Source of the DNA: Armatimonadota bacterium | GTDB lineage: Bacteria; Armatimonadota; Armatimonadia; Armatimonadales; Armatimonadaceae | Assembly (NCBI GenBank): GCA_026392155.1 | Contig: JAPLCP010000026.1 | Coordinates: forward strand, 1 to 37,127 | Direction: 5' to 3' | Length of the DNA stretch: 37,127 nt | Shown here: one piece after another, positions 1 through 37,127 of the stretch | Layout: every line of letters starts with the position of its first letter | Numbering within the stretch: position 1 is the stretch's first letter | Translations under genes and position numbers: made by a program | The notes under the pieces: model-generated | Seen by the model: the letters and a program-made list of their open reading frames with translations, nothing else | What the model was told of the DNA's origin: nothing | The model's database searches: none

Positions 1-111
1 CGGCGTCTGCAGTAGCCTTCGGCTGCAAAGCCCGTGCCGGGCTACCAATGTTTCAGCCCGGAACGGGCTTTGCGGCACGCAGTGCCATTGAAGACGCCGG
101 TTTCAACCGGC
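1..111. repeat. Compound palindromic repeat (REP-like)
   Basis: Three nested inverted repeats. An outer 8-bp arm lies at 1-8 and 92-99. An inner 19-bp arm at 25-43 pairs with 55-73 with one mismatch around an 11-nt loop. A short palindrome follows at 98-111. The inner hairpin resembles the one at 7521-7576 in stem composition and in an ACYAAT-type loop, so both may belong to one dispersed family. It could also act as a terminator for a gene left of the window. The element may be cut by the window start. Confidence 0.65.
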
Positions 112-123
112 GGGAGAGAGTAA

Positions 124-1836
124 ATGAGTTATTTTCCGTTTGATCGCTATATTAAGCACGACGAGCTGACCGCAGGGCTGCAGGCTGTCGCAGTGGCGTT
201 TCCGAATCTCGTCAAGATCGAGAGTATTGGCAAGAGCTTTGAGGGGCGCGATATCTGGTGCGCGATTGTGACGAACGTTGCGACCGGGCCGGATACCGAG
301 AAGCCTGCCGTCTGGGGCGATGCCAATATCCACGCCACCGAGGTCTCCCCGACCACGGCGCTGACGTATTTATTGGAGAAGCTGGTCACGGGCTACGGCA
401 CGGATGCCGAGATCACCCGGGCGCTGGATACCCGCGCGTTCTATCTGGTGCCGCGCGTCAACCCCGATGGTGCGGAGCTTTATCTGACGACCGGGCGCTC
501 GATTCGCTCGTCCACGCGGCCCTATCCCTTCGATGAGGAGGCGCTGGAGGGAGTCAAGCGTGAGGACGTGAACGGTGATGGCCTTGCCTTGCAGATGCGT
601 ATCCAAGATGCCGACGGACCCTGGAAGAAAGACGTGATAGACCCGCGCCTGATGATCCGCCGCGATCCGACTGAGACTGGCGGTGAGTACTACCGCATCC
701 TGCCCGAGGGCTTCTACAAAAACTACGACGGCATCTCGCTCAAGGTGCAGGGCAATAAAGAGGGACTGGACTTAAACCGCAACTTCCCCGGCCACTGGCG
801 CACGGAGAGTGAGCAGTACGGCGCGGGGCCGTATCCCACGAGCGAGCCGGAGGCGCGGGCGCTGGTTGCTTTTATCACCGGCCACAAGAATATCTGCCAC
901 GCGGTGACGTTCCATACGTATAGTGGGGTTTTGTTGCGGCCTTATGGAACGCAAAATGATGATAGCTTCCCCGCCGAGGATCTGTGGACGTACCAGACGA
1001 TTGGCAAGAAGGGGACGGAGCTCACGGGCTACCCGGCGGTCTCGGTCTACCACGACTTTAAGTACCACCCGAAGGAAGTGATCACCGGCGTCTTTGATGA
1101 CTGGTGCTACGAGCATCTGGGAATCTTTGCCTGGACCACCGAGATCTGGAGCCCACAGCGCCAGGCGGGGATCACGGAGGGCTTCGATGACAAGACCAAA
1201 CAAGGCGCGTTTAAGTACACCACCTGGGGCCGCAACCACGACTTGGAAGACGACCGAAAGCTCTTGCAGTGGGCCGATACCCAGCTCGAAGGCAAGGGCT
1301 ACTACGACTGGACGCCGTTTGAGCACCCTGACCTCGGGCCTGTGGAGATTGGGGGCTGGGACATGCTCTATAGCTTCCGCAACCCGCCGCCGCAGTTTTT
1401 AGAGAAAGAAATCGCGCCGTTCTCCGACTGGCTGCTCTGGCAGGCGCTCACCACGCCACGCCTGACACTGCACCAGCTCGATGTGGCGTTTCTGGGCGAG
1501 GACACCTGGCACGTGCGGCTGGTGGTGAAAAACACCGGCTGGCTTCCGAGCTACGTGACCAAGAAGGCCCTAGAGCGCAAGTATGCCCGCGCCGTGGTGG
1601 CGGAGATCGCACTTCCGGAGGGCGCGAGCCTTGTCACGGGAAAAGAGCGCATGGAGCTTGGGCAAGTAGAAGGCTTCTGCTACAAGGCTCCCGCTAACGG
1701 TGGCTACACCGCCGATGTTACGGATGATCGAGCAAAGGCCGAGTGGATCGTCAAGGCTGCCTCAGGAGCCGAGATCACGCTCACCGCTCGCCACGAGCGA
1801 GCGGGTGTGGTGCGTGAGTCCGTGACACTGGAGTAG
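124..1836 (+). CDS. M14-family zinc carboxypeptidase
   Basis: This is a 570-residue metallopeptidase that should remove residues from the C-terminus of peptides. The M14 signature is complete. Zinc ligands are H70 and E73 in NIHATE and H264 in TFHTYSG. The substrate-anchoring DLNRNFP motif is at 216-222, with an RVNPDG motif at 111-116. The catalytic glutamate is E340 in TTEIWSP. The domain fills roughly residues 5-390; the last 160 residues look like a beta-rich accessory domain. There is no signal peptide, so it is probably cytoplasmic or exported by an unrecognised route. The ATG at 124 has a purine-rich GGGAGAGAG about 5 nt upstream. lnt follows after 9 nt, suggesting co-transcription. 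The exact substrate is unknown. Confidence 0.92.
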   Translation: MSYFPFDRYIKHDELTAGLQAVAVAFPNLVKIESIGKSFEGRDIWCAIVTNVATGPDTEKPAVWGDANIHATEVSPTTALTYLLEKLVTGYGTDAEITRALDTRAFYLVPRVNPDGAELYLTTGRSIRSSTRPYPFDEEALEGVKREDVNGDGLALQMRIQDADGPWKKDVIDPRLMIRRDPTETGGEYYRILPEGFYKNYDGISLKVQGNKEGLDLNRNFPGHWRTESEQYGAGPYPTSEPEARALVAFITGHKNICHAVTFHTYSGVLLRPYGTQNDDSFPAEDLWTYQTIGKKGTELTGYPAVSVYHDFKYHPKEVITGVFDDWCYEHLGIFAWTTEIWSPQRQAGITEGFDDKTKQGAFKYTTWGRNHDLEDDRKLLQWADTQLEGKGYYDWTPFEHPDLGPVEIGGWDMLYSFRNPPPQFLEKEIAPFSDWLLWQALTTPRLTLHQLDVAFLGEDTWHVRLVVKNTGWLPSYVTKKALERKYARAVVAEIALPEGASLVTGKERMELGQVEGFCYKAPANGGYTADVTDDRAKAEWIVKAASGAEITLTARHERAGVVRESVTLE

Positions 1837-1845
1837 ATTTTTTCT

Positions 1846-3240
1846 ATGGCTCTAATGCGGCGGCTCCTCTTTGGCGCTCTCTCGGGAGTGCTACTTGCCG
1901 CCGCATTCCCTCCGTACCACCTGCCCTACTTTCTGCCGCTGGCGATTGCCGCGCTGCTTGCGGCACTCCAGGGTGCGACGCCACGGCAGGGGTTCTATAT
2001 TGGGATTATTTCCTCAGGGATTCACACCGGCGCGACACTGTTCTGGCTCTCCAATCTCTTTGCCGCCGCCGTCGCGCCGCTCTGCGCAATTCTCTCGTTC
2101 TTCCCGATTCTCTTCTGCACGCTCTGGCCGTGGCTACAGAAAAAGCTGCCGCTTTGGTGCGCGGCGATTCTGTGGGTGGGGCTGGAGTTTTATCGCGCGG
2201 AGCCCTTTGTCCTGAACTTCGGCTGGCCGACGCTGGGCTATGCGGTTGCAGGGCGACCTGTGTTCGCACCCTTCGCCGCGACATTGGGTGTCTACGGCAT
2301 CAGCTTTCTGGCGTTTCTTCTCGGCACACTCAAAGGTCGCACACTGATCATTGCCACCGTGCTTTGGGCCGTTGCTTGTCTCGTGCGCCTGCCTGCACCG
2401 TCACCCGAGCGCCCCTTGACCATCACTCTCGTCCAAGCCACCGACGAAGAGACACTCTTCCAGCTTTCCTCAAAGCTCCCTTCCTCCCACCCGAAGGGCT
2501 CGTTATTGGGAGGAAGGGCTGGGGTAGGAGGGCCGGACATCATCCTCTGGCCGGAGCATGCCTTCCGTAGCGATCCGCGTGTGGCAGGCAGGCTGAAGTT
2601 TGAGAACTACTGGCCTCGGCTAACCGCGCTGGCGAGGGAGAGCAAAGCCCATCTGATCTTTGGGGCGCATGTGAGCAAGGGCACGGGGGAGAAAGACTTT
2701 GAGAACGCCGCATTTGTGCTTCAGCCCAATGGCGAGCTGGCGGGGATTCACTCGAAGAACCACCCCGTGCACTTCATCACTGATGGGATTGCCAGCACGA
2801 CAGCCAAGGCGATTCCGACGGCGCTCGGTAGGCTTGGCGTCCCGATCTGCTTTGACAATGACTACCCCCAAGTGGACAGAAAATTAGTCCAAGACGGGGC
2901 GGAGGTCTTTCTGGTGCCCAACATGGACCCGGATGAGTGGGGCGATGTCCAGCACGCACAGCACCGCTTGCTCTTTGCGATGCGTGCGATGGAGAACGGG
3001 CGCTGGCTGGCGCGTGCCGATGTGGCAGGGGGCACCAGCACGACTGCGCCTAACGGGGTAGAGGTGGCTCACATGAAAAACGGCGAGCCTCAGACACTAA
3101 AAGTCACCATCGGGCGTACAAGCTCCCGCACGCTCTACTCCCTCGGAGGGTGGCTCTTTGGACCATTGTGTTTGGTGGTTAGCATGGGGCTAATTATTGG
3201 TATGATTGCTTGGACTAAGCTGCATAAACTCGGATCGTAA
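1846..3240 (+). CDS. lnt: Apolipoprotein N-acyltransferase
   Basis: Lnt adds the third acyl chain to the N-terminal Cys of lipoproteins in the inner membrane. The 464-residue protein has about six hydrophobic segments in residues 5-180, then a nitrilase-fold periplasmic domain and a final membrane helix near 440-457. The catalytic triad is visible: E237 in LWPEHAF, K304 in SKNHP and C335 in PICFD. The length is slightly below the usual 500. Residues about 210-229 (between VQATDEE and PDIILWPE) are encoded by a perfect 12-bp palindrome with a G-rich tail and look like a repeat-derived segment kept in frame; the overall spacing between the VQ and WPE motifs stays normal. Presence of Lnt fits a diderm envelope but is not proof of it. 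It lies directly behind the M14 gene. Confidence 0.92.
   Translation: MALMRRLLFGALSGVLLAAAFPPYHLPYFLPLAIAALLAALQGATPRQGFYIGIISSGIHTGATLFWLSNLFAAAVAPLCAILSFFPILFCTLWPWLQKKLPLWCAAILWVGLEFYRAEPFVLNFGWPTLGYAVAGRPVFAPFAATLGVYGISFLAFLLGTLKGRTLIIATVLWAVACLVRLPAPSPERPLTITLVQATDEETLFQLSSKLPSSHPKGSLLGGRAGVGGPDIILWPEHAFRSDPRVAGRLKFENYWPRLTALARESKAHLIFGAHVSKGTGEKDFENAAFVLQPNGELAGIHSKNHPVHFITDGIASTTAKAIPTALGRLGVPICFDNDYPQVDRKLVQDGAEVFLVPNMDPDEWGDVQHAQHRLLFAMRAMENGRWLARADVAGGTSTTAPNGVEVAHMKNGEPQTLKVTIGRTSSRTLYSLGGWLFGPLCLVVSMGLIIGMIAWTKLHKLGS
2478..2533. repeat. Palindromic repeat embedded in lnt
   Basis: A perfect 12-bp inverted repeat (2478-2489 with 2507-2518) encloses a 17-nt loop, followed by a G-rich tail to about 2533. 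This stem plus asymmetric tail is typical of dispersed intergenic palindromes. Here it is translated in frame as part of Lnt without destroying the catalytic motifs. Confidence 0.6.
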
Positions 3241-3266
3241 CAGGTTTATGCTTGGCTCGACTGCGG

Positions 3267-3272
3267 TACAAT
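3267..3272 (+). promoter_or_regulatory. -10 box TACAAT, leaderless start
   Basis: TACAAT preceded by GCGG ends 7 nt before the GTG at 3280. This spacing places transcription start at or next to the start codon and supports GTG 3280 over the upstream in-frame TTG at 3274, which would lie inside the promoter footprint. Confidence 0.6.
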
Positions 3273-3279
3273 CTTGCCT

Positions 3280-6200
3280 GTGAGCTTACTTCTTCCCCTG
3301 ATTACCTCAGACGATCCCGCCATCCGGGACACCTCTCTGGATACGCTCTGTGCCTCGCTGGATATTGCCGGCCTGCAAGCCGAGTGCGTGGCGCTAGAGC
3401 GTTTTCGGCATGAGAGTGAGAGCCTCTACCAGCGCGTCCGGGCGTGCTTTTTTCTCTACGCAATCCATCGCTTTCACCTGCCGACACGCGAGGGCTTTGC
3501 GGTAGGAGGGCACCTGCCCTATAGTGGCTACGTCCACTTACTGGAGCGGCGCTTTGAGGAGGCAATTGTCGTGCGTAGCTCGGTGCGCTCGGTGCGGGGC
3601 AACCAGTGGATGTTCACGGCCAATCACCCCGCCGAGCTGCTCCTGCGTGTCCGGCCCGAGCTGACAACACCCGGCCCCGACGGCGCTCTGCCGATCCTGC
3701 GGGAGCAGACTCCGGTGCGCATGGACCTGACGCACTCAGGCTGGAGCGATATTTTCTTCTTGGGGATGGACTACCCCGAGGGCGCACGCGTTCTCAATGT
3801 CTCGATTGATCTGGCGGTGCACGGCCGCGATGACACGCCCCGCCCGCCGGTGGAGGCCTATTTCCGTGTGCTAGACGAGCCGGTGCTGCGTCTCGCGAGT
3901 GTGGATCTTGGGGCCAGCGTCGAGATCACGGACTTAGACGAGGTCTTTAACTTCGGAAAAGACTATCTGGGGCTGCTCAAAGCGGGCCTGATCGCCTCGG
4001 GAGTCGTGCCGCCGGGGATGGAGGGCTCTGGGACGAAGCTGACGGACTTATTAGAGCGCCTGGTGGGGCCGGGGCATGGCATCGAATTAGTCTCCAGTGT
4101 CAATGGGATTCCCAAGGGCAGCCGCCTCGCGGTCTCGACCAACCTACTCGCTGCGCTGATCGCGGCCTGTATGCGTGCCACGGGACAAACGCGAACGCTC
4201 ACCGGGGAGCTTCTTGAAGACGAGCGGCGCTTAGTTGCAGCGCGGGCTATCTTAGGCGAGTGGCTCGGTGGCTCGGGCGGCGGCTGGCAGGACAGTGGGG
4301 GAGTCTGGCCGGGCATTAAGGTGATCATGGGCCAGCTCGCCGAGACGGGCGACCCGGAGTTTGGGATCAGCCGGGGGCGCTTGCTCCCCAGCCACACGCT
4401 CCTTCCCGCCAGCGACGAGACGCGGCAGGCGCTGCAAGACTCGCTGGTCTTGGTGCACGGCGGGCTCGCACAGAACGTCGGGCCGATCTTGGAGATGGTC
4501 ACGGAGAAGTATCTGCTGCGTGGCGCGGCGGAGTGGGAGGCGCGTTTAGAGGCCCAGCGCTTCCTCGACGCCATCGTCGGCCATCTGGGCACGGGCAATA
4601 TCCGCGCCATTGGCAAGCTCACGACCGAGAACTTCTACGGCCCCATCCAGACCATCATCCCATGGGCGAGCAATCTCTACACCGAGAGCCTGATTGAGGG
4701 AATGCGACAGAAATTCGGCGATGCGTTCTGGGGCTTCTGGATGCTGGGCGGCATGGCGGGCGGCGGCATGGGCTTTATGGTCGCTCCCGAACGTAAAACC
4801 GAGGCGCAGAGCTTCTTGCAGCAGCTCATGTCGGAGCAAAAAGTTCGTCTGCAGAGCGCCCTGCCCTTTGCGATGGAGCCCGTGGTCTATGACTTTGCCA
4901 TCAATGACCAGGGCACGATGGGGGAGCTTCTCCCCGGTGAGAGTGCCCCGCTCCCCGCGTCTTACTACGAGCAGACACTTCCGAATCTCGTCCGTCGTGA
5001 CACCCGCTCACTGACTCCCGCGCTACGCGGGGAGCTGCTGGCCATTCGCAGTGCCGCGCAAACCCGACCCGAGCTGGCGAGTCTCCCGCTGACGCTCTTT
5101 GACCAGCTCTTGCCCTCGGCGGTGGTAGAAGACAAGGCCAACTCGCTCACGCAGCTGCTGGCACAGAACGGCTTTGACTCGGTAGAGCACGAGCAGATTC
5201 GGCAGGATCTCACCCACGGCCGCATCGGGCTCTCGCAGAACCGCCTGCCGGTGCACGCGACCATACGGGATGTGGAGCCCGGTGATGTGCTAGAGCTCGG
5301 CGACCATGCGGCGCTGGGGCAAGAAGCGATTGCCAGCGGCGAAGTGGCTGTGATCACGCTCGCCGCTGGTGTCGGGAGTCGCTGGACCCAGGGGGCGGGC
5401 GTCGTGAAGTCGCTCCATCCCTTTGCACAGCTCGGCGAGAAGCACCGCACGTTTATCGAGATTCATCTGGCCAAGAGCCGCAAGATCAGCCGCGCCTTTG
5501 GAGCCGCGATTCCGCATGTCTTTACGACGAGCTACTTAACCCACGCCGCGACGGAAGCGTTCTTAAAGAGCGAGGGCAACTACGGCTACGATGGCCCCGT
5601 GGCGCTCTCGCCGGGTCAGTCCATTGGTCTGCGCCTCGTGCCGATGGTGCGTGACCTGCGCTTCCACTGGGAGGAGACCATGCAACAAGTGCTCGATGTC
5701 CAGCAGCAGAAAGTCCGTGAGTCGGTGCGGGCGGCATTGATTAACTGGGCGCAGAGCAAGGGCGAGGGCAGTGACTACACCGACAACCTTCCTGGTCAGT
5801 GTCTGCACCCGGTGGGCCACTGGTACGAAGTGCCGAACTTGCTGAAAAATGGGCTTCTGCAAAAGCTCCTCACCGAGCGCCCGGCGCTGAAGTATCTCAT
5901 GATCCATAACATTGACACCTTAGGTGCCGATGTTGATCCGAGTGTCCTGGGCCTCTTCGCCTCACGCACCGACGGCATCATGGTCGAAGTCATCCCGCGT
6001 CGCCTCGAAGACCGGGGCGGCGGCCTCGCGAGAGTTGACGGTCGCCTGCGCTTGGTGGAAGGCCTCGCCATGCCACGCGAGGAGGCCGAGTTTGGACTGA
6101 CCTACTACAACTCCGCCACGACTTGGGTGCGGATAGACGCGCTCCTCGCTCTCTTTGGCCTGACCCGCGAGACGCTCTCGGATACCGAGAAAGTGCAAGA

Positions 6201-6468
6201 AGGCGTACGACGAGTCGCGGCGCGCATGCCGACCTACGTCACGCTCAAGGACGTCAAAAAGCGCTGGGGCGCGGGCCAAGAGGATATTTTTCCCGTCGCG
6301 CAGTTCGAGAAACTCTGGGGCGACATCACGGCGCTCCCGGACTGGCAAGCCAGCTTCGTCGCCGTCCCCAGACTCCGTGGCCAGCAGCTCAAAGACCCCG
6401 CCCAACTCGACGGCTGGCTCCGAGACGGCAGCGCCGCGCACATCGAAACGCTCTGTGACTGGGGGTAA
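3280..6468 (+). CDS. GHMP sugar-kinase-like / UDPGP-type nucleotidylyltransferase fusion
   Basis: This 1062-residue protein joins two enzyme types. Residues about 146-480 resemble fucokinase/heptokinase-type GHMP kinases: [12 protein letters not shown] at 146-157 (sugar-binding motif), [15 protein letters not shown] at 278-292 (phosphate loop) and [15 protein letters not shown] at 331-345. Residues about 685-1060 resemble UDP-sugar pyrophosphorylases: LAAGVGSRW at 694-702 binds the nucleotide and [11 protein letters not shown] near 875 matches the UDPGP core. The likely role is salvage of a free sugar by phosphorylation at C1 and transfer to a nucleotide. Bacteroides Fkp and plant FKGP have the reverse order (pyrophosphorylase first) and a different pyrophosphorylase type. 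The kinase phosphate loop is not canonical, so kinase activity needs proof. The last 20 codons are duplicated at 7281-7341. Confidence 0.75.
6404..6464 (+). repeat. 61-bp direct repeat, copy 1 (gene 3' end)
   Basis: Identical over 61 bp to 7281-7341, with four more matching bases just upstream after one mismatch. It encodes the last 20 codons of the sugar-kinase/UDPGP fusion up to ...CDWG. The two copies flank the coiled-coil + HNH gene pair. Confidence 0.95.
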
Positions 6469-6471
6469 AAT
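6466..6471 (+). promoter_or_regulatory. -10 box TAAAAT overlapping a stop codon
   Basis: TAAAAT ends 6 nt before ATG 6478. Its first three bases are the TAA stop of the upstream fusion gene. It lies immediately beyond the end of the duplicated 61 bp and is absent after copy 2, so it belongs to the inserted segment. Confidence 0.6.
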
Positions 6472-6477
6472 AGCCGC

Positions 6478-6780
6478 ATGGACGAGACTTTACGAAGAAA
6501 GGGGCAAGCGCTCCATTCACGTTCTGCACAAGGCGAAACTCTGAGCGTTGCGGAGCAGGAGTATTTAGCTGCCTACTATGCCGCGATGGATGCGGCAGAG
6601 GCAGCACTCCTTGCCCCCGCTTTTGCCCGTATGGACAGAGAACATGTGGCGATGCAGGAGCACCTGCAAGAACTCCACTCTCTCGTCTCCCGTGAAGAAG
6701 CGTTTCTGGCACGACTGCGGGAACTCCACACAGAGCGCCAAGCGCTCAACTCTGAGCGGAAACGGCTGCTGGTCGCTTGA
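6478..6780 (+). CDS. Small coiled-coil protein paired with HNH nuclease
   Basis: I do not recognise this 100-residue family. It is rich in Ala, Glu, Leu, Gln and Arg and nearly all helical; residues about 50-98 carry heptad-like Leu/Ala spacing typical of a coiled coil. No Cys, membrane segment or signal peptide is present. It starts at an ATG 6 nt after a TAAAAT box. Its TGA is followed 4 nt later by the ATG of the HNH gene, so the two are surely co-transcribed. The HNH protein also ends in a coiled coil, so direct pairing of the two products is a reasonable inference. Roles such as an inhibitor, targeting partner or scaffold are all open. Confidence 0.7.
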   Translation: MDETLRRKGQALHSRSAQGETLSVAEQEYLAAYYAAMDAAEAALLAPAFARMDREHVAMQEHLQELHSLVSREEAFLARLRELHTERQALNSERKRLLVA

Positions 6781-6784
6781 GACA

Positions 6785-7270
6785 ATGCGTCGCTCCCTAA
6801 AAGACCAACTCCGTCAGCTCTACGGTTTTTCCTGTGGCTACTGCGGTGTTACCGAAGGCGACACAGGAGCCGAACTGACGATTGATCACTTCCAGCCCGT
6901 CGTGCACGGTGGGAGTGACCTTATTGAGAACCTGGTGTATTGCTGTCACGCCTGTAATTCCTATAAAGGTGACTACTGGAACCCCGGAGCAGAGCAACGT
7001 CTTCTGCACCCCCGCAATGACGAGCTTAGCTTGCATCTTACAGAGACAGAGATGTATCAGCTCCGAGGACTGACCGCCACCGGGAGCTTTCACATTGCAC
7101 AGCTTCACCTGAACCGCGCTCCGCTGATTGCCTATCGCCATCGGCAGGGCCAGCAACAACTGCTTCGACAAGAAGTGCAGGATATGCGGAAGCGACAGGA
7201 ACGGCTCGCTGAGGAGATCGAACAGCTCTGGAACTTGCTGGAAACGCAATACCCCCAGCAAGATTTATAA
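6785..7270 (+). CDS. HNH endonuclease
   Basis: This 161-residue protein has a compact HNH/McrA-like core near its N-terminus. C17 and C20 (CGYC) and C54 and C57 (CHAC) form a structural zinc site. D34-H35 in TIDHFQP are the first catalytic pair and N58 of CNSYKGD completes the HNH signature. Residues about 120-155 are a Gln/Glu/Arg-rich coiled coil. Such proteins nick or cut DNA with a divalent metal. The ATG at 6785 is chosen because it follows the upstream stop by 4 nt. It sits inside the 61-bp direct repeats, which points to a homing-like or transposition-linked role, but a restriction or phage-defence role cannot be excluded from sequence. Confidence 0.88.
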   Translation: MRRSLKDQLRQLYGFSCGYCGVTEGDTGAELTIDHFQPVVHGGSDLIENLVYCCHACNSYKGDYWNPGAEQRLLHPRNDELSLHLTETEMYQLRGLTATGSFHIAQLHLNRAPLIAYRHRQGQQQLLRQEVQDMRKRQERLAEEIEQLWNLLETQYPQQDL

Positions 7271-7280
7271 CTTCTCGCCT

Positions 7281-7341
7281 AACTCGACGGCTGGCTCCGA
7301 GACGGCAGCGCCGCGCACATCGAAACGCTCTGTGACTGGGG
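7281..7341 (+). repeat. 61-bp direct repeat, copy 2
   Basis: Exact second copy of the 3' end of the sugar-kinase/UDPGP gene, lying 10 bp behind the HNH stop codon. In the old reading frame it gives the same terminal residues and then TGA at 7342-7344. A C-to-T change at 7280 creates an in-frame TAA just before the copy. It is a non-coding relic now. Confidence 0.93.
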
Positions 7342-7408
7342 TTGACCTCCCCCCGCCGCTGAGACGGCGACCCGGGTACCCTCTGGGTGCGGCTTCGCGA
7401 AGGGGGAG
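7342..7408. repeat. ~65-bp structured dispersed repeat, copy A
   Basis: Nearly identical to the reverse complement of 16073-16140. It can fold with outer arms CCTCCCCC and GGGGGAGG and inner hairpins (CGCCG/CGGCG, ACCC/GGGT, and CTTCGCGAAG). It begins exactly at the end of the old coding frame and supplies its TGA stop. The rest of 7409-7520 holds no gene I can support. Confidence 0.75.
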
Positions 7409-7520
7409 GCTGAGGGGTCTTTGTGGTAAAGTCTGCACATGGCGTTGTCTCTGGAGGGCATAGACGATTCTGTAAACCACGCCGATTGGAACGGCATGGC
7501 GGGAGAGCGTCGCAGGCTCC

Positions 7521-7576
7521 GCTACAAAGGCCGTCCCGGCCATACTAATTCCCATGGCTGGGACGGCCTTTGTAGC
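7521..7576. repeat. Large perfect-stem hairpin repeat
   Basis: A 23-bp stem (7521-7543 with 7554-7576) has one G/U-type mismatch and a 10-nt loop. It resembles the hairpin at 25-73. It is intergenic, downstream of the DUF937 gene on the minus strand. No T-run follows on either strand, so it is more likely a repeat or mRNA-stabilising structure than an intrinsic terminator. Confidence 0.6.
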
Positions 7577-7588
7577 TTTAGCTCTCCA

Positions 7589-7613
7589 GTCCCCCCGCTC
7601 CAACCGGGGGGAC
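7589..7613. repeat. C/G-rich hairpin
   Basis: A perfect 9-bp stem (7589-7597 with 7605-7613) around a 7-nt loop lies 7 nt beyond the DUF937 stop codon. It may end or protect that transcript, although no T-run follows. Its C-run/G-run form resembles the palindrome inside the GH127 gene. Confidence 0.5.
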
Positions 7614-7620
7614 ACTCGGC

Positions 7621-8208
7621 CTACCGCTTCAGGAAACGTCCGGCGAGGCCGATGATGTCGTCTACCGGTGAGCCACCCTTGTTCTGATCCAGGAGCTGCC
7701 CGACCATCCCCATCAGACCACTCGCCTGCGGTGCGGCTTGCTGCTGCTGACCTGCGCCGCCTAAAAGCATGCCGGCAAGTCCTGCCACATCCAGGCCCTG
7801 CTGCTGCTTCTGCTGCCCTAAGTAGCCCATCACAATCGGAGCGAGCATCTGCAAGAGTGCGCCCCCGTTCGCGCCCCCAAGGCTCTGACCCACGACATCG
7901 CTGATCTGGTTGGTCTGCCCCCCGAGGACATGGCCGAGAATAGCGGCACCGGGGCCGCCCTGAAAGCCCGAGATCGCCCCGCCGAGGTTGTCGAGAATGC
8001 TCCCATCGTGGTTGTCCAGAGCCATGCTAAGTGCCTGTGCTCCGTCGTCGCTTTGGCTATTGCGGGCCATCGCACCCAGAAGAATCGGAAGTGCTGCCTG
8101 GATCCCATTCTGCGCCGTGCCTTCATCCACCCCGAGCTGCTCGGCAATCTGCCCCACCGCGCCACTGCCACCAAGCTGTCCTAACAAACCTTCTAGTACA
8201 TTGTCCAT
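7621..8208 (-). CDS. DUF937 (YidB-like) family protein
   Basis: This 195-residue protein is rich in Gly, Gln, Leu and Ala. It shows the DUF937 pattern of repeated short helices: LLGQLGG near the start, IQAALPILLGAMARN, then LDNHDGSILDNLGG and AILGHVLGG repeats, and a Gln-rich C-terminal part ending in DDIIGLAGRFLKR. Function in this family is poorly known. I chose the ATG at 8208 because AGGTAGGA lies 6 nt upstream; a longer reading to 8247 has no such site. There is no signal peptide. Two tRNA genes lie upstream on the same strand, and the gene might share their transcript. Confidence 0.82.
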   Translation of the reverse strand: MDNVLEGLLGQLGGSGAVGQIAEQLGVDEGTAQNGIQAALPILLGAMARNSQSDDGAQALSMALDNHDGSILDNLGGAISGFQGGPGAAILGHVLGGQTNQISDVVGQSLGGANGGALLQMLAPIVMGYLGQQKQQQGLDVAGLAGMLLGGAGQQQQAAPQASGLMGMVGQLLDQNKGGSPVDDIIGLAGRFLKR

Positions 8209-8289
8209 AACGTTTCCTACCTCTTTTTGTTGCAGGGATACTGCCAACGTAGGGACAGGAAAAGCGCAAACTATGTTCCAAACAAAAGT

Positions 8290-8363
8290 CGGGATGACAG
8301 GACTCGAACCTGCGGCCTTCCGCTCCCAAGGCGGACGCTCTAGCCAAACTGAGCTACATCCCG
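8290..8363 (-). tRNA. tRNA-Pro(UGG)
   Basis: On the minus strand the gene folds into a full cloverleaf: acceptor CGGGATG/CATCCCG, D-loop beginning TAGCTCAG, anticodon stem TCCGC/GCGGA with loop CTTGGGA (anticodon TGG), and T-loop GGTTCGAGTCC. It is 74 nt without CCA, which is not encoded. It lies 14 bp downstream of tRNA-Tyr. Confidence 0.93.
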
Positions 8364-8377
8364 AAAAGAAAATTTAG

Positions 8378-8460
8378 TGGATAGGGAGGGACTTGAACCC
8401 CCACAGCACAAAGGCGACTGAGTTACAATCAGCGGGTCTCTCCAGCGACCAAGCCTACCC
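8378..8460 (-). tRNA. tRNA-Tyr(GUA)
   Basis: A class II tRNA read on the minus strand. The acceptor GGGTAGG pairs with CCTATCC (one G-U), with discriminator A at 8378. The D stem is GGTC/GACC. The anticodon loop TTGTAAC has anticodon GTA, followed by a long variable arm and T-loop GGTTCAAGTCC. CCA is not encoded. Confidence 0.9.
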
Positions 8461-8503
8461 AAAATAAAAACGGCCCTGGAGCGCGAGGTGCGCGTCAGGA
8501 CCG
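8461..8503 (-). terminator. Intrinsic terminator of ADP-ribosylglycohydrolase gene
   Basis: Read on the minus strand, a G/C-rich stem (8503-8471, with small internal mismatches) is followed at once by TTTTTATTTT (8470-8461). It separates the 8586-9551 gene from the tRNA genes downstream. Confidence 0.75.
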
Positions 8504-8547
8504 GCTTTGTTGCAGAGAAGCGACTACGCTCCTCGTGGCAAAGCCGG
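8501..8547. repeat. Inverted repeat between gene end and terminator
   Basis: A 9-bp arm (CCGGCTTTG at 8501-8509) pairs with 8539-8547 across a 29-nt loop. It overlaps the terminator base and may compete with it. The CAAAGCC core resembles that of the hairpin at 25-73. Confidence 0.45.
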
Positions 8548-8585
8548 AGGTGGGGGATAGGGGTAGGGCTGGTAGAAAAAAGCGT

Positions 8586-9551
8586 TCATGGCTTCTCTAT
8601 AGCCGCAGGCTCGCGGCTTGCTAAAAGGCGCGATAGTAAATTTTCGACGAGATCTTTGCCTTGGAGGGCTTCGATCCAGCGAGTGGGGATTCCCGCGAGG
8701 CCAAAGCGCACCCCGGCAATTCCCCCCGCGACGCAAGCCGTGGTATCGGTGTCTCGTCCGAGGGCGATAGCGGCCTTGACAACCCCTTCGTAATCGCCCG
8801 CGGCTTGAACTTGGTGAGCGGATCGTAGGCAGTCCACGACATAGCCACCTCCCGTGCCAAGGGTCTTTTCCATCGGACGAACGGAGAGCTCCAACTCTAG
8901 GCGGTAGGGGCCGTTTTCTGCATAGTAGTCACGTAGCGTTGCGACAGCACGCGCCCAGGTTGGTTCTGCTTTAGCCTCGTCGCTAGTAAGGAGATACCGC
9001 GCCCAGAGGCAGTAGAGGGCGCAGCAGACGTGCGAGCGCGGGTGTCCGTGGGTAACACTGGACTGCAAGTGGGCATCGCGGATGAGGTCTTCGTCGCTTC
9101 CGGTGTGCCAGAGGGCGAGTGGAAGAACACGCATCAGGGAGCCGTTGCCATTTGCCATCTCATCGGTACGACCCGCGGCATGGGCAGGCGTTCCACGCAA
9201 CAGCTCCCAAATCGCGTCGCCGGTTTGGATACCGCAGTCAAAGACTCGACTATCAGGGGTGTAGGCGGCGTTTTCGTACCAGTCCACGATGCGCCTGCCA
9301 AAGTCGTCTAAATCCAGCTCGCCGCAGGTCAATAACGAGTCGAGCAGAGCGAGCGCCTGTGCGCCATCATCGCTCCACGTGCCAATCGGGGTGCGGCCGT
9401 GTGCCCGTGCAAAGCCCGCGGGTGGCTCCATCTCAATCGCATCCCACGCGGGGAGCTGATCGGGTGCATGAAACTCATAGGGAACTCCGAGCGCATCCCC
9501 GATCAGCAGGCCGTAGAGGCCGCCCGCGAGTGATTCATAGGAGAGGTTCAT
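8586..9551 (-). CDS. ADP-ribosylglycohydrolase (ARH/DraG) family
   Basis: This 321-residue protein should hydrolyse an ADP-ribose linkage on protein or small molecules. Motifs of the dinuclear-metal ARH fold are present: GLLIGDALGVPYEF at 15-28, GTWSDDGAQ at 57-65 (D61, D62), NGNGSLMRVLPLA near 134-146, and GRDTDTTACVAGGIAG at 265-280 (D267, D269). The family is usually 280-350 residues, so it is full length. The ATG at 9551 replaces a longer reading that begins at TTG 9587 inside the promoter region. No partner ADP-ribosyltransferase is visible nearby. A palindrome upstream suggests regulation shared with the divergent 9621 gene. Confidence 0.88.
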   Translation of the reverse strand: MNLSYESLAGGLYGLLIGDALGVPYEFHAPDQLPAWDAIEMEPPAGFARAHGRTPIGTWSDDGAQALALLDSLLTCGELDLDDFGRRIVDWYENAAYTPDSRVFDCGIQTGDAIWELLRGTPAHAAGRTDEMANGNGSLMRVLPLALWHTGSDEDLIRDAHLQSSVTHGHPRSHVCCALYCLWARYLLTSDEAKAEPTWARAVATLRDYYAENGPYRLELELSVRPMEKTLGTGGGYVVDCLRSAHQVQAAGDYEGVVKAAIALGRDTDTTACVAGGIAGVRFGLAGIPTRWIEALQGKDLVENLLSRLLASREPAAIEKP

Positions 9552-9563
9552 GGTTATTAACGT

Positions 9564-9575
9564 ATCGTATACGAT
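9564..9575. promoter_or_regulatory. 12-bp palindrome ATCGTATACGAT, possible operator
   Basis: A perfect palindrome lies in the 69-bp gap between divergent starts at 9551 and 9621. Its core TNGTATACNA resembles operators of GntR-type regulators. No GntR gene is in the window, so the binder is unknown. Confidence 0.35.
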
Positions 9576-9609
9576 TATTGAGCGCAAGCCTATCGTCTGG
9601 TAGATAGGC

Positions 9610-9615
9610 TATAAT
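9610..9615 (+). promoter_or_regulatory. -10 box TATAAT, leaderless start
   Basis: A perfect TATAAT ends 5 nt before ATG 9621, with no room for a ribosome binding site. Confidence 0.7.
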
Positions 9616-9620
9616 CGCCC

Positions 9621-10889
9621 ATGCAAGAGACAAAGCTCGCTCCGGAGGTCAAGGCCGCCCTGACCCGCTCCTTGATTGTCCTCAACCAATACGACGGTGG
9701 GATGCGCAAGCAGGATGCAACTCATGCAATCTGCGAAGCACTTGATGGAACCATCCTTTCGGCCGGACGCACCTACCGTGATCTGGAATCCAAGTTTGAC
9801 TTCTTTACCCAAGCAACCCGGGAAGATGGAACCGTTCTATGGCGAAAATTCTACGGTCCGCTCCGCTCCGGTGGTGACGCCCTGTACCGAGCGGGGCACC
9901 TCAGCGAGCAGTATTGGCGCAACGATATTGCGGAGGCGATTTGCGTCGACGGGCATGGCAATTGCTTCGTGACAGGCCCCTCGACTCTCGACACGCGCGA
10001 CGCAGCAATACGGGCCTTTCGGGATTACGGCGCGGCAGTCGTCTCCTACAATGCCGCAGGGGCGTTGCGCTGGGCGACCAAGATCCCGGATTTCAATCAG
10101 CCACGGTGCATTGTTGCCGGACCGAACGGAAAGATCCTGGTCTTGGGAGTCGGCGGATACCGCCGCCGAAGCATCGGTGGAAACCCTCTGTTGATTTACG
10201 CTTTGAACGCATCGGATGGAAAAATAGCGCGAACCCTGAACCTCGGTGTTGACCGCCATGCGGTCGCGATACGGGTTCTTCCTGACGGAAACATCCGGGC
10301 CATTGTCTTGGACGGCCGCATGTATGACTTTCCGGATCACGCGTATCGTCACTCGCCCATGAAGCGCATTCCCGGTAGCTGGCTTTCGTTGACGCTCACC
10401 CCCGATCTCAAGGTGATCGAGAAGATTCGTTTCGATGCGCACGACCAACACGTCCGGAAACGCGGCGCGATTGCGCAAGACGGTACTGCGGTCACGATCG
10501 AGTCGTACCCGGATGAGACCGACCGACTGAGCTGCTGGCGGGATGGAAAACAACTCTGGCAACACCGATTCCCTCTGCCGCAACCGGATAACCCTCGCCG
10601 CCACCAGCGTTGTGACTCTCCCATTTCCATCAGTGCCGGAACCGTTTTCGTCGCCCTCGGTGACGGGCCTGGTGGGATCAACGGCGCTGAGCAATCTGCC
10701 ATCAATCGATTCGACCTCGTCACCGGCCAGCCACTCCCCGATTTGCTCACACCGATCTACCCCAAGGGCACTCCGCACTGGGTTCCGGAAGTGATCTACG
10801 CAACCCCGACCCGGGTCCTGGTCGGGGGGGAAAGCTATATCGGGGACGCGTGGGTCGGGGTGATGCCAATACCACCAACGTCTCCATAG
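9621..10889 (+). CDS. Hypothetical propeller-like protein
   Basis: I do not recognise a named family. The 422-residue product has no signal peptide or membrane segment. From about residue 100 it shows repeating strand patterns with Asp/Gly turns (DGHGNCFVTG, GPNGKILVLG, LPDGNIRAIVLDG, AQDGTAVTIESY), typical of a beta-propeller of NHL or SBBP type. The first 14 residues (MQETKLAPEVKAAL) closely match the start of the unrelated LolA/FKBP protein at 11990, also at the DNA level. Codon use in the gene is somewhat different from its neighbours (more CGG/CCG/ATC mix), hinting at separate origin. A TATAAT box 5 nt ahead fixes the start. Confidence 0.6.
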   Translation: MQETKLAPEVKAALTRSLIVLNQYDGGMRKQDATHAICEALDGTILSAGRTYRDLESKFDFFTQATREDGTVLWRKFYGPLRSGGDALYRAGHLSEQYWRNDIAEAICVDGHGNCFVTGPSTLDTRDAAIRAFRDYGAAVVSYNAAGALRWATKIPDFNQPRCIVAGPNGKILVLGVGGYRRRSIGGNPLLIYALNASDGKIARTLNLGVDRHAVAIRVLPDGNIRAIVLDGRMYDFPDHAYRHSPMKRIPGSWLSLTLTPDLKVIEKIRFDAHDQHVRKRGAIAQDGTAVTIESYPDETDRLSCWRDGKQLWQHRFPLPQPDNPRRHQRCDSPISISAGTVFVALGDGPGGINGAEQSAINRFDLVTGQPLPDLLTPIYPKGTPHWVPEVIYATPTRVLVGGESYIGDAWVGVMPIPPTSP

Positions 10890-10944
10890 TCGTCGTGGCC
10901 AGATGTCGAGATCGTTCAGCAGGCCGTAGAATAGGGAAACAACA

Positions 10945-11964
10945 ATGTATGACGAAAAAGTTGATGAGGCGGCGGGGATTCTGGCGGCTGTCACGGCGAG
11001 TGGGCAGGTTCGAGGGGCGGTTCTGCATGTCCGTAGCCAGACGACACTTTTCACACGAGCCTTTGGGGAAGGCTGCTCGGTAGACAGTGCGTTTCTCCTA
11101 GGGTCTATCTCGAAGCCAATCGTGGTTGCGGCCCTCATGACCCTCTATGACAAGGGGCTTTTTGGTCTCGACGAGCCTGTTTTGCGCTATCTACCCGAGT
11201 TTGTGGGGGAGGGGCGTGAGCGGGTGACGGTTCGCCACCTGCTTACCCACGTCTCCGGCCTACCCGATCAGCTCCCGGACAATGCCTTTCTACGCCAGAG
11301 CCATGCCCCGCTCTCTGAGTTTGTTTGTGGAGCGCTTCGCGTGCCCTTAGAGTTTGAGCCAGGAGCGCGCTATCAGTACTCCAGCATGGCGATCTTGCTC
11401 GCGGCGGAGCTGGCACAGCGCCTCTCAGGGATCGAGATAAAGCAACTGGTAGCCCAAACCGTTCTCCAGCCACGGGGAATGACGCGCTCCGCTCTGGGAA
11501 GGGAGACGCTTACCCCGGATCAAACCATGCCCTGCCAGGTCGAGCACGCCGCGCCGGAGGCAGGAGGAGGAGCGCCTGGCTCTGATCACTGGGACTGGAA
11601 TAGCCCCTACTGGCGGGCACTGGGCTCTCCTTGGGGCGGCGTGCAAGCCTCCGCGGCCGATGTCGCCTGCTTTCTGGAGGCATTTCTTCCGCCTCATGAC
11701 ACGCTCCTCAAACCCGAGACGGCTCGGCTCATGACGCGCAATCACAACCCCGAGGGCATGGCTCCGCGCGGGCTCGGGTTTGATCTTGGGCTGGGCTTGG
11801 GCTCTCCGAACATTTTTGGTCACACGGGCTCCACGGGGACTATCGCTTGGGCCGATCCCCAGCGTGACCTTGTCTGTGTTGTGCTGACCACCCTGCCAGC
11901 GCAAGCCGTGACTCCCCATCCCTATCAGCTTGTCTCAGAAACTCTTGGAGCAAACAGAGCGTGA
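10945..11964 (+). CDS. Serine hydrolase, beta-lactamase class C-like family
   Basis: This 339-residue protein belongs to the serine beta-lactamase/DD-peptidase/esterase fold. The nucleophile motif is S54-I-S-K57. The second motif is Y145-S-S instead of the common YxN, a form seen in esterase-like members. The third is H293-T-G in FGHTGSTG in place of KTG. Other family signatures are LLTHVSGLPD near 99-108 and PGARYQYSS. There is no signal peptide, so a cytoplasmic esterase or peptidase is more likely than a periplasmic beta-lactamase. A TAGAAT box at 10927-10932 leaves a 12-nt leader before the ATG. It ends 25 nt before the next gene, which has its own -10. Confidence 0.85.
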   Translation: MYDEKVDEAAGILAAVTASGQVRGAVLHVRSQTTLFTRAFGEGCSVDSAFLLGSISKPIVVAALMTLYDKGLFGLDEPVLRYLPEFVGEGRERVTVRHLLTHVSGLPDQLPDNAFLRQSHAPLSEFVCGALRVPLEFEPGARYQYSSMAILLAAELAQRLSGIEIKQLVAQTVLQPRGMTRSALGRETLTPDQTMPCQVEHAAPEAGGGAPGSDHWDWNSPYWRALGSPWGGVQASAADVACFLEAFLPPHDTLLKPETARLMTRNHNPEGMAPRGLGFDLGLGLGSPNIFGHTGSTGTIAWADPQRDLVCVVLTTLPAQAVTPHPYQLVSETLGANRA

Positions 11965-11978
11965 GTTTCGTCGTAAGG

Positions 11979-11984
11979 TAGAAT
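11979..11984 (+). promoter_or_regulatory. -10 box TAGAAT, leaderless start
   Basis: TAGAAT ends 5 nt before ATG 11990. No Shine-Dalgarno lies between. Confidence 0.55.
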
Positions 11985-11989
11985 AACCC

Positions 11990-13009
11990 ATGCAACAGAC
12001 TTCTCTCTCGCCCGAGGCCAAGGCCGCCCTTGCACAGTGCTTTGCGGCACATAAAGCCCTTCGTTCGTACTCGGCTCAGGTGCTGATCACGGTTCGCGGC
12101 GTCCCGAAACAGCAGAACGGCCAAGTACGCGTGGCACTGGCAAGGCCGGGGCGGCTCAGAGTGGAGTGCAGTGGCCCCCGTGCGCAGCAAAGAAGCCCAC
12201 TTCTGGTCGCCTCCAGTGGCTATCTCTACAGCACGTTTAGCCCTACGAAAACCTACTCCACGAAGCGTGTTGAAGCGAGCGGAGATGCTCTCGTGATGGG
12301 CCTAGAAGAGACCGATACTCTCCCGCTGCCCGTGTTTGAGCAGCTCATGGGCGGACGTGATGGCTTAAGTGAGCTTCTGGCAGGCTTCTCCAAGGTCACT
12401 CAGGAACCGGGTACGCTGATTTTTCACGGGGAAGGCCAAGCGAAACAGACCCTCATCTTCGATCCCAAGGACAAGCTCTTGCGTGAGGTGCGGCTTAGCC
12501 AGGGCAGTGACAGAGAGATTCGTGAGGTCTACCAGAATGTTCGTGCCAATCCCGCGCTACCGGAGTCGCTCTGGGACTTTGTGCCACCGGCAGGCTATCG
12601 TGATGAAAATGCCCCGATGCCACCCCTTCCGCCTGCCCCAAAGCTCGGCCCTGGCGCAGTGACCACAAAATCCGGCTTGCAATACCAGGATCTCAAAAAA
12701 GGCACAGGGCCAGCGGCGGCTCAGGGAACTACAGTGACTTTTCACTACAAAGGCTCTCTGACCAATGGGATGGTTTTTCAGTCGTCGCGCGCCAACGGAG
12801 AGCCCCCTGCAAGCTTCAAGCTTCCTGGCCAGGTTCTGCCCGCCTGGAATGAGGGGATTCTTGGCATGCGGCCCGGCGGTGTGCGCAAGCTGATTGCCCC
12901 GCCAACGCTGGCGTTTGGGGACGAAGGACGAGGCCGTATGATCCCGCCCCGCGCGACCTTGATCTTTGAGATTGAGATGCTTGAGGTGAAAGAATCCACC
13001 GTCTTATGA
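11990..13009 (+). CDS. LolA-like domain fused to FKBP-type peptidyl-prolyl isomerase
   Basis: This 339-residue protein has two parts. Residues about 15-205 show the half-barrel pattern of LolA/DUF2092-type lipoprotein-binding proteins, with FDPKDKLLREVRL and EVYQNVRANPALPESLWDFVPP near the end. After a Pro-rich linker (208-220), residues about 222-335 form an FKBP domain: GLQYQDLKKGTG, FHYKGSL, VLPAWNEGILGMRPGG, PPTLAFGDEG and IPPRATLIFEIEMLEV. FKBP12 Asp37 corresponds to Gln here (VFQSS instead of FDSS); the Trp of the pocket is kept. No signal peptide is visible, odd for a LolA fold that is normally periplasmic. The next gene, also LolA-like, overlaps by 4 nt (ATGA), so the two form an operon. 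Confidence 0.8.
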   Translation: MQQTSLSPEAKAALAQCFAAHKALRSYSAQVLITVRGVPKQQNGQVRVALARPGRLRVECSGPRAQQRSPLLVASSGYLYSTFSPTKTYSTKRVEASGDALVMGLEETDTLPLPVFEQLMGGRDGLSELLAGFSKVTQEPGTLIFHGEGQAKQTLIFDPKDKLLREVRLSQGSDREIREVYQNVRANPALPESLWDFVPPAGYRDENAPMPPLPPAPKLGPGAVTTKSGLQYQDLKKGTGPAAAQGTTVTFHYKGSLTNGMVFQSSRANGEPPASFKLPGQVLPAWNEGILGMRPGGVRKLIAPPTLAFGDEGRGRMIPPRATLIFEIEMLEVKESTVL

Positions 13010-13632
13010 GACAGACAGACCCGGCGGCGCAGCAGCTTTTAGACCGGCTGGTTGCGACGCATCAGGCACTTTTTTCGTTCTCCGCACAGGTAAAAGTGGA
13101 GGCCGTCAGCGACAAGGGCCGCGAGGTAGCGACGGCAACGATTCTCTACCAGAAGCCCAATAAAGCCCGTGTCGAAGTCACGCGCGGCAGTGGTGATAAA
13201 GTGCTATCCGTCTGCGATGGCGTCAACCGATTGTACGCGGCCTCAGCCACGAAAAAGAAACAGAAGGCGGAGTCCGGTGAGAAAGCGCTTGTAGAAACCC
13301 TTAGCCAGGCGAACTTGTTTATCGCGCCGGTCTTTCTCCTTCTTTGCTCACGCGCCGCTCCCGTACGCAGCCCGCTTCCTGGTACGGTTAAGACCCTGGG
13401 CTTTGGCACGCCCTTGACAATGGATGGTGTGCCCGTGGAAGTGATCGCTGCCGATGTCGCGACCAAAGACGGCGAGGCGCGCATCACGTTGACGATCGGC
13501 AAGGACGACCGCTTGTTGCGTCGCCTGATGGTGCAGACTAGCTACCAGAAAGAGAACTTTACGCTGGCAGAGACCTACACCAATATCCAGGCGAACCCTA
13601 GGGTAGACAAGAAAGCTTTTGTCGTGTCCTAG
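13006..13632 (+). CDS. LolA-like (DUF2092-type) protein
   Basis: A 208-residue paralogue of the N-terminal half of the preceding protein. Its start (MRQTDPAAQQLLDRL...FSFSAQV) parallels that protein, as does the end (AETYTNIQANPRVDKKAFV). Such folds bind acyl chains or lipoproteins, but no signal peptide is present. The ATG overlaps the previous TGA, so translation is coupled. A hydrophobic stretch FIAPVFLLLCS near 105-116 is unusual in the family and may line the ligand pocket. It ends 31 bp from the convergent selenoprotein gene; that gap holds only a weak hairpin. Confidence 0.72.
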   Translation: MRQTDPAAQQLLDRLVATHQALFSFSAQVKVEAVSDKGREVATATILYQKPNKARVEVTRGSGDKVLSVCDGVNRLYAASATKKKQKAESGEKALVETLSQANLFIAPVFLLLCSRAAPVRSPLPGTVKTLGFGTPLTMDGVPVEVIAADVATKDGEARITLTIGKDDRLLRRLMVQTSYQKENFTLAETYTNIQANPRVDKKAFVVS

Positions 13633-13663
13633 TTTCCCGATGCGAGGGCGAGACGGTGATCGC

Positions 13664-14575
13664 CTAACGACGCTGGGGTGGCCCGTTGGGGTCGGTGTTG
13701 GGAAGGAGGCTCTTCCATAAAACCCCGAGCTGGGTGCCACGGTTGATGTGCTCTCGTGCGACTTTCCCCTCGCTGTTGTGCCGCTTCTGCGCCTCCGTCA
13801 GCCCCTTGGTGAGGGTCGCCATGTCCGCACTCAGCGGCCACTGGGCAAGAATGCTCCCTTTTTGGCCAAAGGTGTCAGGCTCGATGGCGTAGATTCCGGT
13901 GCCAGCGACGATTCCTGCCGCCTTGAGATCCGCTTCGGTGGCAATGGGCGAGAAGGCCCACTTGCCCAGTAGCTCGGGTGCCCATGCCAGCTTGGAGAGC
14001 TGCGCCTCACCGCCGCCCACCGCGACAAGCAGGGGCATGGAGTCGCAAGCCGCCGTGTTGAGTGAGAGCCGAAAGTTGTGCATCGCAGGAATGGCAGTGG
14101 GCGTGCCCTTGGCGGGAAACTTGCCCGCAAGCTCTTTCATCGCCACCGCCATCGCCTCTGGGGTGCGGTAGCTCATCTGCGGGGAGCGGCCCGGACGCGC
14201 CAGATGCTTCGTGCCATCCGGGGACATCATGGCAAAGACCGTATTTTCCAGAGTACCCGCACGGCCTTTGAAGATGCCTTCCAGATACTTCACTTCGGCG
14301 GCATTCTCATAGGTTGCGGGACGGATACAGATAAACGCACGGGACGCGTCTATGACAGGTTTCTGAGACAAGAGACTCTTGTCTGTATTTTGCTTGCCCG
14401 GTCACCAGATGCCGGAGACGCCGTGGCACTCCGGGACTGCGGACATGAGCAAGATAGGACGATTGGTGCGCTTGGCCTCGGCAAGCCCAGCCTTGAGCGT
14501 ACCAAACCAGACAATGCCACCACTCGGGTTATAACCAACCGTTTTCCCCGAGCTTCCAGGAGGTTGAACTTTCAT
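13664..14575 (-). CDS. Thioredoxin-like selenoprotein candidate (UGA at codon 58)
   Basis: Read with one internal UGA (14404-14402) as selenocysteine, this is a 303-residue protein. Residues 20-60 match the start of a thioredoxin fold (WFGTLKAGLAEAKRTNRPIL, then SAVPECHGVSGIW-U-PG). The same frame continues with FICIRPATYEN, YLEGIFKGRAG and LENTVFAMMSPDG, as expected for the rest of the fold. C50 and U58 are the likely redox pair. A SECIS-like hairpin follows. The start ATG at 14575 is supported by a CATAAT box 6 nt ahead. Without recoding it would be two unlinked ORFs, and the second would have only a TTG start with no ribosome site. A fresh nonsense mutation cannot be excluded, but a second UGA gene at 32499 makes recoding far more likely. 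The role is probably redox, cytoplasmic. Confidence 0.75.
14366..14384 (-). promoter_or_regulatory. Bacterial SECIS-like hairpin
   Basis: In the mRNA a perfect 8-bp stem (AGACAAGA with TCTTGTCT) closes a GUC loop. The loop G is the 26th nucleotide after the UGA. Bacterial SECIS models ask for a short apical loop with G in its first two positions, about 16-37 nt after UGA; this fits. It lies inside the coding sequence, as in bacteria generally. Confidence 0.65.
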
Positions 14576-14581
14576 GGTTTG

Positions 14582-14587
14582 ATTATG
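14582..14587 (-). promoter_or_regulatory. -10 box CATAAT, leaderless start
   Basis: On the minus strand CATAAT ends 6 nt before the ATG at 14575, the same spacing as other leaderless genes in this window. Confidence 0.5.
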
Positions 14588-14645
14588 CCCAGAACTCATG
14601 AAGGAGTCATGAAGGAAGAATTGAACGCGTGTCGAACAAGTAACT

Positions 14646-15377
14646 ATGGCAATTCGAAACTCTCTTATTTTCGGGAGCGCTGCTGCGCTCCTTGGAGCGG
14701 GGACGCTCCTAGCAACGACGACACCCGCGGCCTCCCAGGGCCAGCGCACCCCGCAACCTCCTGCGTTTCCGACGTCTATTCGTCTGGCAGGACGCGCCCC
14801 CATGGCGGCAAAAGTGCTGATTGGCCCCAAGGGCGAGGGCTTTGCTGAGAACTGGGTCACGCGAGGAACACAGACCGCGGCGAACTGGACGCTCCAAGAA
14901 GACGGCGGGATGCTTCCTGATAAAAAAGACATCACCAGCAAGTCCACGTTTGGGGACTGCTTCGTGCATGTTGAGTTCAAGGTTCCCACGGGTCATGGCA
15001 ATGCCGGGATCGCGTTTCAGGGACGCTACGAAGTGCAGATGTACAACTCCTTTGGCGAGCAGCTCACCAAAGAGACCGGGGCGGCGTTCTACAGCCAGAA
15101 GCCCGCGACGTTCAATGCCGCCAAGCCTGCAGGCGAGTGGCAGAGCTACGACATCCTCTTCCGTGCCCCGCGCTTCGATGCCGAGGGGAAAGTTACCGAG
15201 AAAGCCCGCGCCAGTGTCTTCTGGAACGGTGTTCTGGTGCAGAACAACGAGGAGTTTAACGGCCCCACCGGAATCCAGTACGGCGATTTCAAGGGTGAGG
15301 TCAAGGTTGGCCCGCTCGTGCTTCAGGGCAACCACGACCTCGTCCAAGTCCGAAACCTCTGGGTCGTCGGGCAGTGA
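14646..15377 (+). CDS. Secreted DUF1080 (3-keto-disaccharide hydrolase-like) protein
   Basis: The 243-residue product has a signal peptide (residues 1-30, basic MAIRNS then a hydrophobic AAALLGAGTLLATT core and an Ala-rich cleavage region). The mature part is a concanavalin-like jelly roll of the DUF1080 family: DCFVHVEFKVP, GNAGIAFQGRYEVQMYNS, GEWQSYDILFRAPRFD, ASVFWNGVLVQNN and a final VQVRNLWVV strand. Family members hydrolyse or bind glycosides, some acting on 3-keto sugars. It is divergent from the selenoprotein gene, with 70 bp between them. The VOC gene begins inside its stop codon. Confidence 0.88.
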   Translation: MAIRNSLIFGSAAALLGAGTLLATTTPAASQGQRTPQPPAFPTSIRLAGRAPMAAKVLIGPKGEGFAENWVTRGTQTAANWTLQEDGGMLPDKKDITSKSTFGDCFVHVEFKVPTGHGNAGIAFQGRYEVQMYNSFGEQLTKETGAAFYSQKPATFNAAKPAGEWQSYDILFRAPRFDAEGKVTEKARASVFWNGVLVQNNEEFNGPTGIQYGDFKGEVKVGPLVLQGNHDLVQVRNLWVVGQ

Positions 15378-16003
15378 GTTTCCGCACGCTTCAGATGGGC
15401 ACTGCCGATCTGGAGCGTGCTCGGCTCTTTTGGACACAGATCATGGGGCTGGAGGAGCTTTCCTCCGGCTCCGATTTTGTGGTATTGGCGGCAGGGGAGA
15501 CGCGTTGGACACTCACCCAAACAGACCCGCCTCCCGCAATCGCGCACTTCGCGTTTAATATCCCCGAGAATCTCTTTGATGAGGCCGTTGTTTGGCTCCA
15601 AGAGCGCGTCCCACTCCTCGCCAGCGCCGACGGGCACGAAACACTCTTCGACTTCGCCAACTGGAACGCCCACGCCATCTACTTCACCGACCCCGATGGC
15701 AATATCGCCGAGCTCATCGCCCGTCACACGCTGCCCTCCAGCCGCCGCGACAGCTTCGAGATTTTAGGCATCAGCGAGATTGGCCTGGTCACCGACGACG
15801 TTCCCGGCACCGTCGCGCAGCTTGGGCTCCCGGCGTATCGGCAAGGCAGCCCGCAGTTCCAGCCCGTCGGCGATGAAGAGGGGCTGCTGATTCTTGTCCA
15901 GCGTGACCGCCCCTGGTACCCCGACAATCGCCACACCGCGCAACCGATTCCCTTTTCTGTGACGCTGGCAAATGGCGCGGCGTTTTCGGATTCGGGCGGC
16001 TAA
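15374..16003 (+). CDS. VOC (glyoxalase/bleomycin-resistance) family protein
   Basis: A 209-residue protein with two babbab-type modules of the vicinal oxygen chelate fold: module 1 at about 3-116 (MGTADLERARLFWTQIMGL, HAIYFTDPDGNIAELIAR) and module 2 at about 125-200 (EIGLVTDDVPGTVAQLGL). The conserved FTDPDGNIAEL is the usual metal-site strand with its Glu ligand. The substrate cannot be told. The GTG start overlaps the upstream TGA (GTGA), so translation is coupled with the DUF1080 gene. The region from 16004 to 16072 shows no gene. Confidence 0.85.
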   Translation: MSFRTLQMGTADLERARLFWTQIMGLEELSSGSDFVVLAAGETRWTLTQTDPPPAIAHFAFNIPENLFDEAVVWLQERVPLLASADGHETLFDFANWNAHAIYFTDPDGNIAELIARHTLPSSRRDSFEILGISEIGLVTDDVPGTVAQLGLPAYRQGSPQFQPVGDEEGLLILVQRDRPWYPDNRHTAQPIPFSVTLANGAAFSDSGG

Positions 16004-16072
16004 AGCGGCCCGCGGATAGTTACCACTCGCCCGCTGACTTGGGAGCCAGTACCCGCTTCTTGTCTCGGTATA

Positions 16073-16140
16073 CTTGACCCCCTTCGCTTGCCGCACCCAG
16101 AGGGTATCCGGGTCGCTGTCTCAGCGGCGGGGGGAGGTTA
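16073..16140 (-). repeat. ~65-bp structured dispersed repeat, copy B
   Basis: The reverse complement is nearly identical to 7342-7408, differing at a few single bases and in a short loop. On the minus strand its first third is coding: it supplies the last codons (LTSPRR) and TGA of the esterase gene. Confidence 0.75.
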
Positions 16141-17005
16141 AATACTTATCGAACCAGTCCATCAGAAGCTCGGCGTCTTTCTCGATTCCGGGCCAGCCGT
16201 GGCCTTTTCCGGGGCGCTTCACCAGCTCGCAGGGAACGCCTTCTTCTTTGAGCTTTGCAATCAGCCGCTCGGACTGCTGGATGGGGACGAGCAAGTCGGC
16301 GGTGCCGTGGATCAAAAAGACGGGGCAGGTGGTTTTGGTGATTCCGTAGATAGGGGAGAGGGTCTTGCTGAGGCGCTCGATCTCCTCGGGCGGCGTCTTT
16401 TCCGTGATCCCAAAGGCAGGCCAGTAGCCCTTCAAAAATGGGTTCAGCATCGCCTTTGCGTCGTCTTTGCCGTAGTTGAGAAAGTCAGTGGGGGGGTAGA
16501 AGCAGGCAGCGCACTGGACGGCACTCGATGCGCGGTCTACCACGTCTTTGGCATTGGGGTCGCCGGGGCCACCGTAGGCGGCCATCATACAAGTCAAGTG
16601 CCCTCCAGCACTCCCGCCACTGATGCCGAGCTTATCGGGATTGACTCCCCAGCGGCTGGCGTTGGTGCGAACAAAGCGCACCGAGCGGTTGATGTCTTGC
16701 AGGATCTCGGGGAGCGTGAACTTGGGCGCAGTGCCATGGACAACCTGAAAGAGCGTGTAGCCACGGTCCGCGAAGGCTTTCCCAAGCGCAGGATTGATGG
16801 AGCTATGGCTGGAGACCCAGCCACCCGACACCATCCACAACACCCCGATGCCGTTGGACTTGGATTTTTCAGGGAGCGTCACGTCCATACTCAGCGCCAC
16901 GCCCATTTTGTGGCCGTAGATCACTTCTTCATGGCGCGTCTGGGCTGAGGCAGGGGAGAGTAGGGCTAGTGCGGTGGCGATGCCGAAGAACATTCGTCGT
17001 GTCAT
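16121..17005 (-). CDS. Secreted alpha/beta-hydrolase (feruloyl/acetyl esterase-like)
   Basis: The 294-residue protein has a signal peptide (MTRRMFFGIATALALLSPASA). The mature hydrolase carries an HG-type oxyanion region replaced by VSGGWVSS, the nucleophile in GGSAGG near residue 135, an acid Asp in HGTADLLVP, and a His in GHGWPG. It resembles the BD-FAE group of carbohydrate esterases that remove acyl groups from plant polysaccharides. Start: ATG 17005, with TAAAAT (minus strand, 17017-17012) ending 6 nt ahead. The C-terminus runs into repeat copy B. It is divergent from the GH127 gene, with only 31 bp between starts. Confidence 0.87.
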   Translation of the reverse strand: MTRRMFFGIATALALLSPASAQTRHEEVIYGHKMGVALSMDVTLPEKSKSNGIGVLWMVSGGWVSSHSSINPALGKAFADRGYTLFQVVHGTAPKFTLPEILQDINRSVRFVRTNASRWGVNPDKLGISGGSAGGHLTCMMAAYGGPGDPNAKDVVDRASSAVQCAACFYPPTDFLNYGKDDAKAMLNPFLKGYWPAFGITEKTPPEEIERLSKTLSPIYGITKTTCPVFLIHGTADLLVPIQQSERLIAKLKEEGVPCELVKRPGKGHGWPGIEKDAELLMDWFDKYLTSPRR

Positions 17006-17011
17006 AGGCCG

Positions 17012-17027
17012 ATTTTACCCGTAAAAT
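17012..17027. promoter_or_regulatory. Back-to-back -10 boxes of divergent genes
   Basis: TAAAAT on the minus strand (17017-17012) serves the esterase (6 nt to ATG). TAAAAT on the plus strand (17022-17027) serves GH127 (9 nt to ATG). Only 4 bp separate them, so each -35 region must lie inside the other gene and the two promoters probably exclude each other. Confidence 0.6.
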
Positions 17028-17036
17028 GCCAACGAT

Positions 17037-19196
17037 ATGCTCATCCCGCTTGACCCTCGCCGTGTCCGGCTCCTCTCCGGCCCATTTGCCGATGCCCGCG
17101 ACCGCAATGCCGCCTGGCTACTTGCCCTTGACCCCAAGCGCCTGCTCCACGGCTACTATCAAAACGCAGGCTTGCCAACCCAAGGCACTGCCTACGGTGG
17201 CTGGGAGCAGCAGAGCCTCGCGGGACACTCGCTCGGGCACTATTTGTCGGCCTGTGTTCGGCTAGCGGCAGCAGGAGATGAGCGTCTTGTCGAGCGCGTC
17301 TCACAGGTTCTCTCGGAACTCAAGCGCTGCCAAGACGCGCGCTCTGACGGTTTTATCGGAGGAATGCCCGACGCGGATCGGGTGTTTCGTGAGCTTCGTG
17401 TGGGTACTGTCCGGGCGCGCAACTTCGACCTTAACGACTGCTGGGTGCCCTGGTACAACCTCCACAAGCTCTATGCGGGCCTGCTCGATGCGGCGACCCT
17501 CCTCTTGTCCCCCCCGTTGGACGGGGGCAGGGGGGGGCTCGCTCTTGAGATGGTCACCAAGCTCGGGGACTGGGCGATTGGTGTCACGGCAAATCTCGAC
17601 GACGAGAAGTGGCAGGCGATGCTTAGCTGTGAGTTTGGCGGAATGAACGAGTCGTTTGCCGAGCTCTATGCGCTGACGAAAGAGCCGCGCTTTTTAGCAA
17701 TGGCGGAGAAATTCTACCACCGCGCCGTTCTCGACCCGCTCGCCGAGGGAATCGACTGTCTGCCAGGCCTGCATGGCAATACGCAAATCCCTAAGATCAT
17801 CGGTTGTGCGAGGCTTTACGAAGTGACGGGCGATGAGAAATACAGGCGCATCGCGGAGAACTTCTGGCGCTTTGTGACCCAGAGCCATAGCTACGCGATC
17901 GGAGGGCACGGCAGCGGCGAGCACTTTGGGCCGTCTGGGGATCTCTCGGCGCGGCTGACCCACACCACCTGCGAGACCTGCAATAGCTACAACATGCTCA
18001 AGCTCACCGAGTATCTCTTTGCCTGGAACCCCAAGGCCGAGTACGCCGACTTCGCCGAGCGCGTCCGCATCAACCATATCCTGGCGAGTCAGAACCCGGA
18101 AGATGGCATGGTCTGCTACTTTGTCTCACTGCTCTCAGGGCACTTCAAGCACTACTCGACCCCAGAGGACTCGTTTTGGTGCTGTGTCGGAACCGGCTGG
18201 GAGAACCACACACGCTATGGCGACGGCGTGTACTTCAAGGACGATGAAAACGGAGTGCTCTATGTCACGCAGCTCTTAGCCTCCGAGGCGAGTGTCCCGG
18301 AGTGGGGGCTGACGGTTCGCCAAGAGACTGCCTTTCCAGGTAGCGATTCCATCCGCTTCACGATCACCGGTCCTAGCGAGCTTTCCGTCCGACTGCGCCT
18401 GCCACGCTGGGCGGGCTACACCACCCTGCGCTGGCAAGATATCGGTGACTCGACTCTCGTCTTTCCCATGAAACCGTCAACGGAGCCCTTACTGGGCGCA
18501 CCGGACAAACTCGCGCTACTGGATGGGCCTGTCGTGCTTGCCGCCGATCTGGGAGCTGCGCCGCCGCCCGGTGACGCCGACGGTGGCGAGCCCTTCAACG
18601 CGCAGATTCCTCCGGCCCCCGTTCTGCTAAACTCCACAAGCCGTACTTTCGAGCGCGAGGTCTCCCTCGTGCCGTTCTACCAGCTCCACGGACGGCGGCA
18701 GGCGGTCTACTTCGACACATTCTCCAAAGACGAGTGGGTTGAAAAAGAAACGGGCTATCGAGAGATAGAGGCACGGGAGCATGCCGAGCGCACCAAGCAG
18801 CTCGATGAGTTCTGGCCCAACCAGATGCAGCCTGAGCGCGACCATCACTTTGCAGGCGATGGCTTTATCGGCGGCGAGCGCAGCGCTTGGAAGTTCCGGC
18901 AAGTGAGCGAAGAAAACGGCTGGTTCTCTTTCACGCTCCGCTCCCTGCCCGACTTTCCCGTGGAGCTGGAGTGCCTCTGGGGGCCACCGCAAGACCACGA
19001 TGTCCGTTTCACCGTCGAGGTCGAGGAACAGCCGATTGTTGTTATCACCAAGACCGTCGAAAAGCACCGGCACTTGGCGGAGACGTATGCAATTCCGGAG
19101 CATCTGACCAAAGGCAAAGAGCGAGTTACCGTGCGGGTGAGTGGCCCCAGCGCACCACTCTTTCGAGCCAAGCTACAGAAACGCCTGGAGGCATAA
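17037..19196 (+). CDS. GH127-family (DUF1680) beta-L-arabinofuranosidase-like enzyme
   Basis: This 719-residue glycosidase releases L-arabinofuranose or related sugars from plant glycans. Catalytic features known from Bifidobacterium HypBA1 are kept: the zinc-thiolate site E313, C315 (TCETCNSYN), C382 and C383 (FWCCVGTG), with C382 as likely nucleophile, and E295 in GSGEHF as acid/base. The N-terminal two-thirds is an (alpha/alpha)6 barrel, followed by beta domains. No signal peptide, so it likely acts on imported oligosaccharides. Residues about 156-168 (LLSPPLDGGRGGL) interrupt a helix and are encoded by a C/G palindrome, apparently an in-frame repeat insertion. The start is ATG 17037 behind TAAAAT. 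Confidence 0.88.
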   Translation: MLIPLDPRRVRLLSGPFADARDRNAAWLLALDPKRLLHGYYQNAGLPTQGTAYGGWEQQSLAGHSLGHYLSACVRLAAAGDERLVERVSQVLSELKRCQDARSDGFIGGMPDADRVFRELRVGTVRARNFDLNDCWVPWYNLHKLYAGLLDAATLLLSPPLDGGRGGLALEMVTKLGDWAIGVTANLDDEKWQAMLSCEFGGMNESFAELYALTKEPRFLAMAEKFYHRAVLDPLAEGIDCLPGLHGNTQIPKIIGCARLYEVTGDEKYRRIAENFWRFVTQSHSYAIGGHGSGEHFGPSGDLSARLTHTTCETCNSYNMLKLTEYLFAWNPKAEYADFAERVRINHILASQNPEDGMVCYFVSLLSGHFKHYSTPEDSFWCCVGTGWENHTRYGDGVYFKDDENGVLYVTQLLASEASVPEWGLTVRQETAFPGSDSIRFTITGPSELSVRLRLPRWAGYTTLRWQDIGDSTLVFPMKPSTEPLLGAPDKLALLDGPVVLAADLGAAPPPGDADGGEPFNAQIPPAPVLLNSTSRTFEREVSLVPFYQLHGRRQAVYFDTFSKDEWVEKETGYREIEAREHAERTKQLDEFWPNQMQPERDHHFAGDGFIGGERSAWKFRQVSEENGWFSFTLRSLPDFPVELECLWGPPQDHDVRFTVEVEEQPIVVITKTVEKHRHLAETYAIPEHLTKGKERVTVRVSGPSAPLFRAKLQKRLEA
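17509..17535. repeat. Palindromic repeat inserted in GH127 gene
   Basis: CCCCCGT (17511-17517) pairs with ACGGGGG (17521-17527) around TGG, followed by a long G-run. The frame is kept and adds about 11-13 residues not expected in the family. Confidence 0.6.
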
Positions 19197-19404
19197 GACT
19201 CTCTATTGCGTTCGGTGAGGGTGAAGTCCGGCGTCGAGCTTCCGAAAGCGGCTCGGGTATGGGAGTGACTTGCGCTTGCGTTTGCGCCTCAGGCAAGTTC
19301 TCGACCAGTGCCTGAAGGCGCTCCCGCTCCGTACAGAGCCAGTCATCGTAGTAGCCTGGTAAGAGCTCCCCTTTAAGGTCAGCGGGGATGAGTGTGCGCC
19401 GCAA
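19197..19404 (-). pseudogene. Fragment of a BTAD/SARP-type regulator
   Basis: The minus-strand reading gives IPADLKGELLPGYYDDWL followed by CTERERLQALV. This closely matches the core of the bacterial transcriptional activator domain (pattern GELLPGxYDDWxxxERERL) found in SARP and AfsR-type regulators. Only about 35 residues of that domain are present, without a DNA-binding part before it or a TPR part behind it. The reading then runs into the 3' end of the convergent GH127 gene. I read it as the relic of a deleted regulator. Nothing else is visible in 19405-19454. Confidence 0.5.
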
Positions 19405-19454
19405 CGACGAGAGTGCATGACTTCCTGAATTGTATCTTTGGTTTATGGTTTCTG

Positions 19455-19460
19455 TATACT
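19455..19460 (+). promoter_or_regulatory. -10 box TATACT, leaderless start
   Basis: TATACT ends 6 nt before ATG 19467. It decides that start over an earlier in-frame ATG at 19392. Confidence 0.6.
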
Positions 19461-19466
19461 AAGTGC

Positions 19467-19964
19467 ATGTCAAATTTCCCGCAGCGCCTGCCCGACGGTG
19501 TTCAAGTTGTCGTGTCGGACTCCGAGGGGCGGGTTCTGCTCCAAAAGCGGGAGGACTTTCGCCTCTGGAGCCTTCCGGGCGGCAAGATCGAGCCCGGCGA
19601 GACACCCGAAGTGGCAGCCACGCGGGAGCTTTTGGAAGAGACAGGCTTTGCGATCACGCTGACGCGCTGTGTGGGCTTCTACTGGCGACCCGACATGCCC
19701 GGCGGCGGCGTCTTGCTCCAGGTCTTTGCCGGTAGCGTCGCCGAGAAAATCAGCGAGCCCGGCTGGGAGTCCGTGGCAGTGGACTGGTTCACGCTCGACA
19801 AGCTCCCACGCTCCGTCCCCGGCTGGACCCGCACGGTCCTCACCGATGCCGCGCTAGGGGGCGCCCCCGTCCGCTGCATCCAGCGCCTCCCGCTCTGGAA
19901 AGCCTGGCTCGTACGCTTGCTCTATGCCTTACGTCGCCTACGAAACCGGCTGATGGGGAGGTAA
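19467..19964 (+). CDS. Nudix hydrolase
   Basis: A 165-residue member of the Nudix superfamily, which cleaves nucleoside diphosphates linked to another group. The Nudix box begins at G39 (GKIEPGETPEVAATREL then LEETGF, to residue 61) and matches GX5EX7REUXEEXGU fully. The short N-terminal strands (GVQVVVSDSEGRVLLQKR) are typical. The C-terminal 25 residues are Arg/Leu-rich and helical. Substrate cannot be told. Its TAA stop forms the first bases of the -10 box of the following GH2 gene. Confidence 0.9.
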   Translation: MSNFPQRLPDGVQVVVSDSEGRVLLQKREDFRLWSLPGGKIEPGETPEVAATRELLEETGFAITLTRCVGFYWRPDMPGGGVLLQVFAGSVAEKISEPGWESVAVDWFTLDKLPRSVPGWTRTVLTDAALGGAPVRCIQRLPLWKAWLVRLLYALRRLRNRLMGR

Positions 19965-19967
19965 ACT
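19962..19967 (+). promoter_or_regulatory. -10 box TAAACT overlapping stop codon
   Basis: TAAACT begins with the Nudix TAA stop and ends 6 nt before ATG 19974. The flanking GGGGAG...CTCCCC makes a small hairpin around it. Confidence 0.45.
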
Positions 19968-19973
19968 CTCCCC

Positions 19974-22271
19974 ATGGATTTTCGCAAAGACGCAGTCGCA
20001 CTAGACCTCTCCGGCGAGTGGCAAATGGCCTTCTCCGACGAAGGGGGACAATTTCACTCCTCAAAGGAATTGACCGCCTCGGGCTTGCCAATCTACCCGG
20101 CGCAGGTGCCGGGGAACTTCGAGCTAGACCTGCACCGGAACGGAATGATCCCCGAACCGTTCTTTGGGATGAATATTGCGGAGCTGACTAAATGGGAACA
20201 TGCCCATATCTGGTATATGCGCCAATTCGTCGCGCCACCTCTTCCTGAAACACATGAGGCTCTTATTTGTTTGTCTGCGACAAACCGAAATATGACTTGC
20301 TATATCAACCGACAGGGATTTAGCTGGTACTCTCCGGCTTTGACACTCCTTTCGGCGTTGCTCGATTATGACGATATGCCGAAAATTCAAGGGACGAACG
20401 ACCTTGTAATCCACCTTGCTCCCGAAGTTCAAGATAACTACCACAACAATCCTCTAAGCTTCGCGCAGCCCAATCGGTATGAGTCTCTTCGGGTGCGGCG
20501 GGCGCCGCATGAGTATGGGTGGGACATCATGCCGCGTGCGGTCTCTGCGGGGATTTGGCGTCCGATCAAGCTGCTCTATCTGCCCAAGGAGCGCATCGAG
20601 AATGTCTATCTGGAGACGCTGAGCATTGGCGCATCCAACGCTTCGGCGCGGCTGGTGCTGCACTTTGACTGCAAGCTCGACGCGTCGTGCTACGCGGAGA
20701 CGTATGAGATCGAAGTCGAGGGGCGGTGCGGCGACTCGGTGTTTACCAAGCGGGAGCGGATGCTCTTTGGCGCGGGGCGGATGAACGTACAAGTTCCGAG
20801 CCCCAAGCTCTGGTGGCCCAAGGGCAAGGGCGACGCCAGCCTCTACGACGTGACGGTGCGGGTTTTCAAGAACGGCGCGGAGCTTGACCATCTGCACTTT
20901 ACCCACGGGATTCGCACGGTCGAGCTGATCCGAACCAGCGTCACCGATGAGCAAGGCTCCGGCGAGTTTCTCTTCAAGGTCAATGGCGAGCGGGTCTTTA
21001 TCCACGGCTCGAACTGGGTGCCGGTGGACGCGTTCCACTCGCGGGATAGAGAGCGCATCCCGGCGATTCTGGAAATGGCGGTGGACCTGAACTGCAACAT
21101 GCTGCGCTGCTGGGGCGGGAATGTCTACGAGGACGATCTCTTCTACGAGATCTGCGACCGCGAGGGGATTCTGATCTGGCAGGACTTCTCCATGGCCTGC
21201 GCGGTCTATCCACAAGACGAGAGTTTTCAGCGCACCCTCGCCGACGAAGTGCGCTCTGTTGTCCGGCGGCTGCGGCAGCACGCGTGTGTGGCGCTCTGGG
21301 CGGGCGACAACGAGTGCGACCAGGCGTGGAGCTGGGGTGGCAGGCGACAAGACCCGAACCGCAATGTGCTCACGCGAAAAGTGATTCCCGATGTGTTGCT
21401 CGAAGAAGATCCCGGTCGTCCCTATCTTCCTAGCTCGCCCTACATCGATAGCGAGGCGTTTGCAAAAGGCGAAAAATACCTGCCGGAGAACCATCTCTGG
21501 GGGCCGCGGGATTATTTTAAGAGCCGCTACTACACCGAGAGCCTCTGTCACTTCGCCAGCGAGATCGGCTACCACGGCTGCCCATCGCGCAAGAGCCTGG
21601 AGAAATTCCTCTCGCCCGAGAAGCTCTGGCCGTACCAGAACAACGATGAGTGGGTTCTGCACTCGACCTCGCCAATCCCCGGCTACGATCTCTACGACTA
21701 CCGGGTCGAGCTGATGGCCAAGCAGATTCGTGAGCTGTTCGGTGAAGTGCCGGACAACCTTGATGACTTTGCGTTTGCCAGTCAGGTGAGCCAGGCGGAG
21801 GCGAAGAAGTTCTTTGTGGAGCTCTTTCGCACCAGCATGTGGCGGCGCACCGGGATTCTCTGGTGGAACCTGATGGATGGCTGGCCGCAAATGTCGGATG
21901 CGATTGTGGACTACTACTTCGAGAAGAAGCTGGCGTATGGGTACTTAAAGACCAGCCAGCAGCCGCTCCTCCTCGCCCTCCGCGAGCCGCGCGACTGGCA
22001 CCAGGAGCTGCTTGCCTGCTCGGAGCTACGAGAAAGTACGCCGCTCACCTACACCATCACCGATGTGGAGAGCGGCGAGGTGATGCTCTCCGGTGAGGGG
22101 ATCGCAAAGCCCGACTCGGTCACCGTGCTGGGGCGGATTCCCTACTCGGCGTCTTGGAAGCGTCTTTACAAAATCGAGTGGGACGGCGGCACCAACCACT
22201 ACCTCTGCGGCAATCCTCCGTTTGAGCTGGAAACCTACCGCCAGTGGGGCCAGAGTGCGGGGATTTTATAG
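19974..22271 (+). CDS. GH2-family beta-mannosidase-like glycosidase
   Basis: A 765-residue enzyme with the GH2 layout: N-terminal jelly roll (about 10-190), immunoglobulin-like domain (about 195-310), then a TIM barrel. The acid/base glutamate is E447 in WAGDNECD and the nucleophile is E530 in SEIGYHG. FIHGSNWVPVDAF near 342-354 and RCWGGNVYEDD near 378-388 are typical of beta-mannosidases. There is no signal peptide. The stretch encoding about residues 85-165 is clearly more AT-rich than the rest and less like the family. The gene ends at a strong bidirectional terminator. Confidence 0.88.
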   Translation: MDFRKDAVALDLSGEWQMAFSDEGGQFHSSKELTASGLPIYPAQVPGNFELDLHRNGMIPEPFFGMNIAELTKWEHAHIWYMRQFVAPPLPETHEALICLSATNRNMTCYINRQGFSWYSPALTLLSALLDYDDMPKIQGTNDLVIHLAPEVQDNYHNNPLSFAQPNRYESLRVRRAPHEYGWDIMPRAVSAGIWRPIKLLYLPKERIENVYLETLSIGASNASARLVLHFDCKLDASCYAETYEIEVEGRCGDSVFTKRERMLFGAGRMNVQVPSPKLWWPKGKGDASLYDVTVRVFKNGAELDHLHFTHGIRTVELIRTSVTDEQGSGEFLFKVNGERVFIHGSNWVPVDAFHSRDRERIPAILEMAVDLNCNMLRCWGGNVYEDDLFYEICDREGILIWQDFSMACAVYPQDESFQRTLADEVRSVVRRLRQHACVALWAGDNECDQAWSWGGRRQDPNRNVLTRKVIPDVLLEEDPGRPYLPSSPYIDSEAFAKGEKYLPENHLWGPRDYFKSRYYTESLCHFASEIGYHGCPSRKSLEKFLSPEKLWPYQNNDEWVLHSTSPIPGYDLYDYRVELMAKQIRELFGEVPDNLDDFAFASQVSQAEAKKFFVELFRTSMWRRTGILWWNLMDGWPQMSDAIVDYYFEKKLAYGYLKTSQQPLLLALREPRDWHQELLACSELRESTPLTYTITDVESGEVMLSGEGIAKPDSVTVLGRIPYSASWKRLYKIEWDGGTNHYLCGNPPFELETYRQWGQSAGIL

Positions 22272-22283
22272 CGACGAAAAAAA

Positions 22284-22322
22284 ACACGCCCTCAGGCCAC
22301 GAGGAGTGGCTTGAGGGCGTGT
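22284..22322. terminator. Bidirectional intrinsic terminator
   Basis: A 17-bp stem (22284-22300 with 22306-22322, one G/U-type mismatch) with loop GAGGA lies between the convergent GH2 gene and the 980-codon minus-strand reading. An A-run on the left side (22277-22284) gives a T-run for the minus strand; a T-rich but interrupted tail follows on the plus strand. Confidence 0.85.
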
Positions 22323-22344
22323 GTCTTCTCTTTGGTCTAGACGT

Positions 22345-25245
22345 CTACGGGAGAATCACTTTGAGATTTCCGCTGAAGGACTGTATCGACTGATCGCTCG
22401 TGCGGACGTAGGTTCCTTGAACCTTCACCAAGCCCGCCGTGCCGCTTGGCTGGGTGGTTGCTCCATAGTTGAGGACAGCGACGGTTTGAGCTGAATTGGT
22501 CAGCTCCCCGACATTTAGGGGGAGGTTGAGCGGATTCATGGCGGGATCGCCACCCAGCGCCAAGCGGGCAAAGGTGACCGTCACATTCTTCGTATTCCCC
22601 GTTCCTGTGTTCCTAAGCGTCAGCGAAAGAGTCGGAGCTGCCTTCGTGCCGCCAAGCGTCGCACTGGCGATGGTGATAACACCCGTGCCATTCGGGTTGC
22701 CCTTTTGGTAGTTAGGATCAATCACAACAGGGAGCCGCCACATGCCGCGTCCATAGGTGGCAGCCATCAGATAGCCCGTGCCAGGAACCAGCTTGAGAGC
22801 ACTGATTTCACAGTTCGGCAGACCAAGCGGCTGAGTCGCATTCTGCCAGGTCAACCCGGAGTCTGCGGAGTAGAAAACTCCAATGTCTGTGCCCACCCAG
22901 AGGGAGCTGGCATCACAGGTGACGGCATTGGTGGGAACATCGGGGAGTCCCGTCGTGCCGGAGCCGCTGATATTTACGAAAGTCACACCGGCATCGTAGG
23001 ACTCGTAGAGGTGCCCTGTTCCTGTACCTCCTACGGCGACGCGAACATGATCAGGATCTATCGGGTTCACCCAGATACTGGTAAAAGCCCGGTTGGGGAG
23101 ACCTGTGCGCTGAGTCCAGCTGGCACCTTGATTGCTACTAATCCAGAATTTTCCATCAGTGGTGCCGACATAGAGGCGCTGGTTGTTGGATGGGGCGACG
23201 GTAATGGCGCGGATCTGGCCATTGGAGAGCTGGGTATTTCCCAAGTGCCCCTGCCAGGCTCGGGTGGTCTCATTGTAGCGCCACAAGAACTGTGTCCCTA
23301 AATAGAGATGGCCCGGTGCCGTAGGATCTATCCCAAGCCAGGTAAAGAAGCCAGGGCTTTCACTAAAATAGGCAGGGGTGATATAGGCCCCAGATACCCA
23401 GGAGTTACCCGTGCGAGCGATGGTGCCCCCTTGGACGGTTAAGAACTGGATCGCAGGATTGGTGGGGTTGATGGCGGAACCAAAACCATCGCCCGCGCCA
23501 GGATTTTTCCAGTTGGTAAGATCCCCGAGCGCTGCGGGTGTTGCGTTATCCTGCGTCCCTGCGAGCATGATATTAGGGTTGGTGGGGTGAAAGTCAGCAT
23601 CGTGGAAAGCCGTGATGCCTATCGAGTGGTTCCACCTCGTCGCAAACGTCCAAGACGTCAAGGTCGGTGCTCCCGCCGAAGTCGTGTACGTAAGGCCATA
23701 GATGCCACCATCGTTGCCCACGGCCATGATATTGGAGTCGCCCGGAAAGACAGCAAACGAGTGCGAGTCGTTGTGTGTTCGCGCTTGCGCACTTCCGGTG
23801 CGGCCAATGTCAATCCATGTCCCGTTGGCTCCTGGTGAGGCAGAGATTGTGATCAGGCCCAAGTAGAGTGTGTCTTGGAGCGTTCCATTGATGGTATGCG
23901 CAGAAGCCTGCATGTGGTAGTCGTAGGGAACTTGTGACCAGTTGGAGCCAGGGCCATAATTTTGAGGGTGGTTGCCGGTGATATCGGTCCAAGTCCAGGC
24001 ACCCGTGGTGGCATTGCGAACCCCTTTGCGAACTCTCTGGTCACTGGTGCTGGTCATGTAGAGGATATTGGCACTGACGGCGGATGCGGCGATTCGAACC
24101 CTCCCCGCGCCACCAATTCCGGTGATCTGTGCCCAGGTAATGCCTTTGTCTGCCGAACGGAAAATCCGGTTGTTGGCTCCCACTACGTAGTAGGGGCGCC
24201 TCCCGGAGGCATCGCGTACACCGATCTCAACATCTTCGGCATTCACAATTAACGACTTGGTTGCGGTCTTGACGCTCCAAGTAGCACCGTAGTCCGTGGA
24301 GCGGTAGATACTCGCAGCCGTGCCGCCATAGACTGCTGCCATGACAACACCGGGCGTATCAGGATCAGTGACAATCGCATTGACCGCACAGCCCTGGAGG
24401 AAGTCCATCGTCCGATCCCAGGTCACGCCACCGTCGGTGGAGCGCATGATCCCCCCAAACTGTCGCGCGTTGTAAGCTCCGCCAAACCACCAGCCCTGGG
24501 TGTCAATGTTATAGTCGTGGTCACCGAGGCCCGCGTAGATAATATTCGGGTTATTCGGGTCGACGGCAACACTGCTGGTGAACGGAATAGGAAAGGAGTC
24601 TCCAATGGCTGCCCATGTCGTACCGCCATCGGTGGTCTTATGAATCCCGCCTATCGGGGTCGCAATATAGATCGTCTTCGGGTCCGTGGGGTGGAAGGCG
24701 ATACCGCTCACACGTCCGGTCAGAGCAGAGTTGGCCGGGCCATAGTATGTGGTGTAGGGAACCGTGAGGTTTCTAGGGCCAATGAACTCCCACGCACCAA
24801 CCGCGTTGGGATTCCCACCACCCGTCGCGGCTAAGGTGACAAGAGAGCGATCCCGAGCGCGCTGCTGTAGCGCCGGGGCTGCCGGCTGCATTCGCTCCCG
24901 CTGATTAATCGAACGAAAGATCGCGTCCGTATTGATCCGGTCACTAGGGTACGCACGCTCCTGGAGACGTGCGAGGCGCTCCTCGTAGATCCCTGTCCCA
25001 GGAAGCACACGGACATTTGTGCCGGGGAGAATTTTTTCTTTGACGCCTGCTGCCTTTTTGGCTAGCTTCAGCTCTTTAAGATAGGCGCTGAGCCCACTGA
25101 CGGTATTGAGATCGTGGTGCACGGGTGTCTTAGACTTGGTCGTCGCTTTTTGTGCGTGCACCGGTAATGTAAAGACGTTTGTGAGAGAAAGAGAGATAGC
25201 AAGCAGACTGCCAGCAGTGAGAGTAAAGAGAACTTGATTCTTCAA
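22345..25245 (-). CDS. Large secreted BNR/VPS10-type beta-propeller protein
   Basis: This protein of about 966 residues has a signal peptide (MKNQVLFTLTAGSLLAISL... ending VHA). The body carries many sialidase/BNR-type repeats with the mark S-x-D-x-G-x-T-W (KTTDGGTTW, RSTDGGVTW, RSTDYGATW, SADKGITW, SSNQGASW, SADSGLTW). They build one or two seven-bladed propellers as in VPS10/sortilin and GH74 proteins. The last 120 residues are an Ig-like domain. No sialidase Arg triad is evident, so binding or GH74-like hydrolysis are both possible. I place the start at TTG 25245: GGAG lies 8 nt ahead and the signal peptide begins cleanly there; a TTG at 25287 would add 14 unlikely residues. Confidence 0.78.
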   Translation of the reverse strand: MKNQVLFTLTAGSLLAISLSLTNVFTLPVHAQKATTKSKTPVHHDLNTVSGLSAYLKELKLAKKAAGVKEKILPGTNVRVLPGTGIYEERLARLQERAYPSDRINTDAIFRSINQRERMQPAAPALQQRARDRSLVTLAATGGGNPNAVGAWEFIGPRNLTVPYTTYYGPANSALTGRVSGIAFHPTDPKTIYIATPIGGIHKTTDGGTTWAAIGDSFPIPFTSSVAVDPNNPNIIYAGLGDHDYNIDTQGWWFGGAYNARQFGGIMRSTDGGVTWDRTMDFLQGCAVNAIVTDPDTPGVVMAAVYGGTAASIYRSTDYGATWSVKTATKSLIVNAEDVEIGVRDASGRRPYYVVGANNRIFRSADKGITWAQITGIGGAGRVRIAASAVSANILYMTSTSDQRVRKGVRNATTGAWTWTDITGNHPQNYGPGSNWSQVPYDYHMQASAHTINGTLQDTLYLGLITISASPGANGTWIDIGRTGSAQARTHNDSHSFAVFPGDSNIMAVGNDGGIYGLTYTTSAGAPTLTSWTFATRWNHSIGITAFHDADFHPTNPNIMLAGTQDNATPAALGDLTNWKNPGAGDGFGSAINPTNPAIQFLTVQGGTIARTGNSWVSGAYITPAYFSESPGFFTWLGIDPTAPGHLYLGTQFLWRYNETTRAWQGHLGNTQLSNGQIRAITVAPSNNQRLYVGTTDGKFWISSNQGASWTQRTGLPNRAFTSIWVNPIDPDHVRVAVGGTGTGHLYESYDAGVTFVNISGSGTTGLPDVPTNAVTCDASSLWVGTDIGVFYSADSGLTWQNATQPLGLPNCEISALKLVPGTGYLMAATYGRGMWRLPVVIDPNYQKGNPNGTGVITIASATLGGTKAAPTLSLTLRNTGTGNTKNVTVTFARLALGGDPAMNPLNLPLNVGELTNSAQTVAVLNYGATTQPSGTAGLVKVQGTYVRTSDQSIQSFSGNLKVILP

Positions 25246-25370
25246 TGTTTTGCTCCAACGAGTTAAGAGTACACCACAATTTAACAACTTAGGTAGGTCT
25301 TGATTAGGTACGGAACGGTCTCTCGAAAATCCTTCTTAGCTACCCTCGTATTTTTTCACAATGCCAGGGC

Positions 25371-26639
25371 TCAAGCCAGTGAGCGCCGATCCCGCACGGG
25401 GCCGAGTTCTGTCTTGGCGAAGAGCTCTGCGAAGTCGGAAGAGCCGTCGTCGAGGCGGGTCTCCATGGTGACGCCGCGCTCTTGCACGGGGATATTGCCC
25501 GCCCAGCCGTCGTTCCAAGCGGCTTGCCTCAGATTGTTGTAGTGCACCACGCGTCCGCCCGGCCAGACGACCGAGAGAATATGGCGCTCCTTGGGGATTT
25601 CGTAGGGCGGCTCCATCTTATACTTGGTGAGCGTGGACTCATCGAACGCAATCCCGAGGCCGGGCGCTTCGGGGACGCGTACGTAGCCACCAGTGATCTC
25701 CAGCGGGTCTACCAAGAGATCGTCGGCGAAGTTATTGAGGCAGTTGACGGCGGGCCACTGTGCAAAAGGAAGCACGGCCCCCAGATGCGCCGAGAGTGCG
25801 GTCGTCAGGCCGGTGCCGACCATTTGCAAGAAAAACGGCTTCTCAAACGCGGCGGCAAGCGCGCCTTGCTTGAGAATACTGGAGAGGCCTCCCGCCACCA
25901 CAAAGCCATCGCAGATCTCCTCGCGTGCGGCGCTGGAGAACGGGACGGCGCCAAAGTGATGGGCAATGGGCCGGTTGGTCTTCTGGCGCAGCAGACGATT
26001 ACCCTCCAAGTCCCGATGCGGAATGGGGGACTCATACAGCGCGACGCGTTCATAGGCATCCAGCGACTGCAAGACTGGCGCGGCGTTGCTGGCGTTGAGG
26101 AGAAACTCGTTCCAGTCGAGGTCAATCTTGAAGTACCCGGGCGACGCCGCAGAGAGCGCCTCCACTTGTGCCCAGACATCCCACCAAGGTCGGGCTTTCG
26201 TCTTGTAGGCCACATAGCCCGCCGCCAGCGCGTCGTGGGCTTCTTCGGCTAAGGCATCCGGGGGAAAGTCAATCGTCCACCAGGAAATCGGGCACCACGG
26301 GCGGACGAGCGGCTGGTTGAGTAGTTTATAGACTGGCACGCCCAGCGCCTTGCCTACCACATCGTAGAGCGCCATCTGCAAGCCCGCACCAAGAGAGTCA
26401 TCACCCAGAAAGTCCGCTGGGTTCTTGCCCTTCACCCGCGCCACGGCGTCGTCAGAGACCCGGCCCCAGGTGTAGTGCGGCAACGTCTCGCCCCAGCCAA
26501 TCAGGCCTGCATCGGTCTCCACCCGGCAGACCTCCACGACTTTCCACTGCCAGACCTCCCGCGCATTCCATTTTTCACAACGCGGCGTAAACGGCACAGT
26601 GAGCGTGATCCGCTCGACATCGGTAATCCTCAGTGACAT
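25371..26639 (-). CDS. Enolase-superfamily (mandelate racemase-like) enzyme
   Basis: A 422-residue protein with the capping domain plus modified TIM barrel of the enolase superfamily, which abstracts a proton next to a carboxylate, mostly in sugar-acid dehydration or epimerisation. Seen: LQMALYDVVGKALGVPVYKLL, a K-x-K motif (YKTKAR), metal ligands in FKIDLDWN (Asp) and LYESPIP (Glu), and a third possible Asp in CDGFVVAGGLSS. The usual third Glu is not obvious. An AGGA site lies about 9 nt before ATG 26639, 15 nt behind the preceding gene, so it is the second gene of a minus-strand operon. Substrate unknown; the neighbours suggest a sugar acid. Confidence 0.85.
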   Translation of the reverse strand: MSLRITDVERITLTVPFTPRCEKWNAREVWQWKVVEVCRVETDAGLIGWGETLPHYTWGRVSDDAVARVKGKNPADFLGDDSLGAGLQMALYDVVGKALGVPVYKLLNQPLVRPWCPISWWTIDFPPDALAEEAHDALAAGYVAYKTKARPWWDVWAQVEALSAASPGYFKIDLDWNEFLLNASNAAPVLQSLDAYERVALYESPIPHRDLEGNRLLRQKTNRPIAHHFGAVPFSSAAREEICDGFVVAGGLSSILKQGALAAAFEKPFFLQMVGTGLTTALSAHLGAVLPFAQWPAVNCLNNFADDLLVDPLEITGGYVRVPEAPGLGIAFDESTLTKYKMEPPYEIPKERHILSVVWPGGRVVHYNNLRQAAWNDGWAGNIPVQERGVTMETRLDDGSSDFAELFAKTELGPVRDRRSLA

Positions 26640-26654
26640 GTTTGCTTTTCCTGA

Positions 26655-28838
26655 CTATTTAATCTGTCCCCAGTAGCGACCCATCCAGTAGGCGAGCAGC
26701 CAGTCGGTGGGCTTGTCCTCGCGCTCGCCGTTGCGGCCAATGACGGTTTTATACGGCTCTTGATCCCACATGACCAGCCCCATCTCACTACGGGGGACAA
26801 GTTTCTTGAGCATGCCATCGTCGGTACCGGGCGTGCGCTCAAGCTGGATATCCTCGCGGCTGCGGTTGTCTACGGTCCACTCGATCATGTCCAGCGGCCA
26901 GTCACGGAGCGTCTCGACGGCGGGCTCTAGAGCGACGCGTCGGCCAGAGAACTGGTTGTAGACAAAGTCGTAGAAGGGTATATGGTCACGGCGGCAGGTG
27001 GCGTGCCACTGGCGGATCGCGGTGAGGGCAGCGGGGCGGAGCTGTGGAAAGATCAGGTGGTTGAAGAGGTTCTGAAAGACCATGCCTAGGAGCTCATCGT
27101 TGATGTGCGTGCGCTCCGACGGGGTCTTATAGGCAAGGCTTTGCATGTTCTTATCGTAGCCGTGCCTCGTGATCAGAAGCTGGGTGGCGTCTTTATACTT
27201 TTGCTTCTTGGTGACGTGATAGGCAACGCCTAGGTGTGCCAGAATCTCGGTGGAGTTGCCGAAGCGCTCCTCGTTCCAGTTGGGGTCACCATTGAGGCTC
27301 TCCGGCGACCAGTTACCCCACTGCGTTGCCTTGCCATCAATGTCCGCTAGCACAAAGCCATGATCCACAATCCCCCCGACGATCTTATCCACCAGCTCCG
27401 CGACGCGCTTTTTCTCACTCTCATCGGCGGCAAGGTCGTAGTACATCGCGTAGCCGTACAGATGGCCGTCGATCTCGTCGGAGCTGGCATCGCGTTTCCA
27501 GAGCCACTTGCCGTCGGCGCTCAAGACCCAGCGCTTCTCAATGGGCTTCTCGCGCGGGTTGTCGCGCTTCATCTGGGCGAGCTCTTCGGGCGTGAAGGTT
27601 CGGTCGGTCTCGTGGAGGGGAGCGGTGCCGGCAGGCAAGACCGAGCGGGCGATAAAGTGTGGCGTCCCGGTCACTTCTTGGAGGAGCACCATGGCATTGA
27701 AGGCCGCGCGGGCGTTGGCGCGTGCCTCAGGGTTCTTGGTCACGGCGTAGCGCAGCGACTCCACGGCCATGTACATCCCCGTGTGCTCACCGTCGTTGTC
27801 GTCGTCCTCGATAAAGCTCTCGGAGAGGTCACCGCGTTTCTTGAGCACGGCCGGGCCGACCAGCCCCGGTGGGCGAATGTGCCGCTTGCGGACAATTGAG
27901 AGGAAGTAGTCCGCCTTTTCGGCGAGCGTGAGCTTCTTGCGGCGGATCGCGTCCACGCCGCCCGCGTTTGCGACCCACGCTGTGCCGTCGGGAGCGATCG
28001 CCACATCGCGTGCATCATCACGGGCCAGCCAGCGGCGGCTGTGGCGCAGAGAGAACTTCTGCGTCTTGGTGTCGTAGCGTGCCACCCCCAGCTTTGTGGC
28101 GATCCAGAGCCGCCCCTCTTTATCGGCAGTAATTGCGCGAGCATGGCGATTAGGCAAGCCCTGCGCCACGCCAAGAAATCTCACGCGCTTGGTGCCCTGG
28201 TAAAAATCCACGCCGCCGGTCGAGCCAATCGCAACCGTTCCATCGAAAAGGGTAGTGAGGCAGTAGATATTGCTACTGAGAAGCTGTTCGGGCGTCCCGA
28301 AGCGCCGGGCAGATTTGCCATCAGAGGTGTTTTGAAGATACAGACCACTTGCCGTCCCGATCCAGACATGGCTCGCGTCCATGGGGGCAATCGCACGAAT
28401 CGCCTGGTGCCAGCTCCCCTTGATCCGAGACCACCGATCACCAGGGTGACGAACCCAAACTCCCGTTGGTCCTGCAGCATAGAGGGTACCCTCTTTGGCT
28501 TGCGAGAGTGCACAGATGAGGCCAATCGGCTCAGATCGGACGTAGCTGTCTTTCTCGATAAAGTAGAGTCCCTGCCAGGTTCCGATCCAGAGGGTTCCGT
28601 TTGGCTCCGCTAGTAGGCAGTGGCACGAGCCCAGTGTCTCGCCCTGCGCATTCCATCCCATCGACGGTGTTCGCCACGTGGAGCCATCGCGCCAGAAAGC
28701 GCCCGCTGCCGTCGCGCACCACAGCCGTCCTCGGCCATCCAAGGCGACAGCACGGACATCGTTTTGTTTTTCGTTGGCGAGAGGAGCCGCCTCATGCCAG
28801 TCTTGCCAGTAAGGAGTGTCCGCGATCGGGATTTGCAT
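26655..28838 (-). CDS. Two-part protein: regulator-type propeller plus alpha-toroid domain
   Basis: A 727-residue protein. Residues about 20-310 contain blades of the two-component-regulator propeller type (DGRGRLWCATAAGAFW, EPNGTLWIGTWQGLYF, DASHVWIGTASGLYL, DKEGRLWIATKLGVARY, APDGTAWVANAGGV). Residues about 330-720 are alpha-helical with acidic DDDNDGEHTGMYMAVESLRYA and DEIDGHLYGYAMYYDLA motifs, resembling (alpha/alpha)6 glycosidase or lyase barrels, but I cannot name a family. No signal peptide and no kinase or DNA-binding domain. It is the first gene of an operon with the enolase-superfamily enzyme and divergent, by 37 bp, from the aldo/keto reductase. Confidence 0.7.
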   Translation of the reverse strand: MQIPIADTPYWQDWHEAAPLANEKQNDVRAVALDGRGRLWCATAAGAFWRDGSTWRTPSMGWNAQGETLGSCHCLLAEPNGTLWIGTWQGLYFIEKDSYVRSEPIGLICALSQAKEGTLYAAGPTGVWVRHPGDRWSRIKGSWHQAIRAIAPMDASHVWIGTASGLYLQNTSDGKSARRFGTPEQLLSSNIYCLTTLFDGTVAIGSTGGVDFYQGTKRVRFLGVAQGLPNRHARAITADKEGRLWIATKLGVARYDTKTQKFSLRHSRRWLARDDARDVAIAPDGTAWVANAGGVDAIRRKKLTLAEKADYFLSIVRKRHIRPPGLVGPAVLKKRGDLSESFIEDDDNDGEHTGMYMAVESLRYAVTKNPEARANARAAFNAMVLLQEVTGTPHFIARSVLPAGTAPLHETDRTFTPEELAQMKRDNPREKPIEKRWVLSADGKWLWKRDASSDEIDGHLYGYAMYYDLAADESEKKRVAELVDKIVGGIVDHGFVLADIDGKATQWGNWSPESLNGDPNWNEERFGNSTEILAHLGVAYHVTKKQKYKDATQLLITRHGYDKNMQSLAYKTPSERTHINDELLGMVFQNLFNHLIFPQLRPAALTAIRQWHATCRRDHIPFYDFVYNQFSGRRVALEPAVETLRDWPLDMIEWTVDNRSREDIQLERTPGTDDGMLKKLVPRSEMGLVMWDQEPYKTVIGRNGEREDKPTDWLLAYWMGRYWGQIK

Positions 28839-28863
28839 GGCAAGCTATTAGCGACTTAGTGGG

Positions 28864-28869
28864 TACAAT
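28864..28869 (+). promoter_or_regulatory. -10 box TACAAT, leaderless start
   Basis: TACAAT ends 6 nt before ATG 28876. The whole divergent gap is 37 bp and must also hold the minus-strand promoter (TAATAG, 6 nt before ATG 28838, is a candidate). Confidence 0.6.
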
Positions 28870-28875
28870 CCTGCC

Positions 28876-29844
28876 ATGAAGTACCGAAAGATTGGGAAAA
28901 CAGACCTCGAAGTTTCTGAGGTCAGCTTGGGCTGCTGGACGATGGGGGGGCTGAACTGGGTCAATGGGAACCCCAATGGCTGGGCCAATGTGGATGAGGA
29001 CGAGATTATTGCGGGCATCAAGACGGCGCTTGATGCCGGGGTCAATCATTTCGACAACGCCGATGTCTACGGCAACGGCAAGGCGGAGAGAATGCTAGCG
29101 CGTGCGCTGAAGAAGCTAGGCATTCAGAGCGAGAGCGTCGTGATCGCCACCAAGATCGGGCACTTTCCCGGCACGGCGGCCCATGCCTACGAACCTGCGC
29201 ATATCCGCCATCAGTGTGAGCAGAGCCTGATTAACTTGCAGCGCGAGTACATCGATATCTACTACTTTCACCACGGCTGGTTTGGGGAGCATCTCGAAGA
29301 AGCAGCAGCGACGATGGACGCGCTGGTGGCCGAGGGGAAAGTTCGCGTGAAGGGCCAGAGCGCCTACTCGACCGGGGACTTTGAGAAGGCCATTCCCGTG
29401 GTCAAGCCTGACGCGCTCCAGAGCTGGGCACACGCGCTCGATGACCAGTTTGTACGGCCCGGTGCAAAGCTTCAGGAGCTGATGGACGAGCACGGCTGTA
29501 CGTTTGTGGCGTTCTCGCCGCTGGCCCAAGGACGGCTCCTCGACAAGTTCGACCCGACCAAGCCCCCGACGTTCGAGCCCGGCGACCACCGGCTCGGCAA
29601 CAGCGGCTTTGGCGCGGAGGCGATAGCCGCGCTCAAGCCCAAGCTGGAGAAGCTAAAAGCGCGTTTTGGGGAAACAACCGAGGATCTCTCCGCCGTGGCG
29701 CAGCGCTACATTCTGAATCTCAACAACGTCGCCTGTGTGATTCCTGGTTTTCGCAACGAGCGCCAGGTAAAGTGCAACCTCGCCGCTGTAGACCGCGAGC
29801 TGACTGATGCCGACATGGACTTTATCCGCGAGGTTCTGAAGTGA
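28876..29844 (+). CDS. Aldo/keto reductase
   Basis: A 322-residue NAD(P)H-dependent oxidoreductase of the AKR fold. The catalytic tetrad is D60 (HFDNADVYG), Y65, K93 (ATKIG) and H132 (YFHHG). The C-terminal cofactor motif is VIPGFRNERQVKCNLAAV. It is the first gene of a three-gene run (AKR, SDR, AKR) with an overlapping GTGA junction to the SDR gene. The context suggests sugar or sugar-lactone redox conversion. Substrate unknown. Confidence 0.9.
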   Translation: MKYRKIGKTDLEVSEVSLGCWTMGGLNWVNGNPNGWANVDEDEIIAGIKTALDAGVNHFDNADVYGNGKAERMLARALKKLGIQSESVVIATKIGHFPGTAAHAYEPAHIRHQCEQSLINLQREYIDIYYFHHGWFGEHLEEAAATMDALVAEGKVRVKGQSAYSTGDFEKAIPVVKPDALQSWAHALDDQFVRPGAKLQELMDEHGCTFVAFSPLAQGRLLDKFDPTKPPTFEPGDHRLGNSGFGAEAIAALKPKLEKLKARFGETTEDLSAVAQRYILNLNNVACVIPGFRNERQVKCNLAAVDRELTDADMDFIREVLK

Positions 29845-30692
29845 AAATTCTTCTCACAGGAGCCAATAGCAATGTCGGGCGGGGGATGATCCCGCGCCTG
29901 CTGGCGGCGGGGCACACGCTGGTGCTCTCGGATATCAACAAGCTCCCCGAGAAAGAGCCGTTTACGGGGCTGGAGTTTGTGCAGGCCGATGTCCAGATCG
30001 GGGTGGGGCTGGAGCGTGCGGCGCTAGGCTGTGATGCGATCCTGCATCTGCCCGCCTGGCACGGGATTCACTGGAACGCCAAGACCGAGGTGGACTTCTG
30101 GCGGCTGAACGTGGACGGGACGTTCTGGATGTTCCAGGCGGCTCAGAGCGCAGGGATTAAGAAAATTGTCTTTCTCAGCTCCCAAGCCTGGCACGGCCAC
30201 TACGACAAGTACGGCTTCACCAAGCGCATCGGGGAGGAGCTTTGCGAGTACAACAAGCAGCGCCACGGGATTCCGTATGTCGCCGTCCGCCCCGCCGACT
30301 TCACGCCCTACCGAGACTTTCTCCACTTTGGCTCACGTCTGCTCTATGGTGGCGTGGATCGCGAAGACGTTCTGGACTGTATCGAGGCGAGTGTTGCCTA
30401 CACCGGCAGTGAGAGCTTCTTTGTCAATGCCGTGAGAGCTAACGCCTTCACCGAGGAGCAGACGGCAGGCTGGGAAGCGGACCCTCTCGCAACTTGTGAG
30501 GCGATCTTCCCTGGCTCGCGTGCGCTGGTCGAGAAATACGGCCTCGATGTCACGCGTCGCCCACACCGCAGCAACGCCGAAGAATCCCCGCTGGGCTGGA
30601 TGCCCAAGCGACACTTTGGGACGTTTCTGGAGCGGCTCGCCGCACTGGATGAAACCGAGGCACGCGCCCTACGCTGCCCCTATGCGGGTTAG
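29841..30692 (+). CDS. NAD(P)-dependent epimerase/dehydratase (extended SDR)
   Basis: A 283-residue Rossmann enzyme. GANSNVGRG at 7-15 is the dinucleotide loop, D50 in FVQADV fits the adenine-side Asp, and the active site has S113/S114 (FLSSQAWHG), Y124 and K128 (YGFTK). It resembles uronate-dehydrogenase-like or sugar-nucleotide epimerase SDRs, but the final substrate is open. The GTG start overlaps the upstream TGA by 4 nt, so translation is coupled. The product may act with the two flanking AKRs and the divergent enolase-superfamily enzyme on a sugar acid. Confidence 0.88.
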   Translation: MKILLTGANSNVGRGMIPRLLAAGHTLVLSDINKLPEKEPFTGLEFVQADVQIGVGLERAALGCDAILHLPAWHGIHWNAKTEVDFWRLNVDGTFWMFQAAQSAGIKKIVFLSSQAWHGHYDKYGFTKRIGEELCEYNKQRHGIPYVAVRPADFTPYRDFLHFGSRLLYGGVDREDVLDCIEASVAYTGSESFFVNAVRANAFTEEQTAGWEADPLATCEAIFPGSRALVEKYGLDVTRRPHRSNAEESPLGWMPKRHFGTFLERLAALDETEARALRCPYAG

Positions 30693-30704
30693 GAAACAAA
30701 ACAA

Positions 30705-31667
30705 ATGCACTACACAAGTTTGGGCCGAACCGGCCTTAAGGTCTCTCGTCTCTGTCTGGGCACCATGAACTTTGGCCCGCGCACCACCGAGCCAGACTCC
30801 TACGCGATCATGGATCGTGCGCTGGAGCTGGGGGTGAACTTCTGGGACACCGCCAATGTCTACGGCGGCAAAAAAGGCGAAGGAATCACCGAGCAGATCA
30901 TCGGGCGCTACTTTGCTCAAGGTGGCGGACGGCGCGAAAAAGTCGTGCTGGCGACCAAGGTCTATGGCGATATGGGCGAGTGGCCCAACACCAGTCGCCT
31001 CTCTGCGCTCCATATCCGAAAAGCGTGCGAGGACTCGCTGCGCCGCCTCCAGACCGACTACATCGATGTCTACCAGATGCACCATGTCTGGCGGGACGCG
31101 CCCTGGGACGAGATCTGGCAGGCGATGGAGCTTTTAGTCGCGCAGGGGAAAGTGCTCTACATCGGCTCATCGAACTTTGCGGGCTGGCATATCGCCAAGG
31201 CGAATGAAGCGGCCAAGCGGCGCAACTTCCTCGGGCTGGTTAGCGAGCAGAGCCTCTATAACCTCAATGCCCGAACTGTGGAGCGAGACTTACTGCCCGC
31301 CTGCGAGGACTACGGCCTCGGGGTAATTCCCTGGTCGCCGCTTGCGGGTGGTCTTCTTGGCGGCGTGCTGGGCGATATTGATGAGGGCTCACGCCGGTCT
31401 GGCATCAAGCTCGATGATGCAGGCCGAGCGAAGATGGAGAAGTGGGAAGGCCTCTGTGCGGAGCTGGGAGAGTTTCCCGCGGATGTTGCCATTGCCTGGC
31501 TCCTGCACCAGAAAGTCGTCACCGCTCCGATCATCGGACCCCGCACGCAGGCCCAGCTGGATGGTAGCCTGCGGGCACTGGAGATTGCACTCAGCGCGGA
31601 GACGCTGGCGAAGCTGGATGAGATCTTCCCCGGACACAAACCGTCGCCGGAGGGTTATTCCTGGTAA
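30705..31667 (+). CDS. Aldo/keto reductase
   Basis: A 320-residue AKR, distinct from the one at 28876. The tetrad is D48 (FWDTANVYG), Y53, K85 (ATKVYG) and H126 (QMHHVW). The cofactor-binding end is APIIGPRTQAQLDGSL. It resembles the YajO/oxidoreductase Tas-like group. AGGA lies about 9 nt before the ATG, 12 nt behind the SDR stop, fitting an internal operon gene. Its TAA stop is reused as the start of the next promoter box. Confidence 0.9.
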   Translation: MHYTSLGRTGLKVSRLCLGTMNFGPRTTEPDSYAIMDRALELGVNFWDTANVYGGKKGEGITEQIIGRYFAQGGGRREKVVLATKVYGDMGEWPNTSRLSALHIRKACEDSLRRLQTDYIDVYQMHHVWRDAPWDEIWQAMELLVAQGKVLYIGSSNFAGWHIAKANEAAKRRNFLGLVSEQSLYNLNARTVERDLLPACEDYGLGVIPWSPLAGGLLGGVLGDIDEGSRRSGIKLDDAGRAKMEKWEGLCAELGEFPADVAIAWLLHQKVVTAPIIGPRTQAQLDGSLRALEIALSAETLAKLDEIFPGHKPSPEGYSW

Positions 31668-31670
31668 AAT
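31665..31670 (+). promoter_or_regulatory. -10 box TAAAAT overlapping stop codon
   Basis: TAAAAT starts with the AKR TAA stop and ends 7 nt before ATG 31678. Confidence 0.6.
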
Positions 31671-31677
31671 ACGGGGC

Positions 31678-32496
31678 ATGCAAACCCTCGTTATTTTTAC
31701 CGCACTCTCTCTCTTGAGCGGAGCACCGCGCTCCGCTCAAGAGACACCGACGGCTCCCACAGTCGCCACACAAGCAGCTACGCCTGCGGTCGCGCGGGAC
31801 TTTTTTCTCTTCTCCAAAGCGCTTCTGAACCTGCGTGAGGGCGAGATCTCCTCTCTGGTCACGATGGACGTGAAGGGTGAAGGCCTTGCCGTGGTGGTGC
31901 AGGCGCAGATCCATCTCATTCACAAGTTCAGCGGTGCTTTTATCAGCGAGACGACGGTGAAGCCGCCAGTGAGCGGAGCCACAAAGCGCTATAAAGTAAC
32001 GCACGATGGCAAGACTACTTGGGTTCAGGACCTGGGTGCCAAGACGTACGCGATCCAGAAAGTCAACGATGACAATGAGTTTCTCGTTCGTGGGCTGCTC
32101 TCCGGGCTCGCAAAGGCGGCGCTAGGCAAGCTCGAACCCGCCCAGCTCAAGCTCCTGACCGCCGCTGAGCCTACTCCCGAGCTTGCAGCAGAGCTCGAAG
32201 TGGCTGTTGCCAAAGACGACGGTAGCCTGAAAGTGCGCAACGAGATCGTAGCGGGTAAGCCTTATCGGGTTTATGAGCTCAAGCCCGACAAAGAAAAAGG
32301 GATTCTACTTATCTATGTCAATGCAGCAAACCGCCCTGAGCGCCTCACCATGGATCTAGAACAAGACAAGCTAAATATCAAGTTCGTTGAGGTTATCAAG
32401 AGCAGCTTGCCGGTTCTTCCGGCGAATACCAGCTTTAAATTTAAGCCCACCCGAACCATGAAGAAAGTGAAAAAGATAGACCTAGGAAATTTCTAA
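31678..32496 (+). CDS. Exported LolA/DUF2092-like protein
   Basis: A 272-residue protein with a short signal peptide (MQTLVIFTALSLLSG... cleaved near SAQ) and an Ala/Thr/Pro-rich linker. The mature part has the LolA-like pattern: KALLNLREGEISSLVTMDVK, repeated beta strands (KRYKVTHDGKTTWVQDLGAKTYAIQ) and VYELKPDKEKGILLIYVN with AANRPERLTMDL. It probably binds a lipid or lipoprotein in the periplasm. It has its own leaderless promoter. The selenocysteine TlpA-like gene follows after 2 nt, so the two are co-transcribed. Codons 12-22 encode a perfect hairpin. Confidence 0.78.
   Translation: MQTLVIFTALSLLSGAPRSAQETPTAPTVATQAATPAVARDFFLFSKALLNLREGEISSLVTMDVKGEGLAVVVQAQIHLIHKFSGAFISETTVKPPVSGATKRYKVTHDGKTTWVQDLGAKTYAIQKVNDDNEFLVRGLLSGLAKAALGKLEPAQLKLLTAAEPTPELAAELEVAVAKDDGSLKVRNEIVAGKPYRVYELKPDKEKGILLIYVNAANRPERLTMDLEQDKLNIKFVEVIKSSLPVLPANTSFKFKPTRTMKKVKKIDLGNF
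31710..31744. repeat. Perfect 15-bp hairpin near the start of a leaderless gene
   Basis: Arms 31710-31724 and 31730-31744 pair without mismatch around ACCGC. It begins 32 nt after the start of the ATG. This could slow ribosomes while the signal peptide emerges or regulate translation; it could also be a captured repeat. Confidence 0.6.
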
Positions 32497-32498
32497 AG

Positions 32499-33509
32499 AT
32501 GAAAGCAATGAGGCAACAAAAAAAGGCACCGCCTAGTGCGGCGCAAGCGGAGCTTGAGAAGCTCCAAAATGAGCTACGCCAGCGGCAATCAACGCTCTTT
32601 AAAGACCTAGATAAGCTAAAAGAGAGTGAGCAGCAAAAAGCCTACGAGACGATTAGTGCGAAGCTGTTTGCGGAGTTTTGGCCCAAGTACCAGAAGCTCA
32701 TCAATACCAGCACCGGCGGTGTTCAAGTCCGCGCCCGCATTGCCGCAATAAACGTGGTGGAGTTGGGGCGGAAGCCATTGCTCGTTGATCAGCTTGTTGC
32801 CGATATTATTCGTGAGAGCCGGGAGCTCCCCGAAGCGGCCCAAGTGGCCATGCAGCTGCGCTACCGGGCCTACATGGGTAAAGAGGCAAAAGTCAAGGCG
32901 CAGCTCGCCGCACTGGGGAAGTCTAAGAACGCTGCCGTGCAGGCCGCCGTGCTCTATGCGACGGCGGAGCTGACCAAGGACACCGACGCCAAAGCCGCGG
33001 TGCCGCTCTACCGGCAAGTGGTCGCAAACTACCCTGCCACGGACTATGCCAAGCGCGCCAGAGGCGCCATTTTTGAGGCGGAGAACTTGCAGGTCGGCAT
33101 GGTCGCCCCCGAGATCACCGGCTCAGATCAGGAAGGCAAGACCTTCAAGCTCTCGGAGTACCGGGGAAAAGTGGTGATCTTAGACTTCTGGGGATTCTGG
33201 TGAGGGCCCTGCCGCGCGATGCTTCCGGCAGAGAAAGAGATGGTCAAGCGACTCGCTGACAAGCCCTTTGCTCTTATTGGAATCAATAGCGATGGCGACC
33301 GGTCGGTCGTCAATAAAATCTTAGAGCGCGAGAAAATCACCTGGCGCAATGTGATTGATGGAAATACCAGTGGTCCGATTGCGATGGCCTGGAATATCAG
33401 TGGCTGGCCCACGATCTATGTTTTAGATAAAGAGGGCAAGATCCGCCACCGGGATCTGCGCGACGACGAGCTCGAAAAAGCGGTGGTCAAGCTTCTGGCG
33501 GAGGCTTGA
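32499..33509 (+). CDS. TlpA/thioredoxin-like selenoprotein (W-U-G-P-C)
   Basis: Read through one UGA (33201-33203) as selenocysteine, this is a 336-residue protein. Residues 10-60 are a charged coiled coil, 60-200 are helical repeats (TPR-like, PLYRQVVANYPATDYAKRA), and 205-336 form a TlpA/redoxin domain: VGMVAPEITGSDQEGKTF, GKVVILDFWGFW-U235-GPC238, MAWNISGWPTIYVLDKEG with the cis-Pro. UGA falls exactly at the first Cys of the WCGPC motif, the strongest possible place for selenocysteine. Downstream codons stay in frame to a normal stop. No signal peptide is seen, unusual for TlpA. It follows the LolA-like gene by 2 nt. Annotated conventionally it would be split in two at 33203/33219. Confidence 0.9.
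33209..33231 (+). promoter_or_regulatory. Bacterial SECIS-like hairpin
   Basis: CUGCCG (33209-33214) pairs with CGGCAG (33226-33231) just after the UGA; the 11-nt loop has G in its second position. Two more G-C pairs can form inside, leaving a GAU loop that begins at nucleotide 15 after UGA. This is slightly closer than the usual 16-37 nt. Confidence 0.55.
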
Positions 33510-34017
33510 GCCTCGTTCCCAGCGTGAGGCAAACCAGCCCGCCAAGCAGTATTCCCGCGAGGGTCTGGTAGGCAAAGTGGGCTCCTGACTCGACTCGCGA
33601 CCATGCCATGAGGGCTGCCCAGAACCACCACAGTGGGGCAAGTTTTGGGTAGCGCTCGGTCAAGATATAGGCAAGGCAGACATGGGCCGCCGTGTGCCCG
33701 CTCGGAAATCCACCATCACCGCCCGATGGTCGGGCAAGCACATGAAAGCCGTGCCAGGTAATGGTTTTGATAAGCCCAAAGAGCACGGTCTCCCCTAGCA
33801 TCACGGCCACGACCCAGAGCGCCAGTGCCTTGTCTTTATTGCGCCATGCCTGAGTCAGTAAGTAGCCCAAAACGATGACCAGCGCTGTGGTGTTTCCCTC
33901 TCTTCCGATGACTTTGGCGAGTGACTCAACGCCCAAAGCATTTTTGTGGTCGAAGGCAAACCCGATGATGGCTGCCAGGCCTAGTAAGGGCCCCGCCACG
34001 AGGTGTGGCGACTTCAC
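33487..34017 (-). CDS. PAP2-family phosphatase
   Basis: A 176-residue membrane phosphatase with about five hydrophobic helices. The three PAP2 signatures are complete: K84...R96-P97 (KTITWHGFHVLARP), P105-S-G-H108 (FPSGHTAAH) and S140-R-x5-H147 (SRVESGAH). Such enzymes dephosphorylate lipid phosphates such as undecaprenyl pyrophosphate or phosphatidate at the membrane. It starts with GTG right behind the stop of the repeat protein gene, so both are one transcript. Its 3' end overlaps the convergent TlpA-like gene by 23 bp; a small GAGGCT/AGCCTC hairpin at 33501-33514 covers that gene's stop and lies 12 bp inside this gene's 3' end. Confidence 0.9.
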   Translation of the reverse strand: MKSPHLVAGPLLGLAAIIGFAFDHKNALGVESLAKVIGREGNTTALVIVLGYLLTQAWRNKDKALALWVVAVMLGETVLFGLIKTITWHGFHVLARPSGGDGGFPSGHTAAHVCLAYILTERYPKLAPLWWFWAALMAWSRVESGAHFAYQTLAGILLGGLVCLTLGTRLKPPPEA

Positions 34018-34608
34018 CTATCTTTTCTCCGAGGGATTTCGGAGCACGATCTCGGTGTAGTCCAGCCCTGCGGCTTCCAGGGACTTATGCCAGGCGGGAA
34101 AACGGCGTCGTGCAGCCGTGATCAGGGCGGTGTCTTGGCGCTCCAGCGCTTTGGCATACAAGGGCTCGCCCTTTGCATGTCGCTCCTGAATCCGGCGCAC
34201 GACTTCTTTCTCATCCCAGTCATGGTAGCGGCGAATGGTGTCGTAGTCGAGGCCCGCAGCTTCGAGCGCGGCTCGCCAGGAGCCAAAGTGGTGGCGCTTG
34301 ACAGCGGCAGCGGCAAGCGTGGGATCGAGCTTGAGGGAGACATGCCGCCACGAGAGATCCGCGTTTTGTGTCGCTAGCTCCTGAAGGCACTCGATGATTC
34401 GCTCGTTGGTCCAGCTTCGGTAGCGTCGTAGCTCGTCGTAGTCCAATCCTGCGGCAGCGACGGCGAGGGGATAGGAACCAAAGTAGCGTACTGCGGCTCT
34501 GAGCAGAGGGAGATCCTCACGAGCGAGGCCTGAGTAGGAGAGATCTTGCTGCGTTTCGTAGCGACGAAGAATCTCGCCAAGGATGGTGTCATTTGTCCAA
34601 CGGGGCAC
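34018..34608 (-). CDS. Three-repeat homing-endonuclease-associated (HNH_repeat) protein
   Basis: A 196-residue protein made of tandem repeats of about 55-60 residues. Each ends in a block such as YFGSYPLAVAAAGLDYDEL, HFGSWRAALEAAGLDYDTI or RFPAWHKSLEAAGLDYTEI and starts with W-T/D-x-E-x-I/V. This matches the homing-endonuclease-associated repeat family, believed to bind DNA, usually joined to an HNH nuclease. Here no nuclease domain is attached. It may be a DNA-binding regulator or a leftover of a homing system. GTG start at 34608. The PAP2 gene begins at the base after its stop codon. Confidence 0.75.
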   Translation of the reverse strand: MPRWTNDTILGEILRRYETQQDLSYSGLAREDLPLLRAAVRYFGSYPLAVAAAGLDYDELRRYRSWTNERIIECLQELATQNADLSWRHVSLKLDPTLAAAAVKRHHFGSWRAALEAAGLDYDTIRRYHDWDEKEVVRRIQERHAKGEPLYAKALERQDTALITAARRRFPAWHKSLEAAGLDYTEIVLRNPSEKR

Positions 34609-34710
34609 GGGGGCTTATTCGGCAGGTCAATTCTGGATTCCTCCTCACCCGCGTTTTTGCACTCCGCACTCTTACACTGGTTCTTCTAACCCATCTGCCC
34701 TGAGACGCGG

Positions 34711-34716
34711 TATACT
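34711..34716 (+). promoter_or_regulatory. -10 box TATACT upstream of ileS leader
   Basis: TATACT with GCGG before it lies about 200 nt ahead of ileS. The transcript would begin near 34723 and carry a leader of about 190 nt, the only long leader suggested in this window. I see no T-box element. A hairpin TCGCC/GGCGA at about 34814-34838 and a run of five T near 34844-34848 might form an attenuator. Confidence 0.5.
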
Positions 34717-34728
34717 AAGCTCCAACGT

Positions 34729-34782
34729 ATGCACTTTTTCTCTCGGTGTGGCGGTATCGCCCAGATTATCCAGCGCTCCTGA
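34729..34782 (+). CDS. Possible leader peptide of ileS
   Basis: A 17-codon reading (MHFFSRCGGIAQIIQRS) starts a few nucleotides behind the expected transcript start. It has three Ile codons within five codons (I-A-Q-I-I), which would make ribosome movement depend on charged tRNA-Ile, as in classical attenuation of aminoacyl-tRNA or amino-acid genes. The gap 34783-34915 contains the candidate attenuator hairpin and no other gene. The short length means chance cannot be ruled out. Confidence 0.35.
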   Translation: MHFFSRCGGIAQIIQRS

Positions 34783-34915
34783 GCATCACACGGTTCGGGG
34801 TGGGCAGTGTCGCTCGCCTCTTGGGTTCGGCGAATCGGCGTGATTTTTGCTTCCAGGGGCGCTGCTTTGTTTGTCTCGCCGCCGACCCTGTGACCGTTTC
34901 CCAAACGTAAAGACT

Positions 34916-37127
34916 ATGGACTATTCTAAGACACTCAACTTGCCGCAGACGGACTACCCGATGCGCGCCGATCTACCCACCCGCGAGCCGCTCTTTCAGG
35001 CACGCTGGGCGGAGCTGGACCTCTACCAGAAGTCACTCGACAAGCCCGCGCCCAAGGGGAAGTTTGTTCTCCACGATGGCCCGCCGTACTCCAACGGCAA
35101 CTTGCACCTCGGTCACGCGCTGAATAAAACCCTCAAAGATATCGTCACGCGCTACAAGACCATGTCGGGCTTTTGCTCGCCCTATGTTCCGGGCTGGGAC
35201 AACCATGGCTTGCCGATCGAAGTGCAGGTCGTCAAAGAGTTTCGCGAGAAGAAAGAGCCGTGGACGCCCGACACGCTCCGTGCCCGCTGCCGCACCTACG
35301 CCGCCGAGTGGGTTGCGGTGCAAAAAACGCAGTTCCAGCGCCTCGGAATCCGCGGCGACTGGGAAAACCCCTATCTGACGATGGCTCCGGCATTCGAGGC
35401 GAAGATCGTCGAGACGTTCTTGGCGATGGCGCGCAAGGGCTATGTCTACCGGGGCCTCAAGCCGGTGCTCTGGGACAGTGCCAACGAGACCGCGCTGGCC
35501 AACACCGAGGCGGAGTACAAAGACCATGTGAGCCCGGCAATCTATGTCGCCTTTGAGAGCGTGAGCGAGCCCGGCATGCGTGCGGTGATCTGGACCACGA
35601 CGCCTTGGACCATCCCCGCCAATGTCGCGCTGGCGTTTCACCCGGACTTTGACTACGCGGTGGTCGAGACCGAGAAAGCGGGCAAGCTGGTGCTCCTGGG
35701 CGAGCTGCTCGAAGCCACGGCAGCGGCTTGCGAGCTGGGAGCCGTCACCGTTCTGGAGACCCGAAAGGGCGCAAGCTTTGAGGGGGCACGCTTCCGTCAC
35801 CCGCTGCCAGAGCTGGATCGTGACTCGGTGGGCGTCTTGGCGAGCTACGTCACGACCGACACGGGGACGGGAATTGTCCATACCGCGCCGGGTCACGGCG
35901 CCGATGACTACATCACGGGGATGAAGTACGGCCTGCCCGTGCTCTCTCCGGTGGATGGACGGGGGCGCTACACGGAAGAGGCGGGGCCGTTTGTGGGCCT
36001 TAGCACAGATGAAGCCAATAAAGCGATCCCAGAGCGCCTGGCCGAGGTGGGGGCACTGCTGGGGAGCTACAGCTTCACCCACTCCTACCCACACTCGCCG
36101 CGTGCGCCGTACAAGCCGCTGCTCTTCCGCGCCACAGTTCAGTGGTTCGTCTCGGTAGACCACGACGGGCTGCGTCAGAAAGCCCTTGATGGCATCAAGG
36201 GGGTTTCCTGGTACCCGCCTGCCGCGGAGAACCGCATCACCGCTGCCGTCGCCGGACGCCCCGACTGGACCGTCTCACGCCAGCGCCACTGGGGCGTCCC
36301 GATCGCGCTGTTCTATGCCAACGGCGAGCCCGTGATGGACGAAGTCGCGTTCGATGCTGCTGTTGCCGTGATCCGTAAAGACGGTGTCGAGGGCTGGTAC
36401 AACACCGCGCCCGAGGCAATCTTGCCCGAAGGCTTTTCTTATAACGGCGTCGCCGCTTCCGACTTTGAGAAAGAAAAAGATGTCCTGGATGTCTGGTTCG
36501 ACTCGGGAAGCACCAGCTTTGCCGTGCTCGCCTCTGGCGTCTGGCCTGATCTTGATGCTACGACGTGGCCCGCCGATCTCTACCTAGAGGGAAGCGACCA
36601 GCACCGGGGCTGGTTCAATAGCTCGCTCATGATCGCCTCCGCACTCCGCGACGTGCCCCCGTACAAAGCGGTCGTCACCAATGGCTTCACGGTGGACGAG
36701 CTGGGCTACAAAATGTCGAAGTCCAAGGGCAACACGGTTGACCCACTGGGCGTGGTCGAGCGCTACGGCTCCGATGTTCTGCGCCTCTGGGTGGGCAGCA
36801 TCGAGTACACCGAGGACACCAAGCTCGGGGACAATATCTTAAAGCAGCTCGCCAGCAGTTACTCCAAGCTTCGCAATACGCTTCGTTTCTTGCTGGGGAA
36901 TCTCGCAGATTTCAAGCCTGACACGGATCGAGTGGTGCAGCAGGATTTAGATGCGCTAGATCGGTGGGCACTGAGTAAACTTGCTGGAGTGCTCCAGGAA
37001 GTGACGGCTGCCTACGATGAGTATGCGTTCTACCGGGCGACGCAGGCGATCCTGAATTTCTGTAATGTCGAGCTCTCGGGGTTTTATCTGGACGTGCTCA
37101 AAGACCGGCTCTACACGCTCCTACCTG
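34916..37127 (+). CDS. ileS: Isoleucyl-tRNA synthetase (3' end outside window)
   Basis: Charges tRNA-Ile in the cytoplasm. 737 complete codons are visible; the family has about 900-1050 residues, so roughly the anticodon-binding end and any zinc domain are missing beyond the window. HLGH at 64-67 (after PPYSNGNL) and KMSKS at 599-603 are the two class I signatures. The editing domain lies between, with TTTPWTIPANVALAF and TGIVHTAPGHGADDY. GYDxHG is replaced by the normal PGWDNHGLPIE. ATG 34916 begins MDYSKTLNLPQTDYPMRA, the usual bacterial start. No close Shine-Dalgarno is seen. Confidence 0.95.
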   Translation, partial: MDYSKTLNLPQTDYPMRADLPTREPLFQARWAELDLYQKSLDKPAPKGKFVLHDGPPYSNGNLHLGHALNKTLKDIVTRYKTMSGFCSPYVPGWDNHGLPIEVQVVKEFREKKEPWTPDTLRARCRTYAAEWVAVQKTQFQRLGIRGDWENPYLTMAPAFEAKIVETFLAMARKGYVYRGLKPVLWDSANETALANTEAEYKDHVSPAIYVAFESVSEPGMRAVIWTTTPWTIPANVALAFHPDFDYAVVETEKAGKLVLLGELLEATAAACELGAVTVLETRKGASFEGARFRHPLPELDRDSVGVLASYVTTDTGTGIVHTAPGHGADDYITGMKYGLPVLSPVDGRGRYTEEAGPFVGLSTDEANKAIPERLAEVGALLGSYSFTHSYPHSPRAPYKPLLFRATVQWFVSVDHDGLRQKALDGIKGVSWYPPAAENRITAAVAGRPDWTVSRQRHWGVPIALFYANGEPVMDEVAFDAAVAVIRKDGVEGWYNTAPEAILPEGFSYNGVAASDFEKEKDVLDVWFDSGSTSFAVLASGVWPDLDATTWPADLYLEGSDQHRGWFNSSLMIASALRDVPPYKAVVTNGFTVDELGYKMSKSKGNTVDPLGVVERYGSDVLRLWVGSIEYTEDTKLGDNILKQLASSYSKLRNTLRFLLGNLADFKPDTDRVVQQDLDALDRWALSKLAGVLQEVTAAYDEYAFYRATQAILNFCNVELSGFYLDVLKDRLYTLLP

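Follow-up and report, generated by a model that had tools for sequence, protein, structure and literature searches.

The window analysed here, a stretch of 37,127 nucleotides from an Armatimonadota bacterium (GCA_026392155.1, contig JAPLCP010000026.1), holds on its reverse strand a gene whose frame contains a TGA at codon 58. The question raised by this locus is whether that codon is read as selenocysteine (Sec) and, if so, to which selenoprotein family the product belongs. The first-pass annotation had placed an in-frame TGA inside C50-H-G-V-S-G-I-W-U58-P-G, and translation confirmed it as the single internal TGA, with K following the motif. The gene has the following features:

13664-14575, (-): putative selenoprotein gene, 303 aa, translated through the UGA at codon 58, with tandem Trx-like domains
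14573-14575 and 13664-13666, (-): start codon ATG and stop codon TAG of this gene
14402-14404, (-): UGA codon of the predicted Sec (U58); among 83 distinct homologous loci, 78 show TGA here and 5 a Cys codon
14426-14428, (-): TGC codon of C50, which is proposed as the resolving Cys and lies in an insertion of eight residues preceding the active-site helix

A second in-frame ATG, 24 nt upstream of the gene's ATG, is an alternative start.

When the gene is read with table 11 the frame ends at codon 58, as would be expected if the UGA were a true stop and the locus gave a product of 57 residues or were a pseudogene, arising from a recent nonsense mutation or a sequencing error. Against this, the protein was found to be coherent on either side of the UGA, as first proposed, with a dN/dS of 0.11 before it and 0.13 after it in the comparison with the same-genus orthologue, and 106 of the 166 changes after the UGA fell at third positions. 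Moreover, 78 loci from several phyla, each assembled independently, had TGA at this codon, the other five of the 83 distinct loci had Cys codons, and neither TAA, TAG nor any other codon was found there. None of the 83 homologues ended at this position. A pseudogene, a true stop or a sequencing error was ruled out by the conservation downstream of the UGA, and we regard this explanation as vanishingly improbable. The gene at 13664-14575 almost certainly encodes a selenoprotein with Sec at codon 58.

Among 291 genomes of the same phylum, strong homologues with one TGA were detected in the same genus (82% identity) and in three more genomes, and a stop-free homologue, 36% identical, carried TGC at codon 58. 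A paralogue with its own UGA and SECIS was located on contig C119 of the window's own genome and was 38% identical to the window protein. The scan of a wider contig collection with the single protein detected no homologue, and the alignment-based scan of the same collection gave 80 loci. Column 58 was masked in this alignment to keep the search from being biased towards Sec or Cys. These loci came mainly from Planctomycetota, with others from Verrucomicrobiota and Eremiobacterota and from two MAGs, one labelled as Cyanobacteria and one as Proteobacteria. Of 392 Planctomycetota genomes sampled separately, 53 carried the family, and the 55 matches that reached the Sec position each held one TGA, counted irrespective of its column. 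Three carriers, all with TGA, were found among 289 Verrucomicrobiota genomes, one of them being the genome on which the draw was centred. The search of plasmids gave no match to the family.

In the tree, all of the Cys forms were placed in one subclade (GVSGMW[UC]PGK), which also holds the C119 paralogue and in which Cys and Sec forms are mixed. This distribution fits an older Sec and a late replacement by Cys, in a tree that is unrooted and in which the inner branch order of the subclade is not settled.

Of the Sec machinery, SelA, SelB and tRNA-Sec scored over the cut-off in all five same-phylum UGA genomes that were checked, the window's own among them, and none of the three did so in the same-phylum Cys genome. 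SelA was over the cut-off in 45 of 51 UGA genomes vs. 0 of 5 Cys genomes (Fisher p 1e-4); the six UGA genomes without a full SelA were all draft assemblies, two of them with a partial selA at a contig end. Likewise, in the Planctomycetota sample (n = 392) SelA was present in 50 of the 53 family-positive genomes vs. 192 of the 339 family-negative ones (p 1e-8). Since nearly all members have Sec and the Cys forms are few, confined to one subclade and found in genomes with SelA below the cut-off, the family offers a clean case for studying why Sec is kept.

A perfect 8-bp hairpin with the loop GUC beginning at nt 26 after the UGA had also been claimed, and the analysis recovered it with eight Watson-Crick pairs and an MFE of -8.4 kcal/mol:

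14366-14384, (-): bacterial SECIS hairpin, AGACAAGA GUC UCUUGUCU, with covariation in the family, absent in Cys homologues and in agreement with the bSECIS rules

The published rules for bSECIS elements are a loop of 3-9 nt, a stem of 4-16 bp, a G in loop positions 1-2, a spacing of 16-37 and an MFE <= -7.5 (PMC13188914), and the window hairpin satisfies all of them. The 81-nt region folded by itself was unremarkable (z -1.6); the strong evidence for the SECIS comes from the family rather than from the lone fold of this region. For the pair test, the protein was kept fixed and synonymous codons were redrawn from each gene's own usage. All eight pairs survived in 0.3% of the redraws of the window gene, and the 78 UGA homologues retained a mean of 7.26 of the 8 pairs vs. 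4.63 expected (z 20, a value that ignores kinship). Because synonymous redraws seldom retain the eight pairs and the pairs in the family exceed expectation, the window hairpin is not attributable to chance.

The consensus in the UGA copies was GGACAGGA-GUU-UCCUGUCC, in register at nt 18-36, and covariation was detected across the 78 UGA homologues as both-side changes at four pairs (24-30, 23-31, 21-33 and 19-35), consisting of compensatory GC/CG or GC/AU swaps. UGA relatives, near and far, had kept the hairpin, and the Cys copies had lost it: none of these five retained at least 7 pairs or formed a stable hairpin (MFE -0.3 to -4.4 kcal/mol). The energy rule (MFE <= -7.5) was passed by 61 of the 78 UGA copies, and the hairpin alone was weaker than -7.5 kcal/mol in the other 17, mostly from Verrucomicrobiota. 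One Verrucomicrobiota branch, comprising nine loci, has F-U-P-G-Y, not W-U-P-G-K, and its SECIS (CAGAACCGUGAGUUCAGC) is weaker and rewired, with several G-C pairs turned into C-G.

With these elements, a ribosome reaching the UGA of codon 58 would insert Sec, the SECIS just downstream recruiting SelB with Sec-tRNA. We infer this decoding from the machinery and the RNA element, both of which are read from the sequence.

The two parts of the protein were delimited as follows:

14120-14518, (-): N-terminal thioredoxin-fold domain, residues ~20-152, from Thioredoxin_7, the AF2 model and Foldseek
13781-14101, (-): C-terminal domain, residues ~159-265, from AF2 secondary structure and full-length Foldseek matches

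The description of the product as thioredoxin-like held for the N-terminal domain, on which the Thioredoxin_7 matches of the homologues, the AF2 model and Foldseek agree. Of 60 homologues, 58 gave a match to Thioredoxin_7 (PF13899), the best with E 1.2e-7; the window protein itself gave no Pfam match up to E 1, and a sequence search of the PDB returned no relative. The AlphaFold2 model (pLDDT 93.5, pTM 0.90) places a helix from residue 59, directly after U58. In Foldseek the first domain matched DsbD-gamma and AGR2; the entire chain matched tandem-Trx proteins (QSOX1, PDI a-b) but superposed poorly on them. The search of a viral fold library gave generic thioredoxins only. From the AF2 secondary structure and the full-length Foldseek matches, the C-terminal domain is probably another Trx-like fold that lacks a redox motif.

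The hhalign comparison with same-phylum CxxC relatives (probability 99.6%) aligned W57-U58-P-G-K61 with W-C-x-x-C and opened an eight-residue insertion holding C50. In this profile alignment U58 replaces the nucleophilic Cys of WCxxC and K61 the resolving Cys. Because U58 aligns with the first Cys of WCxxC, the motif in thioredoxin terms is U-x-x-K (or Y). The C-x7-U spacing had been described as uncommon, and this stood insofar as no common UxxC or CxxU motif is present, but C50 and U58 do not form a CxxC-like pair whose gap has merely widened to seven residues. Over the 83 loci the resolving position is occupied by K in 65, Y in 17 and F in 1, giving the motif W/F-U-P-G-K/Y. A Cys precedes U58 in the pre-helix loop of all 83 loci; in 81 it occupies the C50 column, and in the other two it is shifted within this loop by one or three columns towards the N-terminus. 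C83 equals C50 in conservation, but some CxxC relatives have it too. In the cis-Pro column the window protein has Thr112 (T/S/F in the family), next to the invariant Asn111, an uncommon arrangement for a disulfide reductase. The protein thus has neither the CxxC/UxxC site nor the cis-Pro of classical thioredoxins.

From this layout, the product would be a tandem thioredoxin-fold oxidoreductase with U58 at the start of the first helix, the position of the attacking Cys in thioredoxins. The selenolate of U58 would attack an oxidised substrate (a disulfide, a sulfenic acid or a peroxide), and C50, in the inserted loop just before the helix, would resolve the intermediate as a selenenylsulfide, which a cellular thiol would then reduce. 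The second domain would probably bind the substrate, as does the b domain of PDI. The pairing of U58 with C50 is suggested by their conservation in the aligned sequences, and we hold the U58/C50 cycle, with C50 as the resolving residue, to be a working hypothesis with slightly better than even prospects.

The selenoprotein could alternatively act as a peroxidase or as a metal or selenium handler, U58 working with an outside thiol and C50 having some other role. A peroxidase-type role keeps a real share of the probability because the position of the second Cys holds Lys or Tyr, and Thr, Ser or Phe occupies the cis-Pro column beside the invariant Asn111. No conserved partner gene, redox or other, was found in the flanks (up to 3 kb), so these give no pointer to the substrate; they hold common planctomycete genes named by eye (response regulators, DUF1501-like, sulfatase-like and PQQ-like). 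The pre-helix loop Cys of all 83 loci and the closest folds, which are those of the oxidoreductases DsbD-gamma, AGR2 and PDI-like proteins, speak against such a role, and we consider it possible but the less probable assignment. Many members of the family look exported: putative signal peptides were detected in 72 of 83 by a crude scan of hydrophobic stretches run with no control. The match of the window copy was discounted because it lies upstream of the real start, and this copy has no clear signal peptide.

Two other observations were made in the window. The ORF at 32499-33509 (+), with a TGA at 33201, encodes a TlpA/ResA-like protein with WGFW-U-GPC, a second candidate selenoprotein, of the known UxxC kind. 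It directly follows the ORF 31342-32496, has a stem-loop after its UGA and gave a Redoxin/AhpC-TSA match that is below every NCBIfam cut-off. Additionally, a 66-nt direct repeat (98%) at 6399-6464 and 7276-7341 is a copy of the upstream gene's 3' end and flanks an ORF at 6578-7270 that by eye resembles HNH endonucleases; the arrangement looks like that of an inserted element which regenerates the end of its target gene.

The suggestion that the gene might represent an undescribed selenoprotein family was borne out in the catalogues searched, in which no named family fits. In NCBIfam release 20 no family scored over its curated cut-off, and Pfam gave the general Thioredoxin_7 domain only. The May 2026 review lists 119 selenoprotein families, and a family with the W-U-P-G-K motif is absent from them. 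In the open-access texts searched, no paper naming the family was found; a supplementary table of PMC4807772 lists selenoprotein candidates from two planctomycetes.

The members could instead be divergent representatives of a known family, either Trx7/PDZ (NF041199) or VPGUxxT (NF041382/NF041383), since a Trx7-like N-terminal domain is common to all and weak matches were obtained among 60 members to Trx7/PDZ in 46 (best E 1.6e-4) and to VPGUxxT in 14 (best E 9.1e-6). Ten members scanned singly, however, reached 12-21 bits vs. curated cut-offs of 275-350, and the matches covered at most the N-terminal Trx part, often its first 25-35 residues, leaving the C-terminal domain unmatched. The listed motifs, CxxU and VPGU, are also unlike W-U-P-G-K, and membership in either family is therefore judged quite unlikely. 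The window gene appears to be the founding example of an uncatalogued selenoprotein family. This would probably be an unreported, almost purely Sec family of tandem-Trx redox enzymes from Planctomycetota, Armatimonadota and Verrucomicrobiota, with the layout C-x7-U-P-G-K, an uncatalogued motif, in which a Sec nucleophile without a CxxC partner is served by a resolving Cys in the upstream loop.

Such a family adds to the selenoproteins of phyla thinly covered by selenoproteome work, being common there (53 of the 392 sampled Planctomycetota), and ordinary gene callers would truncate its genes at the UGA. Its active site tests whether the Trx fold works with Sec and a resolving Cys placed upstream of the helix.

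Among the known systems, Trx7/PDZ (NF041199; Table 1 of the review, ref. 61) shares with the new family a Trx7-like N-terminal domain, Sec and Cys forms and a bacterial SECIS. It differs in its CxxU motif and C-terminal PDZ, whereas here the motif is U-P-G-K, C50 lies eight residues upstream of U58 and no PDZ match was found; its model of 390 positions gave 12-20 bits, in the N-terminal part only, vs. a cut-off of 300 bits. VPGUxxT (NF041382/NF041383, OS_HP5) resembles the family, judging from its name, in a Trx-like fold with Sec where the helix begins and a UxxT motif that lacks a second Cys, but the motif here is [VI]-[SP]-G-x-W-U-P-G-K and the best of the singly scanned members gave 20.8 bits vs. 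cut-offs of 350/275. Thioredoxin_7 (PF13899), Thioredox_DsbH (PF03190) and the small CxxC Trx7 proteins of the same phylum have the same N-terminal fold (hhalign 99.6%), but theirs is a WCxxC site without insertion, in contrast to the UxxK, the C50 insertion and the second domain found here. Finally, DsbD-gamma, AGR2 and the QSOX1 and PDI a-b fragments (PDB 1vrs, 9i3f, 6hf1, 9wzl) share the two-domain order and the fold of the first domain (for DsbD-gamma and AGR2 the TM normalised to target length is 0.6), but they are 9-18% identical, superpose over the full length with an rmsd of 13-18 A and carry no Sec.
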